Positions 1 to 64,000 of a stretch of 64,000 nucleotides of DNA are shown here, one piece after another (within the stretch, counting starts at the first letter, position 1; the number at the start of each line of letters is the position of its first letter). This stretch comes from an uncultured Pirellulaceae bacterium (GTDB lineage: Bacteria; Planctomycetota; Planctomycetia; Pirellulales; Pirellulaceae): positions 1 to 64,000 of the forward strand of contig CALHPU010000020.1 of assembly GCA_938036435.1 (NCBI GenBank), written 5' to 3'. Made by a program: the position numbers and the translations under genes. The notes below the pieces were generated by a model. That model was not told where the DNA came from, did not search any database, and saw only the letters and a program-made list of their open reading frames with translations.

Positions 1-681
1 CGTTGTCGTCGCGCTGAGCTTCGCTTCCAACGTCTGGCCCGGCAACCATTGCATGGCGATATATGCCAGTCGCTCCTGTTGATCGATTTGGTAAATCGTG
101 ACGACATTCGGGTGTTCGATCGAGGCTGCCAACCTTGCCTCGGCAATAAACCGTTCTCGTGCGACCGAGCCTAGCGACGGGCGCAGAACCTTCAAAGCGA
201 CGGTGCGATCGAGTTTCTGATCGATGGCTTGAAACACTACGCCCGTGCTGCCGGCCCCAAGGAGTCGAATCAATTGGTAGTTGCCGATCGAGCCAAGCGT
301 CTCGTTGCTGGGGTCAGACTCAACGCATCGCAAAACTTCGGCAGCTCGGTCAGCTAAGATCTCCGTATCAGCGTGCGCGGGCTTTAGCTGACGCAGATGG
401 CTGCTGGTTTCGCTCAACAGCCGGTTGACCAGCCCACGGACATGCTGGCTTTCGTTTGAGTTGACAACAAAAGAATCGGATCCGGCGGCATGCAAAAACG
501 CGTCGCCAACCTGTTGAGTCAACGTATCGTCGGCGGTGAGCCCGCGCAGCGTTTCATGACATTTGTCGCAGTCGGCAATGTGAGTTTCACATTCATCCAA
601 CCTTGGAGCTTCCAACTGCCCCAGCAGATAGTCAGTCAGCGTTACTTCGTCAGGGCATTCTGTGGCTTCGATTTGGCTCAT
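1..681 (-). CDS. Serine/threonine protein kinase with N-terminal HxxxCxxC zinc-finger-like segment (C-terminus beyond window)
   Basis: Reverse-strand frame from ATG at 681 stays open to position 1. It reads MSQIEATECPDEVTLTDYLLGQ...CETHIADCDKCHETL...YQLIRLLGAGSTGVVFQAIDQKLDRTVALKVLRP...EHPNVVTIYQID, with a glycine-rich loop, VALK lysine and HPNVV. Absent from the ORF track because it is truncated. Confidence 0.88.
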   Translation of the reverse strand, partial: MSQIEATECPDEVTLTDYLLGQLEAPRLDECETHIADCDKCHETLRGLTADDTLTQQVGDAFLHAAGSDSFVVNSNESQHVRGLVNRLLSETSSHLRQLKPAHADTEILADRAAEVLRCVESDPSNETLGSIGNYQLIRLLGAGSTGVVFQAIDQKLDRTVALKVLRPSLGSVARERFIAEARLAASIEHPNVVTIYQIDQQERLAYIAMQWLPGQTLEAKLSATTT

Positions 682-841
682 CGTTTTACCTTATCACATT
701 CTTCTGGACCGCGCTCGGAAAGCCAATCGTTGGCCTCCGAAAAGACTATGCGCGAGGGCCAAGGATTTTGTGGCGAAAGCCAAAAAGTTTTTTCTGAATG
801 GGAATATCATGGAAAACGCTTAGTTTTGTCGCCGCGGCGGC

Positions 842-1414
842 CTACATCAATCCTTCTAAATCACCACGTAAACGCTTCAACAATCGGGACCGAGCGGAAT
901 AGATCGTCCAAGGACTGACGCCGGTTTCTTCGGCCGCCTCGTCGACCGTTTTGCCTTGGGACAACACCAGCCGCAGCGCTTGCCAAGTCGACGGAGCAAA
1001 ATCGTCTTTGTTTTGCTCTATCGATTGCGAGACTAAGAGCCGCGCATAGTTGATGTCCCAAGTCGATTCGGCAACCTCGATTGGAGCTAACTGCTCCAGA
1101 ATCGAGTCAGTTGTAAATTTCATGCCGCTGGACTTGAGCCGCTTGATCTCGCGGTAGCGGTTGAGTGTGATCGTGCGTAACCAGCCGCGAAAGCTCTTGG
1201 AGGAGTCATAGGAAAAGTTGGGCAGCTTCTGAAATACGCGTGTGATCACATCCTGAACGATGTCTGAAGCGTCGGCAGTGTTCAACCCTGTCTTCCGCGC
1301 CCAATAGAACATCAATGGAGTGTACAGTCTCACGAACTCTTCCCAAGCCGATTGATCAAGTCGCCCATCGACTTGCTGCAAGCGAAACAACAGACTTTCA
1401 GAGGTGGTGTTCAT
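842..1414 (-). CDS. ECF-type RNA polymerase sigma factor (sigma-70 family)
   Basis: 190 aa. Region 2-like ...LYTPLMFYWARKTGLNTADASDIVQDVITRVFQKLPNF...FRGWLRTITLNRY and region 4-like HTH ...GKTVDEAAEETGVSPWTIYSARSRLLKRLR. Confidence 0.9.
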   Translation of the reverse strand: MNTTSESLLFRLQQVDGRLDQSAWEEFVRLYTPLMFYWARKTGLNTADASDIVQDVITRVFQKLPNFSYDSSKSFRGWLRTITLNRYREIKRLKSSGMKFTTDSILEQLAPIEVAESTWDINYARLLVSQSIEQNKDDFAPSTWQALRLVLSQGKTVDEAAEETGVSPWTIYSARSRLLKRLRGDLEGLM

Positions 1415-1437
1415 GATCTTCTCAAAGATGTTTTTTT

Positions 1438-1615
1438 AGCCGCTGAATACGCAGAATACCGCAGAAGGCGTGAGCGTCTGATTTGCTCAGATTGAAATTG
1501 CTTCGCTGCGACAAACCATAACCCGTTTTCATGTAGAACTCAAAGCAATTATTCTGGACCGAGGAGCTTTCACATTCATAAAAACCTTCTGCGTCATTCC
1601 GCGTGTTCAGCGGCT
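1438..1615 (-). repeat. Degenerate GxxExxY-derived unit 1 with terminal inverted repeats
   Basis: Left AGCCGCTGAATACGCAGAATACCGCAGAAGG (1438-1468). Right end (1585-1615) reverse-complements to AGCCGCTGAACACGCGGAATGACGCAGAAGG. The minus strand encodes MIEPLNTRNDAEGFYECESSSVQNNCFEFYMKTGYG, similar to the N-terminus of the intact gene at 1846-2253. Confidence 0.75.
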
Positions 1616-1643
1616 CAATCATAGTATCTCGCGGGAGTGATTG

Positions 1644-1820
1644 AGCCGCTGAAAACGCTGAAAATCGTAGAAGCTAAATTCGGCAGATTTTCTCAGATTG
1701 AAATTGCTTCACTTCGAGAAACCTTAGCCCATCTCATGTAAAGCTCAAAACAAGCATCTTGAATCAACGCGCTTTCACATCAATAAAAAAATTCTGCGTC
1801 ATTCCGCGTGTTCTGCGGCT
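1644..1820 (-). repeat. Degenerate GxxExxY-derived unit 2 with terminal inverted repeats
   Basis: Left AGCCGCTGAAAACGCTGAAAATCGTAGAAG. Right end reverse-complements to AGCCGCAGAACACGCGGAATGACGCAGAA. The minus strand reads MMEPQNTRNDAEFFY*CESALIQDACFELYM. Same length (177 vs 178 bp) and orientation as unit 1. Confidence 0.75.
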
Positions 1821-1845
1821 CCATCATGGAATCTCACATGTGTGA

Positions 1846-2253
1846 TTAGATTGACCTAGCCAACCTTTGGATTTGGATTTTGGGATAGTGACCAAAATTG
1901 ACTAACAGTCCCAACTTCAGTCCGGTGGCTTTGAGATAATTAAGGACTTGAGCCTTGTGTTCAGGTGCGAGTTGTCGCGTCCCTTTTATTTCGATGATGA
2001 TTTTTTCAAAGCAGATGAAATCAGGCGTATAGGTTTGCGACAGCCGTTCCCCCTTATAATTTAGGGAGAGTTTCTTCTGAGGTATAAACGGGATATTCTG
2101 CCGCGAAAATTCCTTCGCTAAGCATTCCTGATAAACGGCTTCAAGAAACCCAGGGCCCATTTCCTTGTAAACTTCAAAGCAAGCCCCGCGAATCAGGTAG
2201 CTCTCACGTTCATACAGAAATTCTGCGTTCTTCTGCGTTTTCTGCGGCTCCAT
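1846..2253 (-). CDS. GxxExxY family protein (PD-(D/E)XK nuclease-like)
   Basis: MEPQKTQKNAEFLYERESYLIRGACFEVYKEMGPGFLEAVYQECLAKEFS...YTPDFICFEKIIIEIKG...LNYLKATGLKLGLLVNFG. Contains the GFLEAVY (GxxExxY) motif and a D...EIK nuclease-like motif. Internal ATG at 2253 preferred over the upstream start at 2418. Confidence 0.85.
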   Translation of the reverse strand: MEPQKTQKNAEFLYERESYLIRGACFEVYKEMGPGFLEAVYQECLAKEFSRQNIPFIPQKKLSLNYKGERLSQTYTPDFICFEKIIIEIKGTRQLAPEHKAQVLNYLKATGLKLGLLVNFGHYPKIQIQRLARSI

Positions 2254-2597
2254 TAAACTGCCTCCCGTTGGTTGTTCTGCCGCTGAAGTCGCGGAAAAAC
2301 GCTGAATCTGGAAAACATTATAAATGCTCAGGTTCGCGTGGCACCTTTTACAACCAAAGTCTATCAAGGTACTCACGTGACGAACCTCTCCCGAGTATAA
2401 CGTTTCCGAGAACTCCAATGCATTTGAATTTTAGGTGATTCCACGTTGTCGTTACTTGCCCACTTGTGCCGTTTCCAAATGAGGCAGAATCCATAGAATA
2501 GGCGATTCCTCTCAGCGGTTGGGGATCCTGAACCTTCCGCCAACAGAGTTAGTCCCAGCAATAATACGATTCCGAAACATCGGCCAAGCCAATTTCA

Positions 2598-4175
2598 ATG
2601 ACTGAAGAAAAAACTAACGAACAAACTGGCGAAAGTCCCGAAGAAGCTCGCCGGCGAAAGCTGGAGCAGATCAGCGCACTCGGACACGATCCGTGGGGGC
2701 ATCGATTCGATGACCGGGCATTGATTGGTGATATCCGGGCCCGCGACGGCGAGGTCAAATATGTTTTGGAGGACGGCACCGAAGTTGATCTCCCCTCTGA
2801 GGCAGAACTAGAAACGGTTTCGCTCAAAGAGTGGGCCGCTGAAAAAGGTAAGGGCAAACTGAATGGCCCACAGGTCCGCGCCGCCGGACGAATCGTCCTG
2901 CACCGTGACAAAGGTAAACTTCAGTTCATCGACATCGAAGACTGGACCGGCAAGATTCAGCTGTTCGTCGGGCAGAAGCAGGTCGGCGAAGAGAACTGGG
3001 AACTGATCCAGTGCCTCGACCTTGGCGATCTGATCGGCGTGGACGGAATGCTGCGACGAACGCAAACCGGCGAACTGTCGATCTTCGCCGACAAGATTCA
3101 TTTCCTCACAAAGACGCTCGACCCGCCGCCGGCCAAGCACGTGGGGCTGACCGATCCCGAGGTTCGCCAGCGCAAGCGCTACATCGATCTGGCTTGGAAC
3201 GAAGGCGTACGTGACCGTTTTCTTGATCGTAGCCGCATCGTGAAATCTGTGCGCGACACGCTCCAAGGGCAGGGCTTCGTCGAAATCGAAGGGCCAACTC
3301 TACATTCGATCGCCGGCGGTGCTGCGGCCCGTCCGTTTAATACTCACCACAACGCGCTCGATATGGAACTCTATATGCGGATCGCGCTTGAGCTGCATTT
3401 GAAGCGCTTAATGGTCGGAGGGATGGAACGCGTGTTTGAAGTGGGACGCGTTTACCGAAATGAGGGAATCAGCCCCAAGCACAATCCTGAATTTTCAATG
3501 CTGGAGGTCTACCAAGCTTACGGCGACTACGAATTGATGATGGACTTGACCGAAGCCGTAATCTCAGACGCGATCAAGTCGATCGGTGCTAGCGAAACTC
3601 TGCCTTGGGGCGATAAAGAGATCAATTTCGCGACACCGTTTGAGCGTAAAACCTACGACGAGTTGTTCCAGATTCATACTGGCGTTGACCCTCATGACGC
3701 TGCTGCGGTAAAAGCTTATGCAAGCGAACTGGGTTTTGATGTCGAGGGACGGCATCCGGACGTCATTAAGAGTGACGTTTTTGAAGAGAAAGTCGAAGAC
3801 GCATTGGTCGGCCCTATCTTTGTTACGGACTATCCTGCCAGCATTTGCCCACTGACCAAACGCAAATCGGATAACCCCGACGTCGCGGAACGGTTCGAAC
3901 TGTTTGTCCACGGCATGGAAGTCGCCAACGCCTATACTGAACTCAACGATCCCGACTTGCAACAAAAGCTGTTTGAAACGCAGCTCGAAGGCATGTCGGA
4001 AGAGGATTCAATGGCAAAAATGGACAACGATTTCGTGACGGCGTTGAGAAACGGAATGCCCCCTGCGGGCGGATTAGGAATCGGCATCGACCGCTTGGTG
4101 ATGTTGCTGACTAATTCGCAATCGATTCGCGAGATCATTTTGTTTCCATTGCTGCGAGCCGAATCGAGCAGTTGA
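2598..4175 (+). CDS. lysS: Lysyl-tRNA synthetase (class II)
   Basis: 525 aa. Class II motifs FVEIEGPTLHSIAGGAAARPFNTHHNALDMELYMRIALELHLKRLMVGGMERVFEVGRVYRNEGISPKHNPEFSMLE and C-terminal GGLGIGIDRLVMLLTNSQSIREIILFP. Confidence 0.96.
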   Translation: MTEEKTNEQTGESPEEARRRKLEQISALGHDPWGHRFDDRALIGDIRARDGEVKYVLEDGTEVDLPSEAELETVSLKEWAAEKGKGKLNGPQVRAAGRIVLHRDKGKLQFIDIEDWTGKIQLFVGQKQVGEENWELIQCLDLGDLIGVDGMLRRTQTGELSIFADKIHFLTKTLDPPPAKHVGLTDPEVRQRKRYIDLAWNEGVRDRFLDRSRIVKSVRDTLQGQGFVEIEGPTLHSIAGGAAARPFNTHHNALDMELYMRIALELHLKRLMVGGMERVFEVGRVYRNEGISPKHNPEFSMLEVYQAYGDYELMMDLTEAVISDAIKSIGASETLPWGDKEINFATPFERKTYDELFQIHTGVDPHDAAAVKAYASELGFDVEGRHPDVIKSDVFEEKVEDALVGPIFVTDYPASICPLTKRKSDNPDVAERFELFVHGMEVANAYTELNDPDLQQKLFETQLEGMSEEDSMAKMDNDFVTALRNGMPPAGGLGIGIDRLVMLLTNSQSIREIILFPLLRAESSS

Positions 4176-4248
4176 TAACTCTGGAGAGGCTTGCAACCTT
4201 TCCTGACGAGTGCATGGGACGCACAAACTAAAATAAAACAGCCAAGGA

Positions 4249-6132
4249 TTGGCGATGTATAAACTCTTGTTGTCGTGGCGGTACCTGCGCACGCGTTTTA
4301 TCGCGCTGGCGTCGATCATTAGCGTTACGCTAGGTGTGGCGACGCTGATTGTCGTCAACAGCGTCATGTCGGGATTCGTCTTCGAGATGAAGTCTCGCCT
4401 GCACGGGATCCTATCGGATGTTGAAGTTGCCGCGCCGCTGCTTGGGCAAATTCACAACCCTGAGTATCACACGGACGTGATTCGCAAAGTTTTAGGCAAC
4501 GACATCGAAAGTATGACTTGCGTGGTGCGCAATCCGGCGCTGTTGACTTTTGAGGTCAACGGCCGTCAGTGGACGCAACAGGTCATGTTGCTGGGGATCG
4601 ACGACGAGTCGTTTGGGAAAGTCACCGATTTCCATCCCTACCTGCAAAATACTCACAAGCGGGAACAGTTTTCGTTTAACCTTGAAGAGCACGGATACCC
4701 GCAATGGGTGGCCAACGGTTGCAAAGACTGGATAGGCGAATCGGCATGGGACTACCGTCGTCGCAAGTTTCAAAAAATCAGACAAGCAGAAACTCGCAGG
4801 CTGGAACAAGAACGCCTTTACGATCTCGCCGCTGCTGAGTACCTCGAGCAACAAGCGGCTAAGTCTCGTGCTTGGGACGCCAATCAAGCCGATGATTCAT
4901 CGGCAACCGCTTCGACTGCACACTACGATTCGGTCGATAGTTCTGAACAACCCATTGCTGCTAGCCCGGCGACGTTTATTGGTCCTCAAGCGCCTGATCG
5001 CTCTTCAGCGAAAAAAAGCATGAGCGAATCTGGTTTTCAATATGTGCCTCTCCCAGAGAAGGCACCTGATTTCGCGGCGCTCCATGCCCAACGCGCCGAA
5101 ACAGCCTCCGAAACGAAACCTTCGGGTCTAACACTGGCTCCCACCCATTTTTCTCAAGCCGGGGGCAAATTGCGAGAGTTGCGAAAGTTCTCTCCAGTGG
5201 ATGCTCATGCCAGATTCCGTGACGAACCAAATGTAGAAGAATTTTTTAATCCGGAAGAGGATCAATACACGGGTATCATCCTTGGTCTTGCGATCGCTAA
5301 ACGTAAAACAATCATCGACGGCGAGTTGACGGACTTTTATATGGTACGCCCGGGCGATGATGTACAGATCATGTTTCCCACTGTTGGCGGAACAGCAAAA
5401 CCGATCAGCGAGAACTGCACGCTGGTCGATTTTTACTCATCGAACATGCACGAATACGATTCCTCATTCGCATTCGTGCCGCTGAAAGAGTTGCAAAAAA
5501 TCCGCGGGATGGTGGATCCGCTGACCGGCGACGCTTCGGTTTCTACGATTCAAATCAAATTGAAAGAAGGGGCCAATCTGGATGAGGCCCGTGACAAACT
5601 GATCGCTCAGTTTCCGCCGGAGTCCTACCCCTATGACATTCACACTTGGCAAGACACCCAGCGTCCGCTGCTATCGGCGGTCAATATGGAGTTAACCATT
5701 CTTAACCTGCTGCTGTTCATGATTATTGCCGTCGCCGGATTTGGAATTCTTGCCACGTTCTTCATGATCGTGGTTGAAAAAACCAAAGACATCGGCGTGC
5801 TCAAGGCGCTTGGTGCCCCCAGCAGTGGAGTGATGTCGATCTTTCTGGGATACGGCATGGCACTCGGTTTAGTCGGTACCGGAGCCGGTGTAATTTTGGG
5901 CCTCTTGTTTGTGCGGTACATCAATCAAATCGCCGCTGTTGTCCAAATGATTACCGGGCAGGAAGTCTTCGATCCTGCGATTTACTATTTTTCAGAAATC
6001 CCAACGATCGTCAGCCCATTAATGGTGGTGCTTGTTGGACTTGGAGCAATCTTGATTGCCGTGTTGGCCAGCGTGTTGCCAGCTCTCCGAGCCGCCCGAT
6101 TGCATCCTGTGGAGGCACTTCGCTATGAGTAG
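4249..6132 (+). CDS. ABC transporter permease, FtsX/LolC-LolE-like, with large extracytoplasmic insertion
   Basis: N-terminal YLRTRFIALASIISVTLGVATLIVVNSVMSGF and C-terminal FtsX-like TM block (LLLFMIIAVAGFGILATFFMIVVEKTKDIGVLKALGAPSSGVMSIFLGYG). Overlaps the start of the downstream ATPase gene. Confidence 0.88.
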   Translation: MAMYKLLLSWRYLRTRFIALASIISVTLGVATLIVVNSVMSGFVFEMKSRLHGILSDVEVAAPLLGQIHNPEYHTDVIRKVLGNDIESMTCVVRNPALLTFEVNGRQWTQQVMLLGIDDESFGKVTDFHPYLQNTHKREQFSFNLEEHGYPQWVANGCKDWIGESAWDYRRRKFQKIRQAETRRLEQERLYDLAAAEYLEQQAAKSRAWDANQADDSSATASTAHYDSVDSSEQPIAASPATFIGPQAPDRSSAKKSMSESGFQYVPLPEKAPDFAALHAQRAETASETKPSGLTLAPTHFSQAGGKLRELRKFSPVDAHARFRDEPNVEEFFNPEEDQYTGIILGLAIAKRKTIIDGELTDFYMVRPGDDVQIMFPTVGGTAKPISENCTLVDFYSSNMHEYDSSFAFVPLKELQKIRGMVDPLTGDASVSTIQIKLKEGANLDEARDKLIAQFPPESYPYDIHTWQDTQRPLLSAVNMELTILNLLLFMIIAVAGFGILATFFMIVVEKTKDIGVLKALGAPSSGVMSIFLGYGMALGLVGTGAGVILGLLFVRYINQIAAVVQMITGQEVFDPAIYYFSEIPTIVSPLMVVLVGLGAILIAVLASVLPALRAARLHPVEALRYE

Positions 6133-6895
6133 ATCAACAGCAGCACAACCGGCCAAGCTACCATCATCGCCACGGAAAAGCGGAACGACACCGCTGAAAC
6201 TGGCCACTCAGACACTGATGTCGGCCACCAGCATTCACAAAAGCTACCGCAAGGGAACTCTAGAAGTCCCTGTTCTCAAAGGCGTCGATCTAGAAATTGC
6301 AGAAGGTAGTTTTACTGCGATCGTCGGTCAAAGCGGATCAGGCAAAAGCACGCTGCTGCATCTGTTGGCCACTTTAGATGCACCAGATCAGGGCGCGGTT
6401 TATTTTCAGGACCGACAAATTGACAATCTACCGTCTCGCCAACGTGAAGCAATTCGCAATCAAGAATTTGGACTCATCTTTCAGTTTTATCATCTGCTTC
6501 CAGAGCTTACGACGTTGGAGAACGTGCTGGTGCCCAAAATGGTACAGGATGGTTTCTTCAGTTATTTGAGAAACAAACGGGCTTATAAAAAGCGCGCCGC
6601 AGACTTATTAGAGATGGTGGGCTTGGGGCATCGGATGACGCATCGTCCTAGTGAATTGTCTGGCGGTGAGATGCAGCGTACGGCCATCGCACGAGCGTTA
6701 ATCTCCGAACCGTCAATCATTCTTGCCGATGAACCGACAGGTAACTTGGACGAACAAAACGGCGATGAGGTGCTTGAAACGCTTAACAGTCTTCGCAATC
6801 AAGAGAATCTAACCGTCGTGATGGTAACTCACGATGCGAATCTAGCGCAAACCGCCGACAAGACGATTAGATTGGTCAACGGAAAAGTGGTTTAA
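6125..6895 (+). CDS. ABC transporter ATP-binding protein, LolD-like
   Basis: Walker A GQSGSGKST, signature LSGGEMQRTAIARAL, Walker B IILADEPTGNLD. ATG at 6125 overlaps the stop of the permease (ATGAGTAG). Confidence 0.93.
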   Translation: MSRSTAAQPAKLPSSPRKSGTTPLKLATQTLMSATSIHKSYRKGTLEVPVLKGVDLEIAEGSFTAIVGQSGSGKSTLLHLLATLDAPDQGAVYFQDRQIDNLPSRQREAIRNQEFGLIFQFYHLLPELTTLENVLVPKMVQDGFFSYLRNKRAYKKRAADLLEMVGLGHRMTHRPSELSGGEMQRTAIARALISEPSIILADEPTGNLDEQNGDEVLETLNSLRNQENLTVVMVTHDANLAQTADKTIRLVNGKVV

Positions 6896-6976
6896 CTCAA
6901 GTTCCACACTTAGCCGATCTCGCAAGAGATTGGAGGCGTTGCAATCAAACCTCTCAAAATCTTGCGACGAACGTTC

Positions 6977-7756
6977 TCAACTGCCTTTTGCGACCCGCAC
7001 TTCTTCGGCAGCACTTGGCCGAAAGTAAACCGGTTTGAGATCCCACGCGCTGGCTAACTCCCCATTGTGAAATTTCTGCTCGCCGATGGCAGCCACGGTT
7101 TCAACATCGCATTCTCTGAACGCCTCTTGCTCAACCTCAAGAGTTGGCATCTTTACGACGGCATCTTTGATCAGACCCGCTGCCATCTTAAGCCCCGGTC
7201 CCGTCACGAAGTCTTCACCGCTAAGTTCACTTGCCCACTGATTGGGATCATAAATTTGGGCTGCTGTAACGGGGACGCAATCTAAGCTGCCCTCGACCGC
7301 TGACGATTGGGCCGAAACTTCAAAAGTGGCGGCAAACAGTTGGCCGCGCTGGGCATTGATAACCGCTTTGATGGTGCGACCTGCACCAATCTGGTTTCTG
7401 ATCATCGCTCGCACCGCGCAAGCCCGAAGCGTGTCAACAGAAACGAGCGCACAGCCAAACGAAAAGGCAAGTGTCTTGGCCGTGACGACTCCTACTCTTA
7501 ATCCGGTGAAGCTACCGGGGCCGTCTGTCACCGAGATCAAACCAATTTGACGGGGCTCGACGTCAGCATCCCGGACCACTGATCGAATCATCGGCATCAA
7601 CAGACTGGAACTGCTTGGCCCTTGGTTCCCGTTTATGTCCGACGTGTTGTCCAAGAACCATCGGGCATCCTGCTTTGCGACGATTTCCCCCGCGGCGGAT
7701 ACCGCCACCGAATGATTCCGACCGGACGTTTCAATAGCTAGATTTAAGGGCTTCAT
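6977..7756 (-). CDS. tsaB: tRNA threonylcarbamoyladenosine biosynthesis protein TsaB
   Basis: MKPLNLAIETSGRNHSVAVSAAGEIV...SVTDGPGSFTGLRVGVVTAKTLAFSFGCALVSVDTL, typical of the TsaB/YeaZ family. Confidence 0.9.
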   Translation of the reverse strand: MKPLNLAIETSGRNHSVAVSAAGEIVAKQDARWFLDNTSDINGNQGPSSSSLLMPMIRSVVRDADVEPRQIGLISVTDGPGSFTGLRVGVVTAKTLAFSFGCALVSVDTLRACAVRAMIRNQIGAGRTIKAVINAQRGQLFAATFEVSAQSSAVEGSLDCVPVTAAQIYDPNQWASELSGEDFVTGPGLKMAAGLIKDAVVKMPTLEVEQEAFRECDVETVAAIGEQKFHNGELASAWDLKPVYFRPSAAEEVRVAKGS

Positions 7757-8254
7757 CGTTTTGCGGCAAATTCACTTGAAAAATTGATTCGCGGTTATGT
7801 TCGCGGTTGAGCAAAGGCTCCTTTCTCTTAAATTAGAGAACAGAGAAAGTATCAGTAGACCTAGTCGCAGTCCAACCATTTTTTGTTCAGAGACTCAACT
7901 GTAGTGGAATTTTCATAGGCCAATCGGTCAACGGATGGGGTCGTAACGCCTTTTGAATTTGAACAGATTAGTTTTTCGACAAAACACCGATAATTTGTCA
8001 ATTTCTCATCAGCCCCCCGCGCGAAATGGGGGTTTTAACGGTATCCTTTTGTGCGTTCGCACCGGATTTCCCATGTCGGATTTTTGCTAATGACGAACTA
8101 GCTCAGACACTTATTATTGACTTCGTTATATCGAGCTGAAGCACAACTATTCCCTACCATGCGTCCGCACTCAACGGCTAACTTGCCGCTCGTCACGGGT
8201 AACAAGCTACGGATTCTGACATGGATAATTTGCGTAATTAAGAAAGTTCTCAAA

Positions 8255-9013
8255 GTGAAACGTGCGATTATCAGTGACATCCATGGAAACCTAGAAGCGC
8301 TGACGGCCGTGTTGGCAAAAATTGATTCTTTGGCTGTCGACTCGATCACCTGCCTTGGTGATGTCATCGGTTATGGACCGAATCCAATCGAATGTTTGGA
8401 CACCGTTGCCGAACGTTGCGACTTGGTTATTTTAGGAAACCATGATCAAGCTGCCATTTTTGATCCGGAGGGTTTTAATCCGGTCGCGATGAAAGCGATC
8501 TTTTGGACGCGCGAGCAACTCGAAAACGACCCCGACATGGATCGTGCAGACCGCCGGTGGGACTACCTTGGCGGACTTCCACGCCGTCACGATGAAGGCG
8601 AGTTCCTATTTGTGCATGGTTCGCCGCGCGATCCGACCAACGAATACGTATTTGAAGAGCACATCTACCAAACCGCTTTGATGGATATGCTTTTAAGCCG
8701 TTTTGAGCAGTATTGTTTTCAAGGCCACACACATTTGCCGGGCGTATTCACCGAATCAAGGAAGTTCTTGGCACCGGGAACTCTTGATAATCTTAGATAT
8801 CAGCTAGATGAGGAAAAATGTATGTTCAACGTCGGTTCGGTTGGGCAGCCGCGCGATGACAATCGCGACTCCTGTTTTGTGGTGTTGGATACCGACGATC
8901 GCAGTGTGCAGTATTATCGAATCCGATATGACGCGGAAACCACACGCGACAAGATTTACGCAATCCCAGATCTGGACAACATGTTGGGCGACCGATTGCT
9001 GGTAGGCCGCTAG
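8255..9013 (+). CDS. Metallophosphoesterase (calcineurin-like), copy 1
   Basis: VKRAIISDIHGNLEALTAVL...CLGDVIGYGPNPIECLD...LVILGNHDQAAI...FVHGSPRDP...FQGHTHLPGVF. GTG at 8255 is a more likely start than 8117. Confidence 0.88.
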   Translation: MKRAIISDIHGNLEALTAVLAKIDSLAVDSITCLGDVIGYGPNPIECLDTVAERCDLVILGNHDQAAIFDPEGFNPVAMKAIFWTREQLENDPDMDRADRRWDYLGGLPRRHDEGEFLFVHGSPRDPTNEYVFEEHIYQTALMDMLLSRFEQYCFQGHTHLPGVFTESRKFLAPGTLDNLRYQLDEEKCMFNVGSVGQPRDDNRDSCFVVLDTDDRSVQYYRIRYDAETTRDKIYAIPDLDNMLGDRLLVGR

Positions 9014-9131
9014 TGGTCTTTCAGAGCTGAGTTGACATGTAGTGGGATTCGCCAGAATTCCAAATCAGCCAAGGATTTCTGGCGAAATCCACTACGCTTA
9101 ACTGATCATTTCAGCTTTGACCAACCACTAG
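9010..9131. repeat. Palindromic element copy A
   Basis: Core GTAGTGGGATTCGCCAGAATTCC...GGATTTCTGGCGAAATCCACTAC (9039-9095), embedded in longer imperfect TIRs CTAGTGGTC...GAGCTGA and TCAGCTTTGACCAACCACTAG. Confidence 0.8.
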
Positions 9132-9259
9132 GTAGATTGGCCGTTTTTCAAAGGGTTAACTCTCAGCCGGGTTTTCAGAGAACGCAGGCTCGATATATTG
9201 TTTGGTCAGACCAGTGATTTGCCATCACGAAGCCGTTCTCTTCAACCGCCGAGTCATCA

Positions 9260-10006
9260 TTGTCCAAACGAGCGATCATCAGCGACCTGCATGGGAACAT
9301 CGAAGCGCTCAGCGCCGTGTTGGCCGACATCGAAAGCCAAAAAGTCGATGAAATTTTCTGCCTTGGCGATGTAGTCGGATACGGTCCTGATCCGCGTGAG
9401 TGTATTGACGTCTGCCAGAATTTTCAGCTGGTGTTGCTGGGAAACCATGACAACGGCGCTCTGTTTGATCCCGATGGTTTCAGCAGCGGCGCAGAGAAGG
9501 CCATTTTCTGGACGCGCCAACAGTTAGAAGACAGCGACGTCGACGGCGCTAATGAGCGATGGGATTTTCTAGCCAAACTTCCACGCACTCATCGCGACGG
9601 CGACTTCCTGTTTGTTCACGGTTCTCCCCGCAGTCCTCTCAATGAATACGTTTTCCCCGAAGACGTTTATAATCAACGAAAAATGGAACGGCTGTTTGGC
9701 TTTATTCATCAATATTGCTTTCAAGGGCACACGCACGTGCCGGGGATCTTCACCGAAAACTGCCGCTTTTATTCCCCGACTGAAATCGGAAACCATTACG
9801 AACTGGGGGAACAGAAAATCATGGTCAACGTCGGCAGCGTCGGCCAGCCGCGTGACGGTGATCCACGCAGTAGCTATGTGATCGTTGATGATTCGAAAAT
9901 TGAGTTTCGCCGCGTTGAATACGACGCTCAACCGACTCGGGCAAAGATTTACGCGATCGATGCCCTAGACAATTTCCTCGGTGACAGGCTGCTGGAAGGT
10001 CGATAG
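9260..10006 (+). CDS. Metallophosphoesterase (calcineurin-like), copy 2
   Basis: MSKRAIISDLHGNIEALSAVLADIES...CLGDVVGYGPDPRECID...LLGNHDNGALFDPDGF...FVHGSPRSPLNEYVF...FQGHTHVPGIF. Clear paralogue of the upstream gene. Confidence 0.9.
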   Translation: MSKRAIISDLHGNIEALSAVLADIESQKVDEIFCLGDVVGYGPDPRECIDVCQNFQLVLLGNHDNGALFDPDGFSSGAEKAIFWTRQQLEDSDVDGANERWDFLAKLPRTHRDGDFLFVHGSPRSPLNEYVFPEDVYNQRKMERLFGFIHQYCFQGHTHVPGIFTENCRFYSPTEIGNHYELGEQKIMVNVGSVGQPRDGDPRSSYVIVDDSKIEFRRVEYDAQPTRAKIYAIDALDNFLGDRLLEGR

Positions 10007-10258
10007 TGGCCGATGAGGGTGTTTGCCTATCCAAAGCGGCCCGGCTCTGGGCCCGTTTCAGATTTATGTCAGTCGGCTGACCGGATTTTCCCGAAAAAGC
10101 CCATGTTTGGAATAACGGAATTGGTCCGTTTGTTTTACAATTCCGCGTTTCTGTGACATCGCCTTCCAAGATCAGCCGATGTTCGAGGAATACGGTTTTA
10201 GTCCAAGCGACTCGCGCTTACTGAAGAGACACTTTCGTTTAAGTTTTACGGGACCAAA

Positions 10259-12838
10259 TTGGTGAACAGCCGATCGATTCTTTTTATACTTCTCTCTACC
10301 ACATTCATGATGGTGGCGTTGATTCTGCGCCCCGCGCCAGACGTGGGGCAGCACGATCGTGACAAAGCTTCTCAAGTAGCTGCGACGCAGGCTTCTCAAT
10401 TAGACGCCGACGACGAGGACAGTGCCTCTGACGGTCTTGCAAAAGACACCACGGAATTTCCAGCAGAGAAATCAGAAGGCGAAGAATCCGCCGAGAACCA
10501 AACTGCTTTAGACGCTACTGATGAATCCGAGAACTCGACCAGGGCCCGCACGGTCGATACGAGCAAGCGTCGATTGACCAATACGCAAATTGAAAAACTG
10601 ATTGCCGAACGTAAGCCTGAGACCGCCCACAAGAATGCTATCCTCAACGCTTGGAATTACCGCGCCCCGGAGAACCGAAACAAACTGACGAGCATCGGTT
10701 CGCTTGCGCCGGACAGCGGTGAGCGATATCTATTGACGATTAACAGTCGTGGCGGGACGCTCCGCCGAGCTGAAGTGAACAGTCGTGATTTCAAAGGCCG
10801 ATTGCGATACCGCGATGGCGAATTGCGATATGGATACGTCGGTGCTTTGGAATTAGAGAATTCGCCTGAAGGTTGTGTCATTGGCGTCGTCGGCCACGGC
10901 ACACCCGCTTTCGACGCCACGTCGCAATCCGTTTCAGGCGGTCTTGCGGTCGGTGACATCATTACCTCTTTCAATGACCAACCCGTTGCAGGTCGGTACG
11001 AGTTTGAGTTAATGCTGGCCGATACGAAACCCGACGAAGAGGCGACCATCGACGTTGTGCGCGGTGCTACCCCGATCTCGTTTGATCTTACGCTGGGCCA
11101 GAAACCGATTGAGCTGATTCGCCCCGAACCAAGCCTACTAGACCCAACACACAGCTTCACCGAATCGTTCTCCTTGATGCTAAAGAAGCCCTATGACGAG
11201 GTTCAGCGTCTTTGGGATTTGATCGATGATCAGATGGAAGTGGCTGATTGGGAAATCTCGCGCACCAACATTAACGGAAACGATGCGGTCGAGGCGCGTT
11301 TCGTTCTTCGCGAAAACACACTGACTCCGTTGGGGCTCAAAGGGCCGATTGAGGTTGTCAAGCGTTACATTCTGCCCAAGGTGTCCTCGGAAGATCTGAT
11401 CGCTGTCAACTCGCGATCATGGCACTGGAATTTAGAAATTGAGGTGTTCAATCGCGCGGACGTGGATCAGAAACTGGGCTACTCAATGGTTGGTCCGACC
11501 GGCACTCCATCGGAAACGTGGTGGTACGCCAACAAAATCTTCGGCGGAAACTCACTGATGGGCGTCGCCGGCGCAAGGGATGTCACATCATCGACCCCTG
11601 ACCGTCCCTATCACTTTTTCAGTGGTAACGAAATTCTGACCAACAGTGGAAAGAATCCTCCCGAACCTACGTTCATTATCAGTCCGTATGACACCACGAC
11701 TTATCCTGAAAAAGGTAAATGGAACTGGGTAGGCGTCGACAGTCAATATTTTAACGTGTCACTGATCAACACGGAAAAGCTATCCGTTGTCAACAACATC
11801 AATGCCGTCACAAATGGCGCTGATCTGCCTGAAAACGCTAAACTCAAACGACTTGTGGACTGCACCTGTTTAATTTACGAGGACTTCGAAGTTCCCGCCG
11901 GCGGTAGCATCAAACGCACATTCGAGGTTTTCTCCGGTCCCAAAGACCACGACGCGCTGATCCACTACGGTTTGGATGATAACCGAGCATTCGGATGGTT
12001 CTGGTGGTGCTCCAAGCCTTTGCTGTGGGTTTTGAACAAACTGTACGTTGTGACGTTCAGTGTTTCCTACGGATTGCCCATCATTTTGTTGACGATCATG
12101 GTGCGGATCATAATGATCCCATTCTCTCGCAAGGCAGCTTTGAATGCACAGATGATGCAGGCGCTCCAACCGCAGATGAAGGAGATCGCCGACAAATACG
12201 AGGACATGCAAGAGCGCGGAATGGCTCAACGTGAGCTATTCAAAAAACACAACTACCAGCCCCTTGGCGGCTGTTTGGTGATGTTCATTCAGCTACCGAT
12301 TTTCCTCGGACTTTACCGAGGACTCTCAGCCGACATCGCGTTACGCGACCAACCTTTGTTCCCCGGTTTAGGCTGGTGCAGCGACCTTTCGGCTCCTGAC
12401 CAATTCCTCTACTGGAAAGACTGGATGCCGGCGGTGCTAGGATCAGAGACTGGTTGGCTGGGGCCATACTTGAACATCCTGCCTCTGGCAACGATCGTAC
12501 TGTTCTATGTTCAGCAAAAGATGTTTACCCCGCCAGCGGTCGACGAACAGCAAAAAATGATGCAGAAGATGATGGGATTCATGATGCTGTTCATGGGTCT
12601 GATGTTCTTCAAGGTGCCGTCGGGACTGTGTTTGTATTTTATCACCTCCAGCATCTGGGCCATCCTCGAGAAAAAACTTCTGCCTAAACCTGTTCTAGAC
12701 ACCAGCGCTCTGGGATTGGGCGAAACCAGTGCTCCACTGACCAAGGCTCAACAGAAATCAATCGAACAGCAGAACATGGCCGTTCAAGAGAAGCGTCAGC
12801 GAATGGCAGACCGGAAGAAGTTGAACAAGAACCGTTAG
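10259..12838 (+). CDS. yidC: YidC/Oxa1 family membrane protein insertase with PDZ-like domain in the periplasmic region
   Basis: C-terminal insertase region ...YGLPIILLTIMVRIIMIPFSRKAALNAQMMQALQPQMKEIADKY...PLGGCLVMFIQLPIFLGLYRGL...MMGFMMLFMGLMFFKVPSGLCLYFITSSIWAILEKKLL. Internal PDZ-like VIGVVGHGTPAFDATSQSVSGGLAVGDIITSFNDQPVAGRYEFELML. Start TTG 10259 or GTG 10262. Confidence 0.93.
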   Translation: MVNSRSILFILLSTTFMMVALILRPAPDVGQHDRDKASQVAATQASQLDADDEDSASDGLAKDTTEFPAEKSEGEESAENQTALDATDESENSTRARTVDTSKRRLTNTQIEKLIAERKPETAHKNAILNAWNYRAPENRNKLTSIGSLAPDSGERYLLTINSRGGTLRRAEVNSRDFKGRLRYRDGELRYGYVGALELENSPEGCVIGVVGHGTPAFDATSQSVSGGLAVGDIITSFNDQPVAGRYEFELMLADTKPDEEATIDVVRGATPISFDLTLGQKPIELIRPEPSLLDPTHSFTESFSLMLKKPYDEVQRLWDLIDDQMEVADWEISRTNINGNDAVEARFVLRENTLTPLGLKGPIEVVKRYILPKVSSEDLIAVNSRSWHWNLEIEVFNRADVDQKLGYSMVGPTGTPSETWWYANKIFGGNSLMGVAGARDVTSSTPDRPYHFFSGNEILTNSGKNPPEPTFIISPYDTTTYPEKGKWNWVGVDSQYFNVSLINTEKLSVVNNINAVTNGADLPENAKLKRLVDCTCLIYEDFEVPAGGSIKRTFEVFSGPKDHDALIHYGLDDNRAFGWFWWCSKPLLWVLNKLYVVTFSVSYGLPIILLTIMVRIIMIPFSRKAALNAQMMQALQPQMKEIADKYEDMQERGMAQRELFKKHNYQPLGGCLVMFIQLPIFLGLYRGLSADIALRDQPLFPGLGWCSDLSAPDQFLYWKDWMPAVLGSETGWLGPYLNILPLATIVLFYVQQKMFTPPAVDEQQKMMQKMMGFMMLFMGLMFFKVPSGLCLYFITSSIWAILEKKLLPKPVLDTSALGLGETSAPLTKAQQKSIEQQNMAVQEKRQRMADRKKLNKNR

Positions 12839-12993
12839 TGCTTTGCTACGAATCAACGTAGGTGTTCGACACACCGGAGGGCTTGCCACCTGCCGCTAAA
12901 AACTTGTAGCGGAACGGCGAGAGCCGTGTGGTGCCAATACTAAGTTTCATTCCCGACAAAGCGCTAGGCAAAATCGCCGATGCTTTCGACCGA

Positions 12994-13701
12994 TCACGGC
13001 AGGATAATTTCTGCCGAAAATTGTTGTTCGGCGTCAATTTGGTCAGCAGGAATCTCTGCAATCAATCGCCGTTTTGAACGAACCAATATCGGTGCGACGG
13101 TTGACCGATTCAACATCACACCTTGGGCACCCTTGATCGCATAGCGAAATGCGCCGTCGGTTAGCGACAATATTTCTTGAGAACCCTCGGTCGCGAAGTT
13201 TCCGTCATGTACCGTCAATAACATCGATGGGGCACCTGCCGCAGGCTTTGGCATCTTCAGTCGCATCACCACGGTGGCCTCAACGTGATGTCGCGGCGTA
13301 GGGATAACCTCGATCAGTTCCAGATCGACCGGAAGTCCATCCACCTCCACATCCGTCCCTTCTAACAAAGCAGCTCCAACAACACGCAAGAAGGACGCGT
13401 CGCCCCCCTCTTGAGAGTCCCCGTCATTGGGAACAGAATCAGACGCTCCACTCCCTTCGCCACCACTCCACCTGGTAGTCAACTGCTGCCGTGTGGCTTC
13501 GTTAGCACCGATCGAGTAACTAATGGTTGCATTGCCCGGTCGAACGACCACTGCCACCGCACGTTCGACAAATCCGTCTTCCAGCTCATGAGCTCTGACT
13601 TCGTTGTGCAATGACAAAAGTAACAGATAGACTGCGCAAATACCTGCAAAGCCCAGCCTGAGCACCTGATGTTTGCGAAAATGCGGAATTAATTTGAGCA
13701 T
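12994..13701 (-). CDS. Hypothetical exported or membrane-anchored protein
   Basis: 235 aa, N-terminal hydrophobic segment VLRLGFAGICAVYLLLLSL followed by HELEDGFVERAVAVVVRPG. No family recognised. Confidence 0.6.
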   Translation of the reverse strand: MLKLIPHFRKHQVLRLGFAGICAVYLLLLSLHNEVRAHELEDGFVERAVAVVVRPGNATISYSIGANEATRQQLTTRWSGGEGSGASDSVPNDGDSQEGGDASFLRVVGAALLEGTDVEVDGLPVDLELIEVIPTPRHHVEATVVMRLKMPKPAAGAPSMLLTVHDGNFATEGSQEILSLTDGAFRYAIKGAQGVMLNRSTVAPILVRSKRRLIAEIPADQIDAEQQFSAEIILP

Positions 13702-13867
13702 CGATTTGCGGTTGTGATTAGGACGGTAGAGGCAAAGCCCTACACGAAGCGACTAACCTCGAATAAGATTATAGTGCAGTTCGAGGAGTCGCCGAACCTA
13801 ATTGGGTGGTTTTCTGTCCACCCAGATCTTCACGAACATTTGTAACGAATCTGCCCGAGAGCCCATT

Positions 13868-14122
13868 ATGAACGCGATAGAGATCCTTGATCAGGAATTC
13901 CTGACGATCCGCTCTAGATTACTGGACATTGCCGCATCGCTGGATCGGATCCAGCGCGCCGAAGGCGATGCTGAGAGCGACTCGAGAATGGCGCACGTAT
14001 CGGAAGCGATAGAAATAGTCGGCAGCCGACTACCCCATAGAGCCGAACGAGTTCAGTTGCTGTTTTCACGTGAGTACGATGAGGCTTGGAAGAGTCGCTA
14101 CGAGTTGGAGTCGCGCGCTTAG
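13868..14122 (+). CDS. Conserved-looking hypothetical protein (84 aa)
   Basis: MNAIEILDQEFLTIRSRLLDIAASLDRIQRAEGDAES..., helical. Starts at internal ATG 13868, 58 bp before the TatD-like gene on the same strand. Confidence 0.6.
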   Translation: MNAIEILDQEFLTIRSRLLDIAASLDRIQRAEGDAESDSRMAHVSEAIEIVGSRLPHRAERVQLLFSREYDEAWKSRYELESRA

Positions 14123-14179
14123 GTAATTAGGCTTAGGATTGTAAAAAGCGCGATTGAACAGGGCTGCGAAGATTCGCAG

Positions 14180-15031
14180 TTGACGACGGCTGCCACCCAA
14201 GCACTCCCACACATGTATTACATCGACCCTCACATCCACATGGTCTCGCGGACCACTGATGACTATGCCACACTCTCACGCATGGGATGCGTGGCCATGA
14301 GCGAACCGGCATTCTGGGCCGGATACGACCGTGGATCTGTTGACGGCTTCCGCGACTACTTCGTACAGCTGACCGAAGTAGAACCTGCTCGGGCCGCTGA
14401 ATACGGAATCCGTCATTTCTGCTGGTTGTGCATCAATGCAAAAGAAGCTGAAAACGTCCAACTGTCGCGGGACGTGCTGAAACTGATTCCTGAATTTCTA
14501 GACTGTCCCAACGTTTTGGGAATTGGCGAAATTGGCTTGAACAAAAACACGCGGAACGAGGCCATCGTTTTTCAGGAACACGTTGAACTGGCCATTGAAC
14601 ACCACCAACCGGTTCTAATCCACACGCCCCACCTAGAAGACAAGCACCAAGGCACTCTCATGATTTTGGATATGCTGGCCGACCATGCTCAGCTTCCCTC
14701 CGAACGTGTGCTGGTTGATCACGTCGAGGAGCACACAGTAAAACGGGTACTCGACGCCGGGTATTGGGCTGGGATGACGTTATACCCAGTCACCAAATGC
14801 ACCCCCTCGCGGGCTGTCGACATCATCGAAATGGTTGGAGCAGAGCGGTTGTGCGTCAATTCGGCAGGAGATTGGGGACCGTCGAAACCCACCGCCGTGC
14901 CGGACCTAATTATGGAAATGCGTCGGCGAGGACACAAGGAGAAGCTAATTCGAAAAATTGTCTTCGACAACCCACGCGCGTTCTTTCAGCAGAACAAAAA
15001 ATTCGACCTCATGGATCCCGCCGAACGCTGA
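14180..15031 (+). CDS. TatD-family metal-dependent hydrolase (TIM barrel)
   Basis: MYYIDPHIHMVSRTTDDY...GIGEIGLNKNT...FQEHVELAIEHHQPVLIHTPH...VLVDHVEE...NSAGDWGPS. Metal-binding HxH, E, H, D pattern of TatD-like amidohydrolases. Confidence 0.85.
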   Translation: MTTAATQALPHMYYIDPHIHMVSRTTDDYATLSRMGCVAMSEPAFWAGYDRGSVDGFRDYFVQLTEVEPARAAEYGIRHFCWLCINAKEAENVQLSRDVLKLIPEFLDCPNVLGIGEIGLNKNTRNEAIVFQEHVELAIEHHQPVLIHTPHLEDKHQGTLMILDMLADHAQLPSERVLVDHVEEHTVKRVLDAGYWAGMTLYPVTKCTPSRAVDIIEMVGAERLCVNSAGDWGPSKPTAVPDLIMEMRRRGHKEKLIRKIVFDNPRAFFQQNKKFDLMDPAER

Positions 15032-15101
15032 ACTGCCGTTGAGAGCGTAATCTTGATTCTTCTAAAACATCAGTGGTGGCTGATGAAGTTTGAGTGGGCG
15101 A

Positions 15102-15905
15102 CTAAAGCGACGGCGCGTAGTTGGCGTAGTAAAACCCCGAAGCGGCGGCAATCAAGACCGAGAAAATCAAAACGATCGTCGGGAGTAGAAGTTGTTTGCC
15201 TTGCATGAAGCCAAACACAATGCAGTAAAGCCCCGCCGTTGCGAGGCAGAGAATTCCTTGCGACTTCTTCACCAAGAACGCCACGATCGTAATCCAGGAG
15301 ATACAAGCGATCGCCATAGCTATCCCTGCGATCATACTGATTTGCGATGAGTGGACGACCTCGGAGAGATTCTCCATGAGGTAAACCACCAACAGAGCAA
15401 TTCCAATCAAGATCACCAGAATGATTCCGGCCACGCCAGCAATCACCAACGATTCGGCTCCGTCACCAAAGTCTTGGTCGTCCGCGTTAACCGGAGTCGC
15501 TTCAATATCCTTTTCAGCCTGGCGCAGCATTCGCTGAGCCGCCGATTCATCGGAGTCGTTGAAATTCTCCTCGTCGTACATATCGGTACGAAGGCGCGAT
15601 CCAGTTTCGAGATTGAAGCCACACTCGACGCATATCACGGCCCCTGCTTGCAATTCAGCACCACAATCATCGCAGACGTTTCCGCGTGCAGCCGATTTGA
15701 CGTTGGCCTCCTTTAATAACTGGTCCATCACATCAAACGAACCGGCACCCGGATTGACTCGTTTTTTCTTTTTGGCTGCGGGTGCACTTTTTTCGGGCAC
15801 TACCATTTTCTCGCCGCACTTAGGACATTTCACCCGGCGACCAGCCAATGTATCTTTCGCGTTGAACGTTGAACTACAGCTAGAACAGGTTGCCTTTATT
15901 GCCAT
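15102..15905 (-). CDS. Hypothetical membrane protein with zinc-ribbon motifs
   Basis: MAIKATCSSCSSTFNAKDTLAGRRVKCPKCGEKMVVP, a second CDDCGAEL..CVECGFNL ribbon, then three or more TM segments. Confidence 0.8.
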   Translation of the reverse strand: MAIKATCSSCSSTFNAKDTLAGRRVKCPKCGEKMVVPEKSAPAAKKKKRVNPGAGSFDVMDQLLKEANVKSAARGNVCDDCGAELQAGAVICVECGFNLETGSRLRTDMYDEENFNDSDESAAQRMLRQAEKDIEATPVNADDQDFGDGAESLVIAGVAGIILVILIGIALLVVYLMENLSEVVHSSQISMIAGIAMAIACISWITIVAFLVKKSQGILCLATAGLYCIVFGFMQGKQLLLPTIVLIFSVLIAAASGFYYANYAPSL

Positions 15906-16285
15906 CGATTTAGTCTGCACACATCTCTGCGTGATTGTTGAATAATTGAATTAGGAGGCTGCTCGGAGGACAAGCAGCCTTAAGATGAGTATACCACGCC
16001 GGTTCCGGCCGAGACTATTTTGAACCAAGTCTTGGCTTGACGGAAGGGCCGTTTAATTGGCATTGCCGGCAAAAACCTACGTGAAATCAATACATTCCGT
16101 CCGCGCCGGTCAGTGCGGCGTCAACGTTCTCCCAGAGTCGCATCTTTTCACTCGCAGCGATCAGGATCCAACCGCATTCGTTTTGCACTGCCCATGACGC
16201 CTCTTGCTGCAAACACGTCGCTGATGTTCTATATTGTTGTTCAACGCATTTAAATATTCGACATAACTCAAAGGACACTAACAAG

Positions 16286-17422
16286 ATGAAAGACAAAAAG
16301 TCGCTCTCAAACCGACGCGCATTCATCAAAACGACAGGCAAACTTTCCGCAGGCGCGATGACGACGGGATTGTTTGCCGGGGGACTCTTTACTGGCAGTC
16401 CTGCGTTAGCTCGAGAACCAGAGAAGAAACTCGGCGTTGCACTTGTTGGCCTTGGAAACCTGTCAACCAAACAAATCGCCCCAGCACTTCAAAAAACAGC
16501 CCACTGCCGCCTGGCGGGAATTGTTTCTGGGACACCTGAGAAACGAAAAAAATGGGCCAGCCAATACGACTTGCCTGAGTCATCCATTTACGACTACGAG
16601 TCTTTCGACAAAATCGCGGACAACGACGACATTGACATCGTGTACATCGTCTTACCCAACTCAATGCACGCCGAGTACACCATTCGGGCCGCCAAAGCTG
16701 GAAAGCATGTATTCTGCGAAAAACCGATGGCAACCTCATCGGAAGACTGTCGCAAGATGATCAATGCCTGCCGTGACGCACAAAGGAAACTTGGCATCGG
16801 ATACCGGTGCCAGTTTGAGCCGCATCATCTAGAGTGCATGAAATTCGCAGCTGAAAAAAACTTCGGCCCTCTAAGACACATTACTGCGGGTTTCGGTTTC
16901 AAAATTGGCAATCCCAAACAATGGCGTTTGAACAAGGAGCTCGCTGGAGGCGGACCTCTGATGGATGTTGGCGTGTATGCACTACAAGCATGTCGCTATT
17001 TGGCTGGTGGCGAACCTGAGTCTATTTCTGCGATAGAAATTAAAACCGATCCCGTCAAATTTGCCGAAGTCGAGGAGACGCTTAATTGGTCCATGCAGAT
17101 CGGAGATGTCAGTTGCAGTTGCCAGACTTCTTACGCATACAACGGCATCAACCAGTTCCACGCTTACGGTACTAAAGGACATTTTGGGCTGGCCCCCGCA
17201 TTCAGCTACAAGGGGATAAAAGGTACGTCTTCCAGCGGTCCAATTAAGTTTCCTCAAGTCGATCACTTCCAGATGGAGTTGGATGATTTTGCTCAATGCG
17301 TCAAAAACGATTCGCCAACACGAGTTCCCGGCGAAGAGGGTTTGCGCGACATGCTGGTTCTTGAAGCGATCTACGAATCTGCGGCGACGGGTAAAACGAT
17401 AACGCCTGCCGCATTTCAATAA
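16286..17422 (+). CDS. Gfo/Idh/MocA family oxidoreductase, Tat-exported
   Basis: Tat-like N-terminus SNRRAFIKTTGKLSAGAMTTGLFAGG, then LGVALVGLGNLSTKQIAPALQ...IVYIVLPNSMHAEYTIRAAKAGKHVFCEKPMATS. Confidence 0.92.
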   Translation: MKDKKSLSNRRAFIKTTGKLSAGAMTTGLFAGGLFTGSPALAREPEKKLGVALVGLGNLSTKQIAPALQKTAHCRLAGIVSGTPEKRKKWASQYDLPESSIYDYESFDKIADNDDIDIVYIVLPNSMHAEYTIRAAKAGKHVFCEKPMATSSEDCRKMINACRDAQRKLGIGYRCQFEPHHLECMKFAAEKNFGPLRHITAGFGFKIGNPKQWRLNKELAGGGPLMDVGVYALQACRYLAGGEPESISAIEIKTDPVKFAEVEETLNWSMQIGDVSCSCQTSYAYNGINQFHAYGTKGHFGLAPAFSYKGIKGTSSSGPIKFPQVDHFQMELDDFAQCVKNDSPTRVPGEEGLRDMLVLEAIYESAATGKTITPAAFQ

Positions 17423-17448
17423 TCTCTTCCAGTGGGCGACCAAAAAAA

Positions 17449-17486
17449 GAGGCCGTCTCAAGTGAGGCGGCCCCTTTTGTTTTTGA
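17449..17486 (+). terminator. Rho-independent-type terminator
   Basis: GGCCGTCTC-AAGT-GAGGCGGCC stem (one G-U pair) followed by CCTTTTGTTTTTG, just downstream of the Gfo/Idh stop. Confidence 0.75.
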
Positions 17487-17502
17487 TTCAGTTGCTTCTA
17501 AC

Positions 17503-19764
17503 CTAACGCTGGAAGTCACCGCTTCCAATCGTTGCCGCTGTGGCATCAGCAGTAGAAGTCGAATCACCAAGGTCACCATCGCTGCTAAAGTAGCGAGTGG
17601 TTCCTTCAGCGATTTCGCGTGAGTCTGAGTCGTGGCAAGTCAACTGAGCACGGAAGATGTGCGTGCCTTGCTGGTGGGCGGCGGCAGTAATTTCGAAGCT
17701 TACTTCCTGCCCGGGTTCAACGACCTCAATTGGCGAGAACAACACTTGGCCGGGAACAATTCGATGTTGATGACCAGCGGCCGAGTTAGGCTCGATGCCC
17801 TCAGAGAACTGCATGATCAATTCCACCTGCTTGGCAGCTCGGCTACCTCGGTTACGAATTGTGACGACATAAGGAACGTTCTTATTTGTCGGCAGAGGAC
17901 CACGTGGGTCTTCCACTTCTAGGACAAGATCAGCGACAGTTTCAACGCGCGTAAGGCAGGCGGCTGACGCGGCCAAGTCGCCTTGGCGAACACCACACTC
18001 AAGCTGCATGTCACCACTGCCGTTGATCTGGCAATTGACCTTAAAGCTGCGTGTCTGCCCCGGCTCCAATGGACCGACCTGCCAACGAATTCCGTCCTCA
18101 ATCGGTGTGACTGAATCGATACCAGAGACGTATTTGGCTCCCGCTGGTAACGCAACGGCGGCCATCAAGTTGTTCGCTGCTGCATCTCCGCTGTTGGTCA
18201 TCGTAATTACATAGGTTCCGACGTCGCCAGAAAATTTCATGGCGGGACCTTCCATCGTCACACCAAGATTCGCTCGGCGAACGGTAATCTTACGGTCGCT
18301 GCTGGCTTCAATCTCGCCGTCAGCCGATGCTTGAGCGACTAGCTTTAATTCTCCCGCTGTTCGAGCCAACAATTCAACTTGAAAGACTTCTTCTTCACCC
18401 GGCGGGATGTCACCAAGGACCGATCGCTCGCCACCAAGCGCTTCTGGTAGTTTAACGGTCACATTTTCGGCTGTTCCAGTTCCCGGATTTCGAACAGTAA
18501 CTAAATAGCGTGCTACTTCGCCAAATTCAACTTCTGCGGGACCAGAAATGTCCATGCTTAATCGAGGCTCGGTAACGCGAATGTTCGCCTTGCCGATACG
18601 TGGAACCAACGTCCACTCTACGCCCACATCAAACATTTCTGCCTTTCGTGGAACAGCAAGAATCGTTGCCGTTTGTGTTTTTCCAGCACTGATACGATCG
18701 ATTGTCCAAACCAATCGAGCCTTGTTTTTGCCATCGGTAACTTCTTTTCCACCAGTGGTAAGATTGACGTTGGAAACTTCCACCCATTCAGGAAGATTGA
18801 TTCCGACAAGAATACGCTCAGCGTCTGACCCGCTGTTGTTTTTAACAACCACTTCGTAGGTAGCTGGCTTATTGACGCCAATGGACCGTGGACCGAATGT
18901 CTCAACTTCGATCGAAGGTGCCTTCAATCGAATCGCAGCGCTGTCCGCTCCGCTTGGCTCGATGTCATCTTCAGATGAAGTTTGGCGAACATTATGCGTC
19001 ATCGATAGTGACGAAGTTCCAATGCGTCCAGCCTGTGGCTGTTTGTATTTGGTACGACCTTTGTCGATAGAGCTAGGGGACGTCGTTGATTTAAACTCAG
19101 TCCGACTCTGGCCATTGTTTATCTGATTTAAAAACTGAGTCGCAGAGAAATCACCGGCCGGCTGTGCAGCCTGACGAATCATCTTTGCCGATGCTTTGGC
19201 TTGATCGGCAAACGTACGACCTCGATCTGTCAACTCGGCCTCACGTGCCGCTGTGCGAGATTTGATGTCTCGGAGTTGTTTCTCTAAAAGTGCACGCTGT
19301 GTAGAAATTTCTTCCGGAGCGATCCGTGGAGTACGCGCTCGAATTGCTTGATCCATCACAGGAGCAGCTTTCTCAATTGCGGAAGCAGTCGCCGGCTTTG
19401 CCTCTGCGAACTGCTTCCGGAATGCGTCTCGCAAAGCACCTGTCTTTTTGACGCTGCCTTGGAAATCCGATGTCCCAGCCAGAATCGCCGGTACTGCAGG
19501 AGCCTTGACAGGTTCTTGGTAGGCAACTTGGCGGATCAGGTACTTGTTCTGTGCGCTCTGATCGACTTGATCAGACATGCGAACACGCACCGCAGGAATC
19601 TGGCTGGCGGTGTGAATCACCTCTCCCGCATTTGCATCGACCTGAGTCGGTTGATAGCGCTGTGATGGACGCTCAAGCTGTTGTCCGTTGGCAGTGGAAA
19701 CGCTAAAGGACGTTGAGCCGATGAGCACTCCCAATAGTGCGAGTTTGAATTGTTTCGCTAGCAT
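17503..19764 (-). CDS. Large secreted protein with repeated DUF11-like domains
   Basis: Signal peptide MLAKQFKLALLGVLIGSTSFSVSTANG. At least four repeats of the type GPAEVEFGEVARYLVTVRNPGTGTAENVTVKLP / GPAMKFSGDVGTYVITMTNSGDAAANNLMAAVALP. Confidence 0.85.
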   Translation of the reverse strand: MLAKQFKLALLGVLIGSTSFSVSTANGQQLERPSQRYQPTQVDANAGEVIHTASQIPAVRVRMSDQVDQSAQNKYLIRQVAYQEPVKAPAVPAILAGTSDFQGSVKKTGALRDAFRKQFAEAKPATASAIEKAAPVMDQAIRARTPRIAPEEISTQRALLEKQLRDIKSRTAAREAELTDRGRTFADQAKASAKMIRQAAQPAGDFSATQFLNQINNGQSRTEFKSTTSPSSIDKGRTKYKQPQAGRIGTSSLSMTHNVRQTSSEDDIEPSGADSAAIRLKAPSIEVETFGPRSIGVNKPATYEVVVKNNSGSDAERILVGINLPEWVEVSNVNLTTGGKEVTDGKNKARLVWTIDRISAGKTQTATILAVPRKAEMFDVGVEWTLVPRIGKANIRVTEPRLSMDISGPAEVEFGEVARYLVTVRNPGTGTAENVTVKLPEALGGERSVLGDIPPGEEEVFQVELLARTAGELKLVAQASADGEIEASSDRKITVRRANLGVTMEGPAMKFSGDVGTYVITMTNSGDAAANNLMAAVALPAGAKYVSGIDSVTPIEDGIRWQVGPLEPGQTRSFKVNCQINGSGDMQLECGVRQGDLAASAACLTRVETVADLVLEVEDPRGPLPTNKNVPYVVTIRNRGSRAAKQVELIMQFSEGIEPNSAAGHQHRIVPGQVLFSPIEVVEPGQEVSFEITAAAHQQGTHIFRAQLTCHDSDSREIAEGTTRYFSSDGDLGDSTSTADATAATIGSGDFQR

Positions 19765-20105
19765 GGATTTCCTACCCTGAATTAAAAAGACGATTCCGTC
19801 CTGATTGAATTCGACTTTTCTGATTAGAGAAGTTTAAGCAAACTTGACGATAATCTGGAAAAAAACGGTTGGCCTGCTAGCAGGTTAAAAAATGCGAGCA
19901 ACCACCAAAGTGCCAACGCCGGCGAAACACCTCCAGTATCGAGTCTAGTGCTTCTTCAAGATTTGGAATTTGGATTTAGATGAGAGCGAAAGGGCGCAAG
20001 CTCTGCGGTCCCTACCGTTAATCCATTGGTATTTTTGCCCGACGGCTTGCACCGTTACGCTTCAAGAGCGAACCGGCAACTCGAAAATGGAAACCTGGAT
20101 GAAGC

Positions 20106-20222
20106 ACTTGTGGCTCGCCCAAGCTGAAACGACCAGTTGCAAGTGATGGATTTCACCAGAAATCTTTGGCCGCGCAAGAACTCTGGCAAATCCCACTACA
20201 TGTCAACCCAGCTGTAAAACAC
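20106..20222. repeat. Palindromic element copy B (opposite orientation to copy A)
   Basis: CACTTGTGGCTCGCCCAAGCTGAAACGACCAGTTGC...GATGGATTTCACCAGAAATCTTTGGC...CTCTGGCAAATCCCACTACATGTCAACCCAGCTGTAAAAC. Its reverse complement aligns along the whole length of copy A. Confidence 0.75.
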
Positions 20223-20259
20223 CTCAAAACACACCGCACTATCTGTTCCATTAGCGAAC

Positions 20260-20318
20260 AAAGCCCCGAGAAATCTGGCTGGCCAGATAATCTGGGCAGT
20301 CAAAATTCACGGGGCTTT
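20260..20318. other. Two-level hairpin (terminator or structured RNA)
   Basis: Outer stem AAAGCCCCG/CGGGGCTTT (20260-20268 / 20310-20318) enclosing TCTGG-CTGG-CCAGA (20274-20287). Lies immediately downstream of the PilZ-like gene. Confidence 0.5.
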
Positions 20319-20339
20319 TCTGTGTAGAGGCGATTCCTA

Positions 20340-20942
20340 TTAGAAAGTCGAACAAGCCGCCTTTGCGTTACAGTTCGACAACACGCCAAATTCAAATTCA
20401 AACAGCGTATCAAGCAGTCGGGACAAGGGAACATCCTTGATTCCGTAGAGATCAGCGATCATCGAAAGATCACTTCCTTTCATCAGGGATTCATACCTTT
20501 CGGTCCTGTTCATCGTGACCAGCGCGGTGAAGTTGATGGGAAATTGCATCCCATCCCAAAGCTGCACTCGAACTCGGTTATCGGCTTCAACTGAGATCGG
20601 AATGCAAACCATCAGATTGCCCTCGTGCCTGAGGTAGCAATTGAGCAGCATTGCTTCTTCGTCGGGAGAATCACCTTTCGCCGTTTCAACGCGTTCGATG
20701 CCGATAAGCATCTCGTTCTTCTCGTTACGCGTCACGCCGCGAATAACCGCGTCAAAACTCTCACTGCCAAAGTGGACCGACAACGGCTTTCCGTAGGGGA
20801 TAACCAAAAAATCAAGGCCCGCAATTTTGGCACCAGTAATTGACTGATCCACCAAACTACATTCGAGATCTACTCCGTCGATTCTGACGGAGCACTTTTC
20901 ATCTACCGAAATACGATGAAATTTTCGACGATTGGTGATCAT
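20340..20942 (-). CDS. PilZ-domain-like protein
   Basis: MITNRRKFHRISVDEKCSVRIDGVDLECSLVDQSITGAKIAGLDFLVIPYGKPLSVHF: RRKxHR and D.S..G pattern of PilZ domains. Confidence 0.65.
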   Translation of the reverse strand: MITNRRKFHRISVDEKCSVRIDGVDLECSLVDQSITGAKIAGLDFLVIPYGKPLSVHFGSESFDAVIRGVTRNEKNEMLIGIERVETAKGDSPDEEAMLLNCYLRHEGNLMVCIPISVEADNRVRVQLWDGMQFPINFTALVTMNRTERYESLMKGSDLSMIADLYGIKDVPLSRLLDTLFEFEFGVLSNCNAKAACSTF

Positions 20943-21164
20943 TTTGAAAATCACAAGGCAGAACAATGGAAGCTGAGTCTGCGAATGCTGCAGACCTATC
21001 TAGAAGGGTTAAACGGCAAATTCACTATCAAACCATCAATCGTTTTTAGAGATTTACCGCTTGTTTCCCCAAGTTGCTTTGATGCTAGCTATGTTTCTCG
21101 GCTTGCCCTCAAAGCCTGACTTTTGTAATTACGCCGAAGAAATATTTCATCGGCGAGGTCAAGG

Positions 21165-22853
21165 ATGGACCGAAAGTTGCAAAAATCGCAGCCCCACAAT
21201 CGAATAGGCTCGTTTCTCAAACTGATTCGTAGCAGTTTCCAGATCAGCATTTCCAAGCAAAAATGCCCACTGTTGGCAATATTTGTCAGCCTGAGCTTTC
21301 TTCAAACAGGCTGCCAAACGCAACGGTTCTGGGACGCAAACACCGAACTGCCAGTTCCACCGAAGGTACTTGACCAAGAAACACTAGAGCGCGTGCGCTT
21401 TCAAAGCCCCGGAGGTTCAAGTTCTCGCGGAGGTTCAGGGTCGCGAGGTGCATCGGGAGCCAGTTTCCCCGCCGCACCGGAGAAGCACAAATCAGATGTC
21501 GTGCCTGATTTCGAACAGCTTGTTGAATCCGACAGCGGACTGAAACCAGAAATCGTTAAAGAAGTGATCATCACTGGAAACCAGTACACCCCAACGCATC
21601 ACTTGAGCCGCAACATCCGCACGCGGCAAGGTAGATACTTCGACCCTGATAAACTTCAACAGGACGTCAACATGCTCTGGCGATTGCCAGAGATCAAAAA
21701 GGTAAGAGGACCTTACTTGGATAGGCAGCCTGACGGCATCGTTATTCGAATCGAAGTTGAAGAACGACAAAAACTCTCAACCGTATCTTTCATCGGCAAT
21801 CGTGGGATCTCAGATCGCAAGTTACAGAAGAAGTCCGGACTCGAAGACGGAAGTCCAATGGATGTTCACGCGATTCGAATGGCAAAAAACAGCATCGAAG
21901 AACTCTATAAGGAAGAGGGCTACCCGCGAACTCAGGTCGAGATTTTGGAGAATGAAGGGAACGAAAACAAAGTGACCTTCCTGATTCACGAAGATCAAAA
22001 ACAGAAAATCTGGTCGGTCAATTTTGAAGGCAACACAATCGCCACCGAAGCACGTCTTCGCCACATTGTGAAATCAAAGCCCGGCATTGCCAAGCTAATT
22101 GGCGGTTTGGCAAAACGGGCTGAAATTGAGCAGGACATTCAAAGGCTGACCTCATACTATCGGTCGCTGGGATTTTTTAATGCTCAAGTCGGTCGCGAGA
22201 TAAGTGAGAGTAACGACGGACGTTGGTTGTCCCTTCGCTTTATCATCAACGAAGGACCTCGATACAGCGTTCGCAACGTAAAGTTCATGGGGAATGAAGC
22301 CTTTGGCGAATCACAATTGTCGTCGCTGATCTCGATGCACCCTAGCAAACCAATGCCCGACTTCAACGTGGCAATTGTGAACGAGGATCTAACCGAAATT
22401 CGCGACCTTTACGGCAGCCAAGGCTTTGTCTTCTCGGACATCAACGTTGAAACGCGTTTTCTCGAAGAGCCAGGTCAAGTGGATCTGGTATACAAAATCA
22501 AAGAGGGGAAGCAGTATCGTGTCGGCCAAGTTAACGTCCACTACGACGGTGGTAATTCAATCACCAAAAGCTCGGTCATTCGAAGTCGAGTTGATCTGCG
22601 TCCTGGAGACTTGATCGACATGCGAAAAATTGAAGCCAGTAAAGCTCGTCTCACTCGATCGCAGATCTTCGCCGCAGGGCAGGGCGGCGCACCACCTTCG
22701 ATCAAGATCAAGCCCCGCGAACTCAAGGACATTGAATCAATGGCTGACCAAGACAGCATTTCTGGATCATCATCGCGCGACCGCTCTGCAAGAGCACCCG
22801 GTCCGTCAGGCGGCAGTGGAAATCGAGGCTCCGGCGGATCAAGCTACCGATAA
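21165..22853 (+). CDS. BamA-like POTRA-only lipoprotein (five POTRA-type repeats, no barrel)
   Basis: Lipobox-like LSFLQTGCQTQRF; POTRA-like repeats VKEVIITGNQYTPTHHLSRNI, LSTVSFIGNRGISDRKLQK, IWSVNFEGNTIATEARLRHI, VRNVKFMGNEAFGESQLSSL, VGQVNVHYDGGNSITKSSVI; Gly/Ser-rich C-terminus. Confidence 0.85.
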   Translation: MDRKLQKSQPHNRIGSFLKLIRSSFQISISKQKCPLLAIFVSLSFLQTGCQTQRFWDANTELPVPPKVLDQETLERVRFQSPGGSSSRGGSGSRGASGASFPAAPEKHKSDVVPDFEQLVESDSGLKPEIVKEVIITGNQYTPTHHLSRNIRTRQGRYFDPDKLQQDVNMLWRLPEIKKVRGPYLDRQPDGIVIRIEVEERQKLSTVSFIGNRGISDRKLQKKSGLEDGSPMDVHAIRMAKNSIEELYKEEGYPRTQVEILENEGNENKVTFLIHEDQKQKIWSVNFEGNTIATEARLRHIVKSKPGIAKLIGGLAKRAEIEQDIQRLTSYYRSLGFFNAQVGREISESNDGRWLSLRFIINEGPRYSVRNVKFMGNEAFGESQLSSLISMHPSKPMPDFNVAIVNEDLTEIRDLYGSQGFVFSDINVETRFLEEPGQVDLVYKIKEGKQYRVGQVNVHYDGGNSITKSSVIRSRVDLRPGDLIDMRKIEASKARLTRSQIFAAGQGGAPPSIKIKPRELKDIESMADQDSISGSSSRDRSARAPGPSGGSGNRGSGGSSYR

Positions 22854-22896
22854 CTCAACGATCATCGCGAACCAAGCAACACAACAAACATCAACT

Positions 22897-24633
22897 ATGC
22901 AAATCCAATTTCCAACTCGAGCGGTCAAGTCAATCAGCACCGGCTGCATTGGTTGTCTGTTGCTGATGATATCGATCGGATGCCAGAATGGTCCCTTTAA
23001 GTATCAGGATTCCTCAGGTTTTGGTTTTCCAACCCTACCATCGGCAGCCACGCAACCACAATTGCCTGCCGAAAGCGATTCCATCAGAGCTATGGAAAAA
23101 GACAATGCCCAAAAGAGCGCTGAGGCCGTGCGGGGTCAAAGTCCTGATGGCAAGTTTTGGTACGGAAATGGTAAAGCTCAAAACACTGCGACAACACAGC
23201 GCCAAGTCGTCAATCAAGCAAGTGCTATTGGTACGACAAACGGGACGACAAGCAACCAGCAGGAATTTGCTAATTCGTACGCGCCCGGAAGCACCGGCCG
23301 CGCCGTTCAACAAGCGACCTACCAATATCCCGAACTGCGACGCAACCGAGGCATCTTGCCGGGCAACGGTTTGAATTCGCCCAACATTGGCGATCCCAAT
23401 CAGCTTAACCCGATCGTACAACCCTTCGAACGCGGCGGTAACGCCTCAGTTCCATTTGGTAACAATCCCAACGCCTATTTTCCCTCGCAAGATTATGCTG
23501 ATCTTGATGTGACGGTAACCCAAACCAATACCGGGCGAATCAACATCGGCGGTGCCTTTAACTCGGACAACGGCATCGTTGGCCAGTTCATCATCGATGA
23601 AAAAGACTTTGACATCACGAGGTTCCCAAGAAACTTCCAAGACATCTTGGACGGAAATGCTTTCCGCGGCGGCGGTCAGGCCTTTCGGCTTGAGGTCGTG
23701 CCGGGGCAAGATTTGCAACGCTACTTGGTGAGCTTCACCGAGCCGTATTTTTTAGGCACCGACTATTCCTTTAGCGCCAGTGGCTACCTTTTTGACAGAC
23801 GTTACTTTGACTGGGACGAAAACCGACTGGGTGGCCGTCTGTCTCTCGGTCGTCGACTGACTCCTGATCTTTCGCTTAGTGCGGGTCTTCGTCTGGAACG
23901 CGTTAGAGTGGACAATGCTCGTGAAGCGATAAGGGTAAACGCTAATGATCCGAACGTCAGCACGTCGCCTCAACTCAACGAGGTTTTAGGAGATAAGCAA
24001 AGTCTTTTTCTCGCTAATATCGGACTGATCCGAGACACACGCGACCATCCCTATTTGGCAACAAAAGGAACGTATCTGTCGGGAACCGTTAGCCAAGCAT
24101 TTGGCGATTTTGATTACTCACGAATCGACCTAGAGTATCGACGATATCGATTAATTTACGAGCGTCCCGACCGATCAGGACGCCACACGCTCAGCTACGG
24201 AACGAAGCTTGGATACACCGGCAGTGGTACGCCCGTCTATGAGCACTATTTTGCGGGCGGGTTCTCCACGATTCGTGGTTTTGATTTCCGCGGGGTTGGG
24301 CCTAAAGAAGGTGCAACCTTCAACCCCGATGGATCAATCGCAGACGAAGGTGCCCGTATCGGCGGTGAGTTCCAATGGCTCAACACGCTCGAGTATACCT
24401 TTCCACTAACGGCTGACGACATGGTCAAAGGGGTCGTGTTCTGTGATTTTGGTACCGTTGCCACAGACGTTAGCCTCGACGAATTTCGCGTCGTACCTGG
24501 CTTCGGATTTCGCGTCAACATGCCGGCTCTCGGCATCGGGGCTCCACTTGCCTTCGATTTCGGCTTCCCTGTCTCCAGCGAAGCAACGGATGACGAGAGA
24601 ACCTTTAGCTTCTACCTAGGTGTGCTTCGGTAG
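22897..24633 (+). CDS. BamA/Omp85-type beta-barrel lipoprotein (surface antigen D15-like)
   Basis: ATG 22897 gives MQIQFPTRAVKSISTGCIGCLLLMISIGCQNGPF (lipobox), then a barrel region including SFTEPYFLGTDYSFSASGYLFDRRYFDWDENRLGGRLSLGRRL and the loop-6 motif GGFSTIRGFDFRGVGP. Confidence 0.88.
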   Translation: MQIQFPTRAVKSISTGCIGCLLLMISIGCQNGPFKYQDSSGFGFPTLPSAATQPQLPAESDSIRAMEKDNAQKSAEAVRGQSPDGKFWYGNGKAQNTATTQRQVVNQASAIGTTNGTTSNQQEFANSYAPGSTGRAVQQATYQYPELRRNRGILPGNGLNSPNIGDPNQLNPIVQPFERGGNASVPFGNNPNAYFPSQDYADLDVTVTQTNTGRINIGGAFNSDNGIVGQFIIDEKDFDITRFPRNFQDILDGNAFRGGGQAFRLEVVPGQDLQRYLVSFTEPYFLGTDYSFSASGYLFDRRYFDWDENRLGGRLSLGRRLTPDLSLSAGLRLERVRVDNAREAIRVNANDPNVSTSPQLNEVLGDKQSLFLANIGLIRDTRDHPYLATKGTYLSGTVSQAFGDFDYSRIDLEYRRYRLIYERPDRSGRHTLSYGTKLGYTGSGTPVYEHYFAGGFSTIRGFDFRGVGPKEGATFNPDGSIADEGARIGGEFQWLNTLEYTFPLTADDMVKGVVFCDFGTVATDVSLDEFRVVPGFGFRVNMPALGIGAPLAFDFGFPVSSEATDDERTFSFYLGVLR

Positions 24634-24637
24634 ACGG

Positions 24638-25678
24638 TTACCCCAAGAAAGGGTAGTCCTTGTCCATTAAGCCCAACTCTTTGGCTTCTTGCCAGAATGC
24701 CTTCGGCAGTTGCGTATTGGCCAGTTCAACGTTGGAGCTTACGCGCTCAGGCCTGCTGGAGGAAAGAGCAATCGAAACAACACCGGGCGGTGACAAAGCA
24801 AACTCGACACACGCTTGAGCGGGCTTCACCGAATGCTTCTCACATAGCGCGAAGAACCGATCCCGATAATTGGCGATTTTTTGATCGTCAGCATTGGCAG
24901 GATCCAGCTCACGATAGTCAAATGACTTACCGCCAACCATGTACCCCGCATGGAACACGGCGCTGTTGAAAACAGGAATGTTGCGACGGTTCAAGTTTTC
25001 TACGAAATCCAGCAGGGTTTGAGGATGCCGATAGATCGTCAGACTATTGGCCAGCATTACCCAATCCAATTTGACTTTATCGTCAATTTCAGCGATCGCC
25101 CTCCAATCCTTGCTACCGACGCCAATCGCTTGGCATTTCCCTTGGCCACGTAATTCTTCAAGCGCTTTGTAGGCGCCTAGAATATCGTCCATTCTACGGG
25201 CTCGATCTTCCTTCGAAGTCGCCGCGGCCAGATACTCATCCGGGTCGTGAACCGAGAGAAACTGGGATGTGAAGCCCTCTCCCAGCAATTCGTTGCCCTG
25301 TTCCCAGCATTCAAGAATTCCATCATAGGAAATGCACTGTACAGCATCGTGCTCTAGCCCAACCCAAGCCCCCGGTTCGAAAGTGGGCTCGTCAGACGTT
25401 AGCGGTACACGTTTCCAACCAAGCTTGTTGCTAATGATGACTTTTTCAGGATCTGCGTTGAGAGCGCGAAGATTATTGCCAATGACTTCCAGCGCCAGCC
25501 CCGCGCCATACTTGCCAGCGGTATCCACAACGACCTCGTTGGCCGAATTAAACCATTCGCGCGAGATCTCCAACTTCGTTTCTTCTGCCAAAGCAACAAA
25601 TAAGTTGCCTAAAGTTCCCGTACCAAAAATGACACGCGGAACATCCACTGTCACAGTGCCTACCTTTATTACTGCCAT
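24638..25678 (-). CDS. Aldo/keto reductase, D-threo-aldose (L-fucose) 1-dehydrogenase-like
   Basis: MAVIKVGTVTVDVPRVIFGTGTLGNLFVALAEE...NSANEVVVDTAGKYGAGLALEVIGNNLRAL...AIGVGSKDW. AKR pattern (D...Y, GxGS). Confidence 0.82.
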   Translation of the reverse strand: MAVIKVGTVTVDVPRVIFGTGTLGNLFVALAEETKLEISREWFNSANEVVVDTAGKYGAGLALEVIGNNLRALNADPEKVIISNKLGWKRVPLTSDEPTFEPGAWVGLEHDAVQCISYDGILECWEQGNELLGEGFTSQFLSVHDPDEYLAAATSKEDRARRMDDILGAYKALEELRGQGKCQAIGVGSKDWRAIAEIDDKVKLDWVMLANSLTIYRHPQTLLDFVENLNRRNIPVFNSAVFHAGYMVGGKSFDYRELDPANADDQKIANYRDRFFALCEKHSVKPAQACVEFALSPPGVVSIALSSSRPERVSSNVELANTQLPKAFWQEAKELGLMDKDYPFLG

Positions 25679-25793
25679 CAAAAATTCGCGAGTAAAACTT
25701 GTTGTAGTCAACTGAGAAAGCCAAACACAAATAGTGAATACTTGGCTCGCCCAAACATGCACTCTAGCTCCTAGATGCTCTTCCGACCAAACC

Positions 25794-27278
25794 CTAGACC
25801 CTAGCTGTCCTACGTCCGAACGAGGTCATGAAACCGTAAATCGCTATGACAACAAAACAAATTAGCGGTAGTACGAACGATGACGCTGTTGAAGCAACGT
25901 TTGGACCTACAGCACTTTGGATAGGCCCAACGATCCCTTCGATGAAGGATCCGCCTTTGGCGTCAATCAACTGTCCTTGCCACGGCGGCATTAAAGCGCC
26001 ACCCACAATCGCGAAAATCAGTCCGGCAGATCCCAGCTTCGCGTCCTCCGGAGTCAGCCCCTGAAGCGCGATTCCGTAAATTGTGGGAAACATCATTGAC
26101 ATACAAGCCGACACACCCACCAAACAGTAGAGTCCGCCAATGTTCTGCAGGGTAATCACAAAGTAGACCAATAACATGCCGACGATGGCCAAGATCCCAA
26201 GCAGTAAACCGGGGTTCACAAACTTCAAGAGGAACGTACACACAAAACGACTAATCAAGAAAGTAACCATGGCCGCAATGTTATATTTCTGAGCCGTGGC
26301 GGCATCTAGTCCACAAAGCGTTACACCATAGTGAATGATGTAGGTCCAACACATGATTTGAGCACCGACATAAAAAGCCTGCGCAATCACGCCACCGATG
26401 TATCTCGGATGCAGCAGTTTTTTTATTAATGCCCCGATCTCAATTTTATGAGCGTCATCACCAGTGTTTGGCATTTTGCTGACAAGGAACATTACCAACA
26501 CGGCCAACACAACACATGCAATGACAACATAGGGAGTTCGCACCGTCGCCAGATCTTGCTGCTGCATAGCTGTAAACTTGTCGACGCTGTTGGTTGCGAG
26601 ATCGGCAAGCGCAGAGTTTAATTTCTGATCAACCTCGCCCGGCAGCATATTGGCGTACTCGGGATGGGCCGCTTTTTCCTCAGCGCGAAAGGCTTCAGTA
26701 CTGAGATTGGGGAGAATGAAGGTGGCTGCGATCAGCATGCCGGTCAACGAACCAATTGGGTTGAAGGCTTGGGCCAAATTTAGTCGTTGAGTCGCCGTTT
26801 CGGGTGATCCCATAGAGAGAATGTATGGGTTGGCTGCTGTTTCCAAAAACGCCAACCCGAAAGTAAGCACGTAGAGCGCGACCAAAAACAGGTTGAACTG
26901 CATGTAGTTACTTGCAGGGATAAAAAGCAGAGCTCCAATTGCGTAGAGGGCCAAGCCAATCACGATCCCCCATTTGTAAGATAACTTTCTGAGTACCAAC
27001 GCCGCTGGAATCGCCATAGTGGCATAGCCACCATAAAAAGCCATTTGGACCCAAGAGCTTTGCGCGTTGTCAATCTGAAAAATGTCCTTGAAAGCTTTGA
27101 CAAGCGGATTGGTTATGTCGTTCGCAAACCCCCACAAGGCAAACAAGGACGTGACTAAGATAAATGGAAGCAAATATTTTTTAGGAACCACTTGGTCGGT
27201 CCCTTCAGAATGGCCTACGGATCCGCCCGAATCTTTCGTGGACACATATGGGTTGGCCACATTATCTTTATCAGTCAT
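25794..27278 (-). CDS. MFS sugar transporter, FucP-like L-fucose:H+ symporter
   Basis: KKYLLPFILVTSLFALWGFANDITNPLVKAFKDIFQIDNAQSSWVQMAFYGGYATMAIPAALVLRKLSYKWGIVIGLALYAIGALLFIPA...AYVLTFGLAFLETAANPYIL. Confidence 0.88.
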   Translation of the reverse strand: MTDKDNVANPYVSTKDSGGSVGHSEGTDQVVPKKYLLPFILVTSLFALWGFANDITNPLVKAFKDIFQIDNAQSSWVQMAFYGGYATMAIPAALVLRKLSYKWGIVIGLALYAIGALLFIPASNYMQFNLFLVALYVLTFGLAFLETAANPYILSMGSPETATQRLNLAQAFNPIGSLTGMLIAATFILPNLSTEAFRAEEKAAHPEYANMLPGEVDQKLNSALADLATNSVDKFTAMQQQDLATVRTPYVVIACVVLAVLVMFLVSKMPNTGDDAHKIEIGALIKKLLHPRYIGGVIAQAFYVGAQIMCWTYIIHYGVTLCGLDAATAQKYNIAAMVTFLISRFVCTFLLKFVNPGLLLGILAIVGMLLVYFVITLQNIGGLYCLVGVSACMSMMFPTIYGIALQGLTPEDAKLGSAGLIFAIVGGALMPPWQGQLIDAKGGSFIEGIVGPIQSAVGPNVASTASSFVLPLICFVVIAIYGFMTSFGRRTARV

Positions 27279-27499
27279 ACGGGCACCGTCATTGGATTAA
27301 TGGTGGGAGAAATTAGCGAAACTAATCTGCTGAGCATCAAAGCTTCGATCGAGGCAACCACATTCTAATCACCAACAACCTCCAATGTGTAGCTACCTAG
27401 CTGTGACTTTGTTAAAATTAAGGTTCGACTTTTTCGGTTGGTTAAACTATCGCCAACCTCGAGTGTTCTGTCCAAGCCTCTGAGCAAAGATCTACCCAA

Positions 27500-28519
27500 A
27501 TGGAAAACATTAATTCGCCCGAACCTCGACCGCTCTCACATCGTCCAAGTCGCAATAAAGCACCCTCTCGCCGATCATTTCTCACGGCCACTGCGGCAAT
27601 CAGTTTGGCCGCCGGCATGGCCATCACAAGTCGTGCAGCGTCAAAGCAAGATACAAACAACAAGCCTTTCTCGTTGAAATTTGCGCCGCATCCGGGAATG
27701 TTCAAATCGTTGTCAGGCAAAGATGTGATAGACCAAATCAACTTCTGCCATGAAATGGGTTTTACGGCTTTCGAACACAACGGCATGAAAAAAGAAACAC
27801 CCGAAAAGCAACAGCAGATTGGCGATCTTTTAAAAGACCACAAAATGGAGATGGGGGTGTTTGTCGCCTACGCGGACTTTGTGCGCGGCACTTTTACCAA
27901 CCCCAACGAAAAAACCACCAATGAAATCCTTGACCAAATTAAAGGATCGATCGATGTCGCAAAGCGTTGCGGAGCAAAATTTGTCACTGTCGTTCCCGGC
28001 TCAATCGATCAACCCGCCCCCAATGGAAACAAGTACGGCGGCGGAAGACTGGCGGAAGGATTCCAAACAGGATACGCAATCGACATGCTTCGCAAGTGTG
28101 CTGAACTTTTGGAACCGGAAGAAATTGTGATGGTGCTAGAACCTTTGAACTGGCACACCAATCACGGGGGCACATTCCTGCGAGATTCCGATCAGGCTTA
28201 CGCAATCTGCCGAGCAGTTGATTCTCCAAGTTGTAAGATTTTGTTCGACATCTACCACCAGCAGATCACCGAAGGAAACTTAATCCCCAATATCAATCGG
28301 GCTTGGGACGAGATCGGTTACTTTCAGGCCGGTGACAATCCCGGGCGTAAGGAACCCGGCACCGGCGAGATCAATTACGCCAACGTCTTCAAAGCAATCG
28401 CCGAGCGACAAGAGAAAGACGGCCGCGATCTGATCATCGGAATGGAGCACGGAAACTCGATCGGCGGTAAAGAAGGCGAACAAGCCGTCATCGACGCCTA
28501 TCGCGCCGTTGAACCGTAA
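27500..28519 (+). CDS. Tat-exported TIM-barrel sugar isomerase (hydroxypyruvate isomerase-like)
   Basis: Tat-like SRRSFLTATAAISLAAGMAITSRA, then LKFAPHPGMFKSLSGKDVIDQINFCHEMGFTAFEHNGMKKE...VLEPLNWHTNHGG...ILFDIYHQQITEGN. Confidence 0.88.
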   Translation: MENINSPEPRPLSHRPSRNKAPSRRSFLTATAAISLAAGMAITSRAASKQDTNNKPFSLKFAPHPGMFKSLSGKDVIDQINFCHEMGFTAFEHNGMKKETPEKQQQIGDLLKDHKMEMGVFVAYADFVRGTFTNPNEKTTNEILDQIKGSIDVAKRCGAKFVTVVPGSIDQPAPNGNKYGGGRLAEGFQTGYAIDMLRKCAELLEPEEIVMVLEPLNWHTNHGGTFLRDSDQAYAICRAVDSPSCKILFDIYHQQITEGNLIPNINRAWDEIGYFQAGDNPGRKEPGTGEINYANVFKAIAERQEKDGRDLIIGMEHGNSIGGKEGEQAVIDAYRAVEP

Positions 28520-28817
28520 CACTTATTTACATAGTAGCGGCACGGCGCGAGCCAAATGGCACTCACTTTAATGCAAGGAACTCTACCCCGCATAAACACA
28601 GCTCCCCCTCTCACAAAAATTCGGACCACTCAAGACTTGCCTCTTGATTAAACTCAATCGAAATTTTGGGGAGAGCGGAGCCGAGAATTGTGTTTTCTCG
28701 CTGCAACAAACCTGTAGGTCCCAGTGAACGCTCGCCGTCCGGTGAATCACATACCGGAAGGCTCGCGCTTTTCCGCTTCAGATTTCCCCAAATCAAATAG
28801 CTGATTTGCAAACGAAC

Positions 28818-31265
28818 TTACGGCACCCACGTTCCATCAATGTAATCCAGCTTTGCCCAGTAAGGGCGCTTACGGTCGGCGCGAGTTCGAGCGTCTTCCA
28901 ATAACACCTCCCGCGATGGCGTGACGGACCCTGTGAATCTTCGGCCTCGTCCATTGATTTCAATTTCGCGATCAAAATCAAAGTAGTCTGGACGCAGCCA
29001 TAACGTCGCTCCGGTTCCGGCTTTCCCCACGACAAACGCGTTTGGCTTGCCACTGCGAATCTTGCCCTCTATCTCGAGAACTTTGATATCGCGTCGCGCG
29101 CGAAAAAGTTCCGGCCACTTGATATTGCGAAGCGGGAAACCGTGTGTCTCAAGAAACCAGAAATAATTATCTGCCGGCCTAATCGATTTGCACGCGAACT
29201 CAAAACCTGACTTATCGGGGTACCGCCTTCTCTGCGCCCGCATCCACTTAAAGGTATCTGGCACGTCCTCGCGAAACTGTTCGTCCAGCCGCCCAAGATA
29301 TTGCACCACCGTGCAAGCTTTGCGATTCTTTGACGTCAACCAAGCATTCCAAGCGTCCTTGCAACCGCGCATGCTGCCGATATGGCGCTCGCCAACGACC
29401 GCATAAATCGGCAAACGGTTACCGGTGTTCTCCGCATAGATCAAAGGGTACTTTTGAATCCCTGTCGCCGAGACACCAATGATGCCGGCCCAATGTTCTG
29501 GATGAGCCGTCCCCACGTCGTAGGCGACATCAGCGCCGATGCCATGCCCTTGAAGAAACACTCGATCAGAATCCACTGAAAACCGACGCATCGACTCCCG
29601 TAACGCTTTCATCACGATCAGGTGCTCTCGAACAGAGTACTCGACACGTCGCTGTCCGGGAGCCCTCCAATCGATGGCCACGACGATCGTACCGTTGCGT
29701 GAAGCATGACCATATCGCACGCCTAAGCCCTCATTAAATTCGCCGCACCAATGCTTCAGCTGATTCTCGACCTTCGCGCTTCCGGGCAAGCTAAGCATCA
29801 TCGGATAACGATGATAGGGATCGTACTCTGTTGGCAGATGCGCTAAACATCGATACTGTTTTGGCTCAGGATCGATTTTGGTCCCATCGAGCGTGACAAA
29901 AAACTCGATCGGCTCGCGCCCAGAATAGTCGCCGACAAGCTCATGCTTGGGTGGCAGCATATTGGCCAGCATAGGAGCGAGAAAAGTTACTTCGCTGCTT
30001 TCAAATTTCGCGAGCTGCTCGAGAATCGCAGCACGACGCGATTCATCCGGGCTGTTCAGGTATTCCTTGACCAAGTCGAGCACGGAATACAGGGACTGCG
30101 CTATCGCCCAGTTGTCCGTTGCGCTATTACTTCCCAACAACCAGCCGCTGATCGCCAGCGCCACGTTTTGCTGGTCCTTGTTTTTGGGATCAGCCGATAA
30201 ACGATCAAAGCTATCCAGTCGCGAAAGGTTGTGCTGGTTGAGGTCAGATTTAACCTGATCCTTAAAACGCTTCAAGGCATCAGACTGTTCCTCAGTCAGC
30301 TGCCCCTCGGGCCGGCTCTGCATTTTCTCCACCGCAGCAACCACTCGCGCGACCAATTTCTCGCGCTTTTCATTTGTCCGATCCACCTGATCGAGTAAGT
30401 CATCGAGCTCAACAGTCGTTTCAGGAGCGAGGCCTTTCCGATCGATAGCCTTAATCCATTTGGTCCCAAGCTCGGTTTGTCCGGCCTCGAACGTTAGTAG
30501 AATCTCTCTCAACTGTTGCTTGGCTTCTTCCTGAAGCACAATTAAGCGTTTCGCCTCGATCTGCTCTTTCTGATCTGGAAACCGCTCGGCGATTCTTAAA
30601 AGCTCGTCTTTGGCATCACTGTAACGGCCAGCCTGATACAGAAAGTCCGGAATTCTCAGCCACGCCGTCACTTGATCTGGATCGACGATCTCATTTTCCA
30701 AGACGCCTTTGAGCACGGCCGTGGGAATCGTTCCAATCGCAAGACTCATCTCCCAGTCTTTGGCCGCGAGGTTGGTTCCACCGGAAAGAGATTGGACGAC
30801 CACATAACGCGGATTCAGTTTCGTGATTCCTTGAATGTATTGAGCGCGTCCTTCGGGCGTACGAACGGCCAAAATACGATGGCCGTTGTCATTAAAAGGT
30901 TCAGCATACAGAAACGGGGCAGCACCTTTCCTCGGTCCTTCATAAACCCGTTGCCAGATATCCAATTCAGTTTCGTTGCGAGAGGAATCTACGATGTTGG
31001 GCAGCAAGCTGTGCTGGTTAATAAACGTTCTCTTGAGGCCATCGTTGATCACCACCACTGGCTTAACTGCACCAGACGCCACATCTCCAGTTTCAACGCT
31101 GATTTCTTCGATATTAAAAAGTTTGCCATCATACTTCAGGCCCGACTCCGTCGTGACAACTACGCGACGCCCCTGAGCGAAGACGGATCCCGATGGTGCG
31201 AAGATAAAACTGCCTAGCAGAATCGAAATCGAAATCGAAATTATCTTGTGAAACATGGACGGCAT
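28818..31265 (-). CDS. Large secreted protein with C-terminal alpha/beta-hydrolase (esterase/peptidase-like) domain
   Basis: 815 aa, signal peptide IISISISILLGSFIFAPSGSVFAQG. C-terminal YDPYHRYPMMLSLPG...VFLQGHGIGADVAYDVGTAHPEHWAGIIGVSA (GxGxG nucleophile-elbow-like motif). Confidence 0.78.
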   Translation of the reverse strand: MPSMFHKIISISISILLGSFIFAPSGSVFAQGRRVVVTTESGLKYDGKLFNIEEISVETGDVASGAVKPVVVINDGLKRTFINQHSLLPNIVDSSRNETELDIWQRVYEGPRKGAAPFLYAEPFNDNGHRILAVRTPEGRAQYIQGITKLNPRYVVVQSLSGGTNLAAKDWEMSLAIGTIPTAVLKGVLENEIVDPDQVTAWLRIPDFLYQAGRYSDAKDELLRIAERFPDQKEQIEAKRLIVLQEEAKQQLREILLTFEAGQTELGTKWIKAIDRKGLAPETTVELDDLLDQVDRTNEKREKLVARVVAAVEKMQSRPEGQLTEEQSDALKRFKDQVKSDLNQHNLSRLDSFDRLSADPKNKDQQNVALAISGWLLGSNSATDNWAIAQSLYSVLDLVKEYLNSPDESRRAAILEQLAKFESSEVTFLAPMLANMLPPKHELVGDYSGREPIEFFVTLDGTKIDPEPKQYRCLAHLPTEYDPYHRYPMMLSLPGSAKVENQLKHWCGEFNEGLGVRYGHASRNGTIVVAIDWRAPGQRRVEYSVREHLIVMKALRESMRRFSVDSDRVFLQGHGIGADVAYDVGTAHPEHWAGIIGVSATGIQKYPLIYAENTGNRLPIYAVVGERHIGSMRGCKDAWNAWLTSKNRKACTVVQYLGRLDEQFREDVPDTFKWMRAQRRRYPDKSGFEFACKSIRPADNYFWFLETHGFPLRNIKWPELFRARRDIKVLEIEGKIRSGKPNAFVVGKAGTGATLWLRPDYFDFDREIEINGRGRRFTGSVTPSREVLLEDARTRADRKRPYWAKLDYIDGTWVP

Positions 31266-31286
31266 GTTGTCTTGTATCTTTCGTAG

Positions 31287-31496
31287 CTAATCTCTCAAGA
31301 GGTTAGAAAATTGCTCTTTGGACATCCAAAGTCTTGCGACTTCGACAACCGAGAAGCCCGCTTGTTTGAATCGAATTCCGTGCCGCAACAGCATTGGCGA
31401 CGGATACTCGAACATCACGCTAATTTGACTATCGTCATTTTGCTGATCTAGCATCACCGGTGTATACTCGGGCGCTCCTACCAGTATTCTCGCCAT
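31287..31496 (-). CDS. Small hypothetical protein (69 aa)
   Basis: Open frame MARILVGAPEYTPVMLDQQNDDSQISVMFEYPSPM... filling the gap before divergent dinB. No family recognised. Confidence 0.4.
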   Translation of the reverse strand: MARILVGAPEYTPVMLDQQNDDSQISVMFEYPSPMLLRHGIRFKQAGFSVVEVARLWMSKEQFSNLLRD

Positions 31497-31584
31497 TTGC
31501 TTAGAATCAACCGCAACTTACCGCTTCTCTTGCCCGCGTCTATTGGGATTTCTTGGCCATCACAACAATTATGATCCCACAAGC

Positions 31585-32781
31585 ATGATCATTCACGTAG
31601 ACATGGACGCTTTTTATGCGTCCGTTGAAATTCGCGACAATCCAGCACTGATCGGCAAACCGGTTGTCGTGGGAGGTTCGCCGAGCGGACGAGGCGTGAT
31701 TTCAGCCGCCAGCTACGAGGCCCGCAAGTTCGGTATCCACAGCGCCATGCCTTCGCGCGAAGCATTGCGAAAATGTACGTCGATCGTTTTCGTAAAAAGT
31801 AGGATGTCCCACTATGCCGCGGTGTCACGACAAATCCGTCAGATCTTTTTCGAATTCACTTCACTGGTTGAACCCCTTGCGCTTGACGAAGCGTTTCTCG
31901 ACGTGAGCGGATGCCAGAGACTGTTCGGAACCGCCCCCGAAATCGCGCGTAAGATTAAAACAAAGATCCTAGCCGAAACAGGACTGGTCGCCTCCGCTGG
32001 TGTCGCGCCTAACAAATTTCTCGCCAAAGTTGCCAGTGATTTACATAAACCTGACGGTCTCACAATCGTTGCGCCAGAGGAGATCCAAACCTTTCTTGAT
32101 CCACTGCCTATCTCGCGCGTCTGGGGAATCGGTCCAAAAACACAAAAGAAATTTACCAGACTGGGCGTCCACACCATCTCCCAATTGAGGATGTTGGACC
32201 TGAACGTTCTGCATTCGCAGCTTGGAGACGGAGCCCAGCATTTTTATAATCTTGCACGTGGAATCGACGGTCGTCCAGTTGTTCCAGACCGAATTGCCAA
32301 ATCAGTTTCCCACGAACACACTTTCCCCACCGACATATACGATAACGAGGTGCTTTTTGCGTGGCTGCATGAACTGGCCGATTTGGTCGGCCGGCGCCTC
32401 CGTCGTCACGACATCTTTTCCAAAACGGTTCAACTGAAACTACGATACGACGACTTCGAAACAATCACGCGACGAAAGACCATTGCGGCAACTCATTCCA
32501 CGCGCACTTTATTCGAGACCACCAAGCAATTGCTATTGGGAATCGATCGCCAATCGCGTGGCGTCCGTCTGATCGGCTTAGGCACCGCCAACCTCAGCCG
32601 ATCGGAGCCAACTCAGCTATCCTTGTTTGATCAAGAAGATAAAAACAAACAATCGCGCGTCGACGAAATCTCTGATTCGATCCGAGACAAATTCGGACAG
32701 GCATCCCTAAATCGCGGTAGCAACCTTGAACACGAAATTCGCCTGAGACCCGACCCGCGAATTGGTGATGATAGTTGTTGA
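31585..32781 (+). CDS. dinB: DNA polymerase IV (Y-family)
   Basis: MIIHVDMDAFYASVEIRDNPALIGKPVVVGGSPSGRGVISAASYEARKFGIHSAMP...LALDEAFLDVSG...ASAGVAPNKFLAKVASDLHKPDGL. Confidence 0.96.
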   Translation: MIIHVDMDAFYASVEIRDNPALIGKPVVVGGSPSGRGVISAASYEARKFGIHSAMPSREALRKCTSIVFVKSRMSHYAAVSRQIRQIFFEFTSLVEPLALDEAFLDVSGCQRLFGTAPEIARKIKTKILAETGLVASAGVAPNKFLAKVASDLHKPDGLTIVAPEEIQTFLDPLPISRVWGIGPKTQKKFTRLGVHTISQLRMLDLNVLHSQLGDGAQHFYNLARGIDGRPVVPDRIAKSVSHEHTFPTDIYDNEVLFAWLHELADLVGRRLRRHDIFSKTVQLKLRYDDFETITRRKTIAATHSTRTLFETTKQLLLGIDRQSRGVRLIGLGTANLSRSEPTQLSLFDQEDKNKQSRVDEISDSIRDKFGQASLNRGSNLEHEIRLRPDPRIGDDSC

Positions 32782-32836
32782 TCGCTCCGCGATATTATCG
32801 TCAAGAACTAAAGTGCAGTGATCGCGGAGCGATCAA
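32778..32836. terminator. Perfect 16-bp inverted repeat between convergent dinB and pyrF
   Basis: TTGATCGCTCCGCGAT (32778-32793) ... ATCGCGGAGCGATCAA (32821-32836). The arms contain both TGA stop codons (32779-32781 on +; 32833-32835 on -). Confidence 0.75.
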
Positions 32837-33795
32837 CGATTATCTTTGGTCAGCTTTCCTGCATTGGTGCCCGTGGCCAAAATCTCGATCGTATCTTTGG
32901 TCGCTTGTTTGACGGCCAATCGCCAATCGTCTTTCGCTTGAGCTTGATACCTATGTTGCTCGTACGCAAAAATAATGCCGCGAGAACTGTTCACCAGAGC
33001 CCCCAAGCCGTTCTCGTCAAACGCACCGGCCACATCAGATGCCGTGCCTCCTTGGGCACCAAAACCGGGAACCAATAAAATAGAATTAGGCATCTGCTTC
33101 CGCAGTTCGACCAACTGTTGAGGGTAGGTCGCTCCGACGACGGCCCCCACAATTCCGTAGCCACTGTCTCCTTGGGTCTGAGCACACAGTCGCTGAATTT
33201 CCTCGGCAACATGCTGATGAATCTTCTTGCCGCCTTCGGTGAGTTGCTCTTGCAGCGCGTCGCTTCCGGGATTGGATGTCTTGCACAGCACAAACAAACC
33301 CGCACCGTTGGATTGGGCCGTATTGAAAAATGGCTCCAACGTGTCAAAGCCCATATAAGGATTCACCGTCAGGCAATCGCAACCCCACGCGGTTTGGCTC
33401 TTGGTTCCCAAGTAAGCTTGCGCGTATGCTTGGGCGGTCGAACCGATATCTCCGCGTTTGGCGTCCATCACAACAATCAAGCCTTCGGCTGCCGCGTGAT
33501 CGACCACCTGGGCCAAAGCCGCCATCCCCAATGGGCCAAGCTGTTCAAAAAAGGCGGCTTGCGGTTTGACCGCCGGTACTAAATCCTTGACGACATCAAT
33601 CACTGCGATTCCAAATTCGGCAAACGCATTTGCGACACTTTCGCAATCGTTAGCATCCATCCCGTTTTTAATTTTCTCCGGCAACTGCCCGACGCGTGGA
33701 TCAATACCGACGACCAGCGGAGTCCCCTTTTTCGAAATCGCGGTTGTTAGACGATCGCCAAAATGACGAGGAGAGAAACTGTCTGGATCTACCAT
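32833..33795 (-). CDS. pyrF: Orotidine-5'-phosphate decarboxylase (type 2)
   Basis: FGDRLTTAISKKGTPLVVGIDPR...VKPQAAFFEQLGPLGMAAL...GLIVVMDAKRGDIGSTAQAYAQAYLG...LTVNPYMGFDTLEPF...VPGFGAQGG. Confidence 0.95.
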   Translation of the reverse strand: MVDPDSFSPRHFGDRLTTAISKKGTPLVVGIDPRVGQLPEKIKNGMDANDCESVANAFAEFGIAVIDVVKDLVPAVKPQAAFFEQLGPLGMAALAQVVDHAAAEGLIVVMDAKRGDIGSTAQAYAQAYLGTKSQTAWGCDCLTVNPYMGFDTLEPFFNTAQSNGAGLFVLCKTSNPGSDALQEQLTEGGKKIHQHVAEEIQRLCAQTQGDSGYGIVGAVVGATYPQQLVELRKQMPNSILLVPGFGAQGGTASDVAGAFDENGLGALVNSSRGIIFAYEQHRYQAQAKDDWRLAVKQATKDTIEILATGTNAGKLTKDNR

Positions 33796-33947
33796 GGGTA
33801 TAGCAAGTACTGGCGTTGAGCAAATTTAACGTTAGAGACAAAGTTTAGCCAAGGATCCCTGCGTAGCATAGGCTCCCGGCAAGGACCGGTTATCGGTCTC
33901 CTTTGGCATGTTCACTTCGCCTGCCCAAAATAGGCGATGATGTTCCG

Positions 33948-35486
33948 TTAATCGTCTTGCCGACTATTCTTCAAATGCTCAAGCGGCCAGCGTGAAGAGT
34001 AGGTTTGCGTTTGATCGGTTTCGCCGACAGAGGAACTACCCTCTACGGCCGCGCAGATGTTCCTGAGCATTCCAGCAAAAACGAATTGGTGAACTGGATA
34101 AAGCGCATACCAATAGACTAATCCAAAAACGCCAACAGGATCAAAGATGGCTGTCTGACGAATAGTGCTTTTGCCGTCATACTCGTTGACCTCAAACTCC
34201 AACCACGCACGTCCGGGTACTTTCATTTCCGCCCTCAGCCTTAAAAGGCGTCCAGCCTCAATTTGTTCGACTCGCCAAAAATCCAAGGCATCCCCCGGTC
34301 GCAACTGGTCTTCGTCTCGCCTGCCTCGCCGAATTCCAACACCGCCAACGAGAAGATCCAAGAATCCTCGAATGCGCCACAGCCATGAACCGTAGTACCA
34401 TCCTGTCTTGCCTCCGATCCGACGAATGGGCTTGAACGCTTCCTCACGACCGGCCGGTACAGTCTGTGTCCGCGAATCAACCAAACGGGAGCCAAACCGC
34501 ACACCTCCCCAACTCTTCATCTTTCCGCCGGCGGATATCGCATCGGACCAACGCGTCCGAGCGTATTGCTGCTCTTCGTGAACTAAAGCTCGCGCGATCG
34601 CGAGCTCGGTTGATTTTGGAGCGATAGAAAAATAACTATCAACGAGATTGTTGGAAATGAGCGTTGGATTTTTAAGACTTTCGATCAACTTCTTGCCAAC
34701 ACGCGCGTACAACGGGGTCACCAGCCCCAGCCACAAACTGGAAAGATACGGTGTCAAAATTGGAACAGGAATCATCCATCGGCGAAGTCCACGCAATCGC
34801 GCGTAGAGCTGCATGATCTCGCCATAGGATAACTGATCCGGGCCGCCAATCTCAAAAACAACCGTCTTTCGAATCGGTAATTTATGCGCTTCCATCAGAT
34901 AGGCCAGCACGTCTTCGATCGCGATCGGTTGAGCCCTGACGCGTACCCATTTGGGACAGATCATCACGGGCAATTGTTCAACCAGCGCTCGAATCAGCTC
35001 AAACGAGAGACTGCCGGAGCCAATAATGATGGACGCACGAAACTCAACCACGGCAGCCGTCGAGGTCCGTAAGATGTTACCAATCTCTTGGCGGCTCCTA
35101 AGGTGCTTAGAAAGATTATGGTCGGGGTTGCCAAGCCCACCAAGATAGATGATTCGTTTGACATTCTGCGCAGTACACGCATCAGCAAATAGCTGAGCCG
35201 CAAGACGATCGGTCTCTTCAAAATCTTCCTCAGAGCCCATCGAGTGGACCAAATAATATGCCGTGTGGACGCCTTGAAGAGCACGATGAGTTGACTCTGA
35301 ATCGAGGACATCACCGTAGACAGTTTCGGTATCCGCAGCGACTAAGCCAGCGAGTGATTGGGGCCGTCTCGACATACAACGAAGCGAATGTCCCGACTCC
35401 TCAAGCAGTGGCAGCAATCGACCGCCAACGTATCCAGTAGCGCCCGTTAGCAAGATCTTGATTTTCTCTTGACTGGAGTCTTGCAC
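33948..35486 (-). CDS. NAD(P)-binding SDR-family protein with DUF2867-like C-terminus
   Basis: KILLTGATGYVGGRLLPLLEESGHSLRCMSRRP...GDVLDSESTHRALQGVHTAYYLVHSMGS..., C-terminal SWLWRIRGFLDLLVGGVGIRRGRRDEDQLRPGDALDFWRVE. Confidence 0.88.
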   Translation of the reverse strand: MQDSSQEKIKILLTGATGYVGGRLLPLLEESGHSLRCMSRRPQSLAGLVAADTETVYGDVLDSESTHRALQGVHTAYYLVHSMGSEEDFEETDRLAAQLFADACTAQNVKRIIYLGGLGNPDHNLSKHLRSRQEIGNILRTSTAAVVEFRASIIIGSGSLSFELIRALVEQLPVMICPKWVRVRAQPIAIEDVLAYLMEAHKLPIRKTVVFEIGGPDQLSYGEIMQLYARLRGLRRWMIPVPILTPYLSSLWLGLVTPLYARVGKKLIESLKNPTLISNNLVDSYFSIAPKSTELAIARALVHEEQQYARTRWSDAISAGGKMKSWGGVRFGSRLVDSRTQTVPAGREEAFKPIRRIGGKTGWYYGSWLWRIRGFLDLLVGGVGIRRGRRDEDQLRPGDALDFWRVEQIEAGRLLRLRAEMKVPGRAWLEFEVNEYDGKSTIRQTAIFDPVGVFGLVYWYALYPVHQFVFAGMLRNICAAVEGSSSVGETDQTQTYSSRWPLEHLKNSRQDD

Positions 35487-35569
35487 TTAGGTCGCCCGTT
35501 GTTAAAAATCCGCACCAGTTTCACAAACCGCAAGAGCAGAAGCGTGGTAACGTAGGTTTGGTGCTTGCG

Positions 35570-35611
35570 CAAAAAAAATAGCCAAGCATAAATGCTTGGC
35601 CGTTTTTTGTT
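35570..35611 (-). terminator. Terminator downstream of the cold-shock gene (potentially bidirectional)
   Basis: Stem GCCAAGCA-TAAA-TGCTTGGC (35581-35600). On the minus strand it is followed by TATTTTTTTTGCG; on the plus strand by CGTTTTTTG. Confidence 0.85.
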
Positions 35612-35661
35612 TATCTTGATATTCTCAATCAACCGAACGAGTCCGGGGGAACGTGCCGAGG

Positions 35662-35859
35662 TTATGCAACCTGAACGTTCTCAGCACAAGGACCTTTCTG
35701 TCCTTGGGCTTCTGTGAAAGTCACGCGTTGACCTTCTTGAAGATCATCGAAGTTAACACCTTCGAGGTTTGATGAGTGGAAAAACAAGTCTTTGCTTTTA
35801 CCAACGTCGATAAAGCCAAACCCTTTGTCGGTTAGTCGTTTGATTGTGCCTTCAGCCAT
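35662..35859 (-). CDS. Cold-shock (CspA-family) protein
   Basis: MAEGTIKRLTDKGFGFIDVGKSKDLFFHSSNLEGVNFDDLQEGQRVTFTEAQGQKGPCAENVQVA: GFGFI and DLFFHSS RNP motifs. Confidence 0.95.
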   Translation of the reverse strand: MAEGTIKRLTDKGFGFIDVGKSKDLFFHSSNLEGVNFDDLQEGQRVTFTEAQGQKGPCAENVQVA

Positions 35860-36079
35860 GGTTCACTAATTCCCTAAAAATACTTTGCAGTGCAATGGAA
35901 CATACATTTATCCAATAACTAGATGCCTGCGGCAGTAAATGTATCAGATATTTGCCAGCACATCAAATCTTTATTGAAAACTTTCCTTAAAAGTCGGCAT
36001 TGGCCCTTGTTTGTCGAAAAAACAATGCCTTTTGCAGCACTTGAGAATCAAATCGGCTACTTGCCTCGGCACAAACACA

Positions 36080-36928
36080 CTATTCGGTTGGCCTGAACAC
36101 CATCAAATCCGCTGCCAGTGTGACGGTCGTGCTATCCACGCTAGCCAACAGTAGTTGTTGAGATTTGCGGACGGCACGGTAGGTCATCGCCAGAGCATCA
36201 CTGATTTCATCAACATCTAGCTCAACTTGATGTACCCATAATCGATGCGCGACAAGTTCAAGACCATCGGCCTTCATCGCTTCGACCACTTGTTGCCATC
36301 GACTGCGGCGATATCCTTGGTTTTGGACGCGCTCACGCAACTCAATCAAATCTTCTTCACCGGGCACTGCTACGACACAAACACCATTGCTGGTCAGCAC
36401 ACGCGCGATCTCACGGGTAGGGCGTCGCCCAAACAGCGAAACGACTCGCCCAATACTGTCGTCAGCTACTGGCAACACGCGATCTGCATTGGCAAGCACC
36501 CACGTTGCCTCGGGCCAGCGACGGGCTGCCAACTTAATTGCACGGCGCGAGAGATCAATGCCGCAGTAATCACTTGGCGCGTCGCCGAACAGAGCAGGGC
36601 CAAATGTTCCTTCTCCGCAGCCTAAATCAAGCGTCCGAAGATTCACGCAGCTCTCCTTTGCGCGGTCGGGCCGCGCGTCGATTTCCAACCACGGCCGTAT
36701 CGCATCAATCAAACCTTTTGCGTGACCGCGCTCTAGCCATCGATGACGCGCCATGACGGCCTCGTCACTGTCACCCGGATCAAGCGATTTTTTATCCTGC
36801 GGCTGAGTCAGATTCCAATAGCCGCCTTTGGATCGATCAAAGTGATGGCCGGTTGCACAAAACAATCCAGCGTCACGACGCTCCAGCAATTGGTCACAGT
36901 TTCGGACGGTACAACGTAAACTAAACAT
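36080..36928 (-). CDS. Putative rRNA methyltransferase, RlmA-like
   Basis: N-terminal Cys-containing LRCTVRNCDQLLERRDAGLFCATGHHFDRSKGGYWNLTQPQDKKS...PGDSDEAVMARHRWLERGH, SAM motif TLDLGCGEGTFG. Confidence 0.75.
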   Translation of the reverse strand: MFSLRCTVRNCDQLLERRDAGLFCATGHHFDRSKGGYWNLTQPQDKKSLDPGDSDEAVMARHRWLERGHAKGLIDAIRPWLEIDARPDRAKESCVNLRTLDLGCGEGTFGPALFGDAPSDYCGIDLSRRAIKLAARRWPEATWVLANADRVLPVADDSIGRVVSLFGRRPTREIARVLTSNGVCVVAVPGEEDLIELRERVQNQGYRRSRWQQVVEAMKADGLELVAHRLWVHQVELDVDEISDALAMTYRAVRKSQQLLLASVDSTTVTLAADLMVFRPTE

Positions 36929-37075
36929 ATCCGCATGCTACTCTAATTGCAGACAATTGCGAACAACCTCACCGTTTTTTGATCTCCGCAGAAACAAGCG
37001 ATGGACAACAAGCGAAATGAGTTTTTGGTATACTGACGGGCTCTGCCCCCAACACTCACATACACGGAGCCTACG

Positions 37076-38377
37076 ATGAAACAGTTGCACATGATCCCAA
37101 CCTCAACCACGGTGCTGACATGGATCGTGCTGTTTTACTTTTTTCAGTCCGCCACTTTGACATCGCTGCACGCGGATAACAATTGGCCGACGTTCCGCGG
37201 GAGCGACCGAACGGCTGTGGCCCCAGACACGGACTTACTGAAGCAGTGGCCTGACGTCGGCCCGGAGCTGGTTTGGCAAACGGCGGGCGCAGGACGCGGC
37301 TATGCTGGCATCGCAATTTCCGGAGGGAAATTTTTCACTTTGGGTGATGCGCCTTCCACGCAAAATGACGCTGACGAATACCTATCTTGCTTTAACCTTA
37401 CCGATGGCAAACATCTCTGGAGCGCAAAAACGGGTGTAGCTTGGAACGAGGGCAAACCCACTTGGCAAAGTTCACGATCAACGCCAACGGTCGACAGTGA
37501 CCGCGTGTATGTGATCACTCCTTCGGGAAAACTATTTTGCTTTAACACCAACGGAGAAGCGCAGTGGCAGATCGACCTGAAATCCGAGTTCGACGGCAAG
37601 AAAGCCGAGCAGTGGGGCTACAGTGAATCGGTCTTGATCGATGGCGATTTATTAATCTGCACTCCCGGTGGCCCGCAAAACACGATGGTGGCCTTAAATA
37701 AGCTGACCGGAAAGAAGGTATGGTCTACGTCGCGCGATGGTGACCGCGGTGCTGGACATTCCTCGATCGTTATTTCAGAAGTCGGCGGCGTAAGAGTCTA
37801 TGTACAAATGACCGGCAGCGGAGCCATGGGAGTGCGTGCCAAGGATGGAGAACTGCTATGGACATTTGACATCGACAAAACGACCGCCGTTATTCCGACA
37901 CCAATCATTCGCGACGATCTAGTCTTTATTTCTGTTGGCTACAAACGAGGCGGAGCCTTGCTTCGGCAAGTCGCGCGAGGCGAAAAGGTTTCCGCCGAAA
38001 CCGTATACGAACTGAACACGAAACTTTCCAACAAACATGGCGGAGTGGTGCTTATCGGCGATCATATTTACGGAGATTCCGACGACAAAGGAACTCCTTT
38101 TTGTGCCGACCTAATGACCGGCGAAATAAAATGGAAGTCGCGCGGGTCAGGCAAGAAATCCGCGAGTATCGCTGCCGCAGATGGGCATCTCTACATTCGC
38201 TACAGCGATGGGACCATGACGTTGGTCGAGGCCAATCCCGAATCCTTCGTGGAGAAGGGCAGCTTCAAAGTCCCCGGAAGCGGAGATCGCCCGAGTTGGG
38301 CACATCCGATAATTTTGGACGGGAAACTGTACCTTCGGGAGGGCGACAAGATTCTCTGCTACAACATAAAATCGTAG
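37076..38377 (+). CDS. Secreted PQQ-like beta-propeller repeat protein
   Basis: NWPTFRGSDRTAVAPDTDLLKQWPDVGPELVWQTAGAGRGYAGIAISGGKFFTLGD...LWSAKTG..., typical of planctomycete PQQ-like propellers. Confidence 0.88.
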   Translation: MKQLHMIPTSTTVLTWIVLFYFFQSATLTSLHADNNWPTFRGSDRTAVAPDTDLLKQWPDVGPELVWQTAGAGRGYAGIAISGGKFFTLGDAPSTQNDADEYLSCFNLTDGKHLWSAKTGVAWNEGKPTWQSSRSTPTVDSDRVYVITPSGKLFCFNTNGEAQWQIDLKSEFDGKKAEQWGYSESVLIDGDLLICTPGGPQNTMVALNKLTGKKVWSTSRDGDRGAGHSSIVISEVGGVRVYVQMTGSGAMGVRAKDGELLWTFDIDKTTAVIPTPIIRDDLVFISVGYKRGGALLRQVARGEKVSAETVYELNTKLSNKHGGVVLIGDHIYGDSDDKGTPFCADLMTGEIKWKSRGSGKKSASIAAADGHLYIRYSDGTMTLVEANPESFVEKGSFKVPGSGDRPSWAHPIILDGKLYLREGDKILCYNIKS

Positions 38378-38530
38378 TGGCCTACACTAAAGAACGTTTC
38401 GAAACTCGATTCATCGTTAGCAGTGGGATTCGCCAGAATTCCTTTTGCCCTTTGCCCTTTGCCATTTGCCATTTGCCATTTGTCCTTGAGACAAATCGGC
38501 TGCTGGCGAAGCCCACCACTTGTTTTCAAA
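38375..38530. repeat. Palindromic element copy C with internal heptanucleotide array
   Basis: TAGTGGCC...CGATTCATCGTTAGCAGTGGGATTCGCCAGAATTCC...GCTGGCGAAGCCCACCACTTG. The loop is filled by (TTTGCCM)n at 38444-38485. Confidence 0.7.
38444..38485. repeat. Heptanucleotide tandem repeat, 6 units
   Basis: TTTGCCC TTTGCCC TTTGCCA TTTGCCA TTTGCCA TTTGTCC. Confidence 0.95.
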
Positions 38531-38638
38531 TGCCTTCTAATTGAGTTGGATACGAAACGAGCCAGGATCACAGAACCCGGCTCGCGTAAATCTCTCACTT
38601 CGGCGAACTCATTGAGTGAGCTGCACCGATAAATCCCT

Positions 38639-40630
38639 CTACGTGTTAAGCATTTCCTGCACCCGTGCGGGGTCTTTTCTTTTCTCGTCGCTTGCTGGCG
38701 GTTCGATCCACTCGATCTCTATATTGTCGAATTCGGCCTGGCGCTTGAAATCGGCAAAGATATCTTTCACGTCTTGGTCCATGTGAACGGTGTTTGAAAG
38801 ATCGACGATTACCTTGCTGCCAGGTTCGATCTCTTGGATGACAGTCTGAATATTTCCTTTGTTGATAAAGAAAACACGTTCGGCAAGTGTCAGGTTGTAG
38901 ACTTTTCGCCCATCGACTTCATGAACGTTCGTCCAAAGCGACTTGAAGTAGCTGCTTTGCAAGATGAAGAACAGCGATGCGATAAGGCCAATTCCGATTC
39001 CGATCAACAGATCCGTACGCAAGATCGCCACGATGGTAATGATGAAAGGTAAAAACTGGGTCCAACCATTGGCGAACATCTCTTTGAACTTTGAGGGATG
39101 AGCCAGCTTGTAACCCACGACGAACAGAATCGCCGCCAGACTAGCCAGCGGGATCAGCTCAAGTATCCCCGGAATCGCAACCACACAGGCAATCAAGAAA
39201 ATGCCGTGGACGAAGGACGCGAGCCGTGACTGAGCTCCTGACTGAATGTTGGTCGAACTGCGAACGATCACTTGCGTCACTGGTAACCCCCCAATCATAC
39301 CGGAGATGAAGTTTCCGATACCTTGAGCTCGCAGTTCTTGATTCAGATCCGTTTGGCGGCGTTGTGGGTCAAGTTTGTCGGTTGCTTCTGCGCAAAGCAG
39401 CGACTCGAGACTGGCGACGATCGCAATGGTCATCGCGCAGACCAAAATCATTGTCGCCGCACGAAATGGGGAAACAGAAACATCTTCTGGACTGTCTGAT
39501 TTGATCGCCTCTCGAATTCCGCCAAGAGCACTTAGCATACCGCCAGCAATCTTTTTGTCGGAGACTTTCCCGATAGCTTCCTCAAGTGTTTTCAGCTGCG
39601 AATCAGTTGCATCAACCGCGGATCCCGATGACCCCAACGACACTCGTAAACTGGCAATGACTGGGCTCAGATCTTTTGCAATCGATTCGTCGGTAAGTTT
39701 CTCCAGTTTCTTTCCAAACTCGTCTAATTTTTCAGAAGCACCTTCGATCGCAGTCGCGGCGTTGGTGTTGGCACCGCCGCCGTGCGAACCATGACCGATC
39801 TGCATTTTTGTCGAGGTAATCGCAGAGGGTTTGAAGTGTGGAAAAATGAACTCGAAAGCTTCGGACCCAGCTTCTTCCTCGTCAGCAGCAGGAGGATGAG
39901 CGTCGTGAACTCCGACGATCTTCTTCGCCGTTGCCGGATTAAGTTGAACCAGATGGTCCTTGTCAATTTTCATCGGGGTTGAGCTGAAGGCGAGATTAAG
40001 CACAATGCCCGCGACCACTGCAACCAACGGCCCCTGAATGATCTTGCTCCAGCCGAACTTCGTAATCGCTTTGGTTTGCCAAACGATCAAAATGGCGAGG
40101 CAAACTAGTGTAACGATTACCGGGCCAATCGAAGGATTTAAAAAAGCGTAGTAGATTTCCGAAAACGTATTGTGGCCGTCAGCTTGCGAAAACGCCATGT
40201 CACCTTCGTAGTCTTTGTCGTAGCCCACTGCATGCGGGATCTGTTTGAGAATAATAATCAGTCCAATCGCAGCAAGCATTCCTTTAATGACAGACGTCGG
40301 GAAGTAGTAACCGATCGTTCCGGCTTTAAGGATACCAAGCACGAACTGAATCACTCCAGCTAGAACAACGGCCAAAAGAAAGTTCTGAAAGCCCAATTGT
40401 AGAATCGCTGGCGCAACAATCGCCACCAGACCGGCAGCCGGTCCACTGACACCCAGTGAAGAGTTACTAAATAGCGTCACGATAAGTCCGCCGACGATTC
40501 CGGCGATAATGCCAGACATCGCTGAACCGCCTGAGGCCAGGGCGATACCGAGACAAAGCGGAATTGCAACCAGAAAGACAACCAAGCCTGAAGGCACATC
40601 AGTCTTCCAGTGCTTTAGCTCGCTCAGCAT
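38639..40630 (-). CDS. SulP-family inorganic anion transporter with STAS domain and central insertion
   Basis: MLSELKHWKTDVPSGLVVFLVAIPLCLGIALASGGSAMSGIIAGIVGG...ISGMIGGLPVTQVIVRSSTNIQSGAQSR, C-terminal STAS-like KVIVDLSNTVHMDQDVKDIFADF. Confidence 0.9.
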   Translation of the reverse strand: MLSELKHWKTDVPSGLVVFLVAIPLCLGIALASGGSAMSGIIAGIVGGLIVTLFSNSSLGVSGPAAGLVAIVAPAILQLGFQNFLLAVVLAGVIQFVLGILKAGTIGYYFPTSVIKGMLAAIGLIIILKQIPHAVGYDKDYEGDMAFSQADGHNTFSEIYYAFLNPSIGPVIVTLVCLAILIVWQTKAITKFGWSKIIQGPLVAVVAGIVLNLAFSSTPMKIDKDHLVQLNPATAKKIVGVHDAHPPAADEEEAGSEAFEFIFPHFKPSAITSTKMQIGHGSHGGGANTNAATAIEGASEKLDEFGKKLEKLTDESIAKDLSPVIASLRVSLGSSGSAVDATDSQLKTLEEAIGKVSDKKIAGGMLSALGGIREAIKSDSPEDVSVSPFRAATMILVCAMTIAIVASLESLLCAEATDKLDPQRRQTDLNQELRAQGIGNFISGMIGGLPVTQVIVRSSTNIQSGAQSRLASFVHGIFLIACVVAIPGILELIPLASLAAILFVVGYKLAHPSKFKEMFANGWTQFLPFIITIVAILRTDLLIGIGIGLIASLFFILQSSYFKSLWTNVHEVDGRKVYNLTLAERVFFINKGNIQTVIQEIEPGSKVIVDLSNTVHMDQDVKDIFADFKRQAEFDNIEIEWIEPPASDEKRKDPARVQEMLNT

Positions 40631-41469
40631 GGTTAAGGGGCCAGTGCGTTGCATCTTGTTTCACCTTTGAGAAATTGATTTACCAGTAAGCTGAAGTGCG
40701 AACGCCTCGGGAATGTCAAATGCCCTTTGCAAAACTGTTACCAGTGTTGCGTTGAACAGATTAAAACATTCGAAAACTTCCGTCCTCGGATCGCCACCGG
40801 TCCAATAATAAAAACCACTTGTATTGGAAACCAATCGAAAGCCAACGCCAATAGAGATGAGCATCTTCTAAAGAAGATCTGGTCAAAATTGCGGCGATTC
40901 TCCAAGTCAAGAGAATGATAGCCACGCCAGATCAGCTGGTTTAATTTAAAACAACGGCAGCGGCAACGCGCGCAATAGCCTTCGGTCGCAGCTAGATACG
41001 TAGACAGCTAAAAAAACGTGATGGACTGCACGACGAAACTCTCGCCGAAGATATTGCGGGGCCAACGGGATGCACTCCTCCAGATCAATCTCGAGGACTT
41101 CAGTTTGGGTTTAAGCCACCAATCTATGCTTGAGTGAAAACGTGTCTAACGTAAAACGAGCCGCAATCAAAATCGTGTTGTCATTTCGACAAGGTCGTAT
41201 CAAGAACGCGACACACGGTCACGGAATGTCGCAGACGACGGTTGAGAAGGCAAAGTATTCAGTCCTGAGGCCAATTCAAGAAAAAAAATCTTTAGAGGCC
41301 AGTTCAAACGAGTAATCTGCAACTGCATCTCTAATTGAGCACTATAGCTGACTCGATTTCTCTAACACGCGAAACAGTTTGGCATGGTCGGTGCAAACCA
41401 AGTTCTCCACCACCACACAGTCGTGACGGCGACCACAACGTTTAAACTTTTTTGAGGAAACTGAGAACT

Positions 41470-42063
41470 ATGAACACATTCATCAAGCGCACACTACTTT
41501 CGTTGGCGACTCTAGCAACTGCCTTTTTCGGATGGGCCGTTGAAACTCAAGCTCAGCAGCCACAAACAGTTCAACCAGTCCAAACCCCCGATCAAGTGCA
41601 GACGACTCAGCAACACTACGCCGACCCCACAATCGCACCACAACTTCAGCCGCCGAGCGAATACTACTTCGGCTTCAGCATCCAGTTGGTCTCTGATGCC
41701 TACGGAGGCAAAACACTTCGAATCGTATCGGTCACTCCGGGCAGCCCTGCACAACAGGCTGGACTAGAGATTGGTGATGAGATCCGCTCGGTCAACGGAT
41801 TGGGTTTTCTCCATGCTTGCGACAGCTTTGAAGCAGTCCGCATGCTGAGCCAGTTCGTTTCGCCGAATTCACTTGGGAAAAGTCCTGCTCCAGCAGTCGC
41901 TGCGGGTGTGCAAGCTTACGTTGCTCCGGGGCACCTCCAACCGATCGCAAACATGATTGTGCGAAACGTTCGCAATGGGCAAGACGTTCCAGTTACCGTC
42001 CGGCCACAACATCGCGCCGTTAAATTACCCGCGCCTGCAGCAGCGGCAACGGTTACTCATTGA
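41470..42063 (+). CDS. Small secreted PDZ-domain protein
   Basis: Signal peptide MNTFIKRTLLSLATLATAFFGWAVETQAQ, PDZ LRIVSVTPGSPAQQAGLEIGDEIRSVNGLGF. Confidence 0.78.
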   Translation: MNTFIKRTLLSLATLATAFFGWAVETQAQQPQTVQPVQTPDQVQTTQQHYADPTIAPQLQPPSEYYFGFSIQLVSDAYGGKTLRIVSVTPGSPAQQAGLEIGDEIRSVNGLGFLHACDSFEAVRMLSQFVSPNSLGKSPAPAVAAGVQAYVAPGHLQPIANMIVRNVRNGQDVPVTVRPQHRAVKLPAPAAAATVTH

Positions 42064-42133
42064 CACAATTTCTGCCGAATCAACGCCCGGGGACGTTCTG
42101 TTAGGATGGTTTACAGACAGACATAATTTCGAA

Positions 42134-43048
42134 TCAGTATCGTGTTGAGATCCGAACCATAAGCGCGTCTTCGAGTGGCACTTCGACCGATTCGTTTTCA
42201 ATCTCCAAATCGCGTGAGAAAGCGTACCCCGCCTCGACGCTGAACTTGCGTCCGAGTACGAAGGGACGATTTGTTGGCGCCGAAGGACGCGACTGCCAAC
42301 CAACCACAACCCGCACGTCGCTGTAGGTTAAAGTATCGTCACCGAAAGTCGGTCGCTCGTAGCCCCACGTGTTTCCATTGATGCCCGCGCCGAGATAAGC
42401 CCATTGCTGGCGCTTCCCGTCGTCCGAAAGAAGCAAGTTGACTTTCGGATTTGGCAAAATCATATCCACTCGCATTCCCGGTTGCGGCAGCCATACGGCT
42501 CCGAGGGCAGGCACGACTGGAAGGTCACTTCTCCCTAAGGCGATCGCGCCAAACGTCCAGCTCAACTGTGGGCTCTTCTCGTAAATCGCGAATACTCCAC
42601 CGGTAAAACGCCACGAGTCGCTCGACGTATTCTCATTGTCGGTCGCGTAGTCCATGCCAATCATCGCGCGCGTCATCCAGCGCTCATTAAATCGCTTGAT
42701 CCACGAAAGCCCCGCCGAGTACTCGTAAAGCTGGTTCGGTAGCTCCAACGAATCCGGAGATGAAAGATCTGTAAACGCGACGCCGATATTCACAATCGGC
42801 GGCGGCGAACCGGTCCCGATCAACAGCGGCACCTTCAGACTTGCTGATTGAGTTGCAAGTTCGACGTCAGAATCGAATAGCCATTCCGATTCGAAGCTCG
42901 CCGGAACGCCACTGGGCCTACCTGATGAAAATTCGGTTGCCGACCCCTGAGGCATCGCACACAATCTTCCGCTAGCAAACACGCAAATGCAGAACACCGC
43001 TAATACAATAGGCTTCGAAGCTAATAATTGTTGCGGAATAAAAGCCAT
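42134..43048 (-). CDS. Putative outer-membrane beta-barrel protein (DUF6268-like)
   Basis: Signal peptide followed by many alternating beta-strand-like segments (WMTRAMIGMDYATDNENTSSDSWRFTGGVFAIYEKSPQLSWTFGAIALGR). Confidence 0.6.
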   Translation of the reverse strand: MAFIPQQLLASKPIVLAVFCICVFASGRLCAMPQGSATEFSSGRPSGVPASFESEWLFDSDVELATQSASLKVPLLIGTGSPPPIVNIGVAFTDLSSPDSLELPNQLYEYSAGLSWIKRFNERWMTRAMIGMDYATDNENTSSDSWRFTGGVFAIYEKSPQLSWTFGAIALGRSDLPVVPALGAVWLPQPGMRVDMILPNPKVNLLLSDDGKRQQWAYLGAGINGNTWGYERPTFGDDTLTYSDVRVVVGWQSRPSAPTNRPFVLGRKFSVEAGYAFSRDLEIENESVEVPLEDALMVRISTRY

Positions 43049-43192
43049 TGGGCACCGAGAGAGTTCGCATCTTCAGGATTAGAGAAATACCGAAAACGTT
43101 GAGGCGCCGCAACTCAAAAGTCGCCAATCAGCTAAACTGCACGACTGAATCGGCTGACTCGTTGAGACCGTATTTTTAAGGAGACAAATTTT

Positions 43193-43879
43193 ATGACCGC
43201 GCTTGTCATTGAGGCACCTGAGGTCGTCACACTAGAGATCGTTGGAACCAGAGAGCGTTTTCCCGTGAGACGCGTGTACTGTGTCGGTCGAAACTACGCC
43301 GCTCACGCGGTAGAAATGGGCCATGCTCCAGATCGAGAGCCGCCTTTTTTCTTCCAAAAGAATTCAAACAACCTCGACGGATCTGGTGAATTTCCCTACC
43401 CGCCACATTCTTTGGATGTGCATCACGAGGTTGAGATGGCGGTCATGCTGAGATCTGGCGGAACCGGCATTAAGGTTGACGAGTCTTTACGTCACATTTT
43501 TGGCTACGCAATCGGTCTCGACATGACACGACGCGATCTGCAGGCCGAACAAAAGAGCATGGGGCGTCCTTGGGAGATTAGCAAAGCGTTCGAACGGTCA
43601 GCGCCGGTCGGTCCCATACACACCGTCGCCGAAATCGGACATCCCAACGCAGGACTAATTGAACTGAAAGTTAATGGCAAAGACCGCCAAGCGGGGGACT
43701 TGAAACAGATGATCTGGAAGGTCCCTGAAATGATTGCGAATCTTTCGAACTACTTCGAACTGGCTGCCGGAGATGTCATTCTGACCGGAACCCCTGCCGG
43801 AGTTGGGCCGGTCGTCAAAGGCGATGTGATGACGGCAAGTATCGAGGGCCTTGGCGAAATCTCGGTCAAAGTGATCTAG
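43193..43879 (+). CDS. Fumarylacetoacetate hydrolase family protein
   Basis: RRVYCVGRNYAAHAVEMGHAPDREPPFFFQKNSNNL...HHEVEMAVMLRSGGTGI...GYAIGLDMTRRDLQ...GDVILTGTPAGVGPV. Confidence 0.93.
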   Translation: MTALVIEAPEVVTLEIVGTRERFPVRRVYCVGRNYAAHAVEMGHAPDREPPFFFQKNSNNLDGSGEFPYPPHSLDVHHEVEMAVMLRSGGTGIKVDESLRHIFGYAIGLDMTRRDLQAEQKSMGRPWEISKAFERSAPVGPIHTVAEIGHPNAGLIELKVNGKDRQAGDLKQMIWKVPEMIANLSNYFELAAGDVILTGTPAGVGPVVKGDVMTASIEGLGEISVKVI

Positions 43880-43984
43880 CCAATGAACTGACTGACGCAT
43901 TCGGTCGGCCGAGGTGGTCGTGTCGCTTAAAAAAATTAGATATAATCCAATGCTCACAAACCAGCACTTTAAGAGACGAGACCA

Positions 43985-44500
43985 ATGTCGCAAAGCATCG
44001 GAAACACAATCGCAGATTCGCTTCAACTCTGCTTGAAGTACGCAGAAGTACTTTTGACGGATGTCACTCCAGAAATGTTTGGGCGGTTCGCGAAGGCCGA
44101 TGGAAAGCAAATCGAGTCCAATCATCCGGCCTTCATTTACGGCCACCTTAGTCTTTACGCTCACAAGATTATGCAGGACCTTGGAAAATCTGTGGACGCA
44201 CCGCCGGCTGGATTTGAGGACAACTTTTCCAAGGACTGCATTTGCAAGGACGACGCTGAAGGTGCGCTACCCGACATGGAAACCATCACAACCCACTTCT
44301 TCAAGGTTTGGAACGAAGCACTTGAAGTTCTTCGATCAACCAATGACGAAGCATTTCACCAGCCCAACCCCTCCGAAACCATGGCCAAACGATTTCCGAC
44401 ACTCGGTTCGGTGCAAAACTTCTACGCCTCAGGCCACAACATGATGCACTTGGGCCAAATGAGCGCTTGGCGAAGAATGTCTGGGCTTGGATCGGCTTAA
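43985..44500 (+). CDS. DinB-superfamily (DfsB-like) protein
   Basis: LQLCLKYAEVLLTDVTPEMFGRF...NHPAFIYGHLSLYAHKIMQDLG...GHNMMHLGQMSAWRRMSGLG: helical bundle with conserved His residues. Confidence 0.65.
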   Translation: MSQSIGNTIADSLQLCLKYAEVLLTDVTPEMFGRFAKADGKQIESNHPAFIYGHLSLYAHKIMQDLGKSVDAPPAGFEDNFSKDCICKDDAEGALPDMETITTHFFKVWNEALEVLRSTNDEAFHQPNPSETMAKRFPTLGSVQNFYASGHNMMHLGQMSAWRRMSGLGSA

Positions 44501-44972
44501 TTGTTTGTCAACACCATGTATGGAAGTTGGTTTGCTACGCGGGTTCCAAAATTTTCATCATTGTCAAATGTCTACGTCGCGAGATACTCAGCCAGTACCT
44601 TATATCGCAGAGATGTTGGCCGGGCGTCGACGCAGTTCAGCTGCTTTAGTCATCAGCATTTCAGAACGCGGGCAATGCCACGCAAGAGAATAATCATTCT
44701 TAAATAACTATCGCTGATGGCGACATAAACGAGTCCGGGAGTGACAAAGAAGCGCACTTTGCCGTTGATGGTGACTCCAGATTGTCCGGTCGCCTTGTGA
44801 ATTCGGTGTGCAGACGCAAACAAAGATCCGTCCACGTTTCATGATCGCAGCTGCTCACTCGTCGAGCAAACTGGACAACACTCTCTAAAATACTCGGTCG
44901 GATTTGCCCTGCGTTTGAGCGGCCAAATGGTTAGAGATGCAACCAATTTTTTTGCGAGCAAATCAAAGAAAG

Positions 44973-45046
44973 TCGGGACGATAGGATTTGAACCTACGAC
45001 CTCTCGGCCCCCAGCCGAGCGCTCTACCAAACTGAGCCACGTCCCG
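44973..45046 (-). tRNA. tRNA-Pro (anticodon GGG)
   Basis: CGGGACGTGGCTCAGTTTGGTAGAGCGCTCGGCTGGGGGCCGAGAGGTCGTAGGTTCGAATCCTATCGTCCCGA: acceptor CGGGACG/CGTCCCG, anticodon loop CTGGGGG, T arm GTAGG-TTCGAAT-CCTAT. CCA not encoded. Confidence 0.95.
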
Positions 45047-45260
45047 CTCGCGTAGAGTTCAAAAGTCTATCGAAGCCGAGGGCCGATGGCAAGCTCGCCG
45101 CACTAAGGCGAAGCCAGTTTTCTCAAATTGGCTGTTCAAAAGTCGTGCCACCCCGTAGGCTCCGACCACGCATCTAACGGCAGCACTAGATTCTCATTGA
45201 GAAACCAAGCAATTCCACGACACAATTTGACGCGTCTAGAAAAATCAAGGGCTTTGGGCC

Positions 45261-46325
45261 ATGATGAGCCAACCGCAATTCATCCGCCACGCAATTCATC
45301 CACCCACATCGTCAAATTCCATGATCGTCAACCGGCTCGCTTGGATCGCTCTGTTTTCTCTCATCTTGCTGGTGATCGTGGGGGCGACGGTGCGCGTGAC
45401 CGGTTCCGGATTGGGGTGTCCCGATTGGCCGACATGCTGGGGTTGCCTCATCCCTCCAACGAGCGCCGATCAAATCGACGTGTCGAAGCTGGACATGGCA
45501 AAATTTAAACGGCACGCGGCCAAAAAAGGAATCGATCCAGACACAATCACACGCGAGACCGTGTTGGCCAGCTTCGATCCCGTGCATACTTGGATCGAAT
45601 TCCTCAATCGGCTGACCTCGTTACCACTTGGATTTTCAACTTTGCTGCTGGCGTTTCTGTCATTCAAGGCGAAACGGTTCAAGTGGTGGGTAATCGGACT
45701 GTCATGGTTTTGCTTGGCGGATGTGATACTAAACGCCATCATGGGAGCCATCGTCGTTAGCAGTGGACTACAGCCTGGAATCATAACGCTCCACATGGCA
45801 TTGGCGTTCCTGTTGATCGCTGTTTTGGTCACGATCATCTGGATGACACGTCCCGACACAACACCAATCCAAATCGATTCGACCTATCGGAAAAGGATAC
45901 TGATCGCATCGCTGATCTTTTTCGGCTGTTTGTTCTGCGAAGGACTCATGGGCAGCCAAGTGCGCGAGCAGACAGATCAACTGGCTCAAGTGCATGCAGG
46001 TCTCGACAGAAGCGATTGGATTGACCAGCTAGGAGCGACACTCATCTATAAAGTCCACCGCAGTTTTTCTTGGACATTGCTAGTGACGTCGGCGCTGATT
46101 TTTTTCTGGGTTAGCAAATCTAAATTGGGCCGCATCGGAGAACCAAAATTGATCTTCGCGATGGTGGTCGCCATGATGTTGATGGGGATCGTGTTGGCCC
46201 ATATCGCAATCTTTCAGGTAGTGCAAGTTTTGCATGTTGGTTGCACGGCGGTCTTGCTGGCGATCACATGGCATTGGGTTCTGCGGCTATTTACATCAAA
46301 GCCACACGTCGCTGTTGAGGCCTGA
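45261..46325 (+). CDS. Heme A synthase, COX15/CtaA family
   Basis: VNRLAWIALFSLILLVIVGATVRVTGSGLGCPDWPTCWGCLIPP...VHTWIEFLNRLTSLPLGF...EGLMGSQVREQTD...YKVHRSFSW. Confidence 0.95.
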   Translation: MMSQPQFIRHAIHPPTSSNSMIVNRLAWIALFSLILLVIVGATVRVTGSGLGCPDWPTCWGCLIPPTSADQIDVSKLDMAKFKRHAAKKGIDPDTITRETVLASFDPVHTWIEFLNRLTSLPLGFSTLLLAFLSFKAKRFKWWVIGLSWFCLADVILNAIMGAIVVSSGLQPGIITLHMALAFLLIAVLVTIIWMTRPDTTPIQIDSTYRKRILIASLIFFGCLFCEGLMGSQVREQTDQLAQVHAGLDRSDWIDQLGATLIYKVHRSFSWTLLVTSALIFFWVSKSKLGRIGEPKLIFAMVVAMMLMGIVLAHIAIFQVVQVLHVGCTAVLLAITWHWVLRLFTSKPHVAVEA

Positions 46326-46418
46326 TACAATGATAGGCATGAATAAAAGGGGACAAAAAGCGTCCTCTCTTGATTTGCCAAACTTCCAAACGCAGAAGAA
46401 CCAACAGGAACCTCAATT

Positions 46419-47057
46419 GTGTCAGACAGTTTGAAAACATCTTCGGCAAACGGAAATCAGCACCAGATCGGTGAGGAAATCAAGGGCGTCCTAACGTTTG
46501 TGGGCGTCGTCTGGGCGGTACACATTCTGGATATTTTTTTGCCATTGGGCGAGTCCCTGGCATTGATCCCAAGGTACCTATCGGGGATTCCAGGAATTGG
46601 TGCAATGACGTTTCTGCATGCCGATTTTGGGCACTTGATTGCCAACACGTTTCCTCTGATCGTGTTGCTGACCTTGCTGGCGGGGTCACGGGCCAATTCA
46701 TGGCAAACGGTCGCTTCTATCTCTGTGCTGGGCGGGTTGTTGCTGTGGCTGTTTGGACGAAACGGAACCGACAACCAAATCGTCTCGCACGTGGGCGCTA
46801 GTCTTTTGGTATTCGGGCTCGTTACGTTTTTCTTGGCGGCGGCGTGGTTTGAGAAACGTTTGGTCCCGATGTTGATTGCCGTGGTCGTGGGATTCATGTA
46901 TGGCTGGTCAACGCTAACAGGCATTTTGCCACTTGCCAAAGGAGTTTCTTGGGACGGACACTTATGCGGAGCGATTGCCGGCATTTTGGTTGCTTGGCTG
47001 CAAACGGGCCTCGCAAACAGGTCTGAAGCGGTCATTTCGCGAGAAACGCCCTTGTGA
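46419..47057 (+). CDS. Rhomboid-family intramembrane serine protease
   Basis: FLHADFGHLIANTFPLIVLL (HxxxN), VSHVGASLLVFG (G-x-S), SWDGHLCGAIAGILVAW (HxxG). GTG start. Confidence 0.85.
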   Translation: MSDSLKTSSANGNQHQIGEEIKGVLTFVGVVWAVHILDIFLPLGESLALIPRYLSGIPGIGAMTFLHADFGHLIANTFPLIVLLTLLAGSRANSWQTVASISVLGGLLLWLFGRNGTDNQIVSHVGASLLVFGLVTFFLAAAWFEKRLVPMLIAVVVGFMYGWSTLTGILPLAKGVSWDGHLCGAIAGILVAWLQTGLANRSEAVISRETPL

Positions 47058-47145
47058 GAAACGCCCTTGATGTTGGCTGGGAAAAATTCGGCCATCTAAT
47101 GTGCACGGAACAGCACACCACTTGGTTCACCCCAAGGTACACGAG

Positions 47146-47183
47146 CAAGGGCCGCCCTCTTGGACAGCCCTTGGTCTTTTTTC
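47146..47183 (+). terminator. Terminator-like hairpin downstream of the rhomboid gene
   Basis: CAAGGGC...GCCCTTG (47146-47152 / 47167-47173), then GTCTTTTTTCG. Confidence 0.65.
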
Positions 47184-47298
47184 GTCTTCGATTTACTGTG
47201 TTGGTTCTATTTAGCTTCGACGACGAAGACCAAACAAACCCAAGCTAGGCATTACTAACAGGCTGGCTGCTGTTGGCTGCCATCGACGCAATCATTGC

Positions 47299-48306
47299 CT
47301 ACTGGGCAGTCAGCAGGTCGATGAAGGGGCTGATATCCGCAAAGTCGACCACCCCATCCTCATTGATGTCCGCTTCTTCAAGAAAGGCACCATTTTGCAG
47401 TAGTGCAATAAAAGGAGCAATGTCAGCGAAGTTGACAACTTCGTTCTGGTCTACATCACCCAGCAGAAACGACGAAGCTGGAATAACATTGGCGACGATC
47501 TCGATGTTGTCGAGTTCCATTTCGCCGTTTCCATCGCTGTCGAAGTCGCTAAAGATAATCTCGATCTGGGCAGCGTCGTTCAACGCCGCATTGAGCGGAA
47601 TGTAACCACCGGTGTCACCAGCTTGGTTCTCAGGATTGGTTGAATCAAAATCTTCAAAAGTTAGATCGAAATTGTTCAGCGCTCTAAACCAAGTTCCCCC
47701 GGGGCCAGTGGTACGATAGAAAACATCCACTTCGTCAGGGAGAAAACTCAGCGGCTCTTCAGGCAACCCAGTGACAGGATCGGTGGGCGGATCCGGGTCA
47801 AATGGTGTACCTTCAATGTCGAAACGAAATTGAAAATCTTGAAATCCAGTGCCGTCAAGCGTTATGTAGACCAAAGCGTCGTTGCCAAAGTCTTCTCCCG
47901 ACATAGGACCGAGCCCGTCATTAAAATCAACCACGAAAAGGGTTTGCCCCGCGATACTGAAATCGCCGCCGGGGCCCGCGAGGTCGTCCCATTTAACCGT
48001 ACGTGTTGGGCCAAAGGTCATGCCGCTGACTGGAGAGGTGTAGGACCTGAATCCACTGCCACCGTTGTCATCGAGATCAGCTGCGTCCCCCAAAAAGGTC
48101 TGCAAATTCGCATTGCCATTTATGGTGTTGTCGACATCGGCAAGATGATCCTGCATGTTGGGACCGTCGGCTCCATCGGCAAAATCAAAATTGTTTTGAA
48201 ACCCCCAGAACGCAACAACATCAGTTTGAGCGTTGACATCGTTGAGGGTCAAGCTGCACGTAGTCAACAGAAAAGCCAAAAAGAAAAACCTAATTGTGTG
48301 CGTCAT
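47299..48306 (-). CDS. Secreted protein with C-terminal dockerin-like EF-hand pair
   Basis: Signal peptide FFFLAFLLTTCSLTLNDVNAQ; C-terminus LLGDVDQNEVVNFADIAPFIALLQNGAFLEEADINEDGVVDFADISPFIDLLTAQ. Confidence 0.8.
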   Translation of the reverse strand: MTHTIRFFFLAFLLTTCSLTLNDVNAQTDVVAFWGFQNNFDFADGADGPNMQDHLADVDNTINGNANLQTFLGDAADLDDNGGSGFRSYTSPVSGMTFGPTRTVKWDDLAGPGGDFSIAGQTLFVVDFNDGLGPMSGEDFGNDALVYITLDGTGFQDFQFRFDIEGTPFDPDPPTDPVTGLPEEPLSFLPDEVDVFYRTTGPGGTWFRALNNFDLTFEDFDSTNPENQAGDTGGYIPLNAALNDAAQIEIIFSDFDSDGNGEMELDNIEIVANVIPASSFLLGDVDQNEVVNFADIAPFIALLQNGAFLEEADINEDGVVDFADISPFIDLLTAQ

Positions 48307-48385
48307 AATGTGTCCTAAACTATTTGATTGAGGATTCGTAGTCTGATGTCAGAAAAACAAGCATCCCAATTGTTCAATTTTTCTA

Positions 48386-51300
48386 TTACTGGGCAGTCAA
48401 CAGGTCGATGAAGGGGCTGATATCTGAGAAATCCACCACACCGTCTCCGTTGATATCTGCTTCGTCAAGGAAGCTACCGTTTTGCAACAGCGAGATAAAC
48501 GGCGCGATATCCGCGAAATCAACGGTACCGTCTTGGTCTACATCACCTAGAAGAAACGGCGTCAGTGCTGCCCCCGGGGTGCCACCGATCTCAGGGCTGG
48601 ACCGCCAGCTAAAGAAAGAGTCCAGCTGATCGACCGAACCAAGCGGATCGATCAGCTCCAAACTCGATCCTCCTCCATCAGCCGCAGGTGCCCACGGCGC
48701 GTTGTCGTCATAGGTGAACTCAAGAATTCTTTCGCCGCCAACATCGTTGACTCGAATTGATTCACCTCCGTTACTCAATTGCCCCGTATAGACACCGGCG
48801 ATGGCAGAATTGCTGACTGAAGGATAAGCAGCGGCAAACCCAAGTGCATCCTGCACGACAACCAAATACTCTCCCGGAGCGAGAGTGGTTCCTGCTGGAA
48901 ATACAAACGGCGTCGACGGCCCTTCCACGATCGAAACGCCAGCAAGGTCAAGTGTCACGGGCGTTGTCGCAACGCTATTGTTATAAAATTCAATGAATTC
49001 AGAATTGTTGACACCCGAAGGGTTATAGTTGACCTCGGTGACAATCAAATGAGCTTGATTGTCGCTGATGCCAACGTTCGGTGTCGTTAGCGCATCGACC
49101 ACGGTTGCGTCGCTGGCGATTAACACGACCGTCTCACCAGTACTGGCCAATTGCCCGCTGTAGTTACCTTGAATGAATAGCTGTTGACCAACCGACGGCC
49201 CTGTGGATCGAGCCTTAAATGCCTTGACGTCTCTCACAACATACAGCTCACCCCCGGAAGGAATCACCGTCCCTGCTGTGAACGTATGAGAAATCCCTCC
49301 GGTCAGTTGCCATCCGGAAATATCAACCGCCTCCGAAGTCGGATTGTTCAGTCGAAGATACTCTTCAGACTGCAAACCTGATATCGGATCAGCGTCAAAA
49401 TCAACGTCATCAAAAACAATACCGGGATTGCCGACTTGAGCATCGGGCACTGAATTGAGCCCCAAGAGGTAATCGCGTCTTTGCGGAATGAATTGATTCA
49501 CCAATTGATCGACGGCTTGGGCCGGCGTGAACGGATAAGCCGCGGCGAAATTAGACTGCACACCCCACTCAGCGAGGTCCGCAACTGCTTCATCCTGATT
49601 GAGCGCTTCGAGCGCTCTTGCACGCTGGCCAATCCAAGAAGTTTCTCCAGAAGTTCCTGATGCTCCATAGAATTGATCAACGAGAGTTCTTAGACGCCGG
49701 TAGTACATTTCCCGCAAGTCTGCATTGTTAAATACGCGCTGATAGATATCGGTAAATCCCCCTTGCGCACTGCGGTTGGTGTAAAGGTTGTTATCAAAAT
49801 AAGGTGGATTAACACTGGCAGTCCAATGGTGCCCGAAGGACAAATCTTGATCCCAAGGAATCGTCAACCACTGTCCAGTTCCGTCGACATCGTGGTACCA
49901 GTATTGGTTCTTGTGGCCAAAGTCATGATTGGAAATCAGATTCTGAACGGCGATGTAATTGATAAGTGTCGCAACATCCAGTTGGTCATAAATCAAATTG
50001 ACTTCAGCCGAACTCGTGTTTGCCGCGGCAATCTGATTGATGATTGCCTGAAGATCAGATCTGTCTTCGTATTCGCGGCTCTCTTTGTCGACTTCGACCG
50101 TCGCGCTATTGAGCCGGTTGTTAATCTTGTATAGTGCGCCCTGCGGGTCGAGCCCCTCGCGCTCTAAAAACTCTTCGTCGCCCTCTTCGACCAAATCCCA
50201 CAATCCGTAGAACTCGCCGTTCTGGTAAACCGTGACAGAAAATCCAAAATGCGATGCGGGATGGTTGGATGCCTCAAACACGCTGTAGGCCAAAGGATGC
50301 CTAATCTTCGTCTGATCAGCATAGTTGGTTAGCAAGTTAAAATCGCTGACTCGCCCAACGCCGTCTTGGACTCGAAACTTCTCCCCTGAGTTTGCGTCAA
50401 AATCAAAGGACTTTTTTGCGAATTCGGGCAACCGCGTAGACTGCCCATGTGCATTAGTCTCGATGTTGTCATAGAACTCGCCATTAAAGAACAATGAACC
50501 CCGCGCCCCCGCATCGGTGAAAGTCCCCGCTTGATTCTGAACGAACCAATACAAAACCGGTAAATCAGAGTTGACCGACGCATCGGTAACCACCGTCCCA
50601 AAGTACTCGGCGGAATCAAGCGGATCGGCAAATCGAGGTGCGCGAGTCCGATTTCCATCGCTATCTTCAGCCGTTACATACCACCGCAATAACTCACCAG
50701 CATCGCCAACATCAGGCACGGTTGCCGAATAAACCCCGTCGCCTGCGACGGCGTCTCCGAGAAGGCCAATGTCATTGGCCGACAAGGTAACTTCCGGCCC
50801 GAAACCTTGACGATAATGAAACTCAACACCAAAAGAATTCACTGGCAACGATCGTGGAGCAACCGCCGCTGAAATCACCAATGACTGCCCCGGATTGACT
50901 GCCACACCATTAGCGGTGACGCCGTCTACAATGGGACCAAGGGTCGTCAACGAGCTGTTACCCGCAAGAGGTGTTGGAAAAGCCAAGTGTCCCGAGGCGG
51001 AAACAATGGACGAAGATGATAGAGTTGGAGCCAAAAGGAAATCGCTGCTGCCTGAAGCGTTGAGCGCGTGAATGGCCAGTACATTCGTACCGTCTTGTAA
51101 TAACCCAACCGGACCGCTCAAGTCAAACGACTCGAAGGCCAACGCATTTTGATCTTGGTTCTGTCCGGAGGCAGCTGCATTCCAGTCTAAGCCATTGCCA
51201 GCGTTCCTTGAGAAAATAAAGAACCCATTTAGAAAGACCGCGAACCCGTCATCGTATTTCAAATCAAGCGTTAAATCATTGACCGCCGACGCGTCCGCAA

Positions 51301-52069
51301 TCTCAAATTCAGTCCGAAGATAGGCCGTAGTGGTTCCGCTGGGAAGCTGTGGTGAAATGAGAATTTCATCGGCGTAGGAGGTGCTACTATTGGGGTTGTT
51401 CTCGTATCCGATCGCTGTGCTACCTGCGGTGAACCCTGCGGCGGCCGCGTCGAAGCCAATTTGCTTCCAAGTGTCTCCAATGTCACTGGTCGGCACGAAA
51501 TAGTAACTCTCGGTTGATGGACCAATGAGACTGCCGGCAACTGCTCCGAATGAAACATCAGTGACTTGAGCCGGGTAATCCGCTCCTGCGGTGCCAAACT
51601 CCGACAACAGATTACCTGTCGGATCGAACAAGCCAATGTAATCACCGCCAGCAGAAAGTTTGAAATCAGTGTGGTGGAAGCCTCCGGGATCTACTTCGTT
51701 GTTGCCCGAAGCAAACACCACCATATATTCTTGTGCGCCCAAAATCGCCGGCTGATCGAAACGCCAGCCGAATGGATCAGCCGGATTGTCCGACAGGTGG
51801 TATCCGCTTAGATCCACCGCTGAGGTGCCGCTGTTATAAAGTTCGATCCAGTCCGGGGTCGATCCGTATCCGTCTTCAAAAGAAGCCACATTGGATGCAA
51901 CAAACTCGCTGATCACCACGGCCAGCATAGAGCGAGGCTCCAGCGTGCTGTAAGAGAGCCCGGACGGTTTGCGAGACGCGCGATTTGCCGAATTGGATTT
52001 GCTGCCACGGCTAGTCTTCTTCTTGCTGTTTTTGCTATCGAAAGAGCTTCGGAAGGAAGTGCTGCTCAA
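48386..52069 (-). CDS. CotH-kinase family protein with LEPR N-terminus, lamin-tail-like domains and dockerin-like C-terminus
   Basis: LEPRSMLAVVISEFVASN...; CotH motifs HFGFSVTVYQNGEFYGLWDLVEEGDEEFLERE and LTIPWDQDLSFGHHW; C-terminus LLGDVDQDGTVDFADIAPFISLLQNGSFLDEADINGDGVVDFSDISPFIDLLTAQ. Confidence 0.88.
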   Translation of the reverse strand: MSSTSFRSSFDSKNSKKKTSRGSKSNSANRASRKPSGLSYSTLEPRSMLAVVISEFVASNVASFEDGYGSTPDWIELYNSGTSAVDLSGYHLSDNPADPFGWRFDQPAILGAQEYMVVFASGNNEVDPGGFHHTDFKLSAGGDYIGLFDPTGNLLSEFGTAGADYPAQVTDVSFGAVAGSLIGPSTESYYFVPTSDIGDTWKQIGFDAAAAGFTAGSTAIGYENNPNSSTSYADEILISPQLPSGTTTAYLRTEFEIADASAVNDLTLDLKYDDGFAVFLNGFFIFSRNAGNGLDWNAAASGQNQDQNALAFESFDLSGPVGLLQDGTNVLAIHALNASGSSDFLLAPTLSSSSIVSASGHLAFPTPLAGNSSLTTLGPIVDGVTANGVAVNPGQSLVISAAVAPRSLPVNSFGVEFHYRQGFGPEVTLSANDIGLLGDAVAGDGVYSATVPDVGDAGELLRWYVTAEDSDGNRTRAPRFADPLDSAEYFGTVVTDASVNSDLPVLYWFVQNQAGTFTDAGARGSLFFNGEFYDNIETNAHGQSTRLPEFAKKSFDFDANSGEKFRVQDGVGRVSDFNLLTNYADQTKIRHPLAYSVFEASNHPASHFGFSVTVYQNGEFYGLWDLVEEGDEEFLEREGLDPQGALYKINNRLNSATVEVDKESREYEDRSDLQAIINQIAAANTSSAEVNLIYDQLDVATLINYIAVQNLISNHDFGHKNQYWYHDVDGTGQWLTIPWDQDLSFGHHWTASVNPPYFDNNLYTNRSAQGGFTDIYQRVFNNADLREMYYRRLRTLVDQFYGASGTSGETSWIGQRARALEALNQDEAVADLAEWGVQSNFAAAYPFTPAQAVDQLVNQFIPQRRDYLLGLNSVPDAQVGNPGIVFDDVDFDADPISGLQSEEYLRLNNPTSEAVDISGWQLTGGISHTFTAGTVIPSGGELYVVRDVKAFKARSTGPSVGQQLFIQGNYSGQLASTGETVVLIASDATVVDALTTPNVGISDNQAHLIVTEVNYNPSGVNNSEFIEFYNNSVATTPVTLDLAGVSIVEGPSTPFVFPAGTTLAPGEYLVVVQDALGFAAAYPSVSNSAIAGVYTGQLSNGGESIRVNDVGGERILEFTYDDNAPWAPAADGGGSSLELIDPLGSVDQLDSFFSWRSSPEIGGTPGAALTPFLLGDVDQDGTVDFADIAPFISLLQNGSFLDEADINGDGVVDFSDISPFIDLLTAQ

Positions 52070-52433
52070 GGATCAACTCCGATTAAAAGAGGCCTTTTCA
52101 CAGAAGAAAAAGCAGGTGGCCTGAAACCGATATCATAGCCAGAACCAGGCGTTCAATCAATCCGCAACGGGTTCATAATGTAAGCACATGCACCTTTAAG
52201 CCCCCTGAAAACACTGGACACTACCGTCGTTGGGAAGAACTCTGGAAGATTGCCAAGTACATTTACCGCGAACCACCGAGTCCGGTTGTAAGACTTAGGC
52301 CGACTGAAAGAGTTGACATTCCAGGCCAGGCGTGGGGCAAGCATCCTGCTTGCCAACATATTATTGAGTGGCACTGGCAAGCTGGAAGCTTACGCCACTG
52401 GAGGTGACTCAAATACCAAATTGGAACGGCGCA

Positions 52434-55232
52434 CTAAAGCGTCGCTAAGAATGCCCAAAGGTCAGCAATTTCCAACGGAGTCAAATTGTCCAGCAACCTT
52501 GCTGGCATCAAAGAGCGCTTGGACTGTTTTAGTTCGGCGATCTGGTCAGTGTTGATGCGCGCTGTAGAGCCATCAGCCAACAGCAACGTGATCCCATCGG
52601 CGGACTGATAAACTTTCAGCCCGGCAACAAATTCGCCGTCTTCGGTTTCGACCAACACTGCGCGATAACGATCGGCCACATCGCGGTCGGGATTTAGAAT
52701 GGACTGAAACAACGCCCGTTTGCTAAACCGCTTGGTGATGCCTTCCAACGATGGACCTAGCGCGGAGCCCGTCAATTGTCCGCTTCCCGATTGGTGACAG
52801 CCTGCGCATTGTACTTTAGTGAAAACACCTTTGCCTCGCGCCACATCGCCGTTGTTCCAATCGAACTTTGCCAGCCACTGATCTACGTCAACGGTACCAT
52901 CGACCTCAAGTTTGAAAGCTTTGCCAAACCGCTTTTCCAGATACTGCACGGTTTGAGCAAGATCGCCGTCGACAAAATCATCTTCTTCCACAAAAGACGA
53001 TTTCAGCATCAGCATCAATTGTTTTCGTACTGAGTTCGACGGACCATCACTTCCCAAACGAGTGAGCACCCCAACGGCAACTTGTGTTTCTTCAAAGCTT
53101 AGTAACTCTGCCCCTTTATCCATCAAGCGTCTGAGCCCGATGGCCGAGTTCTTTTGCGTCTGCAATCGGTCGGCGCGGAGCCCTCGCACGAAGGTTGCGC
53201 GATCGACTGCGGTTGGGCCATCAACCAACACGTCCACGGTGGGAGAGAGCAAGTGAGGCCTCTCATCGACGATAGAGCGAAGGAAGCTCGCTGCCTTAGG
53301 GAGTCGTTGAAACAACTTCACATGCCGCGCCGAAACTTGCTCGGAGTTCTTCCGGCACCACGCGAGAATGACATTTGCGAGTTCGGTTTTCACTGAATCG
53401 TTGACGTGTTCCGCCGGACCTTTCGTTAATGCTTCGGCGACGTAAAGTGTATGCACCGGGCCCATTAAGGGAGAATCAACTATTGCACGCCCGATTCTTG
53501 GATGCTTGGCAAGTGCCGCGACAAGTTCCTTCATACGAGGTTCCCAGTTCCGATCGGTGTTCTTTCCCTGCTGGGCAAGCGTCGGTTTTAGTCCCAACAA
53601 AAACTGACTGATCTTCTGGGCTTGTTCGGTTGACGGAGAATTCACAATGAAGCTGTAGCAGTTCAACAAATGGATCCTACGAACCGGATCTTTCTCCGAG
53701 TCTAAGATTTTCGAAACTGTGCCGCCCAAATCATCCGACTGAAATCTCTCCATCGCACACAACCTGAGAAGCTCATCGATTTCTCTTTCCCCGACCTCCT
53801 GACTAAACAGCGCGTTCAAATACTTCTGCAAAAGTGGGGCCAACTCAGAGTTGGCATTCTGTAACGGTCGCTTGGCCGTATACCCAGCCATCATTCCGTC
53901 GCAACCACCACAGCCACCAAGCTCAAGTTGCCTTGCCCGAATATCGTCGATGAAGTTACGCTCTGACTGATCCTTTTTGCATTGGCCCTCATCTTTAGTG
54001 CCGGCTAATTCATTGGAATCCAAAACACCATCTTCAGTTACCGGGTCAATCGGCTCGATTCTAAACAAGCCGCCTTCGGTACCGCGGCCGCCAACGGCAA
54101 CGTACAACAAACCATCGGTTCCGATAACCAAGTCGGTTACCGCAAAGCCAAATTGGCCCTTGGACAGTAGAAAGTCCACTGGAGATTCATCGTCATTGGC
54201 CACATCAATCGCTGCGATCCTGCCGAAAGTCCAGTCGCCGACGAACAACCAGTGCGCGAACTGCTTGCCCATTTCATTTTGGCCGTTGTAGCAAACACCT
54301 GTGGGACTTCCACGTCCAAGCGCTGCGACTTCCGTTGGCATATCTGGGTAATAGGACGGACGCTTCCAACTCTTGTTCACCCAACCGGCGTGATCACCGG
54401 CCGCCACGCGAAACACGCGCGTCGGTCGATACCACGGCAGCGAAACATCGCGCTCGCCGTCGCTATCGTAAACATAAACACTTCCATCAGCACCAAAGTC
54501 AAAATCGTATGCGTTCCTAAACCCCTCCGCAAAGACTTGGTATTCTTTCAGCTCAAAATCTAGTCGCAACAAACAACCCGCTTCAGGATTGACCACGGGA
54601 GAATCTTTATGGGACCAGAACTTTGGATCGAGTTTCGTATCGTTGCCACAGATCAAGTACCACCATTGCTCTGGCCCTTTGCGGATCGCGTGAGCTTGAT
54701 GCTCTTTGCCAACGTCAATTTTTAACAGCACCTCTGGTTCGGCAAGCTTCGCAAGCGCTTCGTTTGACAAATCGCCCAGCGCTCCCTTGATGCGACATAG
54801 TCCTTCACCGCCGACGAAATATAAATCACTGGCCTCACACCACAGGCCCTGCGCACCTCCGGCAGGGGCATGCGGCAGATCGGCCACCTTCTCCAAACCC
54901 TTGTCAGAAACCTTCAGTCGCCGAAGATACCCCGGCCCAGAAACGACCAGATCGCCAGAATCGTGGACGGCCATGCAAAAAGCGTTTGGGATCTGCTCAT
55001 TTCCCGCAAGCTTCAGCAACCGGAAACCGGGCGCAAGTTCGACTCGGTCGGTCATATCTTGTTTTGCAAAGTCTTGTTTTGCAAAGAGTAGCCCCGGCGC
55101 CTGCGCGAGGGCGATTTCAGAAACCAGCGAGCAGCCGCCAAAGACAAAACAGCACAACAAAATGCGCCCGACAAACGAACCAACGCAAGTTGCGTTGTTG
55201 ATCGGACGACATGTTTTCCGAGTAAAATTCAT
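52434..55232 (-). CDS. Secreted c-type cytochrome/beta-propeller protein (PVC-type heme-binding CxxCH protein)
   Basis: MNFTRKTCRPINNATCVGSFVGRILLCCFVFGGCSLV N-terminus; propeller LYFVGGEGLCRI...DFDFGADGSVYVYDSDGERD; C-terminal GKGVFTKVQCAGCHQSGSG...LGPSLEGI (CxxCH). ATG 55232 avoids overlap with the upstream gene. Confidence 0.85.
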   Translation of the reverse strand: MNFTRKTCRPINNATCVGSFVGRILLCCFVFGGCSLVSEIALAQAPGLLFAKQDFAKQDMTDRVELAPGFRLLKLAGNEQIPNAFCMAVHDSGDLVVSGPGYLRRLKVSDKGLEKVADLPHAPAGGAQGLWCEASDLYFVGGEGLCRIKGALGDLSNEALAKLAEPEVLLKIDVGKEHQAHAIRKGPEQWWYLICGNDTKLDPKFWSHKDSPVVNPEAGCLLRLDFELKEYQVFAEGFRNAYDFDFGADGSVYVYDSDGERDVSLPWYRPTRVFRVAAGDHAGWVNKSWKRPSYYPDMPTEVAALGRGSPTGVCYNGQNEMGKQFAHWLFVGDWTFGRIAAIDVANDDESPVDFLLSKGQFGFAVTDLVIGTDGLLYVAVGGRGTEGGLFRIEPIDPVTEDGVLDSNELAGTKDEGQCKKDQSERNFIDDIRARQLELGGCGGCDGMMAGYTAKRPLQNANSELAPLLQKYLNALFSQEVGEREIDELLRLCAMERFQSDDLGGTVSKILDSEKDPVRRIHLLNCYSFIVNSPSTEQAQKISQFLLGLKPTLAQQGKNTDRNWEPRMKELVAALAKHPRIGRAIVDSPLMGPVHTLYVAEALTKGPAEHVNDSVKTELANVILAWCRKNSEQVSARHVKLFQRLPKAASFLRSIVDERPHLLSPTVDVLVDGPTAVDRATFVRGLRADRLQTQKNSAIGLRRLMDKGAELLSFEETQVAVGVLTRLGSDGPSNSVRKQLMLMLKSSFVEEDDFVDGDLAQTVQYLEKRFGKAFKLEVDGTVDVDQWLAKFDWNNGDVARGKGVFTKVQCAGCHQSGSGQLTGSALGPSLEGITKRFSKRALFQSILNPDRDVADRYRAVLVETEDGEFVAGLKVYQSADGITLLLADGSTARINTDQIAELKQSKRSLMPARLLDNLTPLEIADLWAFLATL

Positions 55233-55248
55233 CTCGATTGGTATCCTA

Positions 55249-57537
55249 TTACCCAACGCTGGCGTCGGCCTTCTCACGAGGCTTTGTCGCGATGATCATC
55301 ACAACCGCAATAAGGCTGATCACGATCGCCGGCACCACCCACAGCAACGGTATGTCAGCCCCTTCCTCGGGGAACCACGCGAGCTGACTTAGTTGCGGTT
55401 GGAAGTACCCAAGGAACACTAAACATCCGTTGTGCAACATGTGCAAGATCGCACCCGGCCAAATCGACTTCGATCGATAACAAACAAACCCTAGCAGGAT
55501 TCCCATCAACGTGGTGGGGATCAGTCGATCCAACGAGATGGCACTGTTAGAGAGAATGTGAAAGAAACCAAACAACGCAGCCGACACAAGTATCGCGCTG
55601 ACCGCCGACCATTTCCTTAACAGCGTCTGCATGATCATCCCTCGGAAAAACCACTCCTCGCAAATCGCGGGGATAATCGCAAACGCAAACGCAACGAGGA
55701 CGACCGGTAGCGTGCGAAATTTTTCAACCTGTCCCTTGGTCAGTTCGATCAAAGCATCATGACGCATTGCGGCCGCCTCCGCGCCTTCGAACATCGCCAT
55801 GATTCCGTACCATTGATCAACAAATGCTGCCAGAACCGGCCACATAAAAAGTCCAAGCAAAACGGCCGGCAACCAAAACCAACCGCTTGGCAAGCCACTA
55901 GCAAAACCCGTTCGCAGCGTCACTCGCCGCGCGACGGCAATCAAACACGGCACACAAAAGAATGACAAAAACGTAAACAACATCATTATTATGGCGAACG
56001 TCGTGTACTGCGATTCAAGCGATTTGGCCATCCTCCCCAACGCTCCGATGGCAATCAAATTGATTGGCAATAACAAAGCCAGTCCCAACATCGCCGCCCC
56101 AAACGTAAAATGACTTTGAGCTTTCTTCGGCCGACTGAACAAATCACTCAACGTCCCCTGACCGGCGTACAACACGTCGTCGCCACCGAATCGATCGGCC
56201 GCGAAACGAATTGCCACCACCGCATAAAACGCAGTCGACAGCACCGCCAATAACGCCGGAAACCACTGCACATCATGATTGATTACGTCGCGCCCCAACA
56301 ACAGCACGTTCACCATCGGCGTCAGGCATAAAACCCCTTCGAGCTTAAGCGCCGGATTCATCGCCAGCAAACCGGGCCCCATCGACAGCAAAATAACTGG
56401 GATCAAATACGCTTGTGCTTCTTTGAAAGAACGCGCAAAACTCGTCACAGCCAACATCAACGCCGAAAAGAAAGCGCTGAACAAAACCAACAGACCAAAA
56501 ATCTTCAGGATAACCAACAAACTAAATCCGTTTGGTCCCAGCAAAATTTTCTCAAACTGAAACGTCCAGACCGTAAGCGCCATTCCCAGCAAGTTCAATA
56601 GCGCTGTAAAAATCGCCACCGTCCACACCGCGAAGAACTTCGCCATCAAAATACCGACCTTAGGGACAGGTGCCGCCATTAACGTTTCCAAAGTGCCCCG
56701 CTCGCGCTCGCCAGCGGTCAAATCGATCGCAGGATAAACGGCACCGGTAACGGTCATCAACACCAACACCAGTGGAATCAATGAGGCCAGCGAGAACGTA
56801 CTGGTCGATGGCGGCGCGTTAGGATCCGCAGCCACCACAATCGGCTCAAGCCCCAACGGATCATCCGCCAGCAGTCCTCCCCGACGTAACCGGTCGGCAA
56901 CCTGAGCACGGTTAAGCTCTCGTAACTTATCTTGAAAATAGTCTGCCGCAGCGCGACCGTTGGCAGTGTTACGTCTCACAATAGTAATGCCAACACTGCG
57001 TCCAAGCGATTTTTCGTCCTCACCACTGTCTGGAAAATCGAAGCTAACGCCTAAGTCGACATCGTTCTTCAACACCACTTCAGCCAATGGTAAAGATTCA
57101 TCCTCGACGCTGGGAAGAAACCACTTATGGGCACTGAATTTGTCAAACTGGGGGCCCTTGTACAATTTTGCCGACTCGACCGCCGAAGAATCGTTGGATT
57201 CCAATTCCGCTCCGTCAGCAGTTTTCTTGACCTCTAGCGCATCGATTTGCTGAACCATCGCGCTGACGAAAGACATCGTTTTCTGTTGGTTCGCATTAGA
57301 CTCCAGCGTGACATTCAACACCGCCGGCTTGCTCGCGCCTAAGGACCCCTCGAGTGTTGACACTAACACCGTCCGAAAGAGCAAACTGAGAATGGGATAC
57401 ACCAGCAGCGGCATCAAGATCAACGTAACGATCGTTCGCCGATCACGCAGTGTTTCGCGCAACTCTTTTTGCGTCAGTCGTTTGAGGCGGGAAAACCAAG
57501 AAGCCTGAAAACGCGCATCACGATTGGACATCAGCAC
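55249..57537 (-). CDS. ABC transporter permease fused to CPBP intramembrane metalloprotease
   Basis: N-terminal NatB-like RLTQKELRETLRDRRTIVTLILMPLLVYPILS...YPAIDLTAGERERGTLETLMAAPV; C-terminal CPBP motifs EEWFFRGMIMQTLL and FGFFHILSN. Confidence 0.93.
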   Translation of the reverse strand: MLMSNRDARFQASWFSRLKRLTQKELRETLRDRRTIVTLILMPLLVYPILSLLFRTVLVSTLEGSLGASKPAVLNVTLESNANQQKTMSFVSAMVQQIDALEVKKTADGAELESNDSSAVESAKLYKGPQFDKFSAHKWFLPSVEDESLPLAEVVLKNDVDLGVSFDFPDSGEDEKSLGRSVGITIVRRNTANGRAAADYFQDKLRELNRAQVADRLRRGGLLADDPLGLEPIVVAADPNAPPSTSTFSLASLIPLVLVLMTVTGAVYPAIDLTAGERERGTLETLMAAPVPKVGILMAKFFAVWTVAIFTALLNLLGMALTVWTFQFEKILLGPNGFSLLVILKIFGLLVLFSAFFSALMLAVTSFARSFKEAQAYLIPVILLSMGPGLLAMNPALKLEGVLCLTPMVNVLLLGRDVINHDVQWFPALLAVLSTAFYAVVAIRFAADRFGGDDVLYAGQGTLSDLFSRPKKAQSHFTFGAAMLGLALLLPINLIAIGALGRMAKSLESQYTTFAIIMMLFTFLSFFCVPCLIAVARRVTLRTGFASGLPSGWFWLPAVLLGLFMWPVLAAFVDQWYGIMAMFEGAEAAAMRHDALIELTKGQVEKFRTLPVVLVAFAFAIIPAICEEWFFRGMIMQTLLRKWSAVSAILVSAALFGFFHILSNSAISLDRLIPTTLMGILLGFVCYRSKSIWPGAILHMLHNGCLVFLGYFQPQLSQLAWFPEEGADIPLLWVVPAIVISLIAVVMIIATKPREKADASVG

Positions 57538-58319
57538 GCCACTCCATTGGTATCATCTTTTGATCCCACTTCCGCTTCGCTCGCGCTGTTCGACTGCCGA
57601 ATCAAATCGACAAACATGCTTACCAAGTCCTTCTCTCCCGTATCAGCCTGTAATTGATCTAACGTGCCGTGGTTGACCATTCTCCCACAATGCAACAAAC
57701 CGAACTGGCCGCAGATGCGCTGCGCCTGTTCCAACCGGTGAGTACACAGCACGATCGCCTTACCGCGATCTTTCAACAAATCGATATAGTCAAAAATCAC
57801 TTGACTGCCGACCACATCCAACCCCAGCGTCGGTTCGTCCAAAATCATCACTGGCGGATCGTGCATCAACGCCCGGGCGAGATTCACACGCTGCTTTTCC
57901 CCGGTGCTGAGCGTTGAACATCGACTGGAAAGAATGCGTTCAAAATCTAGCAACTTCGACAACGTGTCGATCTGGGCACTGGTCTCGTTAGGATCTAGAC
58001 CGTAGATGTCTCCGTAGAACTCTAACATCTCTCGAGCGGTCAGCCATTGATAGACACCAGCCGAAGCAGACACAAAGCCTACCTGCCGTTTAACGCCGTT
58101 TGAATCTAGGTCGGATCTAAATCCTGCAATCTCCGCATAGCCGTCATCAGAAGGCAGCAATCCCAGAATCATCCGCATCGTGGTCGTTTTCCCCGCACCG
58201 TTGGGGCCGAGCAATCCAAAAACGGTCCCCGGCCCGACTTCAAACGAAACGTGATCTACGGCGACGAAGTCTTTTTCACGCACCTTAAAAATTTTCGTCA
58301 ACTCGTGAACTTTGATCAT
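57531..58319 (-). CDS. ABC transporter ATP-binding protein (NatA-like)
   Basis: Walker A GLLGPNGAGKTTT, signature LSTGEKQRVNLARAL, Walker B VMILDEPTLGLD. Overlaps the start of the permease-CPBP gene by 7 bp. Confidence 0.95.
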   Translation of the reverse strand: MIKVHELTKIFKVREKDFVAVDHVSFEVGPGTVFGLLGPNGAGKTTTMRMILGLLPSDDGYAEIAGFRSDLDSNGVKRQVGFVSASAGVYQWLTAREMLEFYGDIYGLDPNETSAQIDTLSKLLDFERILSSRCSTLSTGEKQRVNLARALMHDPPVMILDEPTLGLDVVGSQVIFDYIDLLKDRGKAIVLCTHRLEQAQRICGQFGLLHCGRMVNHGTLDQLQADTGEKDLVSMFVDLIRQSNSASEAEVGSKDDTNGVAC

Positions 58320-58358
58320 CGTTCTCTAGAAAAACCAATGGAGACCTGACGCCTCTAT

Positions 58359-58425
58359 GCAGTGGACTTCGCCAGAAGTCCGATTCATTTTTAAGGACAA
58401 AAGGAATTCTGGCGAATCCCACTAC
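58359..58425. repeat. Palindromic element copy D
   Basis: GCAGTGGACTTCGCCAGAAGTCC...AAGGACAAAAGGAATTCTGGCGAATCCCACTAC; right flank reverse complement (ATTCATCGATGGTTTGTAGTGGG) matches the left flank of copy C. Confidence 0.8.
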
Positions 58426-58756
58426 AAACCATCGATGAATACGGGTTTTGAGATACCCTCAAATCTCTTGCGAGATCAACTAGGCAAAATATTCCACGGC
58501 ATCCGTCTCATGCGAACAGCTTCAATACGCTGTTTACATCACCGAGGTTTGCTCAATTGTAACTTTATCGTGCCGCATCGATGCCCTATTTGACCGTGGA
58601 CTGGCCGAAGAAAGCGAAAACAGCCGTGTAACGCCAAAAAACACCGAACGATTTGGCTATCACTTCGGTAGTTCCCGGCAACCGGCGAGTCCTTTATATT
58701 CTAACGATACGAAGTCTAAAGATCGTAACTGCCGTCTCGCCCTGTGACCACTGCCC

Positions 58757-61414
58757 GTGCCGACTGTAACTCCCAATACTGAAAAGTGGCTCGCAAATTT
58801 TGGGCTGACTTCCTTTCGACCGGGACAACGGGCCGTCATTGATGCGATCGTTTCTGGCAAAGACACACTCTGCATCATGCCCACCGGCGGCGGCAAAAGT
58901 CTTTGCTACCAATTGCCAACCATCGCGCGAGAGGGACTGACAATCGTGATCTCGCCGCTGATCGCGCTGATGAAAGACCAAGTTGACGGTCTTCAGAAGA
59001 ACGGCATCGCGGCGACCTTCATCAACAGCAGCCTCTCGCCTAACGAGCAGCAAGAACGATTGGCCGCAATGATCAACGGCCAGTACAAATTGATCTACAT
59101 CGCACCCGAGCGACTGCGCAGCGCGTCCTTCATGCGGGCCATCAACAAGATCCAGATTCAGTTGCTGGCCGTCGACGAGGCTCACTGTATCAGTCAGTGG
59201 GGTCACGATTTCCGGCCAGACTATGCTCGCCTTGGAAAATTCCGCGAGCGCATCGGTAATCCTCAAACCGTTGCCCTGACCGCGACGGCCACGAAACTGG
59301 TCCAAGACGACATTGCAAAGATTCTTGGCTTTGAGGATGCGGCAACTTTTGTAACGGGTTTCGCGCGGGAGAATTTGTTTCTCCGATTTGAAATACCGGC
59401 CAGCAACTCCGAGAAAGACGACCGGCTGGTTGAGTTTCTTGAGACTCACCCCGGCTGCGGCATCGTCTACGCGTCGACGCGGAAAAACTGTGAGCATCTG
59501 GTGGAGCTGCTGTCGGAGCAGATAAGTCGCTCGGTCGCCTATTACCACGGAGGCCTACCTCCCGACAGTCGACGCTCGGTTCAAGAAAAATTCATGTCGG
59601 GCGAGATCGAAATCATCGTCGCGACCAACGCGTTCGGGATGGGCATCGACAAAGCTGACTTGCGATTTGTGGTCCACTACAACCTTCCTGGCAGCATCGA
59701 GGCTTACTATCAAGAGGCGGGCAGGGCAGGGCGTGACGGCCAACCGTCGGAGTGCCTGATGCTGTACTCCTACCAAGACACCTACATCCAGCAGTTCTTC
59801 ATTGAAAACAGCTACCCGTCGCGCGACACGATCAAAGACGTCTACGAGTATCTGCGGACGATCCCAAAAGACCCGATCGAAATGACGCTTTCGGAGGTCA
59901 AAGAAGAATTAGATCTCTCCATCGGTACTTCTGGAATTGCGACCTGTGAAAATCTGCTGGAAAAGGCCGGCGCGATCGAGCGACTGGACTCAAAACAAAA
60001 CTCAGCCGCCGTCCGAATCGATTCGGAATTGCCAACACTCATCGACATGCTGCCGCGTGACGCCGCCAGTCAACGTACCGTGATGCGTGAACTCGAACGC
60101 GTGGTAGGTTCTTGCCGAAATGAAATGGTCATGTTCCAACCAAAGTTTATGGCCGAGCGACTGGAGATGAAGTGGGATTCGGTTGCTCGAGCGATTCGCG
60201 AGATAACCAAGCTCGACGCGGTCACCTACGTCCCCCCGTTCCGCGGTCGGGCGATTCATATGAAGTGCCGCGAAAAAGCGTTTGCTCAACTGGACATCGA
60301 TTTTGCTGAACTAGCCCGGCGACAAAAAGCCGAGATGGAAAAACTGCAAACGGTTATCAAGCTTTCCACCACCAAACGCTGCCGTCAGCTGGAGATTTTG
60401 GAGTACTTCGGGGATCCGGATCGTCGGCGATGTGGAAACTGCGACAACTGTGGAGGCTTCAAAAAACTAACCGCAACCGATACGCGTTCGGCTGAGGCAG
60501 ATGCGTGCCTGTATGCGGCTCAAGTTGCTCTCAGCGGTGCAGCGCGGACGCACGGGCGATTAGGAAAGAATTTAATTGCGTCGATGCTGAAGGGTTCCAC
60601 GGCCAAGAAAGTCTCGCAGCTTGGTCTCAATCGCCTTAGCACTTATGGATTGTTGTCCACGCTTCGTCAGTCCGATATTGTTTCGCTGCTTGAGTTTCTG
60701 ATTCAGTGTGGGTTCATCGAACAATTTGAGACGACCAAGTTTCGCCCCACCATTCGCATGGCGGACGCCGCCAAAGACATCCTTGCCGGCGACCGATACA
60801 TCGACCTTACGCAATCCATGCCTCCGACATTGGTGAAGGAAATAATTCGCAAGCTGAGAAACAAACAACCTTTCCTCACCGAGAAGCCCGAGCCCGCTGA
60901 TGAAGCCTCAGATACCAGTGCCGCCATTGTTGAATCCGAAGATCCCGTTCAACCGACGACTGACACGATCGAAACGGCAGCTAATGACGATCAACCGACT
61001 GCCGACAAAGAAATCGCACCAGACCTTAAGTCACTTGAAGCTGAACCTGCAGATGTACCGGCCACCAATACGACTGAAACAAGCAGTGTTGAACGTCGGG
61101 TCGACCTGCCAGAAGCCGAGGACATTCAACCATCGTTTTATTGGACGTGGCGATTGCTAACGCAAGGTTACCGGCCGCATCATATCCAGCAAGTTCGTAA
61201 CCTCGACCAGTCTACAATTTTCTCGCATGCGCTGCGCGCGGCGGAGAGCAACATGCCGATGCAGGCGCAGTGGTTGTTGGACGAATCTCAGATTGCGGCC
61301 CTCGAATCATTCGTCGCCGCCCATCCGAACCAGCGCCCCGCCAGTATGCTTTCGGAACTACCCGGGGGCATCACGGCAGACCAACTGTTGCTGTTTCTCA
61401 AGACGCGGAGGTAG
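58757..61414 (+). CDS. recQ: ATP-dependent DNA helicase RecQ with C-terminal linker and HTH-like domain
   Basis: [38 protein letters not shown]...[19 protein letters not shown]...[40 protein letters not shown], zinc site [24 protein letters not shown]. Confidence 0.96.
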
Positions 61415-61466
61415 TGGGATTCCCCAGAATTCCTTTTGTCGGTGGAATTTTAGCGAATCCCACTAC
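61411..61466. repeat. Palindromic element copy E
   Basis: GTAGTGGGATTCCCCAGAATTCCTTTTGTCGGTGGAATTTTAGCGAATCCCACTAC; its first bases contain the recQ stop codon. Confidence 0.85.
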
Positions 61467-61494
61467 GGCGGGTAAGTTTCGATCTACCGCTGGC

Positions 61495-61797
61495 CTAAAG
61501 ATGAACGGGAATGGATCGCACGTTCTCATCCGGTTCAGGTGGCTGCGGAGGTTCAATCAGCGGGATTGGCTTTCCTTCCTGATGCAGGTTTATTACCTGA
61601 GCCTTAAACTCTTTCGAAAGCCTCGACAGCACATCACGCTCTGAGAAACCGCTGGAACTAAGTCCCGCGAAGTTTGCGACTCGTCCAGCGACCTTGCCGT
61701 CTTCGGTTTTGCGAATATAGATTACGCAACTGAACACGGGCACCTGCGGAACCGTGTCTCCGGTAACAGGAAGTTTCTCATGGGACTTAGGTTTCAT
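61495..61797 (-). CDS. Small hypothetical protein (100 aa)
   Basis: MKPKSHEKLPVTGDTVPQVPVFSCVIYIRKTEDGKVAGRVANFAGLSSSGFSERDVLSRLSKEFKAQV..., protein-like composition, no family recognised with confidence. Confidence 0.6.
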   Translation of the reverse strand: MKPKSHEKLPVTGDTVPQVPVFSCVIYIRKTEDGKVAGRVANFAGLSSSGFSERDVLSRLSKEFKAQVINLHQEGKPIPLIEPPQPPEPDENVRSIPVHL

Positions 61798-62243
61798 ACT
61801 TAACCAATTTGAAAAAAGTGACGGGATGACTTACGGTTTATTCACAGAAGAACGCAAAGTTCTCAAAGGAGAGTGCGAGCAACACGTTCAAGCGTCAGTC
61901 AATTAACATCCCAAAATTACGCCTTGGCTAACGCTGACCAAAAGGTCATGTTTGCTTGTGGAGACAAGAGCCCAATATACTTCGCTTCCTCGCTTACGCA
62001 TTTTAAAGTTCCACAAATACAAGCCCGAAGCGCGAGCGAGCGGATATTTCGGAGGATTTCCGGATTCCTCTCTTGAGTGTCGGGCCTGTATTGAAACGCT
62101 TCGCGATTTCAGATTAACGTTCGTTTTATCAAATAGAATACGAAAATTGCTTTTAAGTGTGCAACTCCAACACTGACGCGTTGGGTAAGGAGACGCTCCA
62201 AATCTCGCGCAGTAATTTCGCGCAATCAATGAAAGGCAACAAA

Positions 62244-62657
62244 CTAGGGCTCGATAAAAAAAGCCCGTTTCTGCTGAGGCAACGAATAATCGAAACCGCA
62301 AGAAAAGAACATATCCTCCGAAGCTGAAATCGCCATTAGCTCTTTCACCTTCTCTGATCTTGCCCGAGCAACGCACTGTTTGACCAATCCCCCACCAATG
62401 CCCCTGCGGCGAAAAGCGGTCACGACTGCCAGACATTGAATCTCGGCAAGCTTTTTCGAGTAAATCTCCAGCGCTGCAAACCCGACTAACTTTCCGTCTG
62501 AGCGGCAAAGAAAAGCATGCTTTAGCAACAGTTGCATCTCAATCGACGTACGCTGCAACAACTCCTTCCGATCCATAAAAGGCTGAAGGAAATCTTGCAC
62601 CTCTTCCAAATCTTCTTGGCAGGCGTCAACAAACTCAAACGGCAAATCTTTGTCCAT
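62244..62657 (-). CDS. GNAT-family N-acetyltransferase
   Basis: KLVGFAALEIYSKKLAEIQCLAVVTAFRRRGIGGGLVKQCVARARSEKVKELMAIS: acetyl-CoA-binding RRRGIGGGL motif. Adjacent to an ArgE-like gene on the same strand. Confidence 0.88.
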   Translation of the reverse strand: MDKDLPFEFVDACQEDLEEVQDFLQPFMDRKELLQRTSIEMQLLLKHAFLCRSDGKLVGFAALEIYSKKLAEIQCLAVVTAFRRRGIGGGLVKQCVARARSEKVKELMAISASEDMFFSCGFDYSLPQQKRAFFIEP

Positions 62658-62714
62658 AAATCAAACTCGGCAATAATTTCTATTCTGCGCGCGGGCGAGC
62701 AACACTTGGCCCAA

Positions 62715-63842
62715 TCAACAGCACCAATGGGCAATCATTTTGGCATAAACTTCAGTTCCGCGATGCAACTGCTCAAGGCCAATCCACTCATTTTTCGTAT
62801 GAGCTTGTTTTATGCTGCCGGGACCGCAAACAATTTTATCATTTAGTTCGGTCAGCACACCGCCATCGGTACCGTAGGCCGCCGTTTTGGCTTCCTTTCG
62901 ATGAACCAACTTAAGGGCCTCAGTCACAAACTCCGATTCCGGATCGGTCCACAATGCAGCACCGTAATCGTTCAACGACAACTCCAAACCAAACTGCTTG
63001 GCCAACTCGCGCACACGCAGCACGATGGGCTGATGATCGACGTCAGGCATCGGCCGAAAATTTACCGTACAAACAGCTCGGGAGGACGTGACATTATGCG
63101 CCGATCCATCGCCTTTCAATGATATGTTTAGACTCAACGTGGGCGGTTCGAAAGCGTTGTTGTGAAATTCGGCATCCGATTCCGTTTGCTCGTAGATCTC
63201 TTTCATCGCCGCAAGAAACGGAATCAGCTTCAAATTCGCATTCACACCATCACGCGAACTCGAATGAGCCGCCTTGCCTCGGGCCGTCGCGGTAAACTCA
63301 AAACATCCTTTGTGCGCATGGTATATATCCAACATCGTCGGTTCACCGATAATTACCCTTGGTTGTTGCTCAACCATCTCGCGATAGTATTTACTGTCCG
63401 CAACCACCGCTTTGGCTCCGTCGAAGCCAACTTCTTCATCGGCAGTACACACGAAATAGAGCGGGTGTTTCAGGTCGTCCCATGCAATTTCTTGAGACGC
63501 TTCCAACATGCAAGCGATAGATCCTTTCATGTCGCAACTTCCGCGCCCGTACAAACGCTCCCGCGCAATGCGAGGTTCGAAGGGACCAAACTTCTTTGTG
63601 AACCAACGCTTTGCGGGGACAACATCACTGTGGCAAAAATAAGCTAGACCGCCATCGCCGCCGCCTTTCTTGGCCACTAGGTTGACTTTGCGCACTCCCT
63701 TATGGTCCAAGTAGCCCGTTTTCTCGACAACGAAACCGTGCTTGGTCAGCTTCATCTCAAGGTACTTGGCAATATTGCGGTTAGACCGGTGGCTGGTCGA
63801 ATCAAATTCGATCAAGCGTTTGGCATACCTTAGTGCTTTCAT
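62715..63842 (-). CDS. M20-family deacetylase, acetylornithine deacetylase-like
   Basis: MKALRYAKRLIEFDSTSHRSNRNIAKYLEMKL...LAYFCHSDVVPA...LYGRGSCDMKGSIACMLEA...CTADEEVGFDGAKAV...GEPTMLDIYHAHKGCFEFTATARGKAAHSS. Start at 63842 preferred; the ORF extends to 63944. Confidence 0.88.
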   Translation of the reverse strand: MKALRYAKRLIEFDSTSHRSNRNIAKYLEMKLTKHGFVVEKTGYLDHKGVRKVNLVAKKGGGDGGLAYFCHSDVVPAKRWFTKKFGPFEPRIARERLYGRGSCDMKGSIACMLEASQEIAWDDLKHPLYFVCTADEEVGFDGAKAVVADSKYYREMVEQQPRVIIGEPTMLDIYHAHKGCFEFTATARGKAAHSSSRDGVNANLKLIPFLAAMKEIYEQTESDAEFHNNAFEPPTLSLNISLKGDGSAHNVTSSRAVCTVNFRPMPDVDHQPIVLRVRELAKQFGLELSLNDYGAALWTDPESEFVTEALKLVHRKEAKTAAYGTDGGVLTELNDKIVCGPGSIKQAHTKNEWIGLEQLHRGTEVYAKMIAHWCC

Positions 63843-63963
63843 CGTACCGCCTTCATCATCTCGTCCCTTTTCCGGATCCTCTCTATCGGCATCTTCAGCG
63901 AAACACTTCTTGAAGTATCCAACCAACGGTGACAAGTAAAGCACCTGCCAAGTTCAGCCGATT

Positions 63964-63997
63964 GGGACTATCATGCAACGGGGACTATCATGCAACC
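63964..63997. repeat. 17-bp tandem duplication
   Basis: GGGACTATCATGCAACG followed directly by GGGACTATCATGCAACC. Confidence 0.9.
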
Positions 63998-64000
63998 GAT

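Follow-up and report, generated by a model that had tools for sequence, protein, structure and literature searches.

The divergent gap between a sigma factor-like ORF and the lysyl-tRNA synthetase gene lysS of an uncultured Pirellulaceae bacterium is filled by an array in which one intact GxxExxY gene is accompanied by two shorter derivatives of it, which raises the question whether GxxExxY genes are, or have ridden on, small elements bounded by terminal inverted repeats (TIRs). We analysed this array in the stretch of 64,000 nucleotides that contains it (the window), elsewhere in the same genome and in other genomes, and we consider, with a probability of about one half, that the GxxExxY gene and two inverted repeats built from an iterated motif (the arms) constitute one genetic unit, a very small chromosomal selfish element.

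Results

Organisation of the array

The original prediction had placed an intact gene for a 135-aa GxxExxY protein on the reverse strand, followed by two units of 178 and 177 bp in the same orientation. The coordinates of the gene were exact, its product matched PF13366 (E=1e-41; 142.2 bits, cut-off 22 bits) and TIGR04256 (E=4e-42; 143.4 bits, cut-off 35 bits), and both units were found where they had been proposed. The features of the region are the following:

842..1414, minus strand: ECF-type RNA polymerase sigma factor-like ORF, flanking (our own reading of the sequence)
1438..1615, minus strand: unit 1, 178-bp deletion derivative inside inverted arms
1616..1643, no strand: spacer between unit 1 and unit 2
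1644..1820, minus strand: unit 2, 177-bp deletion derivative, N-terminal fragment and shared tail inside inverted arms
1821..1845, no strand: spacer between unit 2 and the gene, related to spacer 1616..1643 (by eye)
1846..2253, minus strand: intact GxxExxY gene, 135 aa (profile matches; alignment of 31 relatives)
2221..2253, minus strand: 5' arm of the GxxExxY gene, covering the start codon and codons 1-11, ATGGAGCCGCAGAAAACGCAGAAGAACGCAGAA
2279..2306, plus strand: opposed arm, GCCGCTGAAGTCGCGGAAAAACGCTGAA
2598..4175, plus strand: lysyl-tRNA synthetase gene lysS, flanking (our own reading of the sequence)

Read in the orientation of the gene, the array begins with the opposed arm and a spacer; the 5' arm, which includes the start codon, and the gene come next, and then unit 2 and unit 1, each preceded by a spacer. 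The 5' arm itself codes for the N-terminus of the protein. The inverted repeats of about 30 bp were borne out, since unit 1 has arms with 85% complementarity over 34 nt and none of 2000 shuffles reached the arm score of unit 1, of unit 2 or of either of two dispersed relatives. The predicted RNA fold of unit 1 had -71 kcal/mol (z -6.2). Units 1 and 2 matched each other at the DNA level (E=5e-36) and share a tail of about 50 nt before the distal arm, which is alignable in the relatives on contigs C42 and C41 described below. The N-terminal coding segment said to be kept in both was recognised in unit 2, against residues 1-31 of the intact protein (58%, E=1e-4), and weakly in unit 1 (E=0.05). 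The likeness of the spacers behind the units also held on inspection by eye, and spacer 1616..1643 with its adjoining arms forms a second, inside-out palindrome.

The TIR-like end noticed upstream of the gene, near 2280, is real and corresponds to the opposed arm, which is probably the terminus of an upstream unit since lost. As to the layout of the array, the two arm-bounded units stood, but a 3' arm is missing from the intact gene, whose nearest inverted partner lies inside unit 2; the locus is therefore a tandem array that has since lost pieces. Terminal inverted repeats around an internally deleted parent gene, as in MITEs, were present in the window units. The array had no match in Rfam, lies between protein genes and not in 23S rRNA, and does not encode an S23p protein. 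The upstream neighbours of lysS in both congeners differ from those in the window.

Relatives of the units in the same genome

The arms recur elsewhere in this genome, which the original prediction had proposed as a check. A DNA search found a unit on contig C42, which shares the arms and retains more of GxxExxY, interrupted by several stop codons; it also found another on C41 whose end overlaps C155, and a looser copy of the arm end on C125. The window units thus have the dispersed copies that are expected of MITEs. The C41 unit is the most degenerate, and the N-terminal segment, the tail and both arms are common to the units. A strict pattern of the window arms gave 10 matches in this genome (the C41/C155 overlap being counted twice) and none in nine related genomes, and its reversed control gave none in this genome. 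Full GxxExxY genes on C162 and C40 had arms of other classes (AACCACAGAGAACACAGAGG... and AAACACAGAGGCACGG...), indicating that the arm class follows the gene and not the genome.

Arms of GxxExxY genes in other genomes

To detect flanking inverted repeats, the 250 bp before each gene were locally aligned with the reverse complement of the 250 bp behind it. At a score of at least 18, such repeats were present at 75% of 158 GxxExxY genes drawn from at least a dozen phyla, a proportion that belongs to the best-scoring genes and may not hold for divergent members. The corresponding figures were about 3% for equally spaced shifted windows and 3.1% for 163 neighbouring genes. Such arms at the ends of other GxxExxY genes, which the original prediction had suggested aligning, were thus found both in related genomes and in many phyla (among the groups with such loci are Armatimonadota, Hydrogenedentota, Gammaproteobacteria, Verrucomicrobiota, Cloacimonadota, Chloroflexota, Bacteroidota, Nitrospinota, Neomarinimicrobiota, Acidobacteriota, Cyanobacteria, Omnitrophota and Alphaproteobacteria).

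As a rule an arm repeats the motif C[AG][CT]N[AG]A[AGT] three times at intervals of about 9 bp (for example AACCACGAAGGACACGAAGAGCACGAAG and ACCGCAGAGGACGCAGAGGTCGCAGAG), the motif being alike within one element and variable between elements. GxxExxY elements had 5.7 motif matches each, against 1.1 in shuffles and 0.95 in the arms of the four-helix-bundle genes considered below. Motif and protein have diverged together, as the distance between proteins tracks that between motifs (Mantel r=0.40, reached in 0 of 2000 permutations). A strict arm pattern had 881 matches in 195 genomes, 778 of them within GxxExxY genomes, and its reversed control had none in the same 195; it occurred in 59 of the 93 GxxExxY genomes and 8 of the 102 others (p=5e-17). 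Genome G151 had many stand-alone CACGGAG hairpins without a GxxExxY gene, and its single GxxExxY gene has CGCCAAG arms. Near-identical, recent full-length copies of GxxExxY units within one genome were rare.

Two further repeat families were observed. In G178 (L320-L333), a hairpin with GxxExxY-type arms was dispersed in at least 14 copies, most of them 90-100% identical; the left end is fixed, the right ends are truncated to various extents, and the copies are nested in AAATCCC-type repeats. In G037 (L070-L076) C-terminal GxxExxY fragments recur beside a shared palindrome inside larger repeats. Both were set aside as evidence on boundaries, because they are composites with other sequence.

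Variation at orthologous sites

Searches with flanking sequences in related genomes gave three informative sites (the element L201 of G072 and the group II intron-like neighbour of L213 were not usable for synteny), and among them the empty sites that had been proposed as a check were found for other GxxExxY units. After pyrE, a full-length unit was present in G232 and G303, the gene being frameshifted in the latter. In G269, about 95% identical there, the same unit lacks some 340 bp between two copies of GCGAAAGATT, a derivative that arose by deletion in situ; the proposed internal deletion with retention of the ends was in this way seen directly. Hairpins of other arm classes occupy the site in G207, G155 and G292, and in G251 and G300 the next gene follows pyrE with neither unit nor hairpin in between. 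The cas4-cas1 gap (L212, L276, L280-L283) held the unit in G207 and G226, a deleted form in G155, and in G251, G300 and G184 a different palindrome, like the arms of four-helix-bundle genes. Between rfbA and rfbC the unit was full-length in G232, the flank spacing in G269 and G303 fitted a full unit, and it was absent from G300 and G292. Insertion was not always distinguishable from loss at these polymorphic sites. No target-site duplication was resolved at the three sites or for units bounded by GxxExxY arms alone, those of the window type included.

Copy number varied as well, since a downstream array of hairpin repeats of about 134 bp had about 3 copies in one and about 7 in the other of the sister genomes G072 and G103. 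Downstream hairpin arrays with a period of about 126-134 bp and a copy number varying between sister genomes were noted at L199, L202, L200 and L204. At L213, the GxxExxY unit adjoins a reverse transcriptase-like (group II intron-like) sequence that has many copies in G207.

The GxxExxY protein

The product had been described as PD-(D/E)XK-like, and it carries the expected catalytic residues in addition to passing the profile cut-offs. The core E38, D78, E88-x-K90 and Q102-xxx-Y106 was invariant in the alignment of 31 relatives, and the signature G35xxE38xxY41 is present. The structure model was confident (pLDDT 93.9); its nearest solved folds were SSO0001 (PDB 4ic1), which we take to be Cas4, and lambda-type exonucleases (TM about 0.5), splicing-endonuclease folds were among the weak structural matches, and the PDB held no match at the sequence level. 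GxxExxY shares with SSO0001 and lambda exonuclease the predicted fold and the active-site order E, D, ExK, QxxxY, but it is shorter and only about 12-21% identical to them. The model suggests that GxxExxY is a minimal PD-(D/E)XK nuclease of the Cas4/lambda-exonuclease type.

With dN/dS values of 0.05-0.3 in nine orthologous pairs, the protein evolves under purifying selection. TIGR04256 was found in 86 of 119 genomes of the family, in 93 of 195 genomes of the phylum and also in many phyla besides, with up to 22 GxxExxY matches per planctomycete genome sampled. It was found in none of 50,697 phage records, in one IMG/VR record and in 7 of 72,556 plasmids, and this near absence from phages, viral contigs and plasmids indicates that GxxExxY is chromosomal. 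No PADLOC defence model matched it. Literature searches with the exact repeat strings and with TIGR04256 returned no papers, those with PF13366 and GxxExxY returned passing mentions alone, and no assigned role appeared in the literature found.

Elements with IS66-like ends

GxxExxY sequence also belongs to an element family (L239-L268) with 29 match places in G014 and 33 in G078, where about 25-30 dispersed copies contain a GxxExxY unit inside the ends GTAACCGTTCACGG...GAACGGTTAC. The family has sharp outer ends (GTAACCGTTCA) and many internal deletions, and at two orthologous sites (L244/L260 and L245/L259) one genome had a long copy and the other a short one. Duplications of 8 bp, which are typical of IS66, were conserved in at least 7 of the 8 bp at 10 of 14 copies. 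The ends of IS66 are GTAACCGTCC / GTAAGCG, also given as GTAACCGTCCGGGCA and GTAAGCG (PMC12888890). Because the outer ends are IS66-like, the GxxExxY unit in G014 and G078 is probably the cargo of an IS66-type non-autonomous element, and the family was rejected as proof of transposition by GxxExxY. GTAA tips and 8-bp duplications were found only in these carriers; the arms in the window begin with AGCCGC, and its units have neither GTAA ends nor 8-bp duplications.

A second protein within iterated arms

TIGR02436 four-helix-bundle genes (L289-L317) had flanking arms at 20 of 27 loci outside rRNA, made of 7-nt iterations of other motifs (GTTAGTG, GGTCAGG and TGTTAGC types), and TIGR02436 co-occurred with GxxExxY (39/11/8/40 genomes, p=7e-10). 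The intervening sequence (IVS) of Coxiella, of the S23p/four-helix-bundle family, is described as a selfish element; it is 428 nt long, has inverted repeats and carries tandem heptamers ahead of the start codon. It is excised by RNase III and has a 176-bp deletion in one strain (PMC4990558). GxxExxY units resemble such 23S rRNA IVS in the small ORF within inverted repeats, the iterated motifs by the start codon and the internal deletions, but they differ in protein fold, in motif and in its iteration (9 nt instead of 7 nt), and the ones seen here lie outside rRNA, between protein genes. This points to a single architecture shared by two unrelated proteins.

Discussion

The best analogies for the GxxExxY unit are the 23S rRNA IVS and the REPIN/RAYT system. 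RAYT genes are under purifying selection, as is the GxxExxY gene. Further points in common are a chromosomal gene between its own palindromes with inverted hairpin doublets nearby, many gene-less hairpins and ordered tandem clusters (PMC3116915). On the other hand, GxxExxY is a PD-(D/E)XK and not an HUH/Y1 transposase, its arms have three iterations of a motif of about 9 bp, and several paralogues and arm classes share one genome with generally lower copy numbers; the unit works like REPIN/RAYT and is not a member of it. MITEs are similar as short internal deletion derivatives bounded by inverted repeats, but no transposase is known for the GxxExxY arms and at least one derivative was made in situ.

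The proposal that GxxExxY genes belong to a small TIR element is supported by these results, and GxxExxY itself may provide the mobility. We infer that the arms are bound or cut by the protein, which would drive the spread of the unit in cis and in trans. The nuclease would most likely recognise the iterated motif in DNA, or as a hairpin in single-stranded DNA or RNA, and would assist in copying or inserting the unit, mostly between genes. Deletion of the interior between short direct repeats would leave hairpin units that have lost the gene but retain the arms, and local duplication would give tandem arrays, such as the one intact gene and two derivatives of the window. The derivatives may use the nuclease in trans, as REPINs are thought to use RAYTs (PMC3116915).

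This explanation draws on the arm frequency and enrichment, the correlation of motif with protein, the polymorphic sites, the hairpin arrays, the dN/dS values, the catalytic residues and the fold. Counted against it are the absence of a resolved target-site duplication at GxxExxY-only units, the rarity of recent near-identical full-length copies, the mismatch of arm classes in G151 together with the eight GxxExxY-negative genomes with arm repeats, and the fact that co-divergence is also expected under simple joint inheritance. Some copies remain at one site across genera, which, with the purifying selection, would fit a domesticated function too.

Other explanations were weighed against the same data. 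The arms could belong to non-autonomous elements that unrelated transposases (IS66 and others) mobilise in trans, with GxxExxY as a repeatedly captured passenger. The dispersed copies of G014 and G078, with their IS66-like ends and 8-bp duplications, agree with this, and together with the discordant hairpins and gene of G151 they keep it alive; but the GxxExxY arms are a separate inner feature, family-specific and of constant grammar across phyla, their motif tracks the protein, and the units studied in other groups showed no IS66-like ends, so that we regard such capture as unlikely. The element could instead act at the RNA level, the arms forming a stem in the transcript that is processed by RNase III as in 23S rRNA IVS, with a nuclease acting on RNA and rare passive spread. 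The strong RNA hairpin, the Coxiella parallel of inverted repeats and RNase III excision (PMC4990558), the weak matches to splicing endonucleases and the insertion within operons such as cas4-cas1 would all suit this, yet the best structural matches are DNA nucleases, hairpins also occur in divergent gaps, that of the window included, and iteration of a motif in both arms exceeds what a stem needs, because any sequence could pair. An action on RNA therefore seems rather improbable to us.

A resident functional gene, for instance a defence or repair nuclease, whose flanks gather palindromes, would account for the low dN/dS and the long retention at one site, and the window could then be the outcome of ordinary tandem duplications and decay, in line with the local tandem units and the in situ origin of the G269 derivative. 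It is opposed by the empty orthologous sites, the deleted units and the relatives scattered through the window's own genome, by the lack of a PADLOC match and by the near absence from phages and plasmids, which make it very improbable. A bolder reading than the selfish unit that we favour, and one that we consider less likely than not, makes GxxExxY the founder of a novel class of mobile elements. A single Cas4-like PD-(D/E)XK nuclease would then recognise iterated motifs of about 9 bp and move its own gene as well as gene-less hairpins, with a sister class of four-helix-bundle proteins and 7-bp motifs that includes the rRNA IVS.

GxxExxY occurs in about half to three quarters of the planctomycete genomes sampled, and the unit as proposed would give a testable role to this large family as well as to many scattered repeats of the CACAGAG, CGCAGAG and CACGAAG types, which a common architecture links to the long-unexplained rRNA intervening sequences. 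This nuclease gene, annotated as "hypothetical" and very common in bacteria, seems to represent a family of tiny selfish DNA elements that has gone unnoticed and whose mobility GxxExxY may itself provide.
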